Part shown: piece after piece, positions 1-64,000 of the stretch
How the letters are laid out: the number at the start of each line of letters is the position of its first letter
Numbering within the stretch: position 1 is the stretch's first letter
Assembly (NCBI GenBank): GCA_019187485.1
Contig: JABAQR010000014.1
Coordinates: 1 to 64,000 of the forward strand
Source of the DNA: Lysobacterales bacterium
GTDB taxonomy: Bacteria; Pseudomonadota; Gammaproteobacteria; Xanthomonadales; SZUA-5
DNA length: 64,000 nucleotides
Direction: 5' to 3'
Program-made: the position numbers and the translations under genes
Notes under the pieces: generated by a model
What the model saw: the letters and a program-made list of their open reading frames with translations, nothing else
Database searches by the model: none
What the model was told of the DNA's origin: nothing

Positions 1-37
1 CGACCTGAACCAGCCACCGAGGAGGCAGACGCCCAAC

Positions 38-397
38 TCAAGCAGCCATCAACAGCCAACACCACCCCGCCTCTGACCGGCCAAGATAATTGTCGCCGGG
101 CGGCCAAGATAGTTGACGCCGGACACCCAATGGCGTGCCGGCAGCGGCCAGCAGGGGCTCGCCGCTGTCGCGCACGGCCGCGAGGATGGACAGCGAGGCG
201 AGCGTGCGAATCTCCTGCTCGTCGATCCAGGTGCCGGCGGCGGTCACCGCCTCCCAGCGCACGGCGCTCCGCAGCGCGAGCAACACGCGTCCCGGCGCGA
301 AGGCCTGGCACACCTGCGATGCGAGCTGCGCGAGTGCGCCGCGCCAGCCGAGCGCCTGCAAATCCAGGTGCAACAGGCGCCGCAGGTGATCGCTCAT
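38..397 (-). pseudogene. Regulator-like gene fragment cut by an insertion-sequence end
   Basis: The reading frame starts at an ATG (complement of 395-397) and encodes 119 residues. The first 90 or so look like native coding sequence: a helical, Ala/Leu-rich segment (MSDHLRRLLHLDLQALGW) followed by a stretch resembling the start of a GAF-type sensor domain of a response regulator or sigma-54 activator. From about position 125 downward the frame runs into the repeated terminal motif of an insertion sequence, so the last 28 residues (from VRRQLSWPPG) are encoded by foreign DNA and end at a chance stop. The protein is therefore truncated and probably non-functional. It is divergent from the large secreted protein at 635, with 237 bp between the two starts. 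The GAF assignment is weak; the truncation is well supported. Confidence 0.5.
71..126. mobile_element. Terminal region of an insertion sequence extending off the left edge
   Basis: Two 19-bp direct copies of GGCCAAGATARTTGWCGCC lie at 79-97 and 102-120, with two mismatches. Read on the minus strand the segment begins with TG at about 125 (TGTCCGGCGTCAAC...). Short, repeated, transposase-binding-type motifs inside a TG-initiated end are typical of IS21-family elements. The family is an inference from this architecture, because the transposase genes would lie outside the window. Confidence 0.5.
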
Positions 398-634
398 GCA
401 GCAGGCTCGGAACGAGACGGGCGAATGTATGCCCACGCGCCAAGTGCCGCAAGTCGCTGCGCAAGCAATCGGTGTCATTCGCACACGGGGGTGTGCATGG
501 CACATCGGGAGTGTATTCGAGCGCGATGGACGTTCAAGCAGGACAAGGGCTTGCTCGTGCATCGGGCGCGGCACGAAGTTTGCCGTGCCGCCCCCGCCGC
601 GCTCCTGCGGCGGCTCATCATCGGGGAGGGGTCC

Positions 635-3600
635 GTGGTCCTTCGTCGCTTTCGTCCCGCAGCCTGGCTCGCCTGTGCCAGTGCCGTGTTCGCCGGTGCG
701 CTGCATGCGCAGGCACCCTTCATCGCCGCTCATCCTTCGGCGCGCGCGGGCGGCGACGCGCTGTGGGCGCACGCCCTCGACGCGCAGTCGAATCTCTACG
801 CCGCCGGCTACGGCAACCAGGCCTATCTGTCCAAAAGTGATGCCAGCGGTGTGTTGCAATGGGAAGTGGCCTTCGGCGACGGCGCCACCGTGCCTTACGG
901 GATGGCGCTCGACGGCCTCGGTGGCATCGCGCTGGTTGGCGGCTTCTCCGGCAGCGTCGACTTCGATCCGGGCCCGGGCGTGGTCAGCCTCAACGCCAGC
1001 CAGGGCCAGGTGTTCGTCGCACGCTACCTCGAAGGCGGCGCGCTCGACTGGGTGCACCAGTTCCGCGGCAGCAACAACCACGCCCAAGCGGTCGCAGTCG
1101 ATGCCAGTGGTGCCGTGTTCGCGACCTCCGGCGGCGGCATCCAGGATTTCGACCCCGGCCCGGGCGTGGCCGAACTCGAGGTCCAGGGCGCCTGGCTGGT
1201 CAAGCTCGACATCGACGGCGGCTACCTGTGGGCGCGTACCCTGGCGACCTTCCCCTATGCGCTCGAAGTCCATCGGGCAAGCGGGGCGATCCATTGGGTG
1301 GGCGATCTGACCGGCACCACGGACCTCGATCCCGGCCCCGCCGTCAGCCTGGTGAGTGTTAATGGCGGCTGGGATGCCTTCGTGGTCAAGCTCGACGGTG
1401 CTGGCAACTTCCTGTGGGGGCGCACAGTCGGTTCGCCAGGTCTCGATGAAGGCGTTGGTCTGGCCGTGTCCGCCGACGGTCGTGTGGCCTTGAGTGGCTA
1501 CGGTGGCCAGCCGATGGATCTGGACCCTGGCCCCGGCGTCGACCAGCATGATGGGCGCGGGTTTCTGAGCGTACTGGACGCCTCGGGCGATTACTTGTTC
1601 GGGCTGCGCGTCCAGCCGAGCCGCCACGGCTGGTGGTTCGATACCGCTTTTGATGATGCCGGGAACGTGTACGTTGGAGGTTTTCTGAATGGCAGTGCCG
1701 ACGTCGACCCAGGTCCCGGCACGGCGACATTCAGCAGCGGTTCCTACAACGATACCTTCGTGGCCAGCTACGCACCCGACGGCAGCTACCGCTGGGCGGC
1801 CTTGCTCGGGCCGACGTCCGACGACGAGTGGGTGACCAACCTTGCCGTCAACGCCAACCGCGTGGTGGCCAGCACCCGGTTGATCGGCAGTCTCGACGTC
1901 GATCCCGGCGCGGGCATCCAGATGCTCAGCGCCGTCGATGGGCTCGACGGGCTGGCGTGGATATTCGAGGCCGGCGCGCCGGCGCAGGGCGGCGTCTACG
2001 TCGCCGACTTCGGCGCCGGGGAACTCGTTCGGCTGTCCGAGGATGGCGCTACGCGTGCTGTGCTGTTGAGCGGGTTGAGCAACCCGACTGGTCTGACCTA
2101 CGACGGCAGCAACGGCCAACTGTACTTCACCGAGTCGACCGGCAACCAGATCCGGCGGGTGAATCGCGACGGCAGCGGCCTGGTCACCTTGCTCGCCACC
2201 AACAGCCGTCCGTACGGAATCGCCGTGGACGCGGCGGCCGGGAAACTGTACTGGTCCGAAGACACGGCCGGCCAGATCTGGCGCGCCAATCTCGATGGCA
2301 GTTCGCCGCAACTGATTCTCGCCCAGCCGCAGGTCACCGGTCCCACCGGGCTGGCGCTGGATAGCGTCGGAGGTTTTCTCTACTGGGCCGATTTCCACGG
2401 TGGATTCATCGGCCGCTCCAGCCTCGACGGCAGCTCTGCGCAGGTGCTGGTTTCGGGACGTCCGGTGGTCAACCACGTCGCGTTGGATCGGGCCGATGGG
2501 CGCATCTACTGGAGCGAGGGCGTTGGCGGCGGGCGGTTGATGTCGGCCCACCCGGACGGCAGCGACATCACCGTCGTGGCCGCCGGGCTGGCAGCGCCGA
2601 CCGGCATCGGCATCGATACCGTGGACGACGAGTTATATGTCGGTCACGAACTCGGCGCTCGCGTCAGCAAGGTCCGCGCGGACGGGAGCGGCTTGCAGGA
2701 CGCCTGGGCCAGCTTCGTGCGGCCGATTGGCGTGGCGTGGGTTGCGGACGGCGACGATCTGCCCCCGGTCTCTCCCAGCGTGCGTCTGACCGATTCCTCC
2801 GGCCAGGGCATCGCCGGCGCCACGGTCAGCTACTACCAGGGTGGCTGGCTGCCCTTCGGCACCACCGCTGCGGATGGGCGCGTGGCAAGCGCGCTGCCGC
2901 CAGCCAGCTACACCTTCCGCATCGAATACGCCGGGGCGAGTGTGCAGAAGGTGCAGAACACCGCGAGCAACCCGCAGGTCGAGTTCCAGACCCGCGACGT
3001 CGTCGTGCAGTTGCGCGACAGCGCCGGCCAGCCGCTCGACACCGGCATCGCCCACTACTACGCGGGCGGCTGGCGCGCCTTCGGCACGACCAGCGGCGGT
3101 GAGGTGCGCAAGGAGCTGCTGCCGACCAGTTACACCTTCCGCATCGAGTACGCCGGTACCAGCGTGCAGAAGATCCAGAACGTCGCCAGTCAGGCGCAGG
3201 TCCTGTTCCAGACCGTGGCCGCGAGCGTGCGCTTCAGCGACAGCCAGGGGCAGCCGCTGGATGGCGGTATCGCCCGCTACTACGCTGGGGGCTGGCGCAG
3301 TTTCGGCACCACGGTGGCCGGCGTCGCGACGCGCGAACTGCTGCCGGTGAGCTACACCTTCGACATCGCCTGGGGCGGCGCCAGCGTGCAGAAGGCGCAG
3401 AACGTCGGCAGCCAGCCGGAGGTGCAGTTCCAGACGCGGCGCGTGGTGGCGCGACTGACCGATCACCTCGGACAGCCGCTCGACATCGGCGGCGTGCACT
3501 ACTACGCCGGCGGTTGGCGTGTGTTCGGCGACACCAGTGCCGGTGAAGTCGCGCGCGAGTTACTACCGGCGATTTACACCTTCCGCATGAGCTACGCGGG

Positions 3601-3832
3601 CGCCAGCGTGCAGAAGGCGCAGAACGTCGCCAGCCAGGCGGAGGTCGGATTTCAGACCGGCGCCGTGGTGTCGGCTTCCGGCAGTTGTGATGGCTATTAC
3701 GCTGGAGGCTGGCGCACTTTCAGTCAGGGCATGCAGTTGCTGCCGGGCAGTTACACCTTCCGTTTCAGCAGCGGCAGTCCGACGCAGGAGAGTCTGGCGG
3801 TCAGCGCCGGGATCGAGAACGCGATCCGCTGA
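635..3832 (+). CDS. Secreted multi-repeat protein: DPGPG repeats, YWTD-like propeller, five novel C-terminal repeats
   Basis: The chosen start is a GTG with a GGGGAGGGG ribosome-binding site 4-5 bases upstream. It gives 1065 residues and a clean signal peptide (VVLRRFRPAAWLACASAV, then AGALHAQ). Residues about 105-430 hold six repeats ending in D-x-DPGPG (DFDPGPG, DLDPGPG, DVDPGPG), a pattern common in secreted beta-propeller-like repeat proteins. Residues about 450-700 hold YWTD/LDLR-B-like blades (GKLYWSEDTAG, GFLYWADFHGG, GRIYWSEGVGG). Residues about 715-1065 hold five units of about 75 residues, each with a YYxGGWxxFG motif, then SYTFRIEYAGASVQK, resembling carboxypeptidase-regulatory or Ig-like folds. 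The last unit is shorter. No sortase, autotransporter or type IX anchor is seen, so the protein is probably exported by Sec and released or surface-associated. A role in adhesion or matrix binding is a guess. Confidence 0.8.
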   Translation: MVLRRFRPAAWLACASAVFAGALHAQAPFIAAHPSARAGGDALWAHALDAQSNLYAAGYGNQAYLSKSDASGVLQWEVAFGDGATVPYGMALDGLGGIALVGGFSGSVDFDPGPGVVSLNASQGQVFVARYLEGGALDWVHQFRGSNNHAQAVAVDASGAVFATSGGGIQDFDPGPGVAELEVQGAWLVKLDIDGGYLWARTLATFPYALEVHRASGAIHWVGDLTGTTDLDPGPAVSLVSVNGGWDAFVVKLDGAGNFLWGRTVGSPGLDEGVGLAVSADGRVALSGYGGQPMDLDPGPGVDQHDGRGFLSVLDASGDYLFGLRVQPSRHGWWFDTAFDDAGNVYVGGFLNGSADVDPGPGTATFSSGSYNDTFVASYAPDGSYRWAALLGPTSDDEWVTNLAVNANRVVASTRLIGSLDVDPGAGIQMLSAVDGLDGLAWIFEAGAPAQGGVYVADFGAGELVRLSEDGATRAVLLSGLSNPTGLTYDGSNGQLYFTESTGNQIRRVNRDGSGLVTLLATNSRPYGIAVDAAAGKLYWSEDTAGQIWRANLDGSSPQLILAQPQVTGPTGLALDSVGGFLYWADFHGGFIGRSSLDGSSAQVLVSGRPVVNHVALDRADGRIYWSEGVGGGRLMSAHPDGSDITVVAAGLAAPTGIGIDTVDDELYVGHELGARVSKVRADGSGLQDAWASFVRPIGVAWVADGDDLPPVSPSVRLTDSSGQGIAGATVSYYQGGWLPFGTTAADGRVASALPPASYTFRIEYAGASVQKVQNTASNPQVEFQTRDVVVQLRDSAGQPLDTGIAHYYAGGWRAFGTTSGGEVRKELLPTSYTFRIEYAGTSVQKIQNVASQAQVLFQTVAASVRFSDSQGQPLDGGIARYYAGGWRSFGTTVAGVATRELLPVSYTFDIAWGGASVQKAQNVGSQPEVQFQTRRVVARLTDHLGQPLDIGGVHYYAGGWRVFGDTSAGEVARELLPAIYTFRMSYAGASVQKAQNVASQAEVGFQTGAVVSASGSCDGYYAGGWRTFSQGMQLLPGSYTFRFSSGSPTQESLAVSAGIENAIR

Positions 3833-3838
3833 ACGTGG

Positions 3839-3869
3839 CCTCCCCGGGGCGGGGCGCGCCCCGGGGAGG
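3839..3869 (+). terminator. GC-rich hairpin after the secreted repeat protein
   Basis: A perfect 13-bp stem (CCTCCCCGGGGCG at 3839-3851 with its complement at 3857-3869) closes a 5-nt loop, starting 7 bp after the stop codon. There is no T tract, so it may act as a 3' stability hairpin or a weak terminator. Confidence 0.6.
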
Positions 3870-4056
3870 CTGCTCCAGACTCATGTCCAGGTTTCGCCAA
3901 ATCAATCGATTACGTGTTTTGATGTGCGGGCCGGCCATCCACAGCCAGCGATGCATCTCTCACGGTTCGGGTGTCCCGGTAGGAAACTGATTCGAAGAGG
4001 CGGTCGATTGCGTGCCCCATGGCATTGATCTATGGTTTGCCCCGGAACCTTGACGT

Positions 4057-4205
4057 GGTGGGACCGGAGTCGTGGTCCGGGTTGCGCCCACCAAGAGCGA
4101 CGGAAACGGGGTGAGGTGGCACATGCGTACTAGCACGGTGGTCCAGTACTGACGGTCCGGGCGTCCCCGCAAGTGGCACAAGAAAGGCGCTCGGCGCCTT
4201 TTTTT
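4057..4205 (+). promoter_or_regulatory. Candidate thrS leader: hairpin, 9-codon leader ORF and intrinsic terminator
   Basis: The gap 3833-4238 has no ordinary gene. It holds three ordered elements. (1) A two-part hairpin: GGTGGG at 4057-4062 pairs with CCCACC at 4087-4092, enclosing CCGGA (4064-4068) paired with TCCGG (4076-4080). (2) A short ORF at 4123-4152 encoding MRTSTVVQY, preceded by GAGGTGG as a ribosome-binding site. (3) An intrinsic terminator at 4183-4205. Only 33 bp separate the terminator from the thrS ATG, too little for a separate promoter plus 5' UTR, so thrS transcription most likely passes through the terminator. The leader peptide has two Thr codons in nine. Control of thrS by attenuation is inferred from this arrangement. 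A free-standing small RNA ending at the terminator is the alternative. Confidence 0.45.
4183..4205 (+). terminator. Intrinsic terminator (possible attenuator) before thrS
   Basis: AAAGGCGC at 4183-4190 pairs with GCGCCTTT at 4194-4201 around a 3-nt loop, and a run of seven T residues (4199-4205) follows. This is a canonical Rho-independent terminator. Confidence 0.85.
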
Positions 4206-4238
4206 GTGTCCCGAATCCGCCCCACCAGGAATACCGCC

Positions 4239-6161
4239 ATGGTCAACGTGCAACTTCCCGACGGCTCAGTGCGCTCCTTCGAGCAGTCGCCCTCGGTCCT
4301 CGACGTCGCCGCCAGCATCGGTCCCGGTCTTGCCAAGGCTGCGCTGGCCGGCAAGGTCGATGGTCGTCTGGTCGACGCCGGCCACCTGATCGAACGCGAC
4401 AGCCGGCTCGAGATCGTCACCGACAAGCACGCCGACGCGCTCGACATCGTGCGCCACTCGACCGCCCACCTGCTGGCGCAGGCCACCCAGCGACTGTTTC
4501 CACGGGCGCAGGTGACCATCGGTCCGGTGGTCGACAACGGCTTCTACTACGACTTCGCCTTCGAACGCGCGTTCACGCCGGAAGACCTGGCGGCGATCGA
4601 GGCCGAGATGGGCAAGATCGTTGCCGAATCGCTGCCGATCCGGCGAAGCGTGCTGCCGAAGGACGAGGCGATCGCACTGTTCAAGGCCAAGGGCGAGCAC
4701 TTCAAGGCCGAGATCATCGACGACATCATTCCGCCGGGCGAGGCGATTTCCCTGTACGCACAGGGCGAGTGGCTGGACCTCTGCCGCGGCCCGCATGTGC
4801 CGAACACCAATCGCCTCGGAGCCTTCAAGCTGATGAAGGTGGCCGGCGCCTACTGGCGCGGCGATTCCAACAACCAGCAGTTGCAACGCATCTACGGGAC
4901 GGCCTGGCTGAACAAGAAGGACCTTGGCGCCTACCTGACGCAACTGGAAGAGGCCGAGAAGCGCGACCACCGCCGCATCGGCAAGCAACTGGACCTGTTC
5001 CACATGCAGGAAGAGGCGCCGGGTCTGGTGTTCTGGCACCCGAAGGGCTGGGCGGTCTGGCAGGCGGTCGAGCAGTACATGCGGCGCGTCTACAAGGCGG
5101 CCGGCTACCAGGAGGTGCGCGGCCCGCAGATCCTCGACGTCGGCTTGTGGAAGCGCTCCGGCCACTGGGACAACTACCAGGACAACATGTTCTTCACCGA
5201 GTCCGAGAAGCGGACCTACGCGGTGAAGCCGATGAACTGCCCCGGCCACATCCAGATCTACAACCACGGCCTGCACAGCTACCGCGACCTGCCGATCCGC
5301 TACGGCGAGTTTGGTTCCTGCCACCGCAACGAGCCCTCGGGCGCCCTGCACGGCATCCTGCGCGTACGCGGCTTCACCCAGGACGACGGCCACATCTTCT
5401 GCACCGAGGCGCAGATCGAGCCCGAGGTCTCGGCCTTCCACGCGCAGGCGCTGAAGGTCTATGCCGACTTCGGCTTCGGCGAGCCGCAGATCAAGATCGC
5501 CCTGCGCCCGGACAAGCGCCTCGGCGACGACGCCACCTGGGACAAGGCCGAAGAAGCGTTGCGTTCGGCGCTGCGCCAGGCCGGCGTGGCCTGGGAAGAA
5601 CTGCCGGGTGAGGGCGCCTTCTACGGACCGAAGATCGAGTACCACCTGAAGGACGCGATCGGGCGCACCTGGCAGCTCGGCACGATGCAGGTCGACTTCA
5701 TGATGCCGGGCAGGCTTGGCGCCGAGTACGTCGACGAGCACAGCCAGCGTCGCCATCCGGTGATGCTGCACCGCGCCATCGTCGGCTCGATGGAACGTTT
5801 CATCGGGATCCTGATCGAGAACCACGCCGGCGCGCTGCCGGCCTGGCTGGCGCCGGTGCAGGCGGTGGTCATGGGCATCACCGACGGCCAGGCCGAGTAC
5901 GTTGCGCAACTGGCCAAGACCTTGTCGGAACAGGATTTCCGTGTCGCTGCGGACTTGAGGAACGAAAAGGTCGGTTATAAAATCCGCGAGCACACCCTGC
6001 AGAAGATCCCCTACCTGCTGGTCGCGGGCGACCGCGAACGCGAGTCGGGCAGCGTCTCCGTCCGTCGACGATCGGGCGAGGATCTGGGAGTCATGACCGT
6101 GTCCGAGTTCGCCGCCAGGCTGCGCGCCGAAGTCGCCGGGCATGGGCTCGAAACGGCTTGA
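4239..6161 (+). CDS. thrS: Threonine--tRNA ligase
   Basis: Charges tRNA-Thr with threonine in the cytoplasm. The ATG has AGGA 8 bases upstream and gives 640 residues, the usual bacterial length. The N-terminal TGS domain (about 1-62) is followed by the editing domain with its HSTAH motif and the LCRGPH Cys/His pair. The class II catalytic core carries the zinc ligand Cys334 in MNCPGH, a His in DDGHIF and a His in [13 protein letters not shown] (motif 3). An anticodon-binding domain closes the protein. It heads the conserved thrS-infC-rpmI-rplT-pheS-pheT-ihfA run. A terminator lies 33 bp before the start, which suggests attenuation control. Identification is secure. Confidence 0.98.
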
Positions 6162-6222
6162 GATGCCAGGGGAACATGGTGCCGGTGCCGATTCACCGGT
6201 TTGAAATCAAGGAGTTGCCGTC

Positions 6223-6753
6223 ATAGCTGTCCTAGAACGCCCCACCCGGAAGAACGACGAAATCCGAGTCCCGCAGTTGCGCGTGATTGGCCCCGATGGC
6301 GAACAGGTCGGAATCCTGTCGCGCTTCGAGGCGATGCGCATGGCCCAGGACGCTGGCCTGGACCTGGTCGAGATCGTGCCGAATGCCGATCCGCCGGTCT
6401 GTCGCATCATGGATTTCGGCAAGTACAAGTTCGAACTGCAGAAGAAGGCCAACCTGGCCAAGAAGAAGCAGAAGCAGATCGAAATCAAGGAAATGAAGTT
6501 CCGGCCGGGTACCGACGACGGCGATTTCAACGTCAAGATGCGCGCCATCCGCCGCTTCCTGGAGGAAGGCGACAAGGTGAAGATCAACCTGCGATTCCGC
6601 GGCCGCGAACTCGCGCACATCGACCTTGGCGATGCGATGCTGAACCGCATTGCGGGTGAGCTGGCCGAAGACGCGGTGATCGAGCAGCGCTCGCGCGTCG
6701 AAGGACGCGTGATGAGCATGATGATCTCGCCGAAGAAGAAGTTGCAGGCCTGA
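6223..6753 (+). CDS. infC: Translation initiation factor IF-3, AUA start codon
   Basis: Binds the 30S subunit, blocks premature 50S joining and discriminates against non-canonical start codons. The conserved N-terminus (RKNDEIRVPQLRVIGPDGE) extends upstream of every ATG, GTG or TTG except an internal TTG at 6277, and the nearest in-frame stop upstream is at 6202-6204. The best start is the AUA at 6223, with an AAGGAG ribosome-binding site at 6209-6214 and 8-nt spacing. It gives 176 residues, the usual length, with IF3_N (NADPPVCRIMDFGKYKFE) and IF3_C (KVKINLRFRGREL) domains. Enterobacterial infC uses AUU, which IF-3 itself represses. An AUA start here would serve the same autoregulation. Confidence 0.95.
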   Translation: MAVLERPTRKNDEIRVPQLRVIGPDGEQVGILSRFEAMRMAQDAGLDLVEIVPNADPPVCRIMDFGKYKFELQKKANLAKKKQKQIEIKEMKFRPGTDDGDFNVKMRAIRRFLEEGDKVKINLRFRGRELAHIDLGDAMLNRIAGELAEDAVIEQRSRVEGRVMSMMISPKKKLQA

Positions 6754-6783
6754 TCGCCTGCTCTACGGCGGGGCGCTAGCCTT

Positions 6784-6822
6784 GCCGGCCCTGTCCAGGA
6801 ACGGACAGGGCACTCCTCCGGC
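6784..6822 (+). promoter_or_regulatory. Structured leader between infC and rpmI
   Basis: CCCTGTCC (6789-6796) pairs with GGACAGGG (6803-6810), and an outer GCCGG (6784-6788) can pair with CCGGC (6818-6822). The 191-nt infC-rpmI gap is large for this operon. In other bacteria the mRNA in this region is bound by L20 for autoregulation, so a similar role here is inferred from position and structure only. Confidence 0.45.
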
Positions 6823-6944
6823 CAGCGATGGCCGGGAATCGCCGGGCGACCGGCACATGCAGCCAATCGGGTACGGATCAGGCAAGCATCCGTGGCGACA
6901 CGGATCACCCGCTGGCTCCACCAAGCGAGAGAAAGGAAACCGCA

Positions 6945-7142
6945 ATGCCGAAGATGAAGAGCAACCGGGCGGCAGCCAAGCGCTTCCGCAAGACCGGCGG
7001 TGGCAAGTTCAAGTGCGGTCACGCATTCAAGAGCCACATCCTGACCAAGAAGTCCACCAAGCGTAAGCGCGGACTGCGCGCTCCCAACCTGGTGCGTGCC
7101 GAAGACGCAGGCCGCGTCGCGCGCATGCTGCCCTACGCCTGA
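6945..7142 (+). CDS. rpmI: 50S ribosomal protein bL35
   Basis: A small basic protein of the large ribosomal subunit, 65 residues, the usual length. The sequence [20 protein letters not shown] with a Lys/Arg-rich middle ([13 protein letters not shown]) is diagnostic. The ATG at 6945 has AAAGGA upstream. It is followed 13 bp later by rplT, whose ribosome-binding site GAGGAGG begins within the rpmI stop codon, so the two are likely translationally linked. Confidence 0.97.
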
Positions 7143-7155
7143 GGAGGACTGAACG

Positions 7156-7515
7156 ATGGCAAGAGTCAAGCGTGGTGTCACGGCGCGTGCGCGCCACAAG
7201 AAGCTGCTGAAGCGCGCGAAGGGCTACTACAACGCCCGCCGCAAGGTCTATCGCGTCGCCAAGCAGGCGGTCACCAAGGCGCTCCAGTACGCCTACATCG
7301 GCCGCAAGCTGAAGAAGCGCGAGTACCGCTCGCTGTGGATCGTCCGCATCAATGCGGCGGCCCGCCTGTGCGGCCTCTCCTACAGCCGCCTGATCAATGG
7401 CCTGTCGAAGGCCGGCATCAAGATCGACCGCAAGGTGCTGGCCGATCTCGCCGTGCACGACATGCTGGCGTTCAGGGCGGTGGCCGAACAGGCCAAGGCG
7501 AAGCTGGCGGCCTGA
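7156..7515 (+). CDS. rplT: 50S ribosomal protein bL20
   Basis: Binds 23S rRNA and is needed early in large-subunit assembly; in several bacteria it also represses its own operon. It has 119 residues, the standard length. The basic N-terminus ([19 protein letters not shown]) and core motifs ([20 protein letters not shown]) are typical. It sits directly behind rpmI as in most bacteria, with pheS 141 bp downstream. Confidence 0.97.
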
Positions 7516-8649
<1,134 letters not shown>

Positions 8650-8679
8650 GGTCGGCGCGGGTCGGAGTGCCTGCTTCTT

Positions 8680-8787
8680 GAACGCAAAGGACGAAAAGGA
8701 CGCAAAGTAGAGCGAAACCAGGATCGCTTCTTTGGCTTTGCTTTCCTTCGCGTCCTTGCTTTTCACCTTTGCGTCCTTTGCGTCCAA
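8680..8787. repeat. Imperfect palindrome with CAAAGGACG tandem arms (pheS-pheT gap)
   Basis: The left arm (8680-8720) reads ACGCAAAGGACGAAAAGGAC and onward. The right arm (8728-8787) ends TTTGCGTCCTTTGCGTCC. The arms are complementary with interruptions and are built on a 9-bp word, CAAAGGACG. The same word recurs at 11954, 13323 and 56753-56819. The element lies inside the pheS-pheT transcript. Confidence 0.75.
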
Positions 8788-8843
8788 CGCTCTTCCGGCC
8801 TGTCCAGTGCGGCGACGCCGGATCACGAAGAGACTGAACAAAC

Positions 8844-11216
8844 ATGAAGTTCTCCGAAAACTGGTTACGGCAACTCGTTGATATCTCGGCGACGCGTCCC
8901 GAGCTGGCGCATCGATTGACGATGTGCGGGCTGGAGGTCGAAGGGACCGAGGAGCTCGGTGCTTCGCTCGCGGGTGTGCTGATCGGCGAAATCGTCGATG
9001 CGCAGCAGCATCCGAACGCCGACCGGCTGCGCGTCTGCAAGGTCCGCGTCGGCGACGGCGATCCGCTGCAGATCGTCTGCGGGGCGCCGAATGCGCGTGT
9101 CGGGCTGAAGGCGCCAGTGGCGACGGTCGGTGCGGTGCTGCCCGGAGGGCTCGCGATCAAGGCTGCGCAACTGCGTGGCGTCGAGTCCTTCGGCATGCTG
9201 TGCTCGGGCAAGGAACTGGGCATCGATGCCGACGCCTCCGGGCTGCTGGAACTGCCGGGCGACGCGCCGACCGGGCGCGCCTTCGCGGCCTGGCTCGGCC
9301 TGCCCGACGCGATCATCGAACTCGGACTGACGCCGAATCGCAGCGACTGCCTCGGCATGCGCGGGCTGGCGATGGAAGTCGCCGCCGAGTTCGGCACATC
9401 CGCGCGGCTGCCGGAGATCGCGCCGGTGCCGGCCGCGCACGCGCAGCAACTGGCGATCGCGCTGACGCCGGGCGCCGGTTGTCCGCGCTACTGCGGGCGC
9501 GTCATCGAGGGCCTGGACGGTGCCGCGCGTTCGCCGATGTGGATGGTCGAGCGGCTGCGGCGCGCCGGCCTGCGCCCGATCAGCGCGCTGGTCGACGTCA
9601 CCAACTACGTGATGCTCGAGATCGGCCAGCCGCTGCACGCCTTCGACGCCGACCGCATCCGTGGCGGCATCGTCGTGCGCCGCGCCACCGTGGGCGAGCG
9701 CTGCGCGCTGCTGGATGGCCGCGAGGCGACGCTGGACCCCGAGTTCGTCGTGATCGCCGACGATGGCGGCGCGGTCGCGCTGGGCGGCGTCATGGGCGGC
9801 TTCGGCTCGCGCATCACCGACGCGACGCGGCGGGTCTTCCTCGAGGCCGCGCATTTCGCGCCGGCGGCGATCAGCGGTCGCGCGCGGCGCCTGGGCATGC
9901 ACACCGACGCTTCGCACCGCTTCGAACGCGGCGTCGATCCGGAACTGCCGCGGCTCGCGGTCGAGCGCGCCACCGCACTGCTGCTGGAAATCGCCGGCGG
10001 CAGCGCCGGGCCGCTGGTCGAGGCGGTGCTCGCCGACGAATTGCCGCGCGCGCAAGCGATCCTTCTGCGCGCGGCGCGGCTCGCGCGCGTGCTCGGCATC
10101 GAGGTGCCCGGCGCCGCGGTCGAGCGCATCCTCGTTGCGCTCGGCATGCAGGTCGAGCGCGATGGCGAGGGCTGGCGGGTGCTGCCGCCGAGCTGGCGCT
10201 TCGACCTCGCGATCGAGGAGGACCTGATCGAGGAAGTGGCGCGCATCCACGGCTACGACGAGATCCCGACGGTGCCGCCGCGCGGCGAGATCGTGATCGC
10301 GCCGGTGGCCGAGACGCGGCTGCCGCTGGCGCGGATGCGCGAACGCCTGGTCGCGCGCGACTACGCCGAGGCGATCACCTTCGCCTTCGTCGGCGAGCCC
10401 GAACTCGCGCAATGGGGCCTCGGCGCCGATGCGATCGCGCTCGCCAACCCGCTGTCGGCAGAACTCGCCGTCATGCGGACTTCGCTGCTGCCGGGCCTGG
10501 TGGCAGCGCTGGTGCGCAACCAGAACCGCCAGCAGGGCAGGGTGCGCCTGTTCGAAGTCGGCCGCCGTTACCTGCGCGGACCCGAAGGTCGCCCGCTCGA
10601 GAGCGACCTGCTGGCGCTGGTTGCCAGCGGCAGCGCGCGCCCCGAGCAATGGGGCGAGCGCTGCCGCCCGGTCGATTTCTTCGACCTCAAGGGCGATGTC
10701 GAAGCCCTGCTCGGCGATGCCGACGGCATCAAGTGGCACGCCGCCGGTCCGGACTGGCTGCATCCCGGACGGCGCGCCGAACTGCGCCGCGGCGACAGCG
10801 TGATCGGCCACCTCGGCGTGCTGCATCCGGAACTGGCGCGCCGGCTGGACGTCGACGGCGAACTGGTGCTCGGTGAATTCACGCTCGCCGGGCTGCTGGC
10901 GCGACCGATGCCGAAAGCGCGCGAACTCTCGCGCTTTCCTTCGGTGCGCCGCGATCTCGCGCTGGTGGTCGCCGAGGACCTTGGCTACGCGGAGCTCGCC
11001 GCGGGCGTGCGCGCGGCCGCCGGCGGCCTGCTGCGCGAGTTGCGGCTGTTCGACGTGTACTGCGGCGCAGGGATCGAAACAGGCTGCAAAAGCTTCGCTA
11101 TCGGCTTGATTTTCCAAGACGACTCGCGCACTCTAGGCGATGCGGATGTGGATACTCTGGTGGCCGCCATCATCGAGCGTGCAGCCAGGGACTTCGGGGC
11201 TCAGTTGCGGAGTTAG
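8844..11216 (+). CDS. pheT: Phenylalanine--tRNA ligase, beta subunit
   Basis: Partner of PheS in the PheRS tetramer; provides tRNA binding and editing of mischarged Tyr-tRNA-Phe. 790 residues, the usual size. In order: an EMAP/tRNA-binding domain near residues 40-150 (LIGEIVDAQQHPNADRLRV), B3/B4 editing domain, B5 domain, a degenerate synthetase-like core, and a C-terminal ferredoxin-fold anticodon-binding domain from about residue 700. The ATG at 8844 begins MKFSENWLRQLVD, typical for the family. ihfA begins 3 bp after the stop, the classical pheT-ihfA coupling of gammaproteobacteria. Confidence 0.98.
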   Translation: MKFSENWLRQLVDISATRPELAHRLTMCGLEVEGTEELGASLAGVLIGEIVDAQQHPNADRLRVCKVRVGDGDPLQIVCGAPNARVGLKAPVATVGAVLPGGLAIKAAQLRGVESFGMLCSGKELGIDADASGLLELPGDAPTGRAFAAWLGLPDAIIELGLTPNRSDCLGMRGLAMEVAAEFGTSARLPEIAPVPAAHAQQLAIALTPGAGCPRYCGRVIEGLDGAARSPMWMVERLRRAGLRPISALVDVTNYVMLEIGQPLHAFDADRIRGGIVVRRATVGERCALLDGREATLDPEFVVIADDGGAVALGGVMGGFGSRITDATRRVFLEAAHFAPAAISGRARRLGMHTDASHRFERGVDPELPRLAVERATALLLEIAGGSAGPLVEAVLADELPRAQAILLRAARLARVLGIEVPGAAVERILVALGMQVERDGEGWRVLPPSWRFDLAIEEDLIEEVARIHGYDEIPTVPPRGEIVIAPVAETRLPLARMRERLVARDYAEAITFAFVGEPELAQWGLGADAIALANPLSAELAVMRTSLLPGLVAALVRNQNRQQGRVRLFEVGRRYLRGPEGRPLESDLLALVASGSARPEQWGERCRPVDFFDLKGDVEALLGDADGIKWHAAGPDWLHPGRRAELRRGDSVIGHLGVLHPELARRLDVDGELVLGEFTLAGLLARPMPKARELSRFPSVRRDLALVVAEDLGYAELAAGVRAAAGGLLRELRLFDVYCGAGIETGCKSFAIGLIFQDDSRTLGDADVDTLVAAIIERAARDFGAQLRS

Positions 11217-11219
11217 GGG

Positions 11220-11522
11220 ATGGCGCTGACCAAGGCCGAGATGGCCCAACGGCTGTTCGAGGACGTCGGACTCAACAAGCGCGAGGCCAAGGAGTTCGTC
11301 GACATCTTCTTCGACGTCATCCGCGAAGCGCTGGAGAAGGGGGAGAACGTCAAGCTGTCTGGTTTCGGCAACTTCGATCTGCGCCAGAAGAACCAGCGCC
11401 CGGGTCGCAATCCGAAGACCGGCGAGGAGATTCCGATCTCCGCGCGGCGCGTGGTGACGTTCAGGGCGGGGCAGAAGCTGAAGGCGCGAGTAGAGGCTCA
11501 TGCTGGATCCGGGCAGCAATAG
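11220..11522 (+). CDS. ihfA: Integration host factor subunit alpha
   Basis: With IhfB forms the DNA-bending nucleoid protein IHF. 100 residues. [20 protein letters not shown] is the canonical N-terminus, and the beta-arm motif [19 protein letters not shown] carries the intercalating proline. It starts 3 bp after pheT and its end overlaps the following MerR-like gene by 23 bp, so all three are cotranscribed. Confidence 0.97.
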
Positions 11523-11877
11523 CGAACTTCCGCCGATCCCGGCGAAACGCTACTTCACCATCGGTGAGGTCAGCGATTTGTGTGGCGTGAAGCCGCATGT
11601 GCTGCGCTATTGGGAACAGGAATTCCCGAGCCTGAAGCCGGTCAAGCGCCGCGGCAACCGCCGCTACTACCAGCGCCACGACGTGCTGATGATCCGCCAG
11701 ATCCGCAGCCTGCTGTACGAACAGGGTTTCACCATCGGCGGCGCGCGCCAGCGACTCGACGGCGAAGCCGCGCGCGCGGCGAGCGTCGTCGTGCTGCCCG
11801 GCGAGCCCAAGGTACCGGTCGAGATCCTCCGGCAGATGCGGATCGACCTGGAAGCCGTGCTGGAAATCCTGCGCTGA
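11500..11877 (+). CDS. MerR-family transcriptional regulator downstream of ihfA
   Basis: 125 residues with an N-terminal winged-helix MerR domain ([20 protein letters not shown], then [10 protein letters not shown]; residues about 18-85) and a short C-terminal helix, without a long dimerisation coil or metal-binding cysteines. A gene of this type follows ihfA in many gammaproteobacteria. Its target is not known from the sequence. The start overlaps the ihfA end by 23 bp in another frame, so translation is probably coupled. Confidence 0.9.
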
Positions 11878-11901
11878 CGTCGGAGACAGATGCCGGACAA
11901 C

Positions 11902-12001
11902 CGGCCAATTCAATGCAGAGGAGCGGAGGCGCGGAGAACCACAGAGGGCCTTTGCTCCTCTTCGCGTCCTTTGCGACTTCGCGTTGAATCGGCTGGGCCG
12001 C
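11902..12001. repeat. Degenerate palindrome upstream of tRNA-Pro
   Basis: GGCCAATTCAATGC near 11902 is mirrored by GCGTTGAATCGGCTGGGCC near 11983-12001. Between them a left arm (CAGAGGAGCGGAGGCGCGG and on) faces a right arm containing CGCGTCCTTTGCGACTTCGC. It resembles a decayed member of the tandem-arm palindromes. Confidence 0.5.
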
Positions 12002-12051
12002 TCTGCCTACACAACCTCGTCGCAATGCGCTAGTCTCCGCCGCTCTCCGGT

Positions 12052-13150
<1,099 letters not shown>

Positions 13151-13322
13151 GGGTTCGCCGGTCCGGTGCCGTTGCGGCGCAGATGCGCGGGGAAAAGCGG
13201 AGGACTCGATCCAGGATGGGGAGCGCATGGCGCCGATGCCGGCCATTTTCCTCACGCGCGGGCGGACGGGTCGCCGCCGACGACGGGTAAGGGGAACATT
13301 TGGCCGACCGATGCGGGACCTC

Positions 13323-13356
13323 CCTTTGCGTCCTCTACCTCCTTTGCGTACCTTGC
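13323..13356. repeat. Single arm of a CAAAGGACG-type repeat
   Basis: CCTTTGCGTCCTCTACCTCC and a second CTTTGCGTACC follow in tandem within the 244-bp gap before the diguanylate cyclase. Only one arm is recognisable, so this looks like a decayed or partial copy. Confidence 0.4.
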
Positions 13357-13394
13357 CCGCACCATCGGTCGCAGCCGTCGGCGCGGCAGGTTCC

Positions 13395-14435
13395 ATGCAG
13401 ACACGGGCACATCGCAGGAAGGGACAGGCGGTTTCCGCGCTGCTGTGGTTGCTCGCGCTGGTCTGCCTGTTGTGGACCTGGCCGCCCTTCGGTGCCAAGC
13501 TCGCGCTGTTGCTGGCGGCCTTTGCGCAACTGGCGTGGTGGCAGGCGCGGCGGCGCGGCGATCGGCGCATGCGATTGAAGGCCGCCGCCTTCGAACACAG
13601 CCGCGAAGGCGTGCTGATCACCGATGGCGCACGCAACATCGTGATGGTCAATCCGGCGTTCGCGGCGATCACCGGCTACACCGAAACGGAGGTGCTGGGA
13701 CACAATCCGCGGCTGCTGTCCTCCGGTCGTCAGGGACCGGAGTTCTACGAACGCATGTGGCAGACGATCGCGCGCGAGGGCAGCTGGCACGGCGAGTTGT
13801 GGAACCAGCGCAAGAACGGCGAGCTGTATGCCGAGAGCGTGTCGATCACGCGCATCGACGATTCCGATGGCGAGCCGCTGCATTACGTCAGCGTGTTCTC
13901 CGACATCACCAGTCGCAAGTTTGCGGAAACGGAGATCCAGCGGCTGGCGCACTACGACGCGCTCACCGGACTTCCGAATCGCGCGCTGCTGACCGACCGC
14001 GCACAGCAGGCGCTGAGTCTGGCGCGGCGCAGTCAGAGCACGCTGGCGCTGATGTTCCTCGATCTGGATCACTTCAAGCATGTCAACGATTCCTTCGGGC
14101 ACCGCATCGGCGACCTGCTGCTGATCGCCGCGGCGCAACGCTTGCAATCGGCGATGCGCGAGCACGACACGGTGGCGCGCCAGGGCGGCGACGAATTCGT
14201 GGTGATCCTGCCGGACACGGATGCCGAGGGCGCGGCGGTGGTCGCCGACAAGCTGCTGCGCCTGATGGCCGAGCCCTTCGTGGTCGAGGGGCACGAACTG
14301 CACGTGGGCGCGTCGATCGGCATCGCGATGTTCCCGCGCGACGGCGAGGACTACGACCGCCTCGCGCGAGCCGCCGATGGGGCAATGTATCGCTCCAAGC
14401 AGGCGGGGCGCGGGCGCTGGAGCACAGCCGCGTAG
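13395..14435 (+). CDS. Membrane-anchored PAS-GGDEF diguanylate cyclase
   Basis: Makes cyclic di-GMP from two GTP. With the ATG at 13395 the protein has 346 residues. The frame is open upstream, but that part overlaps repeat DNA and is Arg/Pro-rich, so it was excluded. Two N-terminal hydrophobic helices (about residues 13-50) form a hairpin anchor. A PAS domain follows (about 60-175: AAFEHSREGVLITDGARNIV), then a GGDEF domain whose active site is the canonical GGDEF at 264-268. The inhibitory I-site RxxD (Arg255, Asp258) is present five residues upstream, so product inhibition is expected. The PAS ligand is unknown. It is convergent with the P-loop gene, 28 bp away. Confidence 0.93.
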   Translation: MQTRAHRRKGQAVSALLWLLALVCLLWTWPPFGAKLALLLAAFAQLAWWQARRRGDRRMRLKAAAFEHSREGVLITDGARNIVMVNPAFAAITGYTETEVLGHNPRLLSSGRQGPEFYERMWQTIAREGSWHGELWNQRKNGELYAESVSITRIDDSDGEPLHYVSVFSDITSRKFAETEIQRLAHYDALTGLPNRALLTDRAQQALSLARRSQSTLALMFLDLDHFKHVNDSFGHRIGDLLLIAAAQRLQSAMREHDTVARQGGDEFVVILPDTDAEGAAVVADKLLRLMAEPFVVEGHELHVGASIGIAMFPRDGEDYDRLARAADGAMYRSKQAGRGRWSTAA

Positions 14436-14463
14436 GTGTTGTGCCCAGTCGTTCGTCGCGTTC

Positions 14464-15315
14464 TCAGGAGCCCGGGACTGTGAGCGAGATTTCTTCGACG
14501 CCGAGCAGCCGTTCGAGTTCAACGATGGTCGCATCTAGCAGCGGTCGCACCGCGGCGGCATGCAGGCGTTCGCGTTCGAGGTTCTCCATCCAGCCGAACA
14601 GGCTGGTGCGCAGCTGCTCGATGCTGCGCACGCGTGCGAGCAGGTCGGCGAGGATGCGCGCGAACTCGCTGGCGGTCGGCGACTGGCCGAGCTGGCGGAA
14701 CAATTCGCCGAGCGTGGTGAACAGGCCGCGCGCCTCGGGTCCGAGGCCGAAGTCCTTCGGATCGAAGTCGAGCGTGCCACCCGCGACGTCCGCCCACACG
14801 CGGAAGCTGGCCTTCTGCAACGAGTGGTAGAGCGCGTCTTCGGAGATCAGCACCAGCAGCAGGGTGGCGGCATTCGCGAGCACGGTACCGGCCACGCCCT
14901 GCCATTCGCGCGACTGCACGAACTGGTAGAGACGGATCTGATCGGCGAACTCGCTGGCCTGGATCTGGTCCAGGATCAGCACCACACGCGCGCCCTCGGA
15001 ATAGGCGCAGGCCTCGGTCAGCACGCGGTCGAAGCCGCTCGCCGGCGCTTCGGCGCTGCGGGTCTCGCCCGTCTCCGCATCGACCAGGGTCGGGGCGGGC
15101 GGCTCCGGCTGCGAGAAATCGTGGTAAAGCACGTGCGGGTAGTCGAGCGCCGCCGCCAGCGCGTGCGCCAGCGCGGTCTTGCGGCGCCCGGATTCGCCGG
15201 CGATGTTGAGGCAGCGCACGCCCGCCGGCTGCGCCTCGAACAGCAGGCGCAGCGCAAACTCGTAATCGTCGTTGGATTCGAAGCCGTGGGCAGCGAGCCG
15301 ACGACGCAGGCTCAT
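14464..15315 (-). CDS. P-loop ATPase-like protein of unknown role
   Basis: 283 residues from the ATG at 15315; upstream codons in this frame lie inside the aminotransferase gene. A Walker A motif GESGRRKT is at residues 40-47 and a Walker B-like VVLILDQ at 111-117, followed by a hydrophobic beta strand (TLLLVLISED, 151-160), an arrangement like AAA/STAND-type ATPases. The C-terminal 100 residues are helical and end in an acidic Glu/Leu-rich segment. The start lies 1 bp after the stop of the aminotransferase gene, so the two form an operon. I do not recognise the family. The ATP-binding call is fairly safe; substrate and partner are unknown. Confidence 0.7.
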   Translation of the reverse strand: MSLRRRLAAHGFESNDDYEFALRLLFEAQPAGVRCLNIAGESGRRKTALAHALAAALDYPHVLYHDFSQPEPPAPTLVDAETGETRSAEAPASGFDRVLTEACAYSEGARVVLILDQIQASEFADQIRLYQFVQSREWQGVAGTVLANAATLLLVLISEDALYHSLQKASFRVWADVAGGTLDFDPKDFGLGPEARGLFTTLGELFRQLGQSPTASEFARILADLLARVRSIEQLRTSLFGWMENLERERLHAAAVRPLLDATIVELERLLGVEEISLTVPGS

Positions 15316-15316
15316 T

Positions 15317-16816
15317 TCAGGCAGCCTGGGCCGGACGCGACAGCCGCGGTCCCTCGACCAGCGCCTGGCGCACGGCATCGACCACCAGGTCCACTTCCTC
15401 CGAGCGGATCGCGAACCAGGGGGTGAACCGCAGGCTGTTGACACCACCATGGATGACGCCGATGCCGTGCTCGCGCAGGTACTCCTCGGTACTGCCGCTG
15501 CCGTAGCACTTGAAGTCGGCCGACAGTTCGCAGGAGAACAGCAGGCCGGTGCCCTGCACGCCGGTGATCAGGCCCGGCAGTTCGCGCGCAAGTCCTTCCA
15601 GGCGGCGCACGAATTCGGCGCCACGTTCGCGGATGTTGGCGCGCAAAGCAGGCGTGAGCCCCTGCAGCACCGCGCAGGCGACGTCCATCGCGCGCGGATT
15701 GGTGGTCATGGTGTTGCCGTAGATGCCCTTGCGATAGAGCTGCGCGGCGCGTTCGGTGACCGCGAGCACCGACAGCGGATACTGGCCGGCGTTGAGCGCC
15801 TTGGAGTAGGTCTCCATGTCCGGCGCCTCGAGGCCTTCGAAACCCGGGTAGTCGACGATCGACAGCACGCCATGCGCGCGCAGGCCGGCCTGGATCGAAT
15901 CCACGAGCAGCAGGGTGCCGTGCGCGCGCGTCAGTTCGCGCGCGGCGGCGTAGAACTCCGGCGTCAGCGCGCGGCCGGGATTGCCTTCGCCCATCACCGG
16001 CTCCAGGAACAGCGCCTCGATGTGCCAGCCCTTCGCATCGGCTTCGGCGAAGGCCGCCCGCAACTGGCCGACGTCGTAAGGGTCCACGATGATCGTCGCC
16101 GGCTGCGCGTTGAAGCTGGCGAGGTGCTCGGCGTAGGCCTTGCGCGAGGAATCCGAGTACAGCGCCGGCAGTTCGGTGCGGCCGTGGAAGGCGCCCTTGA
16201 CCGCGATGCGGCGGATCGCACGTCCGGCGTGCGGCGCGCCCGCCGCGGTCATCGCCTTGGCGTGCACGTCGGCCAGGCGTCCGGCGAGCGTGACCGACTC
16301 CGAACCCGAGTTCAGGCACAGGAAGCGCGCGTACGGGCAGCCGCCGCGGGTGTGCCCGATCTCTCGTCTCAGCGCGGCGTCGAGGCGCAGGTGCGACAGC
16401 GAGGGGGTCATGATGTTGGCCATCACCTGCGGGCGCGCCATCGCGTCGATGATCGCCTGCGGCGCATGGCCGGCGCCGAGCATGCCGTAGCCGCCGTCGT
16501 CGTGGACCACCGCGCCTTTCAGCGTGACCAGCCACGGGCCGCGCGCCGCGACCGCGACGTAGGGGTTCACGGCATCCTCGGCGTAGAAGTTGACGAAGCC
16601 AGCCTGCACGGTGTGCAGTTGCTCGGCCTCGTCCATCGTCAGTAGCGACGGGAACTCGATGCGCGCGGATTCGAATGCGGCGTAGCCTTCGTCGATGGCC
16701 TGCGCGAGCAGCGAGTCGCTCTTCAGGAAGCGCTCGATGGTGGCGTCGCCGAGGCCGGCCGTCCGTCGGGAACCGCCCGCCTGGCGCATCGTGTACAGTT
16801 TTTGCAGCGCATTCAT
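15317..16816 (-). CDS. Class III PLP-dependent aminotransferase
   Basis: Transfers an amino group to a keto acid using pyridoxal phosphate. 499 residues, 50-80 longer than a typical acetylornithine aminotransferase because of an N-terminal extension (residues 1-95). Family features are the cofactor-binding SGSES segment (LNSGSESVTLAG), the Asp pair before the sheet (LLVDSIQAG) and the Schiff-base lysine in METYSKALNAGQYPLS. The ATG at 16816 has GAGGAGG upstream. The P-loop gene follows 1 bp after its stop. The substrate cannot be read from the sequence. Confidence 0.85.
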   Translation of the reverse strand: MNALQKLYTMRQAGGSRRTAGLGDATIERFLKSDSLLAQAIDEGYAAFESARIEFPSLLTMDEAEQLHTVQAGFVNFYAEDAVNPYVAVAARGPWLVTLKGAVVHDDGGYGMLGAGHAPQAIIDAMARPQVMANIMTPSLSHLRLDAALRREIGHTRGGCPYARFLCLNSGSESVTLAGRLADVHAKAMTAAGAPHAGRAIRRIAVKGAFHGRTELPALYSDSSRKAYAEHLASFNAQPATIIVDPYDVGQLRAAFAEADAKGWHIEALFLEPVMGEGNPGRALTPEFYAAARELTRAHGTLLLVDSIQAGLRAHGVLSIVDYPGFEGLEAPDMETYSKALNAGQYPLSVLAVTERAAQLYRKGIYGNTMTTNPRAMDVACAVLQGLTPALRANIRERGAEFVRRLEGLARELPGLITGVQGTGLLFSCELSADFKCYGSGSTEEYLREHGIGVIHGGVNSLRFTPWFAIRSEEVDLVVDAVRQALVEGPRLSRPAQAA

Positions 16817-16861
16817 GCGTCCTCCTCCCGCACCAATCGAGCATCCTATGGTGCTAAGTGA

Positions 16862-19866
<3,005 letters not shown>

Positions 19867-19868
19867 AC

Positions 19869-19903
19869 TCGACCGGCCCCGGCCGGGTGCCGGGGCCGGT
19901 CGA
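19869..19903. terminator. Bidirectional hairpin between convergent genes
   Basis: TCGACCGGCCCCGGC (19869-19883) pairs perfectly with GCCGGGGCCGGTCGA (19889-19903) around a 5-nt loop. It occupies almost the entire 43-bp gap between the convergent DUF3228 and amidase genes. Confidence 0.75.
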
Positions 19904-19909
19904 GGCCCG

Positions 19910-22048
19910 TCATTGGGTCCACACGCCCTGTTGTGCGGTCCAGTAGAAAGTGCCTTTCTCGAACACCTGCCTGCGACCATTGCCGTTCCAGGCTTCTTCT
20001 TCCCCCTTCGGGAAGCCCCAGCGCGTCTCGCGACCGGTGTTCTCGAAGTGGGTCAGGATCGCGCCGTAGACCGCGTGTGCGCCGGTCGCCGGGGTCCACA
20101 GGAACAGGCCCTTTTCAAAATACTGGTAGCGGCCCTGCTGGTTGGTCAGCGGCGACCTGGCGGCGTTCAGCTCGTCCATCGTCGGGAATTGCCAGCGCGT
20201 CTCGTTCCCGCTGGCCCAGAACTGCTGCAGGATGGCGCCGCGGACGGCATAGGCGCCGGTACGCGGGTGCCACAGGATGATGCCGCCGACGAACTCCTGG
20301 AAGCGCCCGCCGAGATTGGCCGCCATCTCCGCCAGCTTGGGTGTGCCCAGCACGCTGCGCACGCCGCCCATGGCGGACCACTTCTCGCCGATCTTGCCGT
20401 AGGGCAGCACTTCGCAACGGGGCAGGTCGTAGCCGTCGTTGTCGCGCGCCTCGTCGTTGCCCCAGCGGCTGAGGTAGTAACCGGACACCCACTGGTTGCC
20501 CGGCCCCACGTCCAGGTCGGTCTTCAGCCACCAGTGGTTGAAGGCGGAACCGTTGCGCACCTCGCGACCCCAGGTCTTGCAGTACACATAGCTGGTGCCC
20601 TGGTACAAGGTGCCGGTCTGGGCGGTGCTGGTCGGGGAGCCGTAACCCGGTGCATTGGCGAAGGTGTCGACCCAGTAGCGCGCGTCCACCGGCGCCGGCG
20701 GTGGGGCACCGTTGTTGAGCAGGCTGTAGTAGCTGGCCCAGGGGAAATACTGGCCGGGATCGTAGCGGTTCTGGTTGTTGGTCAGCATGCCGTGGCCTTT
20801 GATGCGCACGCTGTCGGGCACGACGTGCCAATAGTTGTAGCCCGGGCCTCTCCAGGCCGAGGCGCAGTTCACACCGCGGCGCGTGCAGATGCTGCGAACC
20901 AGCCGCGCCGAGGCGTTGACCATGGCAGCGGACCAGTTGGCCGGATCGCTGGCGTAGCCGTCGTGCTCCAGACCGATGGTGTAGCTGTTGTGGTACGCCG
21001 CATGCCAGGCCTGGTGGTGCTCGCGCACCATCTGGGTGATCTGGCCATCGGACTTGCGCAGGCAGTAGTGCGCGGACACCTGCGCGGAAGGGTTCTTGAA
21101 CCAGGAGATGGCGCCGGCGTAGGAGCCTTCCATGGTGTGCAGGATCACCGCCGAGGCGCTGTTGCCGGCGGTGCTGTAGTTGGAAGTGCTCGCCGGATTC
21201 CAGATCGCTTCGCCGAAGTCGACCGATGCCTTGGTCGCGACCGGGGTGGCACCGACCTTCTCCCCCGCCAGCGCTCCAGCCGCCGTCGCCTCGCCCATGA
21301 CGATCGAGTCGAGTGCGTGGTTCATCGTCAGCACCGGTGCCTGCAACAGGCGCAGGCGCTCCGGCGCAAAAGCCTTGCTGATGTCGATTTCCCTTCGCGG
21401 GACGGTCACGCCGTCGGCCTGGATGCCGCGATCCATGCTGGTGAGCACCGAATAGGCAAAGCTCTCGCGAGCGTAGGACTCGATGTTGCTGTCGCCCTGG
21501 CCGAAGCCGGCATAGCGCTGCAACGCTTCGGCCAGTGCGGCGTCCGCACCGTTCCCGGCCTTGACCCGCAAGCGCACGGTCTCTTGCAGCGCCTGGTCCA
21601 GCAAGGCGGCGGCGGCGAGGATGTTGGCCTGCGGATCGCGCTCGACTTGCGCCTTGCTGAGTCCGATGAGTCGCGCACCCGCGGCGACCTGATCGTCGAA
21701 GCCACCTCCCTGGTAGAGGCCCATGAGGCCATAGGCCGGCGGCAGGTGCGCGTGTCCCGGATCCTCCCGGGCTGGTTCCACCTGGCGCCAACCGGTCTGC
21801 GCATAGGCGATCGCCTCCAGCGAACCGGCCGGCAGCGCCGGATAGCTCGCGTAGGCGCGCGCGAACATTTTCGGGTACTGCTGCCGCACCGCGATCAGCG
21901 AACCGAGCGCTTTCCACCGCAGATTTTCCAGTGCCGCCGGTGCGGCTGCTTCGCTCTGTACAGCTTCCAACGCTTCCGCATCGGCCGGCGTGTGTCCGAT
22001 CATTGCCCCGAACAGCGCCAGGCACAGCAAGGGCTTGCACTTGATCAC
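19910..22048 (-). CDS. Secreted N-acetylmuramoyl-L-alanine amidase with LGFP repeats
   Basis: The GTG at 22048 with a GGAGGAG ribosome-binding site gives 712 residues and a signal peptide (KCKPLLCLALFGAMIGHTPADA). Residues about 50-160 resemble a transglycosylase-like helical domain (SLEAIAYAQTGWRQ, PPAYGLMGLYQGG). Residues about 285-440 form an Amidase_2/PGRP domain that cleaves the Mur-Ala bond; zinc-ligand candidates are the His of AVILHTMEGS and of IKGHGMLTN. The C-terminal 200 residues hold about four LGFP repeats (IGEKWSAMGGVRSVLGTP and similar), which bind cell-wall polymers in actinobacteria. LGFP domains are unusual in a gammaproteobacterium and may reflect transfer. The presumed target is peptidoglycan, its own or a prey or competitor's. 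Confidence 0.87.
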   Translation of the reverse strand: MIKCKPLLCLALFGAMIGHTPADAEALEAVQSEAAAPAALENLRWKALGSLIAVRQQYPKMFARAYASYPALPAGSLEAIAYAQTGWRQVEPAREDPGHAHLPPAYGLMGLYQGGGFDDQVAAGARLIGLSKAQVERDPQANILAAAALLDQALQETVRLRVKAGNGADAALAEALQRYAGFGQGDSNIESYARESFAYSVLTSMDRGIQADGVTVPRREIDISKAFAPERLRLLQAPVLTMNHALDSIVMGEATAAGALAGEKVGATPVATKASVDFGEAIWNPASTSNYSTAGNSASAVILHTMEGSYAGAISWFKNPSAQVSAHYCLRKSDGQITQMVREHHQAWHAAYHNSYTIGLEHDGYASDPANWSAAMVNASARLVRSICTRRGVNCASAWRGPGYNYWHVVPDSVRIKGHGMLTNNQNRYDPGQYFPWASYYSLLNNGAPPPAPVDARYWVDTFANAPGYGSPTSTAQTGTLYQGTSYVYCKTWGREVRNGSAFNHWWLKTDLDVGPGNQWVSGYYLSRWGNDEARDNDGYDLPRCEVLPYGKIGEKWSAMGGVRSVLGTPKLAEMAANLGGRFQEFVGGIILWHPRTGAYAVRGAILQQFWASGNETRWQFPTMDELNAARSPLTNQQGRYQYFEKGLFLWTPATGAHAVYGAILTHFENTGRETRWGFPKGEEEAWNGNGRRQVFEKGTFYWTAQQGVWTQ

Positions 22049-22269
22049 GAGTCTCCTCCCTCCAGGACTGCGACATGAGTACGCCGCCGCAGACCACCGG
22101 AGAACCCCTGTGCGGGGATGCCGATGCATTTGCGGGCGGCGGCGGTGACCGTCTTCTCCCCACGAGCGGACGGTGCGAAGCCCGAGCAACCGAAGTCTCC
22201 GTTCCAGAGCGTCCCCGGCGTGCTGGCGCTTGCACATCCCCCATTCGAGTTTTGGCGGCGAATCCCGAC

Positions 22270-22896
22270 ATGAGCGTTCGGACCACGACCGATCCCGTCG
22301 TTGACGATCCCGCAGGGAACATCGATGGCGAGGCATTCGCGCAGTTGCTGGCGGCAGCCGATGCGGGCCTGCCCGCGGCCTGGGACCGGATCTATGCGCT
22401 GCTGTACGCGGATCTGCATCGCATCGCGCGTTCGCAGATCCGCCGCCAGGCCACCCCGCGGCTGTCGCCGACCTCACTCATCAGCGAGACCTGGCTGCGG
22501 CTTTCCGGCGCGCACCTGAAAGTCGACAGCCGTCGCCACCTCACCGCCCTGATCGCGCGCGCGATGCGTTTCGTGCTGATCGACCAGGCGCGACGTGTCC
22601 TGAGCGACGCGCACGCCGCCGACGATCCATTGCCGCTGGACGAGGATGTCCGCGATGCCGGCAGCCAGGCCCGGTTGGAGCAGCTGCTGTCGCTGGATCA
22701 GGCACTGAGCAGGCTGGCCGACATCGAACCCCGTCTGGCGCGGGTGGTGGAGCTGCGCTACTTCGGCGGGGCGAGCGAGCGCGAGGCGGCCGAGGCGCTC
22801 GGAGTCACCGAGCGCACGATCTCGCGCGACTGGCGCAAGGCGCGCGCTTATCTGCTGTCGCGCCTTGATGAAGAAGGGCGCGCCATCGGGATCTGA
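22270..22896 (+). CDS. ECF-type RNA polymerase sigma factor (TIGR02999-like)
   Basis: 208 residues with sigma region 2 (LYADLHRIARSQIRR, LSPTSLISETWLRL) and region 4 (VELRYFGGASEREAAEALGV, then TERTISRDWRKAR). This ECF group is typically encoded beside a TPR-bearing Ser/Thr kinase, as here. The chosen ATG at 22270 leads directly into conserved sequence; an upstream in-frame ATG at 22075 would add 65 low-complexity residues and is less likely. There is no anti-sigma factor next to it. It is divergent from the amidase gene and directly abuts the convergent kinase gene. Phosphorylation-based control by that kinase is an inference. Confidence 0.9.
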   Translation: MSVRTTTDPVVDDPAGNIDGEAFAQLLAAADAGLPAAWDRIYALLYADLHRIARSQIRRQATPRLSPTSLISETWLRLSGAHLKVDSRRHLTALIARAMRFVLIDQARRVLSDAHAADDPLPLDEDVRDAGSQARLEQLLSLDQALSRLADIEPRLARVVELRYFGGASEREAAEALGVTERTISRDWRKARAYLLSRLDEEGRAIGI

Positions 22897-25734
22897 TCAG
22901 CGTGTGTCCAGACCAGCGAGCTTGCCTTCGAGGCGCTGGCGCCTGGACGAGGGCTGCTGGGCCCGCTCGTTCAGTGCAAGCGCTTGTTCCCAGTGCGCGC
23001 GGGCGAGCTCGGGCCGATCCTGCGCGAGCAGTACGTTGCCCAGCTTTTCGTGGGCATCCACGAGTGCGCCCTGGGTCTTCAGGGTGACCGGCATCACCGA
23101 CACTTCCCGCAGGATCTGTTCCAGCAGCGCCTTGGCCGGTGCCAGCCGGTCGCGCCCGAGGTAAACCTCCACCAGCGTGTACTGCGCGTTGTACACGGTG
23201 TCGTGGAGTGGGCCGAAGCGCTTGCGGAGCGCGCCAACGATGGCTTCCAGATCTTCCTGCATTGCCTGGTCCGCCGGCTCCATTCGCAATCTCGCCTTGA
23301 TCAGAATCACCCGGTCGTGTTCGGTGGGAAGGCCCTGACGGCGCCCGATCTCCACCCGCCGTGCGAACAGCCCGATCACCTCCTTCCACGCCGCTTCCGA
23401 ATCGGATCGTCCGGAAGCGCGCACCGCCAGCACCGCGGCCAGGATCGCGACCGCCCGTGAGCTTTCCTGATGATCCGGTCCATACACCGCTTCCAGACGC
23501 GCCAGCGCCGACCGCGCAAGGGTCCCCGCAAGTTCGCCATCCGGATCCCGATGGGCGAGCAACAGGCTGATGTCCAGCCGCGTGCGCGCGGTCTCCGGGT
23601 GGCGCTCGCCGAGCGTCGCGACGAGGATTTCCTCGCTGCGCCGCAGGGAGGCGAGCGCGGCGACCGGATCGCCGTTCCAGAACTGCGAGGCGCCGAGCGC
23701 CTGCCAGGCACGACCGGTTTCCGGATGCTCCTCGCCGAGCACCCGGCGGCGGCGCTCGACCAGTGCCGAGGCCCGCGCCACCGCCTCGGCGTGTCGACTG
23801 AGCTGCCGGAGGGCCGCCACCAGTTCGACCGTGGCCTCGTCCGCGATCAGGGGCGCGCGCTCGCGCGTGAGCGCGATGGCGCGCTCCTGGGCGGCGACTG
23901 CCTGCTCGTAGTCCAGGAACATGCGCAGCCATTGGCCATGCTGGATCAGCAGCGAGGCGAGCGGACGCGGATCACGTGATGCCATGCCTTCGGCTCGTTC
24001 CAGCGCCAGTCGCAGCGTCGCGCGGCCCGCGTCGATGTGCGCCATGCCCCAATGCGCACGCGCCAGCTCCACGTCCAACAGCAGGCGCGTGGATTCGCGG
24101 TCGGCGGGCGCCACCGCCTCCAGCCGCGCCTGACCTTCGGCGACCGCCGCGCGCGCCTGCGCGTGCTGCGACTGGATGTTCAGCAGATGCGCGCGTGCTG
24201 CGTGCAGCGGCGCCTGCTGATCGGGCAGATCAACGCTGCGCAGCTGTGCTTCATCGAGCAGTTCCCGTGCACGCCGATAGTCGCCGAGCGTGGTGTAGCT
24301 GCGCGCCAGGGTCGTCAGCATGAGACTGGCGAAACGCGGGTCGATGCGGTCGCCGGTATCGCCCCCGCGCAGACTGGTTTCGGCGTCGCGCAGCATCGCC
24401 GAGCTCATCAGCGGCGATTGTCCCAATCCACCGGTGGTGAGCGCATCGAAGGAAGCCTCGAAGAGCCGGCGCATGGCCTGTGCGGTATTCGCGTGTTCGC
24501 TGGCGCGGCTGTGCAGGTACAGGCCGGCAACGGTGCCGACGGCGGCGACCAGCAGCAACAGGGCGGCGGCCGTCGACGCGATCCGCTGTCGACGCAGGAA
24601 CAGGCGCAAGCGGTGGCTGCGTCGGGATGGCTGCGTGGACACCGGCCGATGTTCCAACCAGGCGCGCAGATCGGCTTGCAGTTGCGCCACCGACGGCGGT
24701 CGCGCGCGCCGATCAGGCGCCACACAGGTCGCTACGATGCTGTCCAGATCGCCTTCCAGGGTGCGCGCGAGCGCCGCCGGGCTCGCACAGCCGCGCACGC
24801 TGGCGACCGATGGCGATGCATGCCTGGCGTACTGGCTGGGCAGCAGCGACGGCACGGCACCGACGACGCCTTCCGTAGGCGATGGGCCGACGCCGCACAA
24901 CAGTCCACGCAGCATCACACCGAGTGCGTATATGTCCGCGGCGACGCTGCCTCCGGTGGCAGGAACCTCGGGCGCGGTGTAGCCCGGGGTCGTCGCCAGC
25001 CGCCGGGAGGGCCCGCGCTGAATCAGGCTCGCCAGACCGAAATCGAGCAATACCGGGCGGCCCGAAGCGTCCACCAGGACATTCGAGGGTTTGAGGTCGG
25101 AATGCAGGGCGCCTTTTTCGTGCGCGTAGCGCAGGCCCTCGCAGAGTTGGATGAACAGGGACACGCGCGCTCGCAGATCGAGTCGCCGCTGGTCGCACCA
25201 GGCATCGATCGCTTCACCCTGCACCCGCTGCATGGCGAACCAGGGGCAGCCATCCGACGCGATGCCGCCGTCGAGCAGGGTGGCGATGTTGGGATGCTCC
25301 AGCATTGCAAGCATGTCGCGTTCGTTGCGAAGGACTTCGGCCAGCACCGCCGAACTCGCGTCCAGTTGCAGGCATTTGAGTGCCACCGTCTGTGCGTACT
25401 GGCCGTCGGCGCGGCTGGCGAGATAGACCCGTCCCATGCCGCCCGAGCCGATCACGCCCTCGATGCGCCAGGCCCCCAGGGTGGATCCGATGCGCGGATC
25501 GTTTTGCGCCCCCGTCGACTCCTCATGGGCGCATTCGGACAGGATTTTCTGCGGCGAGTCCAGCAGAACGCCGGACAGGACATCGGCCGCGAACAGGCGC
25601 ACGACTTCGGCGTGCAATGCGTGATCGGAGCGATGCAGCGCATTCAGCTGCCGTGCGCGCGCACGCGCGCCCAGCTCCGCCCAGGCGTCGAACAGCGCCA
25701 GCGCCCGCGCCTCGAGGTCCGCCGGATGCTCCAT
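22897..25734 (-). CDS. Membrane Ser/Thr protein kinase with TPR-like sensor domain
   Basis: 945 residues, start ATG at 25734. After an N-terminal segment of about 85 residues comes a Hanks-type kinase domain: glycine loop IGSGGMGRVY (95-104), ATP lysine in VALK (120), catalytic loop HSDLKPSN (211-218), DFGLAS (231-236) and the APE motif (TAPEVP). The HRD arginine is replaced by Ser, so this is a non-RD kinase, perhaps less dependent on activation-loop phosphorylation. A single transmembrane helix (387-407) separates it from about 530 residues of TPR/TPR_10-like helical repeats (GEEHPETGRAWQALG, GERHPETARTRLDI). Its stop touches the stop of the convergent ECF sigma gene with no gap. Confidence 0.92.
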   Translation of the reverse strand: MEHPADLEARALALFDAWAELGARARARQLNALHRSDHALHAEVVRLFAADVLSGVLLDSPQKILSECAHEESTGAQNDPRIGSTLGAWRIEGVIGSGGMGRVYLASRADGQYAQTVALKCLQLDASSAVLAEVLRNERDMLAMLEHPNIATLLDGGIASDGCPWFAMQRVQGEAIDAWCDQRRLDLRARVSLFIQLCEGLRYAHEKGALHSDLKPSNVLVDASGRPVLLDFGLASLIQRGPSRRLATTPGYTAPEVPATGGSVAADIYALGVMLRGLLCGVGPSPTEGVVGAVPSLLPSQYARHASPSVASVRGCASPAALARTLEGDLDSIVATCVAPDRRARPPSVAQLQADLRAWLEHRPVSTQPSRRSHRLRLFLRRQRIASTAAALLLLVAAVGTVAGLYLHSRASEHANTAQAMRRLFEASFDALTTGGLGQSPLMSSAMLRDAETSLRGGDTGDRIDPRFASLMLTTLARSYTTLGDYRRARELLDEAQLRSVDLPDQQAPLHAARAHLLNIQSQHAQARAAVAEGQARLEAVAPADRESTRLLLDVELARAHWGMAHIDAGRATLRLALERAEGMASRDPRPLASLLIQHGQWLRMFLDYEQAVAAQERAIALTRERAPLIADEATVELVAALRQLSRHAEAVARASALVERRRRVLGEEHPETGRAWQALGASQFWNGDPVAALASLRRSEEILVATLGERHPETARTRLDISLLLAHRDPDGELAGTLARSALARLEAVYGPDHQESSRAVAILAAVLAVRASGRSDSEAAWKEVIGLFARRVEIGRRQGLPTEHDRVILIKARLRMEPADQAMQEDLEAIVGALRKRFGPLHDTVYNAQYTLVEVYLGRDRLAPAKALLEQILREVSVMPVTLKTQGALVDAHEKLGNVLLAQDRPELARAHWEQALALNERAQQPSSRRQRLEGKLAGLDTR

Positions 25735-25763
25735 GTTCGCCCTTGCGTCCGGATCCGACGATG

Positions 25764-27671
25764 CTATCGCAACGGCGCTACGTGGGGCCGGCGGACCTGC
25801 TGCCGGAAGCGGTGATCGATCACCGTCGGCGCACCGTGTCGTGGGCGCACTTCGATCGCGTAGCCGACGGCGGTGGCTTCGGCGCGCCCTTCGAAGCGCA
25901 GCGCGTGTCGGCCGACGCCGGCACCGAAGATCGCCGCGAGCTCGGCACCCGCCGGGGTGGTCGTCAGCGCCACTCGGGTGCCATTGGCGTACACCAGATC
26001 GATGCCAGCGATCCCGCGCGGGTCCAGCGCCCATCCGCGCAGCGCCTGCGGCGCTTCGGTGCCATCGCGTGCCGGCTGGTCGAGCACGCCGTAGCCGAGT
26101 GCCTGCGAGCGCCACCACAGCGCCAGCGTCGGTGCGACGATCACCAGCGCCGCGGTCCGCCAGGCAATACCGCGTTCCTGCCGCGCCGCACGCCAGGCGT
26201 GCCATGCGGCCTGGGGCAGCAGCAGCGCTGCCAGCAGCGCCGCGTTCGCGGCCAGGTGCAGGTGCCGCGCGAGTTCGCTGTAGCCATCGCCGACGAGCGA
26301 GGCCGCCCAGCCGAGCGCGAGCAGCAGGGCGAGCATCGGGTACAGCCAGTCGCGCGCGGGATCCAGGCGGCGGAAGGCGGCGGAGACGGATTTTGCGGAG
26401 TGATCCGGCGCGGGTTCGGGATGCGTGACTGCAAGCGGACCCGGGTCGAGGCGTGCCCACCCGGGCGGTCGCAACAGCAGCGGCCACAGCGGCAGCGACC
26501 AGAAGAACAGCAGACCCGTCCACGGCAGTTGCGCGACCCCGTCGGCCAGACTGGCGCCGAGGCCGAGCGCGCCGGCCGGCAGGCGGCCGAATTCGGTGCC
26601 GGCCAGTTCCCCGAGGTAGCCTGGCCGCCATTGCCCGGACAGATCGACGCCACGGCCGATCCAGCGCGCCAGCGCGTCCGGTTGTCTCGCCAGTGCAAGC
26701 AGCCAGCGTGCGCGCGCCAGTTGCATGCCGGCTGCGCACTCGCCGCGCGCGTCGCGGCCCCGGCGCAGATACCAGGTGGTGTGCGCGAGTTCGGCGCACC
26801 CGGCCGGCAGGCCCAGCGCCGCGACGAAGGCATCGGGGTCGCGTGCCGCCGGCAGCGCCGCACCGAAAAAACTGTTCCAGCGGTTGGCATCGGTGATCGC
26901 GGCATAGTCGCGCTGCCAGTGCATGGTCGTCGCCAGCGCGATCAGCAGCAGCGCCAGCAGCGGCAGCAGGTGGGACAGCGGCCAGCGCGCCCGCCAACTG
27001 ATCCACGCCATCCACAACAAGGCCAGAAAGGGCACGAAGGCGTGCTGGAAGCGCGCCAGCAGCAGCGCCGCCAACAGCAGGCCCCAGACCAGCAGCCCGG
27101 CGTGTGAGGGCGCGCGCGCGCCCAGCAGCCAGGGCAGCGGGAAGGCGAGCGCCAGCCAGGCCGTCAGCAGCGCGGCGAACTCGGTATAGAAGCCGGCCAG
27201 GTACAGGCTGTTGAAGGGGTCCGCGCACACCGCCGCGGCAAGCGCGACGTGCGTGGCGCGCCAGCGAGGGAAGGCGCGCAGCCGCCAGTCGATCAGGCCC
27301 AGTGCGAGCAGCAGCAGCGCGGCCTTGAGCGTGGCGAGCAGGCGCAGGGGGAAGCGCTGCGGGTCGCCGAGCGCGAGCGCGTCGGCCAGCGCGTCCACGC
27401 CGAGCGCGAGGCCCACGATCGCGACTTCGGTGCCCGGCAGGCAGTTGTCGTCGATCGGTGCGTCGGTCCGATACAGCGGCTCCGGTGCCACCGGGCTCGC
27501 CTGCCCGATGTCCAGCGCACCCTCCGGTCGCAGCCCGACGCAGGCGGTGGTGCGCAGCATGTCGAACTGGTTGCCGAAGCCGGCCAGCGGCTGGTGTCCG
27601 ACCACGAAACCCAGGCGCGCCAGCAGCAGCAACCAGCCCAGCAGCCACAGCCAGCGCCAGTGCCCGGCCAT
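25764..27671 (-). CDS. Polytopic membrane protein, possible GT-C-type glycosyltransferase
   Basis: 635 residues, mostly hydrophobic, with roughly a dozen predicted membrane helices between residues 1 and 530 (LWLLGWLLLLARLGF at the start) and a soluble C-terminal domain of about 100 residues (RGWALDPRGIAGIDLVYANG). The multi-helix fold with periplasmic loops recalls lipid-linked sugar transferases (GT-C), but no diagnostic DE-type loop motif was found. The start is uncertain: ATG at 27671, or 27713, which would overlap the upstream gene. It lies behind the UbiA-family gene, so a joint role with an isoprenoid lipid carrier is plausible but inferred. Confidence 0.6.
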   Translation of the reverse strand: MAGHWRWLWLLGWLLLLARLGFVVGHQPLAGFGNQFDMLRTTACVGLRPEGALDIGQASPVAPEPLYRTDAPIDDNCLPGTEVAIVGLALGVDALADALALGDPQRFPLRLLATLKAALLLLALGLIDWRLRAFPRWRATHVALAAAVCADPFNSLYLAGFYTEFAALLTAWLALAFPLPWLLGARAPSHAGLLVWGLLLAALLLARFQHAFVPFLALLWMAWISWRARWPLSHLLPLLALLLIALATTMHWQRDYAAITDANRWNSFFGAALPAARDPDAFVAALGLPAGCAELAHTTWYLRRGRDARGECAAGMQLARARWLLALARQPDALARWIGRGVDLSGQWRPGYLGELAGTEFGRLPAGALGLGASLADGVAQLPWTGLLFFWSLPLWPLLLRPPGWARLDPGPLAVTHPEPAPDHSAKSVSAAFRRLDPARDWLYPMLALLLALGWAASLVGDGYSELARHLHLAANAALLAALLLPQAAWHAWRAARQERGIAWRTAALVIVAPTLALWWRSQALGYGVLDQPARDGTEAPQALRGWALDPRGIAGIDLVYANGTRVALTTTPAGAELAAIFGAGVGRHALRFEGRAEATAVGYAIEVRPRHGAPTVIDHRFRQQVRRPHVAPLR

Positions 27672-27691
27672 GCGACCCGCCGAGGGGGGGC

Positions 27692-28552
27692 TCACATTGC
27701 CAGCAGCACGCATGCGCCAAGCCCGAAGGCCGCCAGCCAACTGCCCGGATCGCGCAGCGCGTACAGCACCGGATCGGCGTGCAGCTCGTCGCGGTGCGCC
27801 AATGTCCACAGTCGTGCCAGCCAGGCGAGCACCACCGGTCCCAGCGCCCACAGCACCTGCGCGCGCCGGTACATCCGCGCCACTTCCGGGGCATTGACGT
27901 ACAGCGCCAGCACCACGGTGGCGGCGAGTGCGGCGGCGATGCCGAAAGCGGCCACGATCGGCGCATCCGCGCGTCGGTAGGCGCGGCCGGGAAGTTGCTC
28001 GAAGCCGCTGCGCACCAGCTCCGCATAGCGCTTGAGCGCGGCCAGGCTGAGGAACAGGAACAGCGAGAAACTCACCAGCCAGGGCGAGGGCAGCACCCCC
28101 GCCGCGAGCGCACCGGCGATCACGCGCAAGGCATACAGCGCCGACAGCAACAATTGATCCAGCCACAGGCTGCGCTTGATGCCGAGGTTGTACAGCAGCG
28201 CACCGGCGATGTAGGCGACGAGCGCCCACTGCCCGGCGCGCGGCAGCGGCCAGACCAGCAGCAGCGCCCCGGTCAGCAGCAGCGGCAGCATCGCGAGCGC
28301 CACCGGCAGCGCCACCGTCCCGGCCGCCAGCGGCCGCCTGCGCTTGTCCGGGTCCAGACGGTCGTTGGCGACATCGAGTGCATCGTTGAGTACGTAGATC
28401 GTGCTCGCCACCAGACACAGCGCTGCGAACATCCGCGCCGCTGCCAGCCAGGCCGCGGCATCGCTCCAGCGGTGAGCCGCGAGCAGGCCGACGAAGGCGA
28501 GCGCGTTCTTGGCCCACTGGTGCGGGCGGAGCAGGCGGAACAGCGGTGGCAT
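27692..28552 (-). CDS. UbiA-family prenyltransferase
   Basis: 286 residues with about eight or nine membrane helices. The aspartate-rich motif is STIYVLNDALDVANDRLDPD, followed by KRRRPLAAG, and the second part carries ALYNLGIK-type and ALYALRVIAGALAAG segments. The N-terminus LLRPHQWAKNALAF closely resembles the decaprenyl-phosphate phosphoribosyltransferase branch rather than ubiquinone UbiA or heme O synthase. It probably transfers a phosphoribosyl or similar group to a polyprenyl phosphate. It is transcribed ahead of the polytopic membrane protein. Confidence 0.85.
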   Translation of the reverse strand: MPPLFRLLRPHQWAKNALAFVGLLAAHRWSDAAAWLAAARMFAALCLVASTIYVLNDALDVANDRLDPDKRRRPLAAGTVALPVALAMLPLLLTGALLLVWPLPRAGQWALVAYIAGALLYNLGIKRSLWLDQLLLSALYALRVIAGALAAGVLPSPWLVSFSLFLFLSLAALKRYAELVRSGFEQLPGRAYRRADAPIVAAFGIAAALAATVVLALYVNAPEVARMYRRAQVLWALGPVVLAWLARLWTLAHRDELHADPVLYALRDPGSWLAAFGLGACVLLAM

Positions 28553-28662
28553 TCGCCGATTATGCCGACCGCGCCCCGATTCGTGACCGTCGGCGCCGCA
28601 TGGGCTGGCGACCGGCAGCGCGCTGCGGCAGCATCGGCCGGCCGCCCATCAGGATGCCCGCG

Positions 28663-28902
28663 ATGATCGAACTGCACGACCGCGAAACTGGCGCGCTGAT
28701 CGCCAGCATCGGCGAGGAGGAACTGGCCATCCTCGTCGCCGCACTCGAGGAAGAGTCCGGCGACGACCAGGACTACTACATCGACAGCGCCACGCTGCAC
28801 CTGCTCGCCGATGCGGGCGCACCGCAGGACCTGCTGCGGCTGCTCGGACAGGCGCTCGGCGAGCGCGAGGGCATGGACGTGGTGTGGATCCGGCGCGAAT
28901 GA
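28663..28902 (+). CDS. Small acidic conserved hypothetical protein
   Basis: 79 residues from the ATG at 28663, which has AGGA 9 bases upstream; an ATG three codons earlier has no usable spacing. The sequence begins MIELHDRETGALIASIGEEE and is acidic, with no membrane helix. The pattern of ELAILVAALEEESGDDQDYY followed by GMDVVWIRR resembles small conserved proteins of proteobacteria without assigned function. Its stop overlaps the start of the cytochrome-like gene (ATGA). Confidence 0.75.
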   Translation: MIELHDRETGALIASIGEEELAILVAALEEESGDDQDYYIDSATLHLLADAGAPQDLLRLLGQALGEREGMDVVWIRRE

Positions 28903-29363
28903 AAGCGACGCTCGCCCTTGCGCTGTGGATGCTGACCACGTACGCCTTCGCCGGCGGCGCCAGCGGCTGCACCGACATCGGCTCCGTGGCGCCCTTCACA
29001 CAGTTCCGATACACCCAGTTCCAGGCGATCTTCGACACCCTCACCGATCCGGAGGATCCCGAATCCGGGCTGTGCACGCGCTGCCATCCGGGCGATCTCG
29101 GCGCCGGAGGCCTCGGCTTGGGCGCGGGCTTCAGCTATGCGAGCCTGGTGGGCGTCGGGAGCGCCCAACTGCCCGGTCTGCTGCGCGTTGCTCCCGGCGA
29201 TCCACTGGCCAGCCTGCTGTTTCAGAAACTCAATTGCGACGAACCCGAAGTGGGGGTGCGGATGCCGCCCGGCGGCACTGTCACGTTGAGCCAGCAGGCG
29301 CTGTTTTTCGACTGGATCCGCTACGGCGCTCCGTTGTCGCGGCTGGGTTTCGAGGATCGCTGA
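28899..29363 (+). CDS. Periplasmic c-type cytochrome-like protein
   Basis: 154 residues with a signal peptide (MKATLALALWMLTTYAFAGG). A single heme-attachment motif CTRCH lies at about residues 56-60. The downstream pattern RVAPGDPLASLLFQKL, VRMPPGG and LFFDWIRYGAP resembles the cytochrome modules found in planctomycete-type PSCyt proteins, where MPP supplies the distal Met ligand. The protein is probably periplasmic with unknown redox partners. It overlaps the preceding small gene by 4 bp. Confidence 0.8.
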   Translation: MKATLALALWMLTTYAFAGGASGCTDIGSVAPFTQFRYTQFQAIFDTLTDPEDPESGLCTRCHPGDLGAGGLGLGAGFSYASLVGVGSAQLPGLLRVAPGDPLASLLFQKLNCDEPEVGVRMPPGGTVTLSQQALFFDWIRYGAPLSRLGFEDR

Positions 29364-29396
29364 TCGGGCCGCCGCGGCCTGCGCTATCGTCGGCGG

Positions 29397-30818
29397 ATGC
29401 CTTCCACGCCTCCGGATTCCGCAGCGCGCGCGCGCCAGGTGCTGAGCCCCAGCCAGCTCAACCGGCTCGCGCGCAGCCTGCTCGAGGACGCCTTCGGCCT
29501 GGTTTGGGTGGAGGCCGAGCTGTCGAACTTCTCGCGCGCCGCCTCCGGTCACTGGTACTTCACCTTGAAGGACAGCGGCGCGCAGTTGCGCGCGGCGATG
29601 TTCCGCTCCAACAACCTGTACGTGTGCCTCAAGCCGGCGGACGGGATCCAGGTGCTGGTGCGTGGCCGTATCGGCCTGTACGAGGCGCGTGGCGACTACC
29701 AGTTGATCGTCGAGCACATGCAGGAAGCGGGGCTCGGACGGTTGATGCGGGAGTACGAGCGCCTGCGCGCGCTGCTGCACGCGCAAGGCCTGACCGATCC
29801 CGCGCGCAAGCGGCCCTTGCCGCGCATGCCGCGGCGGATCGCGGTCGTCACCTCGCCGCAGGGCGCCGCGATCCGGGATGTACTGGCGGTGTGTGCGCGT
29901 CGTTGGCCGCTGCTCGTGATCGACCTCCATCCGGCCCAGGTGCAGGGCGCCGAGGCGGCGGCGCAACTGCGTGCCGCGCTGGCCGCCGCGCTCGCGGTGG
30001 AGCCAGCCTACGATCTGGTGCTGCTGACGCGCGGTGGCGGCTCGCTCGAAGACCTCGCGGCCTTCAACGACGAAGCGCTGGCGCGCGCGATCGCGGCCTC
30101 GCCGGTACCAACGGTGTCCGCGGTCGGCCACGAGACCGACACCACGCTCGCCGATCTGGTCGCCGACGTGCGTGCGCCCACGCCTTCGGCGGCGGCCGAA
30201 CTGATCGCGCCGGATGGCAGCGCGATCAGCGCACGCCTGACGCAGGCGGCAGGCACGCTGCTCGATGGGCTCCGTCGCGGACTTCAGGCGCGCCAACAGC
30301 GTGCGGACGCCTGCGAGCGCCTGCTGCGAGCGCACGATCCCCGACACAGCCTCGCGCTTGCGCACGCACGCGCCGCACGTCTGCACGACGAGCTGTCGGC
30401 GCTTGTGCATGCCGGCGCGCAGGCGCGTCGGCGGCGTCTGCTTGTCCTGCTCGAGCGCCTGCGCACGCAGGCGCCGCAGCGACACATCGCGCGCATCCGG
30501 CAGGACGCGGCGCTGCTGTTGGCGCGTCTGCACCAGTTGGCGGCGCACTGGCTGGCGACGCCGCGCCGGCGTATCGCCCGCGGCGCACAGGGTCTGACGC
30601 TCGTCCGTCCCGACACTCGCGGACTGCGCGCACGCAGCGCGCATGCGCTCGCGAGCCTGCGCCAGCTCGGGCCGCAAGCCACCCTGGAACGCGGATACGT
30701 ACTGCTCAAGACGGTCGATGGCGGGCTGATCACGCGCGCCAGTCAGCTACAGTCTGGACAGTCGCTGCGGGCGTGCTTCGCCGATGGCGAGCGTCCGCTC
30801 CGCAGCGAAGAGTGCTGA
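29397..30818 (+). CDS. xseA: Exodeoxyribonuclease VII large subunit
   Basis: Large subunit of the ATP-independent single-strand exonuclease VII. 473 residues, the usual size. An N-terminal OB fold (VLSPSQLNRLARSLLEDAFG, VWVEAELSNFSRAASGHWYF) is followed by the nuclease domain (VVTSPQGAAIRDVL, TRGGGSLEDLAAFNDEALAR, VGHETDTTLADLVAD, RAPTPSAAAEL) and a long coiled coil. The C-terminal LERGYVLLKT segment is typical. xseB is not in the window. The gene is convergent with the GT9 gene. Confidence 0.97.
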   Translation: MPSTPPDSAARARQVLSPSQLNRLARSLLEDAFGLVWVEAELSNFSRAASGHWYFTLKDSGAQLRAAMFRSNNLYVCLKPADGIQVLVRGRIGLYEARGDYQLIVEHMQEAGLGRLMREYERLRALLHAQGLTDPARKRPLPRMPRRIAVVTSPQGAAIRDVLAVCARRWPLLVIDLHPAQVQGAEAAAQLRAALAAALAVEPAYDLVLLTRGGGSLEDLAAFNDEALARAIAASPVPTVSAVGHETDTTLADLVADVRAPTPSAAAELIAPDGSAISARLTQAAGTLLDGLRRGLQARQQRADACERLLRAHDPRHSLALAHARAARLHDELSALVHAGAQARRRRLLVLLERLRTQAPQRHIARIRQDAALLLARLHQLAAHWLATPRRRIARGAQGLTLVRPDTRGLRARSAHALASLRQLGPQATLERGYVLLKTVDGGLITRASQLQSGQSLRACFADGERPLRSEEC

Positions 30819-30923
30819 GCGGGGACGCAGGTCCGGACTTTGCGCATCTTCGTGAAACATTCGGGCGGGATCCCGCAAGGTCACCGGATGATCCGGCCGC
30901 GGCTCGATCGCACGGTGCGCGCC

Positions 30924-32069
30924 TCAGCGTGACCTGAATCCCTGGGGCGGCGGCGGTGCGCGCAGCCGCGCCGGCGCCAGGCGCTCCGCGACCGGCGTCG
31001 CGAGCAGGCGGTCGAGGGCCGCCAGCACCTCGTCGATGTCGATGCGGTCCATCACGCCCGGGTATTCGATGCGGGTGCTCCACGGCACCGCGTCGAGCTC
31101 GATGTGCAGGCGCTCGCGCACCACCTCGGGGAAGCGGTTCACGCACCACTGCAGGCTGCGGTAGGGGCCGCTGCGGCGCGGGTCGGTCGCGGCGTGCAGG
31201 CCGAGCACCGGTACGCCGAGCGCGCTTGCGAGGTGCATCGGGCCGGCGTCGGGGGACGCCAGGACCGTGAGGCGCTGCAGCAGCGCCAGCATCTGCTTCA
31301 GCGTGTCCTTGCCGACCAGGTCCAGGCAGCGCGCGTCCGGCGCCAGCGCGAGGATCTGGTCGGCCATGCGCCGCTCGGCTTCGCTGCGGCCGCCGAGCAG
31401 CACCACGCGCAGGCCGTGGCGACGATGCGCGTGGCGCGCGAGTTCGGCGTAACCGCGCGCATGCCAGGAGCGCAGCGCGTGGCTGGAGCAGGCGCTGATG
31501 CCGAGCCAGGGTGCGCCGTCCGCCAACTGCTGCGCAGCAAATGCATGTGCTGCGTCGGGAATCGCGAAGTCCCAGTGCAGCTCGTCCACGCGCACGCCGA
31601 GCGGCAGCCCGAACTGGCACAGCGTCTCCAGCACGTGGCTGTAGCCGTGCGCGGGGATGCGCTCGTTCACGAACAGGAAGTGGCCGTCGCGCGAACGCGC
31701 GCGGTCGTAGCCGATGCGCCGTCGCGCCCGCACGCCCAGGCTCAGCAGGTTCGCGCGCAGCGCGAGCTGCATCAGCAGCAGCGCGTCGAAACGCTGCCCG
31801 CGCAATTGCGCCCACAGCCTGCGCATGCCGGCGACGCCATCCTGCTTGCGGTACGGCAGCAGTTCGACGCCGTCGATGCCGGCCAGCAACTGCGCTTCGC
31901 CGGCGCCGGTGATCCAGCTGAGCCGCAGCTCCGGCCGCTGCGTGCGCAGCGCGTGCACCAGCGGCAGCAGGTGGCTGACGTCGCCGAGCGCGGACAGCCG
32001 CAGCAGGCAGACGGCAAGCTCTCCGGGGTTCGCGGCTATGCTGTGGCCGATGGGCGATGGGTTCGGCAT
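30924..32069 (-). CDS. Glycosyltransferase family 9 (heptosyltransferase-like)
   Basis: 381 residues with the two-Rossmann fold of ADP-heptose transferases: CLLRLSALGDVSHLLPLVH at the N-terminus and DAGPMHLASALGVPVLGLH near residue 275, followed by TDPRRSGPY. It probably adds a heptose to lipopolysaccharide core on the cytoplasmic face. The ATG at 32069 overlaps, on the opposite strand, the start of the KDO kinase gene (shared CATG), another LPS-core enzyme, which supports the LPS assignment. Which heptose is added cannot be told. Confidence 0.9.
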   Translation of the reverse strand: MPNPSPIGHSIAANPGELAVCLLRLSALGDVSHLLPLVHALRTQRPELRLSWITGAGEAQLLAGIDGVELLPYRKQDGVAGMRRLWAQLRGQRFDALLLMQLALRANLLSLGVRARRRIGYDRARSRDGHFLFVNERIPAHGYSHVLETLCQFGLPLGVRVDELHWDFAIPDAAHAFAAQQLADGAPWLGISACSSHALRSWHARGYAELARHAHRRHGLRVVLLGGRSEAERRMADQILALAPDARCLDLVGKDTLKQMLALLQRLTVLASPDAGPMHLASALGVPVLGLHAATDPRRSGPYRSLQWCVNRFPEVVRERLHIELDAVPWSTRIEYPGVMDRIDIDEVLAALDRLLATPVAERLAPARLRAPPPPQGFRSR

Positions 32070-32802
32070 GACGGGCGAGCAACCAATCCAGGCGGAGATG
32101 CTGACCGAAGGCGCGCGCGTCGTCATCTTCGACGCCGCCCGCCTGCCGCGCCCGCACGCGCACTGGTTCGATCCGGCGCACTGGCCGCGCCGGCGCGTGC
32201 TCGACCGCGGCCGCGGCGCCACTTTCGCGATCGAGGCCGACTTCGGCCCCGCCGTGCTGCGCCGTTATCGGCGCGGCGGCGCGGTCGCGCGCGTGCTGAA
32301 GGACCGCTACGTGTGGACCGGCGAGGCGCAGGCGCGCCCCTTCGCCGAATTCCGCCTGCTCGCGGCGGCCTTCGCTGCGGGGCTGCCGGTGCCGCGGCCC
32401 TTGGCGGCGCAGGTGCGCCGTCGCGGCGCCTTCTATTCGGGCGACCTGCTGATGGCCGAGATCGCGCGCACGCAGACCTTGTCGGCGCGGCTGCAGGTCG
32501 AGTCCGACTGGACCAGCTTCGACTGGGATGGGGTCGGCCGCACCCTCGGGCGCGTGCATGCGGCCGGGTTCCGCCACGCCGACCTGAATGCGCACAACCT
32601 GCTGCTGGACGACGACGGCGGCGTGCACGTGATCGACTGGGACCGCGGCCGCCGCTGCGCCGCCGGTGCCTGGGCGGAGACCGTGCTGGCGCGCCTGCAA
32701 CGCTCCCTGCGCAAGCTCTTCGGCGAGCGTGCGGAGGCGGCCGACGCCCGCGAGGGCTGGCGCCTGCTGCTGGCCGCGCACGCTGCGGGATTGCGCGCAT
32801 GA
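32068..32802 (+). CDS. kdkA: 3-deoxy-D-manno-octulosonic acid (KDO) kinase
   Basis: Phosphorylates the KDO residue of lipid A precursor at position 4. 244 residues from the ATG at 32068; an ATG at 32038 is also in frame. Kinase-like fold motifs are VLRRYRRGGAVAR near the N-terminus, HADLNAHNLLLDDDGG as the catalytic loop and VIDWDRGR as the metal-binding Asp. It is divergent from the heptosyltransferase, with overlapping start codons, and its stop overlaps the start of the MBL-fold gene (ATGA). Confidence 0.9.
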   Translation: MTGEQPIQAEMLTEGARVVIFDAARLPRPHAHWFDPAHWPRRRVLDRGRGATFAIEADFGPAVLRRYRRGGAVARVLKDRYVWTGEAQARPFAEFRLLAAAFAAGLPVPRPLAAQVRRRGAFYSGDLLMAEIARTQTLSARLQVESDWTSFDWDGVGRTLGRVHAAGFRHADLNAHNLLLDDDGGVHVIDWDRGRRCAAGAWAETVLARLQRSLRKLFGERAEAADAREGWRLLLAAHAAGLRA

Positions 32803-33590
32803 GCGGACCGGGCGGTGCACTGTCGCTGCGTTTCCTTGGCGTCGGCAGCGCCCAGGCGAGCGCGCTCGGCAGCTCCAGCGCGGTGCTGCAGCGCGGCGAT
32901 GCGCCACTGCTGCTGATCGACTGCGGCATCGGCGCGCTCGACCGCTACCGAGACGTCTACGGCGCGCTCCCCGAGGCCGTGTTCGTGACCCACACCCACC
33001 TCGACCACGTCGGGGATTTCGAAGCCTGGTTCTACCGCCTCGCCTTCGCGGCCGGTGCGCGCCTGCCGCGTGTCTATGTGCCGGCGTCGGTGGTGCCGCT
33101 GCTGCAGCGGCGCGTCGCCGACTTCCCGAACTGGGTGGCCGAGGGCGGCCGCAACTTCTGGGACGTGTTCCAGCTGGTGCCGGTGTCCGATCACTTCTGG
33201 CACGCCGGGCTGCGCTTCGCGGTGTTCCCGGTGCGCCACCACGCGCCCGAGAGCGCCTTCGGCCTCGCGCTGGCGGGCAGCTTCCTGTACACCGGCGATA
33301 CCCGCCCGATCCCGGAGTGGCTGCAGCAGCACGCGCGCCATGGCGAGTGGATCTTCCACGACTGCGCGCCGGAGCCGAATCCCTCGCACACCGGCCTGCC
33401 CGACCTCGAGCGCGAATACGCGGCCGGTGTGCGTGCGCGCCTGGTGCTGTACCACTACCCGGACCAACCGGCCTTCGAGCGCATGCGCGGGCAGGGCTAC
33501 CGGGTGGCGACGCCGGGCGCGGTCTTCGAGCTGCCTCCGCCGAACGACGACGCCTGCGTCGAGGGCTGGACGGCATGGAGCAGCCGGTGA
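32799..33590 (+). CDS. MBL-fold metallo-hydrolase
   Basis: 263 residues. The zinc-binding motif HTHLDHVGD (HxHxDH) is near residue 65; further ligand candidates are RHHAPES, the Asp of YTGDTRPI and the His of LYHYPDQ. The overall pattern resembles RNase Z/AtsA-like phosphodiesterases acting on small molecules or nucleic acids. It overlaps kdkA by 4 bp and moaA by 16 bp. The substrate is unknown; the position ahead of moaA may be coincidental. Confidence 0.85.
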   Translation: MSGPGGALSLRFLGVGSAQASALGSSSAVLQRGDAPLLLIDCGIGALDRYRDVYGALPEAVFVTHTHLDHVGDFEAWFYRLAFAAGARLPRVYVPASVVPLLQRRVADFPNWVAEGGRNFWDVFQLVPVSDHFWHAGLRFAVFPVRHHAPESAFGLALAGSFLYTGDTRPIPEWLQQHARHGEWIFHDCAPEPNPSHTGLPDLEREYAAGVRARLVLYHYPDQPAFERMRGQGYRVATPGAVFELPPPNDDACVEGWTAWSSR

Positions 33591-34618
33591 GCGTGCTACC
33601 CGCCACCGAGGTGCTGGTCGACCGCCTGCAGCGGCCGCTGCACGATTTGCGCATCTCGGTGATCGACCGCTGCAACTTCCGCTGCCCCTACTGCATGCCG
33701 GAAGACCGCTATCCGCGCGACCACGCCTTCCTCGCCGCCGCCGAGCGCCTGACCGCCGCCGAGATCGCGCGCATCGCCGGCGTGTTCGTCGAACTCGGGG
33801 TCGGCAAGCTGCGCCTGACCGGCGGCGAGCCGCTGCTGCGACGCGACCTGCCCGAGATCGTCGCGCTGCTCGCGGCGCTGCCGGGCGCGCCGGACCTCGC
33901 GCTGACCAGCAACGGCGTGCTGCTGGCACGCGATGCGGCGGCGCTCGCGCAGGCGGGACTGAAGCGCATCACGGTCAGCCTGGACGCGCTCGATCCGCAG
34001 ATCTTCGCGACGCTCAGCGGGAATCGCGGCCACGTCGAGGACGTGCTGCGCGGCATCGACGCGGCGGAGCGCGCCGGCCTGGCGCCGATCAAGATCAACT
34101 GCGTCGTGCAACGCGGCGTCAACGAATCCCAGGTGCTGCCGCTGGTCGAGCATTTCCGTGGCAGCGGCGCGGTGCTGCGCTTCATCGAGTACATGGACGT
34201 CGGCACCTGCAACCGCTGGCAGATGGCCGCGGTGGTGCCCTCGCGCGAACTGCACGCGGCGATCCACGCGCGCTGGCCGCTGGTCGCGGTGCAATCGGCC
34301 TATCGCGGCGAGGTCGCCGAGCGCTATCGTTTTGCGGATGGCGGCGGCGAGATCGGATTCATCTCCTCGGTCAGCCAGCCCTTTTGCGGCGACTGCACGC
34401 GCGCGCGTCTGTCCGCCGACGGCCGGCTCTACACCTGCCTGTTCGGCCGCAGCGGGCGCGACCTGCGCACGCCGCTGCGCGCCGGAGCGAGCGACGCCGA
34501 ACTGCGCACCCTGATCGCCACCATCTGGCGTGCCAGGCGCGACCGCTACAGCGAGGAACGCCAACCCGAGTCACCGGCGCGCGAGGGGCGCGTCGAAATG
34601 TACAGGATCGGTGGATGA
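33575..34618 (+). CDS. moaA: GTP 3',8-cyclase (molybdenum cofactor biosynthesis protein A)
   Basis: Radical-SAM enzyme that starts molybdopterin synthesis by cyclising GTP. 347 residues. The N-terminal cluster CNFRCPYC (CxxxCxxC), the LTGGEPLLRRD SAM motif, and the C-terminal second-cluster cysteines (CGDCTRARLSADGRLYTCLF) are all present. The protein ends in RIGG, the conserved double glycine needed for activity. It overlaps the MBL gene by 16 bp and moaC by 4 bp. Confidence 0.97.
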   Translation: MEQPVSVLPATEVLVDRLQRPLHDLRISVIDRCNFRCPYCMPEDRYPRDHAFLAAAERLTAAEIARIAGVFVELGVGKLRLTGGEPLLRRDLPEIVALLAALPGAPDLALTSNGVLLARDAAALAQAGLKRITVSLDALDPQIFATLSGNRGHVEDVLRGIDAAERAGLAPIKINCVVQRGVNESQVLPLVEHFRGSGAVLRFIEYMDVGTCNRWQMAAVVPSRELHAAIHARWPLVAVQSAYRGEVAERYRFADGGGEIGFISSVSQPFCGDCTRARLSADGRLYTCLFGRSGRDLRTPLRAGASDAELRTLIATIWRARRDRYSEERQPESPAREGRVEMYRIGG

Positions 34619-35094
34619 AGCCGAGTCACGTGGATGAGCAGGGCCGGCCGCGCATGGTCGATGTCGGCCACAAGCCGGTGAGCGCGCGGATGGCGCGCGC
34701 GCAGGCCGAGATCGTGTTCCCGCCGGAGGTCGACGCGCAGTTGCGCGCCCAGGGTTACGCGGTGGCGAAAGGACCGGTGATCGCGACCGCGATCATCGCC
34801 GGCGTGATGGGCGCCAAGAAGACGCCCGAACTGATCCCTTTCTGCCATCCGCTCGGGCTCGACGATTGCGAGATCGCGATCGAGCCGGCCGGCGAGGGCG
34901 TCTGGCGCATCGACTGCGCGGTGCGACTGCAGGCGCGCACCGGCGTCGAGATGGAGGCGCTGACCGGCGCCGCGGTCGCCGCGCTCGCGGTCTACGACAT
35001 GTGCAAGGCGCTGTCGCCGGAGATCGAGATCCGCAGCCTGCGACTGGTCGAGAAGCACGGCGGCAAGCGCGACTATCTGCGTCGGAATGACTGA
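34615..35094 (+). CDS. moaC: Cyclic pyranopterin monophosphate synthase
   Basis: Converts the MoaA product to cyclic pyranopterin monophosphate. 159 residues. Typical motifs are RPRMVDVGHKPVSARMARA, ELIPFCHPLGLDD, TGVEMEALTGAAVAALAVYD and the C-terminal GGKRDYLR with the catalytic Lys. The start overlaps the moaA stop. No moaD or moaE follows, so those genes must lie elsewhere. Confidence 0.97.
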   Translation: MKPSHVDEQGRPRMVDVGHKPVSARMARAQAEIVFPPEVDAQLRAQGYAVAKGPVIATAIIAGVMGAKKTPELIPFCHPLGLDDCEIAIEPAGEGVWRIDCAVRLQARTGVEMEALTGAAVAALAVYDMCKALSPEIEIRSLRLVEKHGGKRDYLRRND

Positions 35095-35198
35095 TGCGGC
35101 GGCGTGCGCGCCGGCCCATGGTCCTGCACGGTGCGGCCTGTGCGTGGCGTCGGGCGCCCGACGGTGGCTTGGAATGGTCGTCCATGACCGGCGCAGAG

Positions 35199-35228
35199 TT
35201 GAGCCAGACGCTCGCCATCGGCTATGAT
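35199..35228 (+). promoter_or_regulatory. Sigma-70 promoter for tRNA-Ser(GGA)
   Basis: TTGAGC (35199-35204) and TATGAT (35223-35228) are 18 bp apart, followed by a GC-rich stretch (CGCGGGC) like the discriminator of stable-RNA promoters. The tRNA begins 55 bp after the -10 box. Confidence 0.65.
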
Positions 35229-35283
35229 CGCGGGCTACCCGCGGCAACGGCAGGATGCCGGTGGTGCGGGCAAAACCGGACGT

Positions 35284-35376
35284 GGAGAGATGTCCGAGTG
35301 GTTGAAGGAGCACGCCTGGAAAGTGTGTAAGCGGCTAAACCCCGCTTCGAGGGTTCGAATCCCTCTCTCTCCGCCA
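35284..35376 (+). tRNA. tRNA-Ser (anticodon GGA)
   Basis: 93 nt with encoded CCA. Acceptor GGAGAGA (35284-35290) pairs with TCTCTCC (35366-35372). The anticodon stem CACGC/GTGTG encloses CTGGAAA, giving anticodon GGA. It has the long variable arm of a class II tRNA and a T arm GAGGGTTCGAATCCCTC. Confidence 0.97.
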
Positions 35377-35410
35377 CGTCCCCCGGCCGCAATCCGGCCG
35401 ATGTTTCTGC

Positions 35411-35525
35411 GGTGGCCCCTGTCGGTCCCCCCGCGTCGCAAGGCCGTCAACCCCGCCAGGCCCGGAAGGGAGCAACGGTCGCGGTACGAGCGGGCGCCGG
35501 GGTGTGGCTGGCGGGGGCCGCCACC
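35411..35525 (+). ncRNA. ffs: Bacterial small signal recognition particle RNA (4.5S)
   Basis: The diagnostic apical loop AGGCCCGGAAGGGAGCAACG (GGAA tetraloop plus asymmetric A-rich bulge) and the distal GGGGTGTGGCTGG are present. GGTGGCCCC at 35411 pairs with GGGGCCGCCACC ending about 35525. Position between a tRNA-Ser and dnaX fits known gammaproteobacterial synteny. Ends are approximate. It binds Ffh to target inner-membrane proteins. Confidence 0.92.
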
Positions 35526-35739
35526 CATTTCCGGTCGGCAGCGAACGCATCCTTCCAGGACGCGCCGCTGCACGCCGAGTCCGACGCAGGCCCGGACTCG
35601 GCTTCGCCGCCGCTTTCGCGGCGCGGGCAGGCCATTCATGGCCTGCGGGCTCCATCGGTCGGCGACCGCGCGATCATGCTCCTACACTTCGGGCGCCGCA
35701 CGGGCGATCATGCGCTTTCCTCTCCAAGCTGCGTCCCCG

Positions 35740-37329
35740 ATGAGCTATCTGGTCCTCGCGCGCAAGTGGCGGCCGCGGCGCTTCTCCGAACTGGTCGGGC
35801 AGCAGCACGTGGTGCGTGCGCTGGTCAACGGGATCGAGTCCGGCCGGTTGCATCACGCCTTCCTGTTCACCGGCACGCGCGGGGTAGGCAAGACCACGAT
35901 CGCGCGCATTCTCGCCAAGACACTCAATTGCGAGCGCGGCGTCAGCGCCGATCCCTGCGGGGTGTGTTCGGCCTGCGCCGACATCGACGCCGGCCGCTTC
36001 GTCGACCTGCTGGAGATCGACGCGGCCTCGCGCACCAAGGTCGACGATACGCGCGAACTGCTCGACAACGTGATCTACGCGCCGAGCCGTGGACGCTACA
36101 AGATTTATCTGATCGACGAAGTGCACATGCTGTCGACGCACTCCTTCAACGCCTTGCTGAAGACGCTCGAGGAGCCGCCGCCACACGTCAAGTTCCTGCT
36201 CGCGACCACCGACCCGCAGAAGCTGCCGGTCACGGTGCTGTCGCGCTGCCTGCAGTTCAGCCTGAAGCGACTGGAGCGCAGCGAGATCGAAGCCCAGTTG
36301 CAGCACATCCTGCGGGCCGAGGACGTGAGCTACGAGGCCGCGGCGCTGAGCGCACTGGCGCGCGCCGCCGATGGCAGCCTGCGCGATGGGCTGTCGCTGC
36401 TCGACCAGGCGCTCGCCTTCGGTGGCGGCAGTGTGCGCGGCGAGGACGTGCTGACCATGCTCGGCACCATCGATCGCCGCGCGCTCGCCGCGCTCGCGCT
36501 GGCGCTGATGGCGGGCAACCGTGGCGCGCTGCGCGACGAGCTGAAGCGCATCGGTGAACTGTCGGTCGATTACGCCGGGTTGCTCGCCGAATTGTTGGTG
36601 CTCTGGCACGACGTCGCTTCCCGCCAGGTCTTCGGCGAGGGCATCGAATCCGAGATCGTCGACGACGCCACGCTGCTGCAACTGGCCGACGGACTTTCGC
36701 CCGAGGACGTGCAGTTGTACTACCAGATGAGCCTGCTGGCGCGCCGCGACCTCGATCTCGCACCCGATGCCCGCACCGGTTTCGAGATGGCCATGCTGCG
36801 CCTGCTGGCCTTCCGGCCCGTGGGCGGCGAGGACACGCGGCCTGACCCGCCAGCGGGTGCGTGGACTCCGACGTCCGCCACGCGCGCCGCGCCCAATCCG
36901 GCGCCCGCATCCATGCCGGCACCGGCACCAGCCAGTCATCCCGACGCGCCAGGCGTCTCAGCCTGGTTCGATCTGCTCGCGGGCGCCGAACTGCGCGGGC
37001 CGGCGCTCGAACTGGCCAGGCAGTTGCAGCCGCTCGAAGGCGAGGGCGCACGCTGGAAACTGGCGCTCGCACCGCGTCTGGAAAGCCTGAATTCGCCCTT
37101 TGCCCGGCGCAGTCTGGAAGATGCCTTGCGCGCGGCGGTTGGCGGCGATTGCCGGATCGAGATCGTATTGCGGGCGCAGGCGGGAGAGAGCCTCGGTGAG
37201 CGTCAGGCGCGTGCGCGCGGTGAGCGCGTGGCAGCGGCCGAACAGAGTTTGCTGGCCGATCCCGGCCTGCAGTCATTGACTCGCGAACTCGGCGCCCGCG
37301 TGGTGCCGGGTTCGCTGCGGGTGGATTGA
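35740..37329 (+). CDS. dnaX: DNA polymerase III subunits tau/gamma
   Basis: Clamp-loader ATPase. 529 residues from the ATG at 35740. Walker A GTRGVGKT is at 45-52; the zinc site cysteines (64, 73, 76, 79) and DEVHML Walker B are present, with the SRC sensor motif after them. A Pro/Ala linker (about 395-415) leads to a C-terminal domain resembling the tau part that binds the polymerase. No A-rich slippery sequence is visible, so there is no sign of a gamma-producing frameshift. ybaB follows 14 bp later. Confidence 0.97.
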   Translation: MSYLVLARKWRPRRFSELVGQQHVVRALVNGIESGRLHHAFLFTGTRGVGKTTIARILAKTLNCERGVSADPCGVCSACADIDAGRFVDLLEIDAASRTKVDDTRELLDNVIYAPSRGRYKIYLIDEVHMLSTHSFNALLKTLEEPPPHVKFLLATTDPQKLPVTVLSRCLQFSLKRLERSEIEAQLQHILRAEDVSYEAAALSALARAADGSLRDGLSLLDQALAFGGGSVRGEDVLTMLGTIDRRALAALALALMAGNRGALRDELKRIGELSVDYAGLLAELLVLWHDVASRQVFGEGIESEIVDDATLLQLADGLSPEDVQLYYQMSLLARRDLDLAPDARTGFEMAMLRLLAFRPVGGEDTRPDPPAGAWTPTSATRAAPNPAPASMPAPAPASHPDAPGVSAWFDLLAGAELRGPALELARQLQPLEGEGARWKLALAPRLESLNSPFARRSLEDALRAAVGGDCRIEIVLRAQAGESLGERQARARGERVAAAEQSLLADPGLQSLTRELGARVVPGSLRVD

Positions 37330-37343
37330 AGCGGAGGCAGACG

Positions 37344-37679
37344 ATGCGTGGCGGACTGGGAAACATCCTGCAACAGGCGCAGAAAATGCAGGAGGAATTG
37401 CAAAAACAGATGGCGCAGGCGCAGAAGGAACTGGAGCAGGCCGAGGTCATCGGCAGCGCCGGTGGCGGCATGGTCGGCGTGACCATGAGCGGTCGCCACG
37501 AGGCGCGCCGCGTGCGCATCGATCCGGCGCTGCTGAAGGACGATCCGGAGATGCTCGAGGACCTGCTCGCGGCGGCGATCAACGACGCCGTCAACAAGGT
37601 CGCCGAGATGTCGACCGCGCGCATGGCGCGGGTCACCGGCGGCCTCAACCTGCCGCCCGGCATGAAGCTGCCGTTCTGA
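37344..37679 (+). CDS. ybaB: YbaB/EbfC nucleoid-associated protein
   Basis: Small DNA-binding dimer, 111 residues. The sequence [20 protein letters not shown], then the conserved [12 protein letters not shown] and the C-terminal [12 protein letters not shown], is diagnostic. The ATG at 37344 is preceded by GGAGG. It sits between dnaX and recR as in most proteobacteria. Confidence 0.96.
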
Positions 37680-37695
37680 TCCACGCGCGCGGCTG

Positions 37696-38286
37696 ATGAG
37701 CCCCTTGCTCGACGAACTGGTGCAGGCACTGCGTTGCCTGCCGGGCGTCGGTATCAAGAGCGCACAGCGCATGGCTTTCCACCTGCTCGAGCGTGATCGC
37801 GCCGGTGCCCGCCGGCTGGCCGAGAAGCTGGCGGCTGCCGCCGATCGCATCGGCCAGTGTGCGCGCTGCCGCACTTTCACCGAGGTCGCCGTGTGCGCGC
37901 TGTGCGCGGCGCCCGGGCGCGAGGACGAGCAGCTCTGCATCGTCGAGACGCCTGCCGACCTCTACGCGCTCGAACAGGCGACTGGTTACCGGGGTCGCTA
38001 TTTCGTGCTGCACGGCCGGCTGTCGCCGCTGGACGGCTGCGGGCCGCGCGAACTCGGCCTCGACCACCTCGTGGCGCGCCTCGCCGAAGGCCAGGTGCGC
38101 GAGCTGATCGTCGCCACCAATCCGACCGTCGAGGGTGAGGTGACCGCGCACTATCTCGCCGAGATCGCGCGCGCGGCCGGCGTCGTGCCCAGTCGCATCG
38201 CCCACGGCGTGCCGGTCGGCGGCGAACTGGAATACATCGACCGCAGCACGCTCGCGCATGCCTTCAGCGGCAGACAGAAGGTATGA
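37696..38286 (+). CDS. recR: Recombination mediator RecR
   Basis: Forms the RecFOR ring that loads RecA on gapped DNA. 196 residues. An N-terminal HhH region ([19 protein letters not shown]), the C4 zinc finger [16 protein letters not shown] and the Toprim domain ([31 protein letters not shown]) are in order. It follows ybaB by 16 bp, completing the dnaX-ybaB-recR operon. Confidence 0.97.
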
Positions 38287-38290
38287 GGAA

Positions 38291-38525
38291 AAGGCGGTGA
38301 AACGTGAGAATCGAAAAGTGAAAGGAAGAACCCGATCCTGGATAAGCTTGGACGCCGACGATTCCAGCGCTCCTCACTGTGGAAGGTCTGAACAAGTCCG
38401 TCCTGGACTTCTTCAGACGCACCATCCGTGGCGCGCGGAACCTCTGAGTTGTTCAGAGGTTCCCTATCACCGTTCACGCTCGCCTTCGCCTTCACGGTTC
38501 ACTATTCGCCATTCACGACTCCTCC
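38291..38525. repeat. Heptad-arm palindrome (recR-HIT gap) enclosing two smaller hairpins
   Basis: The left arm (38291-38330) is made of words such as GTGAAAC, GTGAGAA and GTGAAAG. The right arm (about 38469-38525) carries the complementary GTTCACT, ATTCGCC and ATTCACG in a 7-bp step. Between them are a near-perfect 14-bp hairpin (38386-38399 with 38405-38418, one mismatch) and one copy of the 45-bp dispersed repeat. Confidence 0.7.
38422..38466. repeat. 45-bp dispersed repeat, copy 1
   Basis: A 45-bp sequence identical to 52515-52559. It contains the perfect 11-bp hairpin GGAACCTCTGA/TCAGAGGTTCC (38437-38447 with 38453-38463, loop GTTGT). It is inserted inside the larger heptad-arm palindrome. 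Confidence 0.9.
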
Positions 38526-38526
38526 C

Positions 38527-38865
38527 ATGACTCTGTTCGCCAAGATCATTCGCCGCGAGATTCCCGCCGACATCGTTTACGAGGACGATCAAGTCCTTGG
38601 CTTTCGCGATATCAGTCCGCAGGCGCCGGTGCATGTGCTGTTCGTGCCCAAGCAGGCGGTTGCCAATACCGACGGGCTCGCCGACGACCAGGCGGAACTG
38701 GTTGGACGCGTGGTGCTCGCCGCGCGCAACTACGCGCGCCAGATCGGCATCGCGCAGTCGGGCTACCGGATGGTCCTGAACACCAATGGCGACGGCGGCC
38801 AGACCGTCTATCACCTGCACCTGCATCTGCTCGGCGGTCGCCAGCTCCATTGGCCCCCGGGGTGA
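38527..38865 (+). CDS. HIT-family nucleotide-binding hydrolase (HinT-like)
   Basis: 112 residues. The signature HLHLHLLGG (HxHxHxx) is at the C-terminus, and the N-terminus MTLFAKIIRREIPADIVYED is typical of HinT-like purine nucleoside phosphoramidases. Cytoplasmic. The ATG at 38527 follows directly on the right arm of a palindromic element, so its native promoter and leader may have been altered. Confidence 0.93.
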   Translation: MTLFAKIIRREIPADIVYEDDQVLGFRDISPQAPVHVLFVPKQAVANTDGLADDQAELVGRVVLAARNYARQIGIAQSGYRMVLNTNGDGGQTVYHLHLHLLGGRQLHWPPG

Positions 38866-39006
38866 AGAGCGGTCGCGAGCTGCGCTCGCGGGTCGGGGAG
38901 GCACGTCTGAGGCAAGGCGGGGCGTCGAGCGAAGCGCTTCGCCCGCCCGTGAGCCACGCTCTAGCCTGGATCGGCGCGCCTGGACCGTGCCTGTCGCGCT
39001 GGTCGC

Positions 39007-39339
39007 TCAGCGCTTGCTGAGATCGCCAAGTCTGGACTTCTGACTTGCGAAGTAGGCGGCGAGGTCGGCGATATCCTGGTCGGACAGGGTGCCGGCGAAA
39101 CCCTTCATGATCGCGTTGTCGCGGGCTCCCGAGCGGTACCCCTTGAGCGACTGCGCGAGGTAATCGGCGTACTGGCCGGCGAGGATCGGGTACTGTGGAT
39201 CGCCGACACCATTGCCGTCGGCCCCGTGGCAAGCCTGGCAGGGTGTGGAGAGCTTGAGTCCGTTGCCGGGGCTGCCGGCGGCGTGGGCGCCGACGCAGGC
39301 GAGCAGGCCGAGAGCGGCGATCAGGTGCTGGATGCGCAT
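39007..39339 (-). CDS. Periplasmic cytochrome c (single heme)
   Basis: 110 residues with a signal peptide (MRIQHLIAALGLLACVGAHA). The heme motif CQACH is near residue 34 and a distal Met candidate lies in AIMKGF. The C-terminal DQDIADLAAYFASQ helix is typical of class I cytochromes c. It is similar in pattern to the upstream neighbour (39347-39676), separated by 7 bp, so the pair likely arose by duplication and may act as c4/c5-type electron carriers. Confidence 0.92.
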   Translation of the reverse strand: MRIQHLIAALGLLACVGAHAAGSPGNGLKLSTPCQACHGADGNGVGDPQYPILAGQYADYLAQSLKGYRSGARDNAIMKGFAGTLSDQDIADLAAYFASQKSRLGDLSKR

Positions 39340-39346
39340 GCAGGTC

Positions 39347-39676
39347 TCAGGGAGCGGCGTGGGTGGACAGGTACGCGGCGATGTCGGCGATATCCTGCTC
39401 GGACAGGCTCTCCGCCTGCGCGTTCATCGTGGTGTGCTTGCGCGTGCCGGCACGATAACCGTTGAGCGCAGCGACCAGATATTCGTAGTTCTGACCGGAG
39501 ATTCGCGGAACCCGGTAATGCGGGTAGGCATTGCCGTAGCCCGTGATGCCGTGGCAGCCGGTGCAGGTGTAGGCCTTCTTCCTGCCTGCGTCGGCGTCGC
39601 CGCGGGCGGGCGTCTGGGCGGTGACGGGCAGCGCGAAAGCCAGTGTCAGCAAGCTTGCGAGAGTAATCGACCTCAT
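39347..39676 (-). CDS. Periplasmic cytochrome c (single heme)
   Basis: 109 residues with the ATG at 39676; the open frame continues upstream, but the signal peptide MRSITLASLLTLAFALPVTA fixes this start. The heme motif is CTGCH and a Met in TTMNAQ is the probable sixth ligand. LSEQDIADIAAYLSTH is shared with the neighbouring cytochrome. Probably periplasmic electron transfer; the partner is not evident. Confidence 0.92.
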   Translation of the reverse strand: MRSITLASLLTLAFALPVTAQTPARGDADAGRKKAYTCTGCHGITGYGNAYPHYRVPRISGQNYEYLVAALNGYRAGTRKHTTMNAQAESLSEQDIADIAAYLSTHAAP

Positions 39677-39933
39677 CCATCCATCCCCGGTAACGAGCCC
39701 CGGCTGCGATCGCGGCCGGAGCGTTGGCAAAGGCTGCGGATTATGCCGAGCGGCGTTGGCCCGGTCCATGCCTGTGAACGCTGGCTGGCCGGCGTGACTT
39801 GTGGCCGGCGCCGCGTCGGCGGGCGCGGACGATACTGACGATATCCGCGCTGGTCACAGACATGACTTCCGGGACTGCAAGGCAGCCGAGTTAGTGTCAT
39901 AGCGTACCAATACACCTCAGAGAATCCGATCCG

Positions 39934-41079
39934 ATGAACACCGAATCGCTGCGTCCTTCGCCCAGCTTCGTGCTGACGTTGGCATTGGTCATGGGACTGG
40001 CTGCCTGCGGCGGCGGCAAGGAGCAGTCCGCCGGCGCCGAGGGCGATCAGCGGGCAGAGGCGAAGGAACAGAAACTCGACAAGGATGGCAAGCCGATCGA
40101 GGAAGTCAAGGTTCCGGTCGAGGTCGCCAGGGCGGCGCGCTCGGCGGTCACCGCGGCCTTCCAGGGCACCGCGAATCTGGTCGCGGAAGCCGAGGCCGAG
40201 GTCGCAGCGAAGTCCGGCGGCGTGGTCCTGCAGATCCTCGTCGAGGAAGGTGATCGCGTCGAAGCCGGCCAGGTGCTCGCGCGCCTCGATGCGGATCGCC
40301 AGCGTCTCGCGGTCAAGCAGAGCGAGGCGAATTTGCGCAAGCTCGAGAACGACTTCCGGCGCCAGCAGGAGATGATTGGCCGCAAGCTGATCAGCCAGGA
40401 CGTGTTCGACCGCTCGCGCTACGACCTCGATACCCAGCGCGCGGCCTACGAAATGGCCAAGCTGGAGCTGTCCTGGGCCGAGGTGCGCGCGCCCATCGGC
40501 GGCGTCGTCAGCAAGCGCATGGTCAAGGTCGGCAACCTGATCCAGTTGAACCAGCCGCTGTTCAAGATCGACGATTTCGATCCGCTCGAGGCCACCATCA
40601 ACGTGCCCGAGCGCGAGATGCGCCTGATCGCTGCCGAGCAGCCGGTGCAGATGCTGGTCGATGCATTGCCCGACGCGGTATTCACCGGCGAGGTTGCGCG
40701 GGTGAGCCCGGTGGTCGACGCCGCCACGGGCACCTTCCGGGTGGTCGCGCAGTTCAAGGATGACAGCGGCCGCCTGCGCTCGGGCATGTTCGGCCGCGTG
40801 CGCATCGTGTACGACCAGCGCACCGACGTGCTGGTGGTGCCGCGCGCCGCGCTCGTCGGCGACGATCAGGACGCCTCGGTGTTCGTGGTCGAGCGAGACA
40901 TCGCCAAGCGCCGCAAGGTGCGCCTGGGCTACGCCGACGGCGGCCAGGTCGAGGTAGTCGCGGGCCTGGGCGAGGGCGACCAGGTGGTGACCCTTGGTCA
41001 GGCGGCATTGCGCGACGGCGCCAAGGTGCAGGTGATCAATCCCGCGCCTCCGATGGCGGTCGCGAACAACGGCGGCTGA
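39934..41079 (+). CDS. RND efflux periplasmic adaptor lipoprotein
   Basis: Membrane-fusion protein linking the inner-membrane pumps to an outer-membrane channel. 381 residues. A signal peptide with lipobox (VMGLAAC, acylated Cys about residue 25) is followed by a charged linker (KEQKLDKDGKPIEEVK), the lipoyl/barrel-sandwich halves (GVVLQILVEEGDRVEAGQVL; VRAPIGGVVSKRMVKVGNLI), an alpha-hairpin and a beta-barrel domain. It heads an operon with two RND permeases; each of the three intergenic gaps carries a palindromic element. Confidence 0.93.
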   Translation: MNTESLRPSPSFVLTLALVMGLAACGGGKEQSAGAEGDQRAEAKEQKLDKDGKPIEEVKVPVEVARAARSAVTAAFQGTANLVAEAEAEVAAKSGGVVLQILVEEGDRVEAGQVLARLDADRQRLAVKQSEANLRKLENDFRRQQEMIGRKLISQDVFDRSRYDLDTQRAAYEMAKLELSWAEVRAPIGGVVSKRMVKVGNLIQLNQPLFKIDDFDPLEATINVPEREMRLIAAEQPVQMLVDALPDAVFTGEVARVSPVVDAATGTFRVVAQFKDDSGRLRSGMFGRVRIVYDQRTDVLVVPRAALVGDDQDASVFVVERDIAKRRKVRLGYADGGQVEVVAGLGEGDQVVTLGQAALRDGAKVQVINPAPPMAVANNGG

Positions 41080-41085
41080 CAAGAG

Positions 41086-41261
41086 CTGGGGCACGCGAAA
41101 CGGGGCACGGGGCACGGGAAAGGCCGGTTCCCCATGTCGCCGTGGGCTGCAGATGAAGTGCGCAGGCGGTCGCTTGTGCGAAACGCGCGTCGTGCGAGCT
41201 TTCCCGTGCCCCGTGCCCCGTGCCCCGCAACTTCCAACCCTGACCCCTGACCCCTGACCCC
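41086..41261. repeat. Heptad-arm palindrome between adaptor and first RND gene
   Basis: The left arm (41086-41122) contains tandem GGGGCAC words and ends GGGCACGGGAAAG. The right arm (41199-41229) is CTTTCCCGTGCCCCGTGCCC and on, in a 7-bp step. After it comes TGACCCC repeated three times at 41241-41261, directly before the start codon of the next gene. Confidence 0.85.
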
Positions 41262-41265
41262 ACGC

Positions 41266-44200
41266 ATGAACCTCATCCGCCTCGCCACCGAACGCCGCGT
41301 GACCATCGCGATGGTCACGATTGCCCTGGTGTTGTTCGGCCTGATCGGACTCACGCGCCTCAAGGTCAACCTGCTGCCGGACCTGTCCTACCCGACGCTC
41401 ACGGTGCGCACCGAATACGTGGGCGCGGCACCGGCGGAGATCGAGAATCTGATCAGCGAGCCGCTCGAAGAGACGCTCGGCGTGGTCAAGAACCTGACGC
41501 GCATCCGCTCGGTCTCGCGCACCGGGCAGTCCGACGTGATCCTGGAGTTCGCCTGGGGCACGGACATGGACAATGCGAGCATGGACGTGCGCGAGAAGCT
41601 GGAGTTGATCCAGTTGCCGCTCGAGGTCAGGAAGCCCTTACTGCTGCGTTTCGATCCCTCGACCGAGCCGGTGCTGCGCCTCGCGCTGGACACCGGCGAG
41701 GCCGAGGTCAGCCAGTTCGCGCTGACCGAGCTGCGCCGCTACGCCGAGGAAGACCTGAAGAAACGTCTGGAACCGATCGAGGGCGTGGCCGCGGTCAAGG
41801 TCTCGGGTGGTCTCGAGGACGAGATCCAGGTCGAGATCGATCAGAGTCGGCTGAAGCAGCTCAACCTCGATGTCGGCCTCGTCATCGAGCGTCTGCGTGC
41901 CGAAAACATCAATATTTCCAGCGGTCGCCTCGACGAGGCCAGCCAGCGCTACCTGGTGCGCACGGTCAACCAGTTCGCGACGCTGGAGGAGATGGGCGAG
42001 CTGGTGGTGTCGGCAGCCGGCGGCGTGCCGGTCAAGCTCAAGGACATTGCCCGCATCGCCCAGGGGCACAAGGAGCGTCAGGCGATCATTCGCAGCGATG
42101 GACGCGAGGCGGTCGAGATCGCGATCTACAAGGAAGGCGACGCCAACACCGTCAGCGTCGCCGAGGCGGTGCTCGCAGGCAGCGAGCGGCTCAAGGACGA
42201 GCTGCCGGACGGAGCCCGCCTGACCACCGTCGACGACCAGTCGCTGTTCATCAAGAGCTCCATTCGCGAGGTCGTCGACGCCGCCGTGATCGGCGGCCTG
42301 CTGTCGATCCTGGTGATCTTCCTGTTCCTCGGCGAGGCCTGGGCCACGCTGGTGATCGCGTTGTCGCTGCCGGTGTCGATCATCGCCACTTTCTTCTTCA
42401 TGCAGCAGTTCGGCATCGGCCTCAACGTGATGTCGCTCGGCGGCATCGCGCTGGCCACCGGCATGGTGGTCGACAATGCGATCGTGGTGCTCGAGAACAC
42501 GCGCCGACTGCGCGATCAGGGTCTGGGCGTGATCGACGCCGCGGTGCAGGGCGCGAGCGAAGTCGGCATGGCGATCACCGCCTCGACCTTCACTCACATC
42601 GCGGTGTTCTTGCCGCTGGTCTTTGTCGAGGGCATCGCCGGCCAGTTGTTCGGTGATCAGGCGTTGACCGTCACCTTCGCGATGATCATCTCGCTGTTCG
42701 TCGCGGTGACATTGATCCCGATGTTGGCCTCGCTCGGCGAGACCCGATCGACGATGAGCTACAGCCACCCGCAACCCGCATCCGGTACGTCCCACTGGCT
42801 GACGAGCAACCGTCCGCGGCTGGATCGCGGTCGCTTCCTGCTGCTGCCGCTGTGGGCCGTGCTGGCCCTGCTGCGCGGCTTCGGCAAGCTGTGCAAGCTG
42901 CTGCTGTTCGGGCTGGCCTGGGCATTGCGGCGACTGTTTGGCGGCGCTGGACGTGCCTTCGGAGCGTTGCTGGGGCCGCTCGCACGCGGCACCATGGCCT
43001 TCTTCGATGCCAGCCTGCGCCTCTACGATCGGCTACTGCCCTACTCGCTGCATAACCCGACGCTGGTGCTCGGCGGTGCGCTGGCCTCGCTGGCGCTGGC
43101 GCTGGCCTTGTTGCCGCGGCTGGGCGTGGAACTGATCCCCGAGTTCGCGCAGGGGCGACTGCAGGTCGACATCAAGCTGCCGGTGGGTACGCCGCTGGCG
43201 CGCACGGATGCGCTGGTCGCCGGCCTGCAGCAACACAGCGAAGGTGTCGACGGCATCCGGCACGTATTCGCCACCGCGGGCACCGGTGCGCGCCTGGATG
43301 CGAATCCGACCGAATCGGGCGAGAACATCGGCAAGCTGCTGCTGACCCTGGCGCCGCACATGTCGCGCAGCGCCGAGCCGGTGATCGTCGAGGGCCTGCG
43401 CGCCTACACCGATGCCCTGCCGGGTGCGGACGCCAAGTTCTCGCGACCACAGTTGTTCACTTTCGACACACCGCTGGAGGTCGAGATCAGCGGTTACGAC
43501 CTCGACCTGTTGAAACAGGCCAGCGAACGCATCGCCGAGCGCATGCGCAAGGAGCCGATCTTTGCCGATGTCAAGAATTCGCAGGAGCAGGGTGCGCCGG
43601 AAGTGCGCATCTTCTTCGACCAGGACAAGATCGCCGCGCTCGGACTGACCACCCGTCAGGTGGCCGATCAGGTGGTGCGCAAGGTGCGCGGCGAGGTGGC
43701 GACGCGTTACAGCTTCCGCGACCGCAAGATCGACGTGCTGGTGCGCGCCACAGAGCCCGATCGTGACTCGATCGACGCCGTGCGCCGGCTGATCGTGAAC
43801 CCGGGCAGCCTGACGCCGGTGCCGCTGGATGCGGTGGCTCGCGTCGAGGTCGCCGAGGGCCCGGCCGAAATCCGCCGCGCCGACCAGGAGCGCGTGGCGG
43901 TGATCTCGGCGAGCCTGCGCGGCGATCTTGGCGCCGCGGTCGAGGTGGCGCGCGGCATCGTCGCCGAAGGTCGGTTGCCGCCCGGCACCCAGGCGCGCGT
44001 GGCCGGTCAGAGCGAGGATCTCGATCAGTCTTTCCGCTCGCTGCTGATGGCCCTTGGCCTGGCGGTGTTCATGGTCTACCTGGTGATGGCCTCGCAGTTC
44101 GAGTCCCTGCTGCACCCATTCCTGATCCTGTTCACCATCCCGCTGGCGCTGGTCGGCGCGGTGTTCGGCCTGTGGCTGACCGGCACCACGCTCAGCATCA

Positions 44201-44568
44201 TCGTGTTCATCGGCCTGATCATGCTGGTCGGTATCGTGGTCAGTAACGCGATCGTGCTCATCGACCGCGTCAACCAGTTGCGTGCCCGTGGCATCGAGAA
44301 GCGCGCGGCGCTGGTCGAGGGTGCGCGCACCCGCCTGCGACCGATCGTGATGACCACGATCACCACGCTGTTCGGCTTCCTGCCGATGGCGCTGGGCCTC
44401 GGCGACGGCGCCGAACTGCGCCAGCCGCTGGCGATCACCGTGATCGGCGGCCTGACCTTCTCGACTCTGCTGACCCTGGTCGTGATCCCGGTGCTGTACG
44501 ACGTGGTCGACCGCCGCGCCGGTTTCCGCCAGCCACGTGCGTTGCAGGGCGTGGAGATGGAGACGTGA
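41266..44568 (+). CDS. RND-family efflux permease (HAE1-type), first copy
   Basis: Proton-driven inner-membrane pump. 1100 residues, slightly longer than the usual 1030-1050 because of a Leu/Arg-rich insert near residues 490-590. N-terminal helix NLIRLATERRVTIAMVTI, the periplasmic porter domain with LLPDLSYPTLTVRTEYVGA, and the membrane helix pairs including GGIALATGMVVDNAIVVLEN are all present. The last gene half ends in a Val/Leu-rich helix (LTLVVIPVLYDVV). The substrate is unknown. The start lies 4 bp after a triple TGACCCC. Confidence 0.94.
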   Translation: MNLIRLATERRVTIAMVTIALVLFGLIGLTRLKVNLLPDLSYPTLTVRTEYVGAAPAEIENLISEPLEETLGVVKNLTRIRSVSRTGQSDVILEFAWGTDMDNASMDVREKLELIQLPLEVRKPLLLRFDPSTEPVLRLALDTGEAEVSQFALTELRRYAEEDLKKRLEPIEGVAAVKVSGGLEDEIQVEIDQSRLKQLNLDVGLVIERLRAENINISSGRLDEASQRYLVRTVNQFATLEEMGELVVSAAGGVPVKLKDIARIAQGHKERQAIIRSDGREAVEIAIYKEGDANTVSVAEAVLAGSERLKDELPDGARLTTVDDQSLFIKSSIREVVDAAVIGGLLSILVIFLFLGEAWATLVIALSLPVSIIATFFFMQQFGIGLNVMSLGGIALATGMVVDNAIVVLENTRRLRDQGLGVIDAAVQGASEVGMAITASTFTHIAVFLPLVFVEGIAGQLFGDQALTVTFAMIISLFVAVTLIPMLASLGETRSTMSYSHPQPASGTSHWLTSNRPRLDRGRFLLLPLWAVLALLRGFGKLCKLLLFGLAWALRRLFGGAGRAFGALLGPLARGTMAFFDASLRLYDRLLPYSLHNPTLVLGGALASLALALALLPRLGVELIPEFAQGRLQVDIKLPVGTPLARTDALVAGLQQHSEGVDGIRHVFATAGTGARLDANPTESGENIGKLLLTLAPHMSRSAEPVIVEGLRAYTDALPGADAKFSRPQLFTFDTPLEVEISGYDLDLLKQASERIAERMRKEPIFADVKNSQEQGAPEVRIFFDQDKIAALGLTTRQVADQVVRKVRGEVATRYSFRDRKIDVLVRATEPDRDSIDAVRRLIVNPGSLTPVPLDAVARVEVAEGPAEIRRADQERVAVISASLRGDLGAAVEVARGIVAEGRLPPGTQARVAGQSEDLDQSFRSLLMALGLAVFMVYLVMASQFESLLHPFLILFTIPLALVGAVFGLWLTGTTLSIIVFIGLIMLVGIVVSNAIVLIDRVNQLRARGIEKRAALVEGARTRLRPIVMTTITTLFGFLPMALGLGDGAELRQPLAITVIGGLTFSTLLTLVVIPVLYDVVDRRAGFRQPRALQGVEMET

Positions 44569-44591
44569 GCCGGGAGCGCGACCGCCAGAGC

Positions 44592-44730
44592 GGGGTTGGG
44601 GGCTGGGGGCTGGGGCGCATGCCCGGTGCCCGTCGGCTGCGTGTGCGTTTGCGCAGTTGCCGATGTTCGGCTCGCAGCGTCCCGATCCAATTCCCGGCTG
44701 TGCGCCCGAGCCTCCAGCCCTCAGCCCCGC
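44592..44730. repeat. Heptad-arm palindrome between the two RND genes
   Basis: Left arm GGGGTTGGGGGCTGGGGGCT (44592-44611) with a GGGGGCT word; right arm GCCTCCAGCCCTCAGCCCCG (44710-44729). The two are complementary with a few mismatches and 98 bp of spacer. Confidence 0.75.
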
Positions 44731-44773
44731 ACCCGCTTCAAACCGGGCATCCCGGCCGCCGGAGTCCACGGCC

Positions 44774-47700
44774 ATGACCCTCGCCGAAATCGCCCTCAAG
44801 CGTCCGATCACCACGGTCATGCTGTTCATCAGTTGCGTGGTCTTCGGTCTGCTCAGCGCGCGTCTGCTGAAGCTCGAGTTCTTCCCAGAGCTGGATGCGC
44901 CTTTCATCCTCGTGCAGGTGCCCTATCCCGGCGCCACGCCGAAGGAAGTCGAGCGCGAGATCGTGCGGCCGCTGGAGGAATCACTGGCGACCGTCAGCGG
45001 CATCGACAACATGTCCGCGAACGCCGACGAGAACGGGGCCACCTTCTTCCTGGTGTTCGACTGGGACCGCAACATCAAGGTCAAGCTCTCGGAGGTTCGT
45101 GAGCGCGTGGATGCGGCCCGCGCGGAGCTGCCCAGCGACATCCAGCGCATCCAGGTGCTGAAGTTTTCGACCAACGACGAGCCGGTGTTGCAGGTGCGCC
45201 TGTCCAGCACCACCGGCAACCTGCTGGACGCCTACGATCTGCTGGAGCGACGCATCAAGCGCCCGCTGGAGCGCATCCCCGGCGTCGCCGCAGTGGAGCT
45301 GTCCGGGGTCGAACCGAACGAAGTGCGCATCGATTTGCTGCCCGAGCGCATTGCCGCCCATAACGTCGATCTGAACCAACTCTCGCAGCGTTTGTCGTCG
45401 GCGAACTTCGCGACCTCTGCCGGACTGATCCACGACGGCGAGCACCGCTACCGGGTGCAGCCGGTGGGCGAGCTGCGCTCGCTGCGCGAGTACGAAAATC
45501 TGGTCGTCGGCGCGGCCGGGCTGCGCCTGAAGGACATCGCCGAGGTCCGCTATGCGCAGCGCGAGATCAACTTCCGGCGCATCCTCAACGGCCACTATGC
45601 GGTCGGCGTCGACATCCGCCGCGAACGCGGCGCCAACCTCGTGCAAGTCTGCGCCGACGTGATGGCCGAAATCCGCCGCATCGAGGCCAGCGGCGCGCTC
45701 GCCGGCATCGAGCTCTACATCATCGGCGATCAGGGCGAGGGAGTGACCTCCTCGCTGGGCGAGCTCAGCAAATCCGGCTGGGAGGGCATGCTCTTCTCGG
45801 TGCTGGTGCTGTGGTTCTTCCTGCGCCATTGGCCGAGCACGCTGATGGTCGCGGTCTCGGTGCCGATCTGCATTTCCATCAGTCTCGGCGCGCTCTACTT
45901 CATCGGCCTCACGCTCAACGTGCTGACCATGATGGGCCTGCTGCTCGGGATCGGCATGCTGGTGGACAACGCGGTGGTGGTCACCGAGAGCATCTACCAG
46001 CAGCGCGAAAAACGACCGCACGACAAGGTCGGCACGGCGATCGAAGGCACGCGCATGGTCCAACTCGCGGTCAGTTGCGGCACCCTGACCAGCATCATCG
46101 TGTTCCTGCCGAACGTCTTCGGCAGCACCACTCAGGTCGGCCTGTTCCTGTACTACGTGGCGGTGCCGATGTCGGTGGCGCTGCTGGCATCCTGGTTCGT
46201 CGCGGTCAGCATCATCCCGATGCTGGCGGCGCGCATCGAACCGCCCAAGGGCCTGGCCCAGGTGAAGATCGTCGAACGCTGGAAGCAGGCCTACGGCCGC
46301 CTGCTGCGCTGGACGCTGGAACATCGCAACTGGTCGTGGGTGGGCATCGTCGCGATCCTGTGCAGTGTCGCCATCCCGGCGGCCTTCGTGAAAACGGATT
46401 TCTTCGGTGGCGACGGCGACCGCGATTTTCATATCGGCTACGAATTCAACGGCCGCTACCGTCTGGAACAGATGGAGCCGGCGGCGCGTACCGTCGAGGC
46501 CTGGCTGCTCAGCCACAAGGAGCAGTTCGAGATCGAGACGGTCTACACCTGGCTCAGCGAAGACCAGGGCATGCAGACGCGCTTGCAACTGACAAAGGGC
46601 GACAAGGCGCGCCGGCCGGTCGAGGAAATTCGGGAGGAAGTGCGCAAGGGGCTGCCGAAATTGGCGATCGCCAAGCCCGTGATCGACATGCGCTTCGGTC
46701 CCGGAGGCGGCAATTCTGGTGGCGGCGAGGCGACCTCCATGCAGGTGGCGATCACCGGCGACTCGACCGAGGTGTTGAATGAACTCGCACGCGAGGTTGC
46801 GCGCCTGCTCGCCGCCGACGAGAACTTCGCCGACGTGCGCGTGGACAACGCCCGGGAGCAGCAGGAATTGCAGCTGCGCGTGGACCGCGAGCGCGCCGCC
46901 AGCCTCGGCTTCGAACCCGCACAGATCGGGCGTCTGGTGCAGGTGGCGATGCGCGGGGTGCCGTTGCGCGAGTTCCGTCAGGGCGACACCGAGGTGCCGG
47001 TGTGGCTGCGCTTCAAGGATGCCGAGAAGCTGTCGCTGGATGAGCTGAAACGGATTCGCGTGACCCGCGCCGATGGCGAATCGGTGCCGCTGTCGGCGCT
47101 GGTCACGGTGGACATGACCCCGGGGCCGAGTGCGATCAGCCGCCAGAACCGCAAGACCAGCGCGTCGATCAGTCTGGAACTGAAGCCCAGGGGCGACATG
47201 CGCGTGGCGCGCGCGGCGATCGAGAGCATCCTCGAGGACTACCCCTTCCCGGCCGGCTATGCCTACGACCTCGGCCAGCGCTTCTCGGAAGACCAGGAAG
47301 CGGCCAACGAGATGCTGTTTCTGCTGCTGCTGTCGATTGTGCTGATCTACATGGTAATGGCGGCGCTGTTCGAATCCGTGCTGTATCCGTTGTCGATCCT
47401 GTCCTCGATTGTGTTTGCGGTGGTCGGTGTGTGGTGGACCTTCTGGATCTGGGAAACCACGTTCTCGGTGATGGCCTTCATCGGCATCATGATCCTGACC
47501 GGCGTGGTCGTGAACAACGGCATCGTGTTGATCGAACACGTCAACACCCTGCGCCGCGCCGGCCACGGCCGTGAAGATGCGCTGGTGCTCGGCGGCATGG
47601 AACGCCTGCGGCCGATCCTGATCACCACCGGCACCACCTTCCTCGGCCTGTTCCCGCTGTGCATCAGCGAGGTCGGCATCGGCGGCGGCGGCCCGGCCTA

Positions 47701-47866
47701 TTACCCGATGGCGCGCGCGATCGCAGGCGGGCTGGTGTTCTCGACCGTGATCACGCTGCTGGTGCTGCCGACCATGTACGCCGCGTTGGAGGACCAGGGC
47801 GAGCGCGTCAAGCGGGCCTGGCGGCGCGCTGGCGGACGCGCGGCGATGGCGGCGTCCCAAGCGTGA
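44774..47866 (+). CDS. RND-family efflux permease (HAE1-type), second copy
   Basis: 1030 residues. Begins MTLAEIALKRPITTVMLFIS; the porter motif FFPELDAPFILVQVPYPGA and the charged membrane helix GLLLGIGMLVDNAVVVTES (proton relay Asp) are typical. It is related to, but clearly diverged from, the first permease, so the pair probably forms a heterotrimeric pump as in MdtBC-like systems. This is inferred from two permeases following one adaptor. No TolC-type channel is encoded nearby. Confidence 0.94.
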   Translation: MTLAEIALKRPITTVMLFISCVVFGLLSARLLKLEFFPELDAPFILVQVPYPGATPKEVEREIVRPLEESLATVSGIDNMSANADENGATFFLVFDWDRNIKVKLSEVRERVDAARAELPSDIQRIQVLKFSTNDEPVLQVRLSSTTGNLLDAYDLLERRIKRPLERIPGVAAVELSGVEPNEVRIDLLPERIAAHNVDLNQLSQRLSSANFATSAGLIHDGEHRYRVQPVGELRSLREYENLVVGAAGLRLKDIAEVRYAQREINFRRILNGHYAVGVDIRRERGANLVQVCADVMAEIRRIEASGALAGIELYIIGDQGEGVTSSLGELSKSGWEGMLFSVLVLWFFLRHWPSTLMVAVSVPICISISLGALYFIGLTLNVLTMMGLLLGIGMLVDNAVVVTESIYQQREKRPHDKVGTAIEGTRMVQLAVSCGTLTSIIVFLPNVFGSTTQVGLFLYYVAVPMSVALLASWFVAVSIIPMLAARIEPPKGLAQVKIVERWKQAYGRLLRWTLEHRNWSWVGIVAILCSVAIPAAFVKTDFFGGDGDRDFHIGYEFNGRYRLEQMEPAARTVEAWLLSHKEQFEIETVYTWLSEDQGMQTRLQLTKGDKARRPVEEIREEVRKGLPKLAIAKPVIDMRFGPGGGNSGGGEATSMQVAITGDSTEVLNELAREVARLLAADENFADVRVDNAREQQELQLRVDRERAASLGFEPAQIGRLVQVAMRGVPLREFRQGDTEVPVWLRFKDAEKLSLDELKRIRVTRADGESVPLSALVTVDMTPGPSAISRQNRKTSASISLELKPRGDMRVARAAIESILEDYPFPAGYAYDLGQRFSEDQEAANEMLFLLLLSIVLIYMVMAALFESVLYPLSILSSIVFAVVGVWWTFWIWETTFSVMAFIGIMILTGVVVNNGIVLIEHVNTLRRAGHGREDALVLGGMERLRPILITTGTTFLGLFPLCISEVGIGGGGPAYYPMARAIAGGLVFSTVITLLVLPTMYAALEDQGERVKRAWRRAGGRAAMAASQA

Positions 47867-47869
47867 TCC

Positions 47870-47993
47870 TGGGGGCGCGAGGGCAGATGGACCGGCAGAC
47901 GCGGACTTGTCGCGGCGTTATGGCCCGGGCCGACGTTGCTGCACGCACACCGGGCTTCCCGGCATGCGAGCTTTCTCGTGCCCTCGTGCCCCG
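47870..47993. repeat. Partial heptad-type palindrome after the RND operon
   Basis: Left arm GGGGCGCGAGGGCA (from about 47871) is complementary, with one mismatch, to TGCCCTCGTGCCCC (47979-47992). The segment GCGAGCTTTCTCGTGCC closely matches GCGAGCTTTCCCGTGCC in the element at 41086-41261, so the two share ancestry. Confidence 0.65.
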
Positions 47994-48065
47994 CAAATTG
48001 ACGTCCCCTCCGGCCGCCCGATAGTCTCCCGCTTCTGACCCACCGCCGTCTGCAAGGATTCAGCC

Positions 48066-48638
48066 ATGCGCGTCGTGATCGATCTTTCCGAGCAGGACCT
48101 CGAGCATTTCCGCGCCGCGATGCGTCGCGCCAAGGAGGCCGCCAGGGATCTGTCGCCGGAAGAGATCACCGGGGCTGCGCAGAAGCTTTTCGACGAGACC
48201 CAGGGCGTGCAGGTGCCGGAGTTCGTGTCCTTGCGCATGAAGCGTCTGGGCACGCTGATCGCGATGGTGCACGACGGCAAATGGGGCATCACCGACGCCG
48301 AACGCAACGAGATCCTGTCGGCGCTGACCTATTTCTCCGATCCACAGGACGCGATCCCGGACACCATTCCGGTGCTCGGCTTTCTCGACGACGCGATCAT
48401 GATCGAGTTGGTGGTCGAGGAGCTGAAGCACGAGATCGACGCCTACGAGGACTTCTGCCTGTTTCGCGAACAGGCCGCGCTGGAGCAGGGCCCGGTCGCG
48501 GCCAGCGGCCTTGATCGCGACGACTGGCTGTTGCAGCGTCAGAACGAGCTGCTTGATCGCATGCGCGGCCGGCGTTCGCGCGACAGTGCTTCCTACGGTG
48601 GCGGCCGCGGCGGCTTCTCGCTGTTCTCGATCCGCTGA
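48066..48638 (+). CDS. YkvA-like (DUF1232) protein
   Basis: 190 residues. The DUF1232 signature [20 protein letters not shown] is near residues 98-117, followed by a helix pair. The N-terminal 80 residues are charged and helical. The C-terminus is Gly/Ser/Arg-rich and probably disordered. DUF1232 proteins are small, poorly characterised membrane-associated proteins; their function is not known. It stands alone after the RND operon. Confidence 0.85.
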
Positions 48639-48709
48639 AGGCGCGCGCCCTCGGCGCGCGTTGCGCGATTGTAGACTCAAGCGCTCGTGCGATGATCGCG
48701 GGGACGGGC

Positions 48710-50011
48710 ATGCGCAGTGTACGGGTCTGGGCCGTCTTCGGCCTGCTGTGGGCTGGCGTTTCGACGGCGCAAGTGCCGCCCGCCTTCATGGCCGGAGACT
48801 GGTGCGCGCTGGACGGTGGGCGGCGTTTCGAGGAGCGCTGGACCGGGGCCGTCGATGGGCGCATGCACGCACTCGCGCGCACCATCGACGACGGCCGCCT
48901 GATCGGCTTCGAGTTCCTGCGCATCGAGCCCATCGACGGCGTGCTGACCTATCTCGCGCAACCGGGCGGCGGTGCGCCGGTGCCGTTCCACGAGACCGAG
49001 CGCGGTCCGCAGCGCATCGTCTTTGCCAATCCGCAGCACGACTATCCACAGCGCATCGAGTACTACCGCGACGCCGAGGGCCTGCACGCGCTGGTGTCGG
49101 GCTCATCGACATCCGGCGAATCGCCGCAGCGTTTCGATTTCCGCCCCGGCGCCTGCGCGCCTGCCGCAGCCGTCGCAGCGGCACCGGCGCGCACCATGGC
49201 CGAGGTCATCGAATCCTCAAAGCCAGCCGACTGGCGTCGCCCGGACCCGGCGCGCACGCTCTATCTCGAGATCGAGGCCGGGCGCGTCGTCATCGAACTC
49301 GCACCGGCCTTCGCACCGAAGCACGTTGCCAACATCCTCGCGCTCGCCCGCAGCGGCTACTACGACGGCCTCGTGATTCTGCGCGTGCAGGACAATTTCG
49401 TGGTCCAGTGGGGTGATCCGGACGCGGGCGATGCCGAAAGACGCCGGTCGCTCAAGGCGGGCGTGGCCACCCTGGCCGCCGAGTTCACCCGCCCGGCGAG
49501 CGTCGATCTTGCTTTCCATCCCTTGCCGGATCGTGATGGCTGGGCCGCGCAGACCGGGTTTGCGGACGGCTTCCCGGCCGCGCGCGAAGGCGGTCGAATG
49601 TGGCTGACCCACTGCTACGGAACACTCGGGGTCGGTCGCGACAACGAGGTCGATTCCGGCGGTGGCACCGAGTTGTACGTCGTGATCGGCCACGCGCCGC
49701 GCCAGCTCGACCGCAACATCACCGTCGCCGGGCGCGTGCTGCAGGGCATGGAACTGCTTTCCAGCTTGCCGCGCGGACCGGCACCGATGGGTTTCCACGA
49801 AAAGGCAGAGCAGCGCGTGCCGATTCTGCGCGTGCGCGTCGCCGCCGATTTGCCCGAAGCCGAGCGTACGCACATTGAGGTGCTGCGCAGCGACACCGCC
49901 ACCTTCGATGCTCTCGTCGAATCCCGCCGCAATCGTCGCGACCCCTGGTACAAGGTGCCGGCGGGTCATATCGATGTGTGCTCGGTGCCGGTGCCGGTGC
50001 GTGCCTATTGA
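48710..50011 (+). CDS. Secreted DUF6265-cyclophilin fusion (peptidylprolyl isomerase)
   Basis: 433 residues with the ATG at 48710, chosen because it directly precedes a signal peptide ([21 protein letters not shown]); an ATG at 48692 is also in frame. Residues about 25-140 match the DUF6265 pattern ([33 protein letters not shown]). Residues about 180-385 form a cyclophilin-like isomerase domain ([50 protein letters not shown]). It should catalyse proline isomerisation in the periplasm. The fusion of these two domains is unusual. Confidence 0.85.
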
Positions 50012-50015
50012 GGCA

Positions 50016-50080
50016 AACGGTTGTCGGCAGCTCGCCAGTTCCGGACTTGCGCGCTTTGCTGCCGACAGCCAACAACCGTT
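50016..50080. repeat. Short heptad-arm palindrome with unequal arms
   Basis: AACGGTTG-TCGGCAGC (50016-50031) faces GCTGCCGA-CAGCCAA-CAACCGTT (50058-50080). The right arm contains exactly one extra 7-bp word. It lies between the convergent cyclophilin and yggS genes and could also act as a terminator for both. Confidence 0.85.
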
Positions 50081-50083
50081 CTG

Positions 50084-50761
50084 TCAGGCGCGCGCCCCGA
50101 ACAACGCGCTCCCGACGCGCACCATGGTCGCGCCTTCCGCGAGCGCGAGTTCGAAATCCTCGCTCATACCCATCGACAGCGTGTCGACGCCGCTGTGGCG
50201 CTCGCGCAGCCCTTCGAACAAGGCGCGCAGCGCGCGGAATCCTGCGCCACGTCGCGTCAGGTCCGGCCACGGTTTCGGGATCGCCATCAATCCACGCAGG
50301 CGCAGCCGCGGCTCGGCGGCGACCCGGTCCGCAAGGGCGTCGATATCTGCGGGCGCGACGCCGGACTTGCTGTCCTCATCGTCCAGGTTGACCTGCACCA
50401 GCACGTTCAGCGGTGGCGCGTCGGTGGGTCGCTCGCGCGCCAGCAGCGGCACCAGCTTGGCGCGGTCCAGGGTCTGCAGCCAGTCGAAGTGGCGCGCGAC
50501 TTCGCGGCACTTGTTCGACTGCAAGGGCCCAATCAGGTGCCATTTGATGCCGCAATCGGCCAGATCGCGCTGCTTGGCGAGCGCTTCCTGCACGTAGTTC
50601 TCGCCGAAGGCCGTTTGCCCGAGCCGGTACAGCTCGCGCACGCGCGCAGCCGGCTGGGTCTTGCTGACGGCCACCAGCGTGGCGGGCGCCGCGCTCGCGG
50701 CCGCGATGCGCGTGCGGATCGCGGTGAGTCGATCGAAGGGGGCGTTCGCGACCTCGGTCAT
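50084..50761 (-). CDS. yggS: PLP homeostasis protein (YggS/PLPBP)
   Basis: Binds pyridoxal phosphate and buffers the vitamin B6 pool; no enzyme activity is known. 225 residues with the ATG at 50761; a start 12 codons upstream is less likely. The PLP lysine lies in LVAVSKTQPA; FGENYVQEAL, KWHLIGPLQSNK and SMGMSEDFELALAEGATMVR are characteristic. It is divergent from pilT, the usual neighbour in proteobacteria. Confidence 0.95.
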   Translation of the reverse strand: MTEVANAPFDRLTAIRTRIAAASAAPATLVAVSKTQPAARVRELYRLGQTAFGENYVQEALAKQRDLADCGIKWHLIGPLQSNKCREVARHFDWLQTLDRAKLVPLLARERPTDAPPLNVLVQVNLDDEDSKSGVAPADIDALADRVAAEPRLRLRGLMAIPKPWPDLTRRGAGFRALRALFEGLRERHSGVDTLSMGMSEDFELALAEGATMVRVGSALFGARA

Positions 50762-50857
50762 GCCTGTCGATATCGGGCCGTGGGCGGTGCAAGTCAACCG
50801 CGCCGACGGGCGACGTGGCTATACTCGATCGCCGACCGACGAAGGGCAGGGTGCTGC

Positions 50858-51898
50858 ATGGATATCGCCGAGCTGCTGGCGTTCAGCGTCAAGAACAAGG
50901 CTTCAGACCTGCACCTGTCCGCGGGCCTGCCGCCGATGATCCGCGTCGATGGCGATGTCCGACGCATCAATATTCCGGCACTGGACCACAAGTCGGTGCA
51001 CGGCCTCGTCTACGACATCATGTCGGACAAACAGCGCCGCGACTACGAGGAGTACCTCGAAGTCGACTTCTCCTTCGAGATCCCCGGTCTGGCGCGCTTC
51101 CGTGTCAATGCCTTCAACCAGAACCGCGGCGCCGCCGCGGTGTTCCGCACCATTCCCTCGGAGATCCTGACCCTTGAGGATCTCGCCGCGCCGAAGGTGT
51201 TCAAGGAACTGATCGACGTACCTCAGGGCCTGATTCTGGTCACCGGGCCGACCGGTTCGGGCAAGTCGACCACCCTCGCAGCGATGCTCGACCACATCAA
51301 CAAGAACGAGTACGCGCATCTGCTTTCGGTCGAGGATCCGATCGAGTTCGTGCACACCTCGAACAAGTGCCTGATCAACCAGCGCGAAGTGCATCGCGAC
51401 ACCCACGGCTTCAACGAGGCCCTGCGCTCGGCGCTGCGCGAGGACCCGGACTACATCCTGGTCGGCGAGTTGCGCGACCTCGAGACCATCCGCCTGGCGC
51501 TGACCGCCGCGGAAACCGGACACCTGGTCTTCGGCACCCTGCACACCTCGTCGGCAGCCAAGACCATCGACCGCATCATCGACGTGTTCCCCGCCGGCGA
51601 GAAGCCGATGGTGCGTTCGATGCTGTCGGAGTCGCTGCGCGCGGTGATCGCGCAGTCGCTGCTGAAGAAAGTCGGCGGCGGCCGCATCGCGGCGCACGAG
51701 ATCATGGTCGGCATCCCCGCCATCCGCAACCTGATCCGCGAGGACAAGGTCGCGCAGATGTACTCGTCGATCCAGACCGGCGCCAACTACGGCATGCAGA
51801 CCCTCGACCAGTGCCTGCAGGACCTGGTCAAGCGCGGCCTGGTCACGCGCCAGCAGGCGATGAGCTACGCCAAGGACAAGCGCCTGTTCGAAGCCTGA
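50858..51898 (+). CDS. pilT: Type IV pilus retraction ATPase
   Basis: Hexameric ATPase that powers pilus retraction and twitching motility. 346 residues. MDIAELLAFSVKNKASDLHL is the canonical N-terminus; Walker A GPTGSGKS, the Asp box ALREDPDYILVGE, the His box GHLVFGTLHTSSA and the C-terminal AIRNLIREDK are all present. The ATG at 50858 is divergent from yggS. The partner pilU is not in the window. Confidence 0.97.
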   Translation: MDIAELLAFSVKNKASDLHLSAGLPPMIRVDGDVRRINIPALDHKSVHGLVYDIMSDKQRRDYEEYLEVDFSFEIPGLARFRVNAFNQNRGAAAVFRTIPSEILTLEDLAAPKVFKELIDVPQGLILVTGPTGSGKSTTLAAMLDHINKNEYAHLLSVEDPIEFVHTSNKCLINQREVHRDTHGFNEALRSALREDPDYILVGELRDLETIRLALTAAETGHLVFGTLHTSSAAKTIDRIIDVFPAGEKPMVRSMLSESLRAVIAQSLLKKVGGGRIAAHEIMVGIPAIRNLIREDKVAQMYSSIQTGANYGMQTLDQCLQDLVKRGLVTRQQAMSYAKDKRLFEA

Positions 51899-51963
51899 GC
51901 GACGGATTCGGTGCGGCGCACGCGCCACCATGGCGGGCGCGCGTCCGCGCTGCACGCGGCGGC

Positions 51964-51993
51964 TTGCCCCTGCGCGTTGCCTTGCGCTACCAT
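51964..51993 (+). promoter_or_regulatory. Possible sigma-70 promoter for csrA
   Basis: TTGCCC (51964-51969) and TACCAT (51988-51993) are 18 bp apart, 110 bp upstream of the csrA start. Confidence 0.35.
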
Positions 51994-52103
51994 TCGGGTT
52001 TCGCGCGGCAGGCATGGCCGCGTTCGACATGGACAGTTGCGAGTGCGAAGGCTTGCACTCACGATGATCCGGCCCGAAGCCGGATCGGCGGCAGGAGGAA
52101 TGG

Positions 52104-52307
52104 ATGCTCATCTTGACGCGTCGCGTCGGCGAGGCCCTGATGATCGGAGATCAGGTGTCGGTGACGGTGCTGGGAGTCAAAGGCAACCAGGTACGGATCG
52201 GCATCAGCGCACCGAAGGACGTGGCCGTACACCGCGAGGAAATCTACCAACGCATACGCAAGGAAGACGGCAGCGAGGGCGACCCACTTCCCGCCGCCGA
52301 TCCCTGA
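52104..52307 (+). CDS. csrA: Carbon storage regulator CsrA
   Basis: Dimeric RNA-binding protein that recognises GGA motifs in mRNA leaders and controls translation of many genes. 67 residues. [20 protein letters not shown] is the canonical N-terminus and [11 protein letters not shown] contains the RNA-binding Arg. AGGAGG lies just before the ATG. tRNA-Ser(GCT) begins 7 bp after the stop, the same csrA-tRNA linkage as in E. coli. Confidence 0.98.
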
Positions 52308-52314
52308 AAGATCC

Positions 52315-52408
52315 GGAGAGATGCCCGAGAGGCCGAAGGGGCTCCCCTGCTAAGGGAGTATGGGTGCAAAAACATCCATCGAGGGTTCGAATCCCTCTCT
52401 CTCCGCCA
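52315..52408 (+). tRNA. tRNA-Ser (anticodon GCT)
   Basis: 94 nt with encoded CCA. Acceptor GGAGAGA (52315-52321) pairs with TCTCTCC (52398-52404). The anticodon stem CTCCC/GGGAG encloses CTGCTAA, giving GCT. It has a long variable arm and T arm GAGGGTTCGAATCCCTC. Probably cotranscribed with csrA. Confidence 0.97.
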
Positions 52409-52414
52409 GCACGC

Positions 52415-52438
52415 AAGGCCGCCGAATGGCGGCTTTTT
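52415..52438 (+). terminator. Intrinsic terminator after tRNA-Ser(GCT)
   Basis: GCCGCC (52418-52423) pairs with GGCGGC (52428-52433) around GAAT, flanked by AAG and five T residues (52434-52438). Confidence 0.88.
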
Positions 52439-52514
52439 CGATGGTGCGCCCGACAGGGCGCGCCTGCCTTGAGGCAGCGGCAGATCAGCAGTTGCTGCTG
52501 AAGATCGATCATGG

Positions 52515-52559
52515 CCATCCGTGGCGCGCGGAACCTCTGAGTTGTTCAGAGGTTCCCTA
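52515..52559. repeat. 45-bp dispersed repeat, copy 2
   Basis: Identical to 38422-38466 over 45 bp, including the 11-bp hairpin (52530-52540 with 52546-52556). Its last three bases form the stop codon of the minus-strand FHA-PP2C gene. Confidence 0.9.
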
Positions 52560-53711
52560 GACGCAACGCTCCAGCGTGATCACCGTCAGGTCGTCGTGCT
52601 GGCGCGCCGAACTGGCGTGCGTGGTGATTGTGGTGTGCAGGCGGCGCGCGGCATCGGCGGCACCGGAGGCGCTGCGCAGCACCTCCAGTACACGCTCGCG
52701 GCCGAGTTCCTTGCCGCGCGGATCCTGGGCCTCCTCGACGCCGTCGGTGGTGAGCATCAGCACCTCGCCGGCGGCCATCGCACGCTTCATCACGCCGATG
52801 TCCGGATCCTGCTCCGGTCCCAGCGCCAGACCGGCATCGCTCCCGAGTTCGATCACTTCGCCACCGGCGAGCTTCAGCAGTCCGGGAGGATGTCCGGCGC
52901 AGGCGATCTCGATGCCGTGCCGGTGCGGGTCCAGCATCACCGCCATCGCGGTCACGAACAGACCAGGTTCCAGTACCCGATGCAGCGAGCGATTCAGCCG
53001 CCGCAGGATCGATTCCGGCGAGCCGCAGGCGGGTACCACCTCGAACAGCAGCCCGCTGACGAAGGCCATGGTCATCGCCGCTGCGACGCCTTTGCCGCAG
53101 ACATCGCCGAAGACCACCGCCTGACGACCGTCGTTGGCCACCGCCCAGTGAATGAAGTCGCCACCGACGCCAAGCGCCGGCACGATCACCTGCCCGACCT
53201 CATAACCGGGAATCGCCGGTGCCGGGTCGGTCAGCATGCGCCGCTGGGCGATGCGTGCGAGCAGCAGTTGCGGCTCCAGACGTCCGGGCCCGCTGCCGTG
53301 TTGGGTCGTGGCATTGGCGGTCGTCTCATCGATCTGCGCAGGCAGCATCGGCGCCAGTGTCTCGCCGATCGGCGAGATGAATACCCGCAGATGCAGGTGC
53401 CCAAGCCGCAACTGGTCGCCGTCGGCGAGCCGGTAAGGCCGCGCATCCAGCGGACGACCGTTGACGAAAGTCCCGTTCGCACTGCCGAGGTCCAGCACGT
53501 CGACTTCCTCCCCAGCCACGCTGAAGCGCGCGTGCTTGCGCGACACGGTCGGGTGCTCGAGGACGATATCGGCCGATCCGGGATCGCGCCCGGCCACTCC
53601 GCCGGCACTGATGTCCAACAGTTGCGTTGCTCCAAGCGCATCGGTGCATTGCAGGCGGACCCGGACGTTCGACATGTTGGCGCGTAAACGAAATTGAGGA
53701 AGTGCAGCCAT
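52557..53711 (-). CDS. FHA domain-PP2C (SpoIIE-type) protein phosphatase
   Basis: 384 residues. An N-terminal FHA domain (about 18-115: GGVAGRDPGSADIVLEHPTV, SRKHARF, NGTFVNGRPL) binds phosphothreonine. A C-terminal SpoIIE-like PP2C phosphatase (about 165-384: LGVGGDFIHW, VFGDVCGKGVAAAM, LMLTTDGVEEA, HDDLTVITL) carries the metal-binding Asp residues. It may oppose a Ser/Thr kinase such as the one at 22897-25734, but that link is inferred. The stop codon lies within a 45-bp repeat, so the C-terminus was probably set by its insertion. Confidence 0.92.
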   Translation of the reverse strand: MAALPQFRLRANMSNVRVRLQCTDALGATQLLDISAGGVAGRDPGSADIVLEHPTVSRKHARFSVAGEEVDVLDLGSANGTFVNGRPLDARPYRLADGDQLRLGHLHLRVFISPIGETLAPMLPAQIDETTANATTQHGSGPGRLEPQLLLARIAQRRMLTDPAPAIPGYEVGQVIVPALGVGGDFIHWAVANDGRQAVVFGDVCGKGVAAAMTMAFVSGLLFEVVPACGSPESILRRLNRSLHRVLEPGLFVTAMAVMLDPHRHGIEIACAGHPPGLLKLAGGEVIELGSDAGLALGPEQDPDIGVMKRAMAAGEVLMLTTDGVEEAQDPRGKELGRERVLEVLRSASGAADAARRLHTTITTHASSARQHDDLTVITLERCV

Positions 53712-53792
53712 CAAGGATGCCCTACACCGACAGGTCGGTTGCGGGCCATTGATGGTCGGCTGCCGACCGGGGTACTGCGTCTCTTGCGGTGA

Positions 53793-54542
53793 TCACCGGG
53801 CGACACGACGTCCGGAATCTCGCTCGCCCGGAGCGTGACCTTCCGGCTGCACGGCAGGCGCGCCTGCCAGCCAGGCGTTGATCTGCGCGCTGTCCTGCGC
53901 GTCCGTCGGTTCGAGCCGCATCCACGGGGCATCCAGCAGATCGTGTGCTTCGAGCAGCGTGCGCACCTCCGCGGCGCTGCCGAACACGAACGCCCAGTGC
54001 GTGGACACGTAACCGTCGCGGCTGCCGTCTGCGCGACGGTCGCGTTTCTCGACCCAGCCCGGCACCTTGCCGTCGATGATCAGGTGCGAGGTCTTGCGCA
54101 GATCGACCAGTCGCAGCGTGATCGAGGCATCTTCGTGGCGGTCCCATGCGACCAGCGTGTAGCCATCCGGCTTGTCCTGCGAGGGCGAATTTGCATCGCC
54201 GTCCTTCGGGCGGTCGCGTGCGGCGATGAAGGCCTGCGTGGAGGTGCGCGCGAAGCCGAGTACGAGGTCCTCCTCGAGGTCATCGACCTCGATCTCCTCG
54301 GACCCGTCCGCCTTGCGCTCGACCGCGACCGTGAACCAGCGTTCGCAGCCGCTGTCCACCCGCAGGTACTGACGGCCATCGGTTCGTGGTCCCTCGCGCA
54401 GGTCGGTGATGAGCCAGTCGCCCACGAGCGCCGCATCGCAGTCGGCGAGCGGCTCGTCGGGTGCGGACTGGAACTCGACGGTATCGCATGCGGTGGTCGC
54501 GAAGACGGCGATCACGATCGGCAGCAGTCTTGATGCGGTCAC
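53793..54542 (-). CDS. Putative lipoprotein of unknown function
   Basis: 249 residues from a GTG start. An N-terminal signal with lipobox (FATTAC, Cys about residue 19) predicts lipidation and export. The mature part is acidic and has no recognised domain; a segment CERWFTVAVERKADGSEE and a Lys/Arg-rich C-terminus are visible. The start overlaps the stop of liuD (GTGA), so it is cotranscribed with leucine catabolism genes, but no functional link is known. Confidence 0.75.
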   Translation of the reverse strand: MTASRLLPIVIAVFATTACDTVEFQSAPDEPLADCDAALVGDWLITDLREGPRTDGRQYLRVDSGCERWFTVAVERKADGSEEIEVDDLEEDLVLGFARTSTQAFIAARDRPKDGDANSPSQDKPDGYTLVAWDRHEDASITLRLVDLRKTSHLIIDGKVPGWVEKRDRRADGSRDGYVSTHWAFVFGSAAEVRTLLEAHDLLDAPWMRLEPTDAQDSAQINAWLAGAPAVQPEGHAPGERDSGRRVAR

Positions 54543-56551
54543 GTTCCGCTCTCCGCTGCCAGACGCACCAGCACGCTGTCGGCTTCGACGAATTCACCGA
54601 CGCTGGCGCGGATCTCGGCGACCTTGCCGGCGCGCGGTGCGCGCAGCGTGAGTTCCATTTTCATCGCCTCCATGACCACGACTTCCTGGCCCTCGGCGAC
54701 CTCCGCATCGGCGTCGACGCGCAGCGCGACGATGCGCCCCGGCATCGGCGCGCGCACCGCATCGCCGCCGCTCTTGCGACGGGCCTCGAAGGCGAAGGGG
54801 TGGCGCTGTCCGAGCACGAAGCGTTGCTCGCCATCGTGCGCGAGGTAGCCCTGCGGCAGCGCGCGCACGGTCATCCGCAGTGCGCGTTCGCCGAGCAGGC
54901 AATCGACCGTATCGGCGCTGGCAAAGGCACCACGCACCTGCAGGTGGTCGGCGCCGATGTCGAGCGTGTAATCGCCGGCGTGGCCATGCGCCGACACCTC
55001 GACCAGCGCCTCGCCATGCAGGAAGTGCTTGAGGCGCTTGCCCGGATGGCCGTGGCGCCAGCCGTCGGCGGCGGCCCACGGCGAATGCGGATCGCTGCCG
55101 GTGCGCGCGGCCGCCCGGGTGGCCGCTTCCTCGTCGAGCAGCGCGCGCACGGTCACCGCCACCAGCACCTCGCGCGGCAGCGCCGGCGCGCTCGGCAGCA
55201 CCTCGTCGAGGTGCTGGTCGAGGTAGCCGGTGTCGATCGTCGCCTCGACCACCGCCGGGTGCCGCACCAGCCTTTCGAGGAATTCGACATTGCTCTTCGG
55301 GCCGACCACGACGGTCTGCGCGAGCGCGCGCCGCAACAGCGCCAGCGCCTCGCCGCGATCGGCCTCGTGCACGATCAGCTTGGCGATCATCGGGTCGTAG
55401 TGCACGGTCACGAGGTCGCCTTCGACCGCGCCGGAATCGATGCGCACGCGCTCACTGGTGTCGGGCAGCCGCAGCATCTCCAGCCGGCCGCTGCCCGGCA
55501 GGAAGTTCCGCGCCGGGTCCTCGGCGTACAGGCGCACTTCGATCGCGTGCCCGCGGGTCGGCACCGGCCGCTGCGGCACGAGGTCGGCGAGGCGGCCGCC
55601 GGCGGCGATCGCCAGTTGCAGCTCGACCAGATCCATGCCGGTGACCATCTCGGTGACCGGGTGTTCGACCTGCAGCCGCGTGTTGATCTCCATGAAGTAG
55701 AAATCGCCGGCCGGGCCAACGATGAACTCGACGGTGCCGGCATTCGCGTAGTCGATCGCGCGCCCGGCCTGGACCGCGGCGGTACCCATTGCCGTGCGCA
55801 GTTCCGGTGTCAGGAAGGGCGAGGGCGATTCCTCGATGACCTTCTGGTAGCGCCGCTGCGCCGAGCACTCGCGCTCGTTGAGGTGGATCACCTCGCCGTG
55901 GTGGTCGCCGAAGATCTGGATCTCGATGTGGCGCGGGCGCTCGACATAGCGCTCCAGCAGCACGCGGTCGCGGCCGAAGGCGCCACGCGCCTCGCGCTGG
56001 CAGGACTCCAGCGCCGCCGCGAACTCGTCCAGCGCGCGCACCACGCGCATGCCCTTGCCGCCGCCGCCGTGCGCGGCCTTGATCATCAGCGGGCAACCGA
56101 TGCGTTCGGCCTCGCGCGCCAGCAGCGCCGGATCCTGGTCCTCGCCGGTGTAGCCCGGTACCACCGGCACGCCGGCGGTTTGCATCAGCACCTTGGCGCC
56201 GGCCTTGGAACCCATCCTGCGCATCGAGGCGGCACTCGGTCCGATGAAGACCAGGCCTGCCTGCGCGACCGCTTCGGCGAAATCGGCGTTCTCGGACAGG
56301 AAACCGAAGCCCGGATGCACTGCCTGTGCGCCGCTCGCGAGCGCCGCCTCGATGATGCGTTCGCCGCGCAGATAGGAGTCCGCCGGCCGCGCCCCACCGA
56401 TCCAGCGGCCCTCGTCGGCCACCCGCACATGCTGCGCGCGCGCGTCGGCGTCCGAGTACACCGCGACCGTGCCGATGCCGAGCCGCCGGCAAGTGCGCGC
56501 GATGCGGCAGGCGATTTCGCCGCGATTGGCGATCAGGATCTTCGAGAACAT
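54539..56551 (-). CDS. liuD: Biotin-dependent acyl-CoA carboxylase alpha subunit (likely 3-methylcrotonyl-CoA)
   Basis: Biotin carboxylase plus biotin carrier in one chain. 670 residues with the ATG at 56551 (MFSKILIANRGEIACRI). ATP-grasp motifs HGGGGKGMRVV, FMEINTRLQVEHPVTE and RLYAEDP are present; the biotinylation site is EAMKMELTL near the C-terminus. The size and neighbouring enoyl-CoA hydratase (57739) fit 3-methylcrotonyl-CoA carboxylase of leucine degradation rather than acetyl-CoA carboxylase. The beta subunit (liuB) and isovaleryl-CoA dehydrogenase are not in the window. The 402-bp gap before the hydratase holds nested palindromes. Confidence 0.93.
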   Translation of the reverse strand: MFSKILIANRGEIACRIARTCRRLGIGTVAVYSDADARAQHVRVADEGRWIGGARPADSYLRGERIIEAALASGAQAVHPGFGFLSENADFAEAVAQAGLVFIGPSAASMRRMGSKAGAKVLMQTAGVPVVPGYTGEDQDPALLAREAERIGCPLMIKAAHGGGGKGMRVVRALDEFAAALESCQREARGAFGRDRVLLERYVERPRHIEIQIFGDHHGEVIHLNERECSAQRRYQKVIEESPSPFLTPELRTAMGTAAVQAGRAIDYANAGTVEFIVGPAGDFYFMEINTRLQVEHPVTEMVTGMDLVELQLAIAAGGRLADLVPQRPVPTRGHAIEVRLYAEDPARNFLPGSGRLEMLRLPDTSERVRIDSGAVEGDLVTVHYDPMIAKLIVHEADRGEALALLRRALAQTVVVGPKSNVEFLERLVRHPAVVEATIDTGYLDQHLDEVLPSAPALPREVLVAVTVRALLDEEAATRAAARTGSDPHSPWAAADGWRHGHPGKRLKHFLHGEALVEVSAHGHAGDYTLDIGADHLQVRGAFASADTVDCLLGERALRMTVRALPQGYLAHDGEQRFVLGQRHPFAFEARRKSGGDAVRAPMPGRIVALRVDADAEVAEGQEVVVMEAMKMELTLRAPRAGKVAEIRASVGEFVEADSVLVRLAAESGT

Positions 56552-56652
56552 GCGAGGGGCCGGAAAAAGGGATAGGGAAAATGCAAAAAGGGTGGGGCCG
56601 GGAAGTGGTTGTGTTTTCGGAGCGTTCGTCCCCCAGCGCATCTCGAAGGACC

Positions 56653-56676
56653 TGTGGGAGCGGGTTCATCCCGCGA
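56653..56676. repeat. REP-like hairpin
   Basis: TGTGGGAGCGGGTTCATCC starts a 24-bp element whose GCGGG (56660-56664) pairs with CCCGC (56670-56674). The wording resembles REP sequences widespread in Pseudomonas and Xanthomonadales genomes. Confidence 0.7.
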
Positions 56677-56752
56677 CCGGGGTGCCTCGCGGTCGCGGAC
56701 ACCCGCCCTCTACAGACACCTGATGGCTCGCCGATCCTTGGACCGCAGATGG

Positions 56753-56819
56753 GTCCGCAAAGGACGCAAAGGACGCAAAGGAATCAAGTGCTTCTGCCTT
56801 CTTTGCGTCCTTTGCGGAC
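56753..56819. repeat. CAAAGGACG palindrome (inner)
   Basis: GTCCGCAAAGGACGCAAAGG (from 56753), followed by a third tandem copy, pairs with TTTGCGTCCTTTGCGGAC (56802-56819). The word period is 9 bp. Only one mismatch occurs over the terminal 21 bp. Confidence 0.85.
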
Positions 56820-56953
56820 AAAAAGACTCCCGTCGGTAGGTTCCTTCGAGCAGCACCTTGCCAGGAACGTTCCGAAAACCCAGTCACCTCCCGGTCCCGC
56901 GCTCTTCCCTCTTTCCTCTCCCTTTTCCATTTTCCTTTTTCCTCTTCCCGGCT

Positions 56954-57739
56954 TCACAGCCAATTGGGCGTCCGCTTCTCGAGGAAGGCCGCCAGCCCCT
57001 CCTGACCCTCCATCGATACACGCAAGCGGGCGATCAGGGCGGCCGTCTGTTCGTCGAGTTTCTTCTGCGCCGGCTCGTCGCGGCCGAAGATGCCTTCGAC
57101 CAGGCGTTTGGCGACCAGCATTGCGGTCGGTCCGGCCTTCAGCAGCGCATCGAGTTCCTTTTCGATCAGCGCGTCCAGTTCCGCGGCTGGCACCACCTCG
57201 TGCACGAGGCCGATCTGCTGCGCCCGCGCGGCGTCGAACAGCGCACCCGACTGGAACCAGCGGCGCGCGTGGCGCACACCGATCGCGGCGACCACATAGG
57301 GCGAAATCACCGCTGGCACCAGGCCGAGCTTGCTCTCGGTGAGGCCGAAACGGGCCTCGGAAGCCGCGAAAGCGATGTCGCAGCAGGCGATCAGGCCGAC
57401 ACCGCCGCCGAAGGCCGAGCCCTGCACGCGCGCAACCGTCGGTTTCGGCAGGTAGGCGAGCGTGCGCATCAGCTCGGCCAGCCTGAGCGCATCGGCGAGG
57501 TTCTCGGCCTCGCCGAAGGCGGCCATCGCGCGCATCCAGTTGAGGTCCGCGCCCGCCGAAAAGGAAGCACCTTCGGCCGCCAGCACCACCGCGCGCACCT
57601 CGGGATCGGCGCCGGCGCGCTGGAGCGCCGCTGTCAGTTCGGCGATCAACTCCGCGTTGAAGGCATTGTGGACCGCCGGGCGGTCCATCGTCAGCGTCGC
57701 CACCCGGCCCGAGAGCCCGACCCGAACCATCCCCGCCAT
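56954..57739 (-). CDS. liuC: Enoyl-CoA hydratase, likely methylglutaconyl-CoA hydratase
   Basis: Crotonase-fold enzyme, 261 residues. The oxyanion motif SFSAGADLNWM and GSAFGGGVGLIACCDIAFA, then the catalytic region FGLTESKLGLVPAVISPYV, match the methylglutaconyl-CoA hydratase branch. The ATG at 57739 has GAGGG six bases upstream, better than the ATG at 57745. The next gene downstream is liuD, which supports a leucine-degradation role, although the intervening palindromes may weaken cotranscription. Confidence 0.9.
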   Translation of the reverse strand: MAGMVRVGLSGRVATLTMDRPAVHNAFNAELIAELTAALQRAGADPEVRAVVLAAEGASFSAGADLNWMRAMAAFGEAENLADALRLAELMRTLAYLPKPTVARVQGSAFGGGVGLIACCDIAFAASEARFGLTESKLGLVPAVISPYVVAAIGVRHARRWFQSGALFDAARAQQIGLVHEVVPAAELDALIEKELDALLKAGPTAMLVAKRLVEGIFGRDEPAQKKLDEQTAALIARLRVSMEGQEGLAAFLEKRTPNWL

Positions 57740-57817
57740 GCGCATCCCTCGAACTGCGGCGCGCTGAGTCTACACGCGCGGGGGCCGTTGCTTGTCGCTG
57801 CCAGGACGCGGATCCGT

Positions 57818-57838
57818 GGTTTCGGCATCGCCGAAACC
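57818..57838. terminator. Hairpin in the gap after the deacetylase gene
   Basis: GGTTTCGGC (57818-57826) pairs perfectly with GCCGAAACC (57830-57838) around ATC. It lies 163 bp after the deacetylase stop and 79 bp upstream of liuC. There is no T tract. Nothing else is apparent in 57746-58000. Confidence 0.4.
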
Positions 57839-58000
57839 GTGGCTCTCGCACCTGCCTCCCGCGCGCTGCTGTCGCCTCCGTCGGTTCGTGACGAAGCCGT
57901 CGCAACCGGCGCGACAGTACGGCGCGCGCCATGAGTCGGTCGGCCTCGCCAGGCGCGTCGAGCGCGCCGGGCGGCAACGCCGCCCTCGCATGCGTGCGGA

Positions 58001-58816
58001 TCAGACGTGGCCGTCGCCGCTCCGCAGATAACGATCAAGCAGCGCCTCAAACTCGGCCGGCGAGCGCCAGTCCTCGCCGCAGACCAGGCGCGGGATGCGC
58101 CAGCGGTCGAAGCGCGCCGGCTGCGGGGCGCCGGTGATGAAGGCGCCGAGCAGGCCCAGCGCGGGTCCGTGCGCGGGCAGCCAGTGCTCGGCAAGGTAGC
58201 GGTTGTGCTGACCCCAGGGGTAGGCGAACAGCCGCGGGCGCACGCCGCAGCGTACGGCGATCGCAGCGCTCGCCTGCGCGATCTCGGCCTGCGCGTCGGC
58301 CTCGTTGTCGATCACATGGAAGTCGCCGCGACGGTTGTCGCGCTGCACGCTGCGTTCGAGTGAGGGGTGGTTGTGGTCGTAGCTGTGGCTCTCGATGCTG
58401 AGGTGGCCGCTGGCAATCGCCGCTGGCCACCAGTCGTCGTGCCAGATGCGCAGGCCGAGGAAGTCCTTGCGGTCGAGCTCGTCGCGCGCCTGTGCGCTGG
58501 CGATCACGAAGCTCGCCATCTGCACGCACTGGCCGCCGGCGGCGTGGTGCTCGCGCAGGATGCGCAGGAAGCTGTCCTGGTGGCCGTGCGCGGGATGCTC
58601 GAAGTCGAGCGCGTCGAGGGTGCAGCCGTCGTCGCAGGTGAGCGCCACGCGTGGTTCCGCTGCGTCCGGTTCCCGCACCGCATCAGCCGCGGGCAGGATG
58701 CGCAGCCCGCGGGCTTCGATCGCGGCGAGGTCGGCGCGCAGCGCGAGGTGGTCGTTGCAGGCGTAGTCGCGACCGTTGACGTTGGTCGAGTGGTAGCAGA
58801 GGACGAGCGCACGCAT
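58001..58816 (-). CDS. Polysaccharide deacetylase-family protein
   Basis: 271 residues with a NodB/CE4-like core: VLCYHSTN at the N-terminus, VALTCDDGC carrying the metal-binding Asp pair, HLSIESHSYDHNHPSL with the His pair, and RLFAYPWGQHN. No signal peptide, so it may act on cytoplasmic or lipid-linked sugar. It begins 4 bp after the 2OG-oxygenase gene, third in a tight run with an HNH protein. The substrate is unknown. Confidence 0.85.
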   Translation of the reverse strand: MRALVLCYHSTNVNGRDYACNDHLALRADLAAIEARGLRILPAADAVREPDAAEPRVALTCDDGCTLDALDFEHPAHGHQDSFLRILREHHAAGGQCVQMASFVIASAQARDELDRKDFLGLRIWHDDWWPAAIASGHLSIESHSYDHNHPSLERSVQRDNRRGDFHVIDNEADAQAEIAQASAAIAVRCGVRPRLFAYPWGQHNRYLAEHWLPAHGPALGLLGAFITGAPQPARFDRWRIPRLVCGEDWRSPAEFEALLDRYLRSGDGHV

Positions 58817-58820
58817 GCGG

Positions 58821-59519
58821 TCAGGCGCGCGGGTAGAGGTCCTCGGCGCGCCGGAACAGCACCCAGGAGGTGGCGATGTACTTGTCGCCGCCGCGCGGAC
58901 GGTTGCCGCGGTGGGTGTGCGTGAAGGCGGCCGGCGCGATCAGCAGCGATCCGGTCTGCGGCCGCACCTTGCGCTGCTGGAACAGGAACTCGGTCTCGCC
59001 TTCCTCGAAGCCGTCGTTGAGGTACACCGTCCACAGCAGCACACGGTGCAGCGCCTCGCAGCGCTCGTCGCGCGGATACTGTTCGCAATGCCAGTAGGGA
59101 TAGCCGCCGCGGTTCGCGTCATAGCCCTGGACGTTGATCGCGCCGGGACGGAAGGCATAACGGATGATGTCGCCGAGCTGCTCGTCGCCGATGCGCGGGA
59201 AGTCCTCGGCGCGCAGCAGGCGCTCGGCGCCGCTGTCCGGATCGCGCCAGCCGAGCGCCAGCGGCGCGATCAGCAGATGCGGATAGCGCCGCAGGTAGGC
59301 GACGAGCGCACCGATCATCGCCTGGTTCAGGGCCTGCTCGAGGTCGCGCCACTCCGGATGCAGGCTGATCGTGATGTCGCGGCTGTCCTTGAGCGCGGGA
59401 TTGACGCCCCCGCCCACCTGGCCCGGCTGGCGCAGCGGACTCTGCCGGAAGCGCTGGATGATCTGCGCGCACAGCGCCGCGGACAGCGCGTCCGGATAGA
59501 CCTCGATGAAGTCGCTCAT
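58821..59519 (-). CDS. 2-oxoglutarate/Fe(II)-dependent oxygenase (prolyl 4-hydroxylase-like)
   Basis: 232 residues. The double-stranded beta-helix region has YWHCEQYPRD as the proximal His, VLLWTVYLNDGFEEGETEF, and LIAPAAFTHTHRGNRPRGGDKY with the distal His and 2OG-binding basic residue. This matches the P4H/PiuC-type fold. The second ligand appears as Glu (HxE) rather than Asp, which should be checked. The ATG overlaps the stop of the HNH gene (ATGA). Confidence 0.85.
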   Translation of the reverse strand: MSDFIEVYPDALSAALCAQIIQRFRQSPLRQPGQVGGGVNPALKDSRDITISLHPEWRDLEQALNQAMIGALVAYLRRYPHLLIAPLALGWRDPDSGAERLLRAEDFPRIGDEQLGDIIRYAFRPGAINVQGYDANRGGYPYWHCEQYPRDERCEALHRVLLWTVYLNDGFEEGETEFLFQQRKVRPQTGSLLIAPAAFTHTHRGNRPRGGDKYIATSWVLFRRAEDLYPRA

Positions 59520-60088
59520 CCGTGCGCGCGACGCGGCAGGTGGCTGACCAGGAAGTCCATCTGGTCGGCGAGGATGTGGCGGTTGCACAGGATCAGGTGC
59601 TCCACCCAGCTCGGCCGGAACGGCACCGCGAGCAGCGGCATGCCCGCCTGTTGCGGTGTGCGGCTGCCCTTGCGCACGTTGCAGGGCAGGCAGGCGCAGA
59701 CCACGTTTTCCCAGACGTCGCGGCCGCCGCGCGAAAGCGGCACCACGTGGTCGCGGGTCAGTTCCGAGCGCAGGTGCTGCTGTCCGCAGTACATGCACAG
59801 GTGGCGGTCGCGCGCGAACAGCGCCTGGTTGGTCAGCGCCGGCGCCGGATCGCCTCCGGGCGTGCGCGCCCGCGAGCGGCTGGCGACGATCGGGTGCAGG
59901 TGGATCAGGCTCTGCTCGCCGCGGTCGCGGTTGTGGCCGCCATGCACGGTCAGGCAGGGCTGCCCCAAGGTCCACGACACCGCGCCGCGCACGTACAGGC
60001 AGACCGCATCCTGCCAACTGATCCAGTCGAGGATGCGGCCCGCGCTGTCGAGCGACAGCACCCGTGTCGTATGGAGGTCGGCAACCAT
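59516..60088 (-). CDS. HNH endonuclease-domain protein
   Basis: 190 residues. The C-terminal half holds a zinc-ribbon HNH motif: CMYCGQ, then TRDHVVPLSRGGRDVWENVV and CACLPCNVRKGSRT, the complete catalytic His/Asn/His set with CxxC pairs. The N-terminal 90 residues (VLSLDSAGRILDWISWQDAV) are found in many standalone proteobacterial HNH proteins of unknown role. It is first in the overlapping run with the oxygenase and deacetylase genes. It may act in DNA processing, but the target is not known. Confidence 0.88.
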   Translation of the reverse strand: MVADLHTTRVLSLDSAGRILDWISWQDAVCLYVRGAVSWTLGQPCLTVHGGHNRDRGEQSLIHLHPIVASRSRARTPGGDPAPALTNQALFARDRHLCMYCGQQHLRSELTRDHVVPLSRGGRDVWENVVCACLPCNVRKGSRTPQQAGMPLLAVPFRPSWVEHLILCNRHILADQMDFLVSHLPRRAHG

Positions 60089-60181
60089 GGCGCCGAGTGT
60101 AGCGGAGAATGGTGTCGGAACCGCAATCCCCGGGGTGAGAGCGGGTTTTGATCAGACCCGCGATGGCTCGTCGCTGGATCG

Positions 60182-60226
60182 GTGGGAGTTCCACCCGCAC
60201 CGAAGCGGTGTGGGTGGAACTCCCAC
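60182..60226. repeat. REP-like palindrome
   Basis: GTGGGAGTTCCACCC (60182-60196) pairs perfectly with GGGTGGAACTCCCAC (60212-60226), with the stem extended inward by GCACC/GGTGT (one wobble) around GAAGC. A smaller GCGGGT/ACCCGC hairpin lies just upstream near 60140-60160. It lies 6 bp after the stop of the AIM24-like gene and could be a terminator as well. Confidence 0.8.
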
Positions 60227-60232
60227 ATCGAC

Positions 60233-61237
60233 TCAAAAGCCGCGGTCGCCGCTGATGATTCCACCCAGGCCGCCGAGGATCGAGCCTTCGTCCTTGCTGC
60301 CGCCTTTCTGGTAGGCGGCCGCGTACATGCGCCCGGCAAGGCGCGAGAAGGGCAGGCTCTGCAGCCAGACGTGGCCGGGGCCGGTCAGGCGCGCGAAGAA
60401 CAGGCCTTCGCCGCCGAACAGGATGCTCTTGACGCCGCCGACCTGCTCGACGTCGAAGTGCACACTGCTGGTCAGCGCGACCACGCAGCCGGTGTCGACG
60501 TGCAGGGTCTCGCCGGCCTGCAGTTCGCGCTCGACGACGGTGCCGCCGGCGTGCACGAACACCAGGCCGTCGCCATCCAGCTTCTGCATGATGAACCCTT
60601 CGCCGCCGAACAGGCCGGTGAGGATCTTCTTCTGGAAGAAGATGCCGATCTGCACGCCCTTGGCGGCGGCCAGGAAGCTGTCCTTCTGGCAGATGATGGT
60701 GCCGCCGAAGTTGGTCAGCGTCATCGGGATGATGGTGCCGGGGTAGGGCGCCGCGAAGGCGGCGCGCGCCTTGCCCGAGCCGCCGTGCGTGAACACCGTG
60801 GTGAACAGGCTCTCGCCGGTGATCAGGCGTTTGCCGGCGCCGACCAGCTTGTCGAGGAAGCCGCCACCGGCGGCCTGCTGGCTGCCATCGCCGAACACGG
60901 TCTCCATCCGGATCGCGATGTCCTTGTACATCAGCGTGCCGGCCTCGGCCACGCAGCTCTCGCCGGGATCGAGCTCGATCTCGACGAACTGCATGTCGGA
61001 TCCGAAGATGGTGTAGTCGATCTCGTCGGCGCGCTGGCCGGCGCGCACCGGTGGCGGCGCGGTGATCGCCTGGCCGCCGGCCTGGCGCAGTTCGGCGACG
61101 TGCGCGATCGGCACCCATTCGGCGAATCCCGCCCGCCAGCAATAGCCGTTGCCATCCTGTTGCGCCTGGCGCACGGCCGCGGCGTGGTCGAGCGGGCCCT
61201 GCTGGACGCCGTTGTAGCTGAAGTACCACTGGTGCAT
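60233..61237 (-). CDS. GYF_2-AIM24 (TIGR00266) family protein
   Basis: 334 residues. The N-terminus MHQWYFSYNGVQQGPLDHA is a GYF_2 module (about 1-50). The rest is an AIM24/TIGR00266 domain (about 75-310) with Gly-rich strands such as GESLFTTVFTHGGSGKA, FGGTIICQKDSFLAAA and FGGEGLFFARLTGPG. The family forms trimeric beta-rich assemblies; its molecular role is unknown. The 5' flank is a heptad-arm palindrome, so expression may depend on upstream transcription of the DUF533 gene. Confidence 0.88.
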   Translation of the reverse strand: MHQWYFSYNGVQQGPLDHAAAVRQAQQDGNGYCWRAGFAEWVPIAHVAELRQAGGQAITAPPPVRAGQRADEIDYTIFGSDMQFVEIELDPGESCVAEAGTLMYKDIAIRMETVFGDGSQQAAGGGFLDKLVGAGKRLITGESLFTTVFTHGGSGKARAAFAAPYPGTIIPMTLTNFGGTIICQKDSFLAAAKGVQIGIFFQKKILTGLFGGEGFIMQKLDGDGLVFVHAGGTVVERELQAGETLHVDTGCVVALTSSVHFDVEQVGGVKSILFGGEGLFFARLTGPGHVWLQSLPFSRLAGRMYAAAYQKGGSKDEGSILGGLGGIISGDRGF

Positions 61238-61343
61238 GGCTGGTCCTGGTTGTCGGTTGTCGGTTGTAGGTGGTCAGTTTGTCGGCAGCGGAATGCTGGC
61301 GTGCGATGGCTGCCGACCACCAGCAACCGACGACCAGCAACCC
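61238..61343. repeat. Heptad-arm palindrome with GGTTGTC words
   Basis: The left arm (61238-61289) contains GGTTGTC-GGTTGTC-GGTTGTA in tandem and ends TTTGTCGGCAGC. The right arm (61308-61343) is GGCTGCCGACCACCAGCAAC and on, its imperfect complement. It occupies the whole gap between the AIM24-like and DUF533 genes. Confidence 0.88.
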
Positions 61344-61347
61344 TTCT

Positions 61348-62001
61348 TCAGACGCCGATCTGTTCGTGCACGCGCTGGCGGTCTTCGGCGGACAGGCCGA
61401 GCGCGGCGGTGAGGCGGTCCAGCCACAGGCGCTCGGCATCGGTGTCGACGCTGACCGCCAGGCGTGCGGCGGCGTAGGTCTCGAGACGCAGTTCGGGGCG
61501 GGTCGCGGCAACGATGTCCTCGAGCGCCGCCGGCGCCCGCAACTCGCCCATCAGGAACTGCTGAGTAGCGGCATCGAGTCCCGCTTCCATCGCGCGTTCG
61601 AGGATGCCGGCGCGCTCGGCGGCATCGATCTGACCGTCCGCATTCGCGGCCGCGATCATCGCGCGGATCAGGTGTGTCGCATCGGCTTGCTGGGTGTTTG
61701 CGGCCGGCGCGACCACCGCCGCGGGCGCAGGCGCCGCCGGTGGCGCGTACGGTGGTGGCGGCGGCGGTGGCGGGGGCATCGCGGCCGGCGCGCCCGGCAC
61801 GGGCGCGGGCGCCGTCGCCGACTCGGGTTGGCGTGACTTGAAGTGCTCCCAGGCGGCGATCGCGATGCCGATCGCGCCCACACCGAGTTGCGCCTTGCTG
61901 ACGCCCGGGATGCCGAAGCTGCCGTGGGCGCGCCGTTCGCGACGGCCGCCGCCCACACCGCCCGACAACATCTGGCCCAGCAATTTTTCCACATCGAACA
62001 T
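61348..62001 (-). CDS. DUF533/TerB-like protein
   Basis: 217 residues with the ATG at 62001; the open frame extends further upstream but lacks a conserved N-terminus. MFDVEKLLGQML, a glycine-rich stretch, one hydrophobic helix (LGVGAIGIAIAAWEHF), a Pro/Ala-rich linker, then a helical C-terminal domain (HLIRAMIAAANADGQIDAAE) of DUF533/TerB type. This family is inner-membrane associated and uncharacterised. The preceding 62002-62252 is a divergent region towards dgkA in which I see no gene. Confidence 0.85.
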   Translation of the reverse strand: MFDVEKLLGQMLSGGVGGGRRERRAHGSFGIPGVSKAQLGVGAIGIAIAAWEHFKSRQPESATAPAPVPGAPAAMPPPPPPPPPYAPPAAPAPAAVVAPAANTQQADATHLIRAMIAAANADGQIDAAERAGILERAMEAGLDAATQQFLMGELRAPAALEDIVAATRPELRLETYAAARLAVSVDTDAERLWLDRLTAALGLSAEDRQRVHEQIGV

Positions 62002-62252
62002 CGGACTCTCCCGTGTCTGACTCGCACCGGTCGTGGACGCGACGAGTGCGGAAGCTACGACATTCTCGGTATGGCGCAAGCGTGCCGAAGTGAACAGCCC
62101 GTGTGGGGCGCGATTTTCGGCCTTGTTGGCGTTGCGACGCCGATGCGATCATCGCCGGCTGTCCCGCCGTGTCCATCTCGCATGCCCTTCGCTCTCCGCC
62201 ATCGTCAGCCACCGCCGGACCGCGGCACAAACTTGGCGCGCTGAGTCCGATC

Positions 62253-62633
62253 ATGGCGAGTATCGAGTCGCGCGGTCCGCGGCAGATGGTGCTGGCGCTG
62301 CGCTATTCGTGGCAGGGCCTGCGCGCCGCCTGGCGCTTCGAAAGCTCCTTCCGGCTCGAGGTCTGGCTGTGCCTGCCCCTGCTGCCGCTGGCGCTGTGGC
62401 TCGGGGCCACGCCGGTCGAGCGCGCGCTGCTCTCGGGCTCGCTGCTGCTGGTGCTGGCGGCGGAACTCCTCAATGGCGCCGTCGAGGCGATCGTCGACAA
62501 GACCACGCCGGAGTACAACGAACTCGCCGGCCGCTCCAAGGACATGGGCTCGGCCGCGGTGTTCATCTGCATGCTCAACGTGATCGCGGTGTGGGGTCTG
62601 CTGCTCGGTCCGCGCCTGGCGGGGATCGGCTGA
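62253..62633 (+). CDS. dgkA: Diacylglycerol kinase
   Basis: Integral membrane kinase that returns diacylglycerol to phosphatidic acid. 126 residues with three membrane helices. Conserved features are AAWRFESSFRLEVWL at the N-terminus and AELLNGAVEAIVDKTTPEYN, then ELAGRSKDMGSAAVF with the catalytic Glu and Lys. terC starts on the base after the stop, so the two are cotranscribed. Confidence 0.96.
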   Translation: MASIESRGPRQMVLALRYSWQGLRAAWRFESSFRLEVWLCLPLLPLALWLGATPVERALLSGSLLLVLAAELLNGAVEAIVDKTTPEYNELAGRSKDMGSAAVFICMLNVIAVWGLLLGPRLAGIG

Positions 62634-63365
62634 ATGGGAGTGCTGCTGACCACCGAAGGTCTGATCGCGCTGCTGACGCTGTCGACGCTCGAGATCGTGC
62701 TCGGCATCGACAACCTCGTGTTCCTGTCGATCGTCACCGCGCGCCTGCCGCCCGAGCAGCGTCCGAGCGCGCGGCGCTTCGGCATCGCGCTGGCCTGCGT
62801 CACTCGCATCATGCTGCTGCTCAGTCTGTCGTGGCTGGCCGGGATGACCCACGAGTTGTTCGCGGTCGCCGACATGGGATTTTCGGTGCGCGACCTGGTG
62901 CTGATCGTCGGTGGGCTGTTCCTTCTGGTGAAGGCGACCATGGAGATCCACGCCGAGGTCGAAGGCGAACCCGATGGCGAAAACGGCGCGCGTCCGGCAT
63001 CCAGCTACTGGGGCGCGATCACGATGATCGCGGTGATCGACATCGTGTTCTCGCTGGACTCGGTGATCACCGCGGTCGGCATGATCAACAACGTGCCGAT
63101 CATGGTCGCCGCGATCCTGCTCGCCGTGGCGATCATGATGCTGGCGTCCAACCCGGTGGCCGATTTCATCGAACGCCGGCCGACGCTCAAGATGCTGGCG
63201 TTATCCTTTCTGATCCTGGTCGGCGTGGCGCTGATCGCCGACGGCTTCGAGTTCCACATCCCGCGTGCCTACCTCTACTTCGCGATGGCCTTCTCGGCGG
63301 GCGTCGAGGGCCTCAACATCCTGGTGCGGCGCAAGCAGGAACGGGCACCGGTGGATGGGGAGTAG
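62634..63365 (+). CDS. TerC-family integral membrane protein
   Basis: 243 residues with about seven membrane helices. The family signature LTLSTLEIVLGIDNLVFLSI and the second conserved block DIVFSLDSVITAVGM contain the intramembrane Asp residues. TerC-type proteins (TerC, Alx, YgdQ branch) are implicated in metal-ion export, notably manganese. It follows dgkA with no gap. Confidence 0.92.
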   Translation: MGVLLTTEGLIALLTLSTLEIVLGIDNLVFLSIVTARLPPEQRPSARRFGIALACVTRIMLLLSLSWLAGMTHELFAVADMGFSVRDLVLIVGGLFLLVKATMEIHAEVEGEPDGENGARPASSYWGAITMIAVIDIVFSLDSVITAVGMINNVPIMVAAILLAVAIMMLASNPVADFIERRPTLKMLALSFLILVGVALIADGFEFHIPRAYLYFAMAFSAGVEGLNILVRRKQERAPVDGE

Positions 63366-63379
63366 GCGTGGTCGTTCGC

Positions 63380-63440
63380 TGGTGTTGGCGGGTCCGTGGC
63401 GGGCCGTGGTTCCGCCAAGGCCGACAACCCATGCCAACGC
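63380..63440. repeat. Possible degenerate heptad-type palindrome
   Basis: GGTGTTGGCGGGTC...GTGGCGG is mirrored by CCGCC...CCATGCCAACGCC between the convergent terC and small membrane protein genes. The match is incomplete. Confidence 0.35.
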
Positions 63441-63446
63441 CGATCA

Positions 63447-63749
63447 CTACCGGTTCAAGGCCACCAGCGACACGAAAGCCGCCGCCGCCAGGATTGCGAG
63501 CTGCCACAGCGCAAACAGAATCACGGCTATCCAGCGGGGCTGACCGAAGAACGCCGCGGTGCGCCAACCGTAGCCGACAATCGACGCGAGGCACAGCAGC
63601 AGTTCGAACACCAGCAGTACCAGCGCCGCACGTTCGGCGGTCGCGCCGCCGGCTTTGTCGAGCCACAGCATGGTGAGCATGAGCGCGCCGAGATAGCCGG
63701 CCATGCTCGCCAGCGACAGCAGCCAGGCGCTGGCAAGCAGTTTTCGCAC
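63447..63749 (-). CDS. Small three-helix membrane protein
   Basis: 100 residues from a GTG start. Three hydrophobic helices (LLASAWLLSLASMAGYLGAL; LVLLVFELLLCLASIVGY; WIAVILFALWQLAILAAAAF) with short loops and no catalytic motif. It lies 9 bp after the stop of the transporter gene, suggesting cotranscription. Function unknown. Confidence 0.75.
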   Translation of the reverse strand: MRKLLASAWLLSLASMAGYLGALMLTMLWLDKAGGATAERAALVLLVFELLLCLASIVGYGWRTAAFFGQPRWIAVILFALWQLAILAAAAFVSLVALNR

Positions 63750-63758
63750 CGATGCGCC

Positions 63759-64000
63759 TCAGCGTGCGCCGCCGCTGGCGCGCTTCATCCACGGCGTGAG
63801 GAGCAGCATGACCACGCCGGCGGCGACGCCGATCCACATCAGGCGCAGGAATACGTCGGCGTAGACCGCCATCGCCGCCGCAGTGTCGAAGCTGCCGTCC
63901 GCGCGCGGTTCGATCGCCGCCCAGGTGCCGAAACGGCCGGCGACCATCTCGCCGAAGGCCGAGGCAAGGAACCACGCGCCCATCATCATGCCGACCACGC
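63759..64000 (-). CDS. POT-family peptide transporter, C-terminal end (partial)
   Basis: The frame runs off the right edge. The 79 visible residues contain the helix MMGAWFLASAFGEMVAG typical of the C-terminal part of proton-dependent oligopeptide transporters, then a second helix (LRLMWIGVAAGVVMLLLTPW). The remainder of the protein lies beyond the window, so assignment rests on this short segment. Confidence 0.65.
   Translation of the reverse strand, partial: VVGMMMGAWFLASAFGEMVAGRFGTWAAIEPRADGSFDTAAAMAVYADVFLRLMWIGVAAGVVMLLLTPWMKRASGGAR

Follow-up and report, generated by a model that had tools for sequence, protein, structure and literature searches.

An irregular palindrome between two convergent genes of a Lysobacterales bacterium is, in our judgement, probably a short copy within a dispersed hairpin family whose arms change mostly by whole seven-base units, likely through slippage. 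The members of this family differ by whole units from arm to arm and, at a few sites, from species to species. The two-arm copies share an inward polarity, and most elements lie close beside stop codons.

A palindrome with arms one heptamer apart

The element lies in a 64,000-nt stretch of contig JABAQR010000014.1, hereafter called the window, and fills the 72-nt gap separating two convergent stop codons. Gene ends are those of a codon-usage gene caller trained on the window. The downstream gene, which we take to be of the YggS type, has an uncertain start codon (50797 or 50761). The features of the window that concern us are as follows.

48692-50011, plus strand: upstream gene, DUF6265 and cyclophilin-type peptidyl-prolyl isomerase, ending 4 nt before the element
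50016-50031, plus strand: left arm, composed of AA, heptamer CGGTTGT (50018-50024) and hinge heptamer CGGCAGC (50025-50031)
50032-50057, no strand: loop of 26 nt
50058-50080, minus strand: right arm, composed of hinge GCTGCCG (50058-50064), diverged heptamer ACAGCCA (50065-50071), heptamer ACAACCG (50072-50078) and TT
50065-50071, minus strand: extra heptamer of the right arm, ACAGCCA in the family register
50084-50797, minus strand: convergent gene, alanine-racemase-N-domain protein, with its stop codon 3 nt past the element
61247-61343, no strand: second family member, occupying the space that separates two codirectional genes; the last unit of its left arm is 8 nt long (extra T)

Read directly, the left arm is AACGGTTG followed by TCGGCAGC, and the right arm is GCTGCCGA, CAGCCAA (50066-50072) and CAACCGTT; the entire site runs AACGGTTGTCGGCAGC, 26 nt, GCTGCCGACAGCCAACAACCGTT. 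An earlier sequence-only reading had described the arms as 8+8 and 8+7+8 bp, one heptamer apart, and the letters of 50016-50080 bear this out: the arms measure 16 and 23 nt and are complementary throughout save for 7 additional bases. Because CA stands at either end of these bases, their position is ambiguous by 2 nt. In the register of the family the site reads AA, CGGTTGT, CGGCAGC, 26 nt, GCTGCCG, ACAGCCA, ACAACCG, TT, with one unit on the left (n = 1) and two on the right (m = 2). The inner right unit, ACAGCCA, is two transitions away from ACAACCG, leaving 5 of 7 letters equal.

The site folds with z-scores of -2.40 as RNA and -2.43 as DNA, and 3 of 200 shuffled sequences did equally well in each case. 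Exact 8+8 stems with a single bulge of at most 12 nt occur at five places in the window, four intergenic and one in a predicted gene. The same search of 100 first-order Markov sequences of window length gave a mean of 0.28 and a maximum of 2, and a bulge of exactly 7 appeared in 4 of the 100. By itself, CAGCCAA is about as frequent in the window as expected (7 occurrences against 7.2), and the right arm matches only itself there. At gathering thresholds, Rfam has nothing at the site, its matches being three tRNAs and the SRP RNA.

The element belongs to a dispersed family

Parsing of matches across the genome (3.83 Mb, 81 contigs) revealed a common architecture, (CGGTTGT)n-CGGCAGC-loop-GCTGCCG-(ACAACCG)m. 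The pattern CGGTTGTCGGCAGC has 42 matches with at most one mismatch, against 5 for its reversed control, and CGGTTGTCGGTTGTCGG has 49 with at most two mismatches, against 3 in the control. These resolve into 31 extragenic copies, 14 of them with two arms. The 31 derive from 45 match places, after we dropped 10 inside predicted genes as chance matches and four single or other-word matches (C4:41186, C5:13609, C7:72662 and C14:41844), merged the halves of a copy on C10 and added C1:79800. The two-arm set is 15 typed pairs minus one whose left arm was not located as typed.

The family consists of tandem 7-nt units in register, which places it among heptameric repeats. The 40 hinge-anchored arms carry one to four units each; the exception is the left arm at 61247, which has five if its 8-nt unit is included. 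The most regular copy (C1:154232-154339) carries four units per arm. The loop measures 37-41 nt in 9 of the 14 two-arm copies and 26 nt in the focal one. Among 299 sampled genomes of the order, two units plus hinge (at most one mismatch) were found in this genome only. The bare two-unit word is present in six of nine genomes of the bacterial family and in many phyla.

Other repeats in the window and in related genomes

The window holds further repeats. The palindrome at 41100-41227 has arms of ACGGGGC heptamers that differ in unit number, and a CCCTGAC heptamer array comes after it at 41238-41261. Two further arrays, at 44592-44615 and 56902-56946, are made of the heptamers GGGGCTG and CTCTTTC respectively. 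Decayed GGGGCAC-type sequence runs into AAAGCTCGC on the minus strand at about 47926-47980, some 100 nt past a predicted gene end at 47866. A palindrome at 60182-60226, with 21-nt arms GTGGGAGTTCCACCCGCACCG and CGGTGTGGGTGGAACTCCCAC and a 3-nt loop, is REP-like in appearance. Palindromes whose arms are 9-mers (AAAGGACGC) stand at 8682-8785 and 56753-56819, each with a 9-nt bulge in one arm.

The two-unit form of AAAGGACGC has 48 matches in the genome and none in its control. At one locus (C10:41036-41360) a AAAGGACGC palindrome sits between CGGTTGT arms, as if inserted in the loop. In the genus-mate G002, the stretches L318-L336 are long intergenic regions of nested palindromes, in which GGTTGTC-type arrays tend to be outermost, adjoining the genes, and REP-like and GTCCAGAC-type palindromes occupy the interior. 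In the related genome G001, exact copies of the palindrome half GGTCCAGACTTGTC stand at 8 of 21 sites that carry heptamer elements in the genome studied here (L380-L384, L395, L398 and L399).

Arms differ mostly by whole units

The 7-nt register is kept along the arms: 28 of 37 GTTG words past the second unit fall in the expected class modulo 7. Some of the nine off-phase words are T-for-C variants that make GTTG in another phase, and some reflect the extra T at 61247. Arms are equal in 4 of the 14 two-arm copies and differ by one to three whole units in the other 10. Arms taken from one copy resemble each other no more than arms taken from different copies do (likeness 0.804 within and 0.793 between copies, a level attained by 27% of 5000 shuffles of the 14 copies), which suggests that each arm drifts independently. 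This comparison speaks against selection on pairing, and the pairing of the stem seems not to be under active maintenance. Gene conversion or compensatory change keeping the arms alike, which we also considered, is likewise unsupported by it.

G002 carries repeats of the same kind. There, GGTTGTCGGTTGTCGG has 398 matches with at most one mismatch, and arrays reach about 25 units, against one to five per arm in the genome studied here. Across 24 arrays (204 units in 19 stretches), neighbouring units are identical in 120 of 180 pairs, compared with a shuffled mean of 72 and maximum of 91. Identical adjacent units are a mark of local unit duplication.

Comparison with G001 allowed us to follow individual sites between species. 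A 1.7-kb stretch round 61247-61343 aligns end to end at 78%, with the element in both genomes. Its right arm (61309-61343) has four units here and two in G001, a difference of 14 bp, while the left arm at 61247 differs by 8 nt, that is, one unit plus the extra T. In the stretches examined from five other genomes of the bacterial family no such arms were seen (in G004, over about 60 nt past the gene). A second 14-bp step, this one with matched units, was found at C2:142512, where the right arm has four units here and two in G001, with ACAATCA second in both. Counts by eye at four more sites gave 2 units against about 5 in G001 (C7:69697), 4 against 2-3 (C7:103105), 3 against about 12 (C48:9855, left arm) and 1 against 4 (C5:11771, right arm, with irregular left spacing).

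The sites other than 61247 come from flank searches with 27 further loci, in which 40 of 375 first-look candidates went on to scoring. For 13 loci both flanks fell on one contig, for 8 there was one flank or there were flanks on two contigs, and for 6 there was nothing or only short, weak matches. We read 20 of the resulting 21 sites (leaving out L004) plus the 61247 site, counting units by eye. Partly by eye, these 21 readings divide in G001 into 7 sites with CGGTTGT-type arms, 4 with GGGGCAC-type arrays and 10 with neither. Each orthologous site taken singly is weak evidence: a reversed two-unit word equals the score of the genuine word at 13 of the 21, which leaves the identification of arms to the register as read by eye; this control is partly uninformative, as a reversed repeat holds the same words. 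At the focal site, the 77%-complete G001 gave no match, and in G002 other palindromes occupy the 674 nt that separate the two flanking matches.

At least four changes in the family depart from 7-nt steps: the extra T at 61247 (left arm), deficits of 3 nt at C1:79800 and in the right hinge at C6:46636, and, at the C5:11771 site, the uneven spacing seen in G001. The sequence-only reading had claimed that heptamers are gained or lost singly, as units, and had proposed a comparison of heptamer number. At the level of the family the whole-unit part of that claim stands, on the shared register, the unequal arms and the identical neighbours in G002, as it does at the two clear orthologous sites. Made here between species, the comparison shows whole-unit steps to be usual, with a minority of other changes. 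The claim fits less well with the focal unit, with its 5 of 7 identical letters, with steps that often span two or more units, and with the exceptions just listed.

Slipped-strand mispairing between neighbouring heptamers would most likely account for gains and losses that mostly concern whole units and affect each arm separately. At the focal site it would have left one arm with one unit and the other with two, after which the inner unit of the longer arm would have taken two transitions. The opposite direction, a loss on the left and not a gain on the right, has chances only slightly below even: the right arm would be an old two-unit arm with a diverged inner unit, and the left would have lost, or never had, its second unit. 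That direction draws on an alternative, inner register in which 13 nt (GGTTGTCGGCAGC with GCTGCCGACAGCC) pair with one G-U pair, as in the predicted RNA fold. The repeat finder returns both registers, and unequal arms are common in the family. Against it, the AA and TT flanks lengthen the match in the outer register only. Direction is the sole difference between the two accounts.

Copies lie beside stop codons with inward polarity

The 31 copies are distributed among codirectional (20), convergent (8) and divergent (3) gene pairs. Leaving aside the three between divergent genes, which have no stop-codon neighbour, 25 of the remaining 28 lie within 12 nt of a stop codon, where uniform placement in the same gaps averages 12.8 copies and reaches at most 19 in 5000 runs. 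The median distance to the nearest stop codon is 5 nt, and 14 of the 20 codirectional copies lie closer to the stop codon than to the other gene boundary. The outer end of the arm faces the stop codon of a same-strand gene in 22 of 37 arms here and 15 of 28 in G002, mostly at 12 nt or less. In the remaining arms (15 here, 13 in G002) it faces the start of an opposite-strand gene, with a wider spread. All 14 two-arm copies are convergent inverted pairs with the G-rich strand first, pointing inward.

Two other families of the genome bear comparison, their distances to stop codons being measured at those places for which loci were available. CACGGGG, a second heptamer family, is likewise placed at stop codons (median distance 2 nt over 12 places), and the 9-mer family AAAGGACGC lies away from them (median 49 nt over 19 places). 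In every pair scored for these two families, 18 of 18 and 10 of 10, the G- or purine-rich strand comes first, a count that omits locus L276, whose repeat falls outside the scanned stretch. For CACGGGG the reversed-pattern control is uninformative, the reversed repeat holding the same words. The inner motif AAGCTCGC is common to both heptamer families (5 of 42 and 4 of 23 arms; at most 1 in shuffles), as though two words had been joined to a single core. Beyond this genome, we examined (TTGTCGG)3 in many phyla at 80 loci, kept from at least 120 stretches. Among the 80 matches listed, 18, from 14 assemblies, are followed by an inverted array no more than 200 nt away, none is preceded by one and 62 show neither; shuffled controls gave none.

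The focal site could be read as a bidirectional transcription terminator of its two genes, with the heptamers incidental, since it occupies the gap of two convergent stop codons and folds well. We consider this unlikely: positions 49000-51000 contain no terminator-like site (a stem followed by a T-run), 20 of the 31 copies are flanked by codirectional genes and 3 by divergent genes, and copies do not preserve the pairing of their arms. The lack of a terminator-like site and the unkept pairing together make a strong structural function doubtful, and because pairing is apparently unmaintained, any function is probably weak or resides in the word and not in the pairing.

A neutral or weakly useful extragenic hairpin, its arms changing by slippage, is the best account of the element. 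In RNA it would form a predicted 13-bp stem a few bases past each of the convergent stop codons, which may hinder 3' exonucleases or help to end transcription. Forming such a hairpin in the RNA where genes end is its likeliest putative effect.

Relation to known repeats

Heptamer repeats are known from several groups. Rehm et al. (2015; PMC4692102) described, in the parts cited here, mostly intergenic repeats of GGGAATC in Xanthomonas and GGGGA(C/T)T in Nostoc, which prefer the sense strand near stop codons. Arrays of four units are commonest, with up to 26, and unit number varies among related species while the single or paired type is usually kept (PMC4692102). Many arrays form convergent inverted pairs, with 70 cases in Xcc and 75 in Xac; the functional role of these repeats was, in the words cited, still to be elucidated (PMC4692102). 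The family described here resembles those accounts in its 7-nt period, intergenic position, convergent pairs, nearness to stop codons and length differences between species. It differs in having one to four units, rarely five, with GG in place of GGG, and in its word CGGTTGT, its fixed hinge CGGCAGC and its inner motif shared with a second heptamer family. A GGGNATC word with runs of three or more G is absent from its unit, CGGTTGT, and it is not the GGGAATC family itself.

MacGregor (2015; PMC4679880) reported TAACTGA repeats in Beggiatoaceae, cyanobacteria and Bacteroidetes. As given in the parts cited, these are nearly all direct and lie mostly just upstream of a start codon, and some sets are split by related 7-mers. 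The words are two transitions apart in rotation (AACTGAT and AACCGAC), and arrays here likewise mix related units; unlike the direct repeats before starts, ours form inverted pairs beside stop codons. A 2007 report, as presented in parts of both papers (PMC4692102, PMC4679880), found heptameric simple sequence repeats over-represented in bacteria and proposed polymerase slippage. Its 7-nt period agrees with ours; it is a general statistic, and the parts cited do not describe an inverted architecture.

Resemblance to the Xanthomonas repeats in polarity and stop-codon placement (parts of PMC4692102), together with a GG every 7 nt, might suggest a G-quadruplex element in which G runs are decisive. 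With G runs of only two, and focal arms of one and two units, we find this very unlikely.

REP and REPIN elements are extragenic palindromes in many copies, associated with RAYT and carrying a tetranucleotide tag, GTAG or CGTC, at the foot of the stem. Like them, the family is dispersed, multi-copy, extragenic, palindromic and close to gene ends. Unlike them, its arms are made of tandem heptamers, and the focal element lacks GTAG, CTAC, CGTC and GACG. A profile for PF01797 (Y1_Tnp) has no match in the genome, although it finds matches in 5 of 14 named genomes. RAYT-driven movement is unlikely because no RAYT was found in the assembled genome, and a REP-type element mobilised by such a transposase is an extremely improbable reading. 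That the palindrome arose by chance and took up 7 unrelated nucleotides, as a single site with a diverged insert might suggest, is refuted by a family that is itself real and by an insert in phase with the family unit and matching it in 5 of 7 letters, and we give it negligible probability.

In the openly licensed literature we found no paper on CGGTTGT arms and their hinge. The kind of repeat is known from Xanthomonas, Nostoc and Beggiatoaceae, and the word and hinge are unreported in the literature searched, so we regard the family as a new form of a known class. A broader idea, which we think decidedly unlikely, is that heptamer-armed hairpins are one modular kind across phyla. They would combine an inner core with interchangeable 7-nt words, with the G-rich strand inward and the outer ends at gene boundaries, most tightly at stop codons, through an unrecognised activity that copies 7-nt words beyond slippage. 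The motif AAGCTCGC common to two words and the inward pairs in every set examined are hints in that direction.

What began as one odd palindrome yields a testable rule: a heptamer-armed hairpin at a stop codon changes mostly in whole units, each arm separately, and points inward. Seven-base words are common in the intergenic repeats of several bacterial phyla. With one to five units per arm in one genome and up to about 25 in another, this genus is a good place to watch the process.

Follow-up and report, generated by a model that had tools for sequence, protein, structure and literature searches.

The interval between a liuC-like and a liuD-like gene in this Lysobacterales genome raises the question of how repeats of different classes come to lie one inside another within a single intergenic gap, and in which order they arrived. 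The gap lies in a window of 64,000 nucleotides (the whole stretch of DNA first annotated) and, at 56552-56953, is exactly the 402-bp stop-to-start interval claimed by the first-pass annotation. Both flanking genes are on the minus strand, with the stop of the liuC-like enoyl-CoA hydratase gene (56954-57745) at 56954 and the ATG of the liuD-like biotin-carboxylase gene (54539-56551) at 56551. Folding in silico, together with the gene limits, defines the whole gap as one long palindrome, which forms a single long stem on either strand at energies beyond chance, with -203.6 kcal/mol for the RNA (z -7.4; 0 of 100 shuffles as good) and -102.4 for the DNA (z -7.3; 0 of 100 shuffles equal). No promoter-like site was seen in 56300-57200 and no terminator-like site within the gap, and the matches to known RNA families were all sub-threshold and to eukaryotic families. 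The direct physical effect of the palindrome, if it has one, would be a very stable hairpin within the liuC-liuD transcript. The three repeat classes described earlier are all present and arranged as reported, with outer arms around a REP and a palindrome of 9-bp units.

The outer arms had been described as heptad arms of about 70 bp. Their complementarity holds, at 71% over 75 nt between 56576-56650 and 56842-56916, but the heptads themselves are confined to approximately 56562-56608 and 56887-56949. The left arm (56562-56608, plus strand) is G/A-rich and built of degenerate GGAAAAA/GGGAAAA units, and the right arm (56887-56949, minus strand) is C/T-rich on the plus strand, with a lag-7 score of at least 12 and a lag-7 segment at 56902-56949. 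A further inverted pair joins 56562-56581 to 56923-56942, and the edge arms align with a score of 38, whereas shuffles never exceeded 14. Over its inner ~45 bp, each arm is non-heptad and follows TTTTCGG[AG]..CTCGAAGGA; the left continuation, TTTTCGGAGCGTTC..TCTCGAAGGACCT (56609-56653, plus strand), accompanies the REP, and the right continuation, TTCCTTCGAG..GAACGTTCCGAAAA (56841-56886, minus strand), is its inverted partner. The inner-arm sequence adjoining the REP recurs at C19:1152-1246 (84% over 96 bp), where the REP stands with TTTTCGGAGCGTTC..TCTCGAAGGA and without the 9-mer palindrome, and TCTCGAAGGA is found with a REP also on contig C51. We considered TTTTCGGAGCGTTC as a widespread terminal repeat and rejected it, as the genome holds three copies, two of them in the liuC-liuD gap.

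Inside these arms, the REP-like hairpin of the first-pass annotation does contain a REP, but as a doublet rather than a single hairpin. A GTAG-type REP, GTGGGAGCGGGTTCATCCCGCGA, at 56654-56676 on the plus strand (its core pattern, with up to two mismatches allowed, matches 20 genome sites) is accompanied by a second in the opposite orientation at 56693-56715 on the minus strand, and two nearby inverted GTAG-type REPs are the arrangement of a REPIN (PMC3733652, PMC3116915). The palindrome with its GTAG-like tag, GTGGGAGCGGGTTCATCCCGC, thus has many intergenic copies: besides the 20 sites in the genome under study (G000), there are 25 and 63 sites within two mismatches in G001 and G002, respectively, which belong to the same genus. 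Matches to the RAYT family PF01797 number two in G001 (one with internal stops) and five in G002, and there is none in G000, a genome that is 99.5% complete. Because no RAYT was found in G000, we term the doublet REPIN-like, and it may be a relic. A 38-bp linker (56716-56753, plus strand) leads from the doublet to the 9-bp-unit palindrome at 56753-56819, in which (CGCAAAGGA)n faces its own reverse complement (arms 56753-56777 and 56795-56819, 92%). This palindrome belongs to a large family, with 203 pattern matches genome-wide within two mismatches. A 97% identical copy at C44:638-708 has no REP beside it; the surrounding match, C44:626-708 (L171), corresponds at 97% to 56746-56816 of the window in the opposite orientation and has 8-mer-like GCGGAG repeats around it.

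Doublet, linker and palindrome occur together at C4:82940-83135 (78% over 204 bp), the one other place where the linker has both neighbours, and the homology to this copy ends in the window at GTCGGTAG (56832-56839, plus strand). Given the shared linker and the joint recurrence at C4, the REP doublet and the 9-mer palindrome are probably one composite, and we infer from two partial copies that the contents may have grown as such around the doublet. Three independent insertions were rejected as unproven, since the REP and the palindrome recur jointly.

The order of the layers can be approached by comparing relatives. GGAAAA-type arms stand at both edges of the liu gap in all three genomes examined from the genus, G000, G001 and G002, the left arm being of the same flavour at the same edge and the right arm conserved. 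In G002 the gap is 525 bp and has other palindromes inside both arms, and in G001 each arm is on a contig of its own, the middle being unassembled. The gap of G005, from the same family, is framed by a different heptad, GGGGCAR, and contains neither REP nor 9-mer repeats, and in G007 the gap is 35 bp. The readable parts of the G004 gap, upstream of liuD at L289, show neither heptad arms nor REP or 9-mer repeats; three hairpins of other kinds are present there. Because the arms persist across the genus while the contents differ where they are readable, these alignments support a heptad frame older than its contents. Consistently, inner repeats without the outer arms, which the first-pass annotation had named as evidence against its order, were present in the liu gap of no relative compared. 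Its proposal of sequential insertion survives as arms first and contents later, which fits the orthologous gaps, and loses three successive independent insertions, which are unsupported. No relative has the identical liu frame empty, the G001 middle being unassembled and G002 containing other repeats, and this counts against a composite that was inserted later. No target-site duplication was established. On balance, we consider it likely that the liu gap is a heptad-armed palindrome that arrived as a unit and later received a composite of REP doublet, linker and 9-mer palindrome.

Gaps elsewhere bear on the same order. We compared 104 orthologous gaps, with G000 a draft of 81 contigs and ortholog numbers small. 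At 41080-41265 (C2:41080) and at C4:6113, GGGGCAC arms are present in both G000 and G001, whereas the GTCCAGACTTGTCTGGAC palindrome, of the GTCCAGAC family, is present in G001 only; at the former, a GTCCAGAC palindrome fills the G001 ortholog. As the same arms are empty in one genome and filled in the other, both gaps argue for arms first. The GTCCAGACTTGTCTGGAC family occupies 16 of 278 gaps in G001 and none of 705 in G000; one such gap is G001_C9:34962-35198. The second nested case reported in the window, at 38291-38525, also proved real. There, heptad-like arms of the GTGAAAC/GTGAATA type (38287-38526) surround the hairpin 38437-38463. In the G001 ortholog a different interior is enclosed by GTGAAAC arms, so that the two genomes have the arm type in common and not the contents.

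Nesting of this kind could also be coincidental, as heptads, REPs and 9-mers are all intergenic and heptads lie beside genes, which would imply neither an order nor a loop preference. The arms typically lie ~10 nt from genes (median edge distance), and co-occurrence in heptad gaps is near chance, with 9-mer palindromes in 3 gaps against 2.8 expected and REPs in 2 against 0.7, neither significant. Loop-targeted insertion of REPs or 9-mers was therefore dropped as a candidate. Loop-seeking is also not needed, since with arms this close to genes most later insertions land inside. Coincidence nevertheless leaves the class-matched arms described below unexplained, and it sits poorly with orthologs in which the same arms enclose an insert in one genome and none in the other, and with the excess of GTCCAGAC elements in heptad gaps of G001 (4 against 0.7 expected, p 0.004). 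We regard it as unlikely.

The outer arms are members of a class that extends across the genome. The sample comprised 1.46 Mb from G000 and 0.59 Mb from G001, with gene calls from a home-made hexamer model and lag-7 score thresholds of 10-14 chosen within the present analysis. In the gaps of the 1.46 Mb, lag-7 tandem segments were the commonest among the lags tested, numbering 74 against 0 in shuffles. Heptads were present in 59 of the 705 gaps sampled (60-900 bp); 60 were initially listed, one of which was a run of N. Their polarity is pronounced, as segments in the left half of a gap are G-rich by 37:1, those in the right half are C-rich by 36:5, and in all 21 pairs of adjacent segments the G-rich one precedes the C-rich one. 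Letters resembling AGCGG often bound the arms (33 arms, 4.1 expected). Six heptad classes (GGAAAAA, GGGGCAC, GGGGCA(A/G), GGGGGCT, GTGAGT(A/G) and GGTTGTC) cover every gap in which both arms are readable.

Paired heptads are known from Xanthomonas, where Rehm et al. 2015 described GGGAATC heptads, of which each genome has 70-75 inverted pairs in convergent arrangement; those on the coding strand lie close to a stop and those on the non-coding strand close to a start (PMC4692102). The present arms share with these the G-rich tandem units of 7 bp, the intergenic position mostly between co-directional ORFs, this placement relative to stops and starts, and the inverted pairing with the G-rich arm first. 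None of the six classes in G000 has the GGGAATC or GGGANTN unit, and the outer arms are related in kind to the Xanthomonas heptads without being of the same family. In contrast to Xanthomonas, for which one heptad was studied (PMC4692102), G000 alone has at least six classes. Its arms are matched in class, its loops contain dispersed repeats of other kinds, and whole cassettes are absent from some orthologs. Heptads of other units (ACGGTTT, AGGTTTC, AGTTTAA) were seen as inverted pairs, again with the G-rich arm first, in a few loci from Wenzhouxiangella, Alcanivorax and other gammaproteobacteria, the distant pairs lying at L087 2685-2767, L096 129-220, L099 3908-3991, L109 3870-3954 and L116 4810-4970.

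Flanking genes are co-directional at 53 of the 60 listed heptad gaps, compared with 415 of 705 overall (p 4e-7). Together with the strong RNA fold of the liu gap and the other hairpins in the G004 gap, this would suit a functional operon spacer, with hairpins under selection for their effect on expression or on mRNA stability between the two genes and with content turning over neutrally while the stem remains. The 35-bp gap of G007, which has no hairpins, and several overlapping orthologous pairs indicate that the stem is dispensable, and such a spacer role appears quite improbable as the explanation.

In each of the 28 gaps whose two arms could both be read, the arms agree in class, where 5.4 agreements were expected and 14 was the maximum in 20,000 shuffles. 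The main rival to arrival as a unit is local template switching, in which heptad slippage makes one arm and serves as template for the second at a quasipalindrome, so that the arms stay matched, and the inner repeats come and go independently. Inverted repeats are known to be both generated and made uniform by template switching (PMC8794818; PMC8604942), and the matched inverted arms with variable spacers resemble its quasipalindromic products (PMC8794818). In favour of this rival, the loops within one heptad class are unrelated, and both arms differ together between orthologs at C16:10373, at C2:67947 and in the liu gap of G005. However, within a class, the arms of a single gap show no greater similarity to each other than to those of other gaps (p 0.27), and local homogenisation was rejected for this lack of excess similarity. 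In addition, the six classes recur at many loci, making the matching a property of families rather than of local copying, in contrast to products private to one locus (PMC8794818), and whole cassettes occur where genes otherwise overlap. We accordingly assign template switching a low probability.

This last observation comes from three pairs of genes. In one genome the two genes share an ATGA overlap or are almost contiguous, and in the other a whole cassette separates them. At C5:31659 the genes are 3 nt apart, and overlap by ATGA in G007, against 188 bp in G001; at C6:78656 a gap of 151 bp faces an ATGA overlap in the ortholog; and at C16:5527 an ATGA overlap faces 166 bp. Because the first cassette is absent in two genomes, it was probably gained in G001. 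Arrival as a unit is suggested by whole cassettes being absent where the orthologous genes overlap, with both arms missing together. Like a REPIN, each palindrome would arise as a unit at the junction of two genes, would be tolerated because no gene is disrupted, and would then be a site where other palindromic repeats can land.

With their conserved inverted ends and variable middles, the outer palindromes are similar to REPINs (PMC3733652, PMC3116915); they differ in having arms made of tandem repeats instead of REP hairpins, in a genome in which no RAYT was found. The unrelated loops within each class depart from the conserved interior between terminal inverted repeats that marks a MITE, and a conventional mobile element with a conserved middle was rejected for this reason. 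The same loops, so unlike those of ordinary mobile elements, weigh against the explanation preferred here, as does the failure to find a RAYT gene in G000; most cases of gain or loss come without an outgroup, and target-site duplication is unproven, as the ATGA or ATG found on both sides in two cases is needed anyway to keep both genes intact. Our tentative proposal, which we put forward as a possibility somewhat short of even, is that heptad-armed palindromes are REPIN-like moving DNA, placed by an enzyme between adjacent stop and start codons, with inverted tandem-heptad ends, but not the middle, being copied to new junctions between genes, and with at least six subfamilies in one genome.

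Our search of the open-access literature found no report of class-matched arms, of cassette presence and absence, or of such nesting. Paired heptads in bacterial gaps had been described for one motif, with no origin given; class matching, cassette gain and loss, and nesting appear to be new. Importantly, class-matched arms, unrelated loops and missing cassettes make that origin testable, as joint arrival against local copying. The nested liu gap shows how an operon gap can grow by successive palindromes, whose layers can be ordered by comparing relatives.
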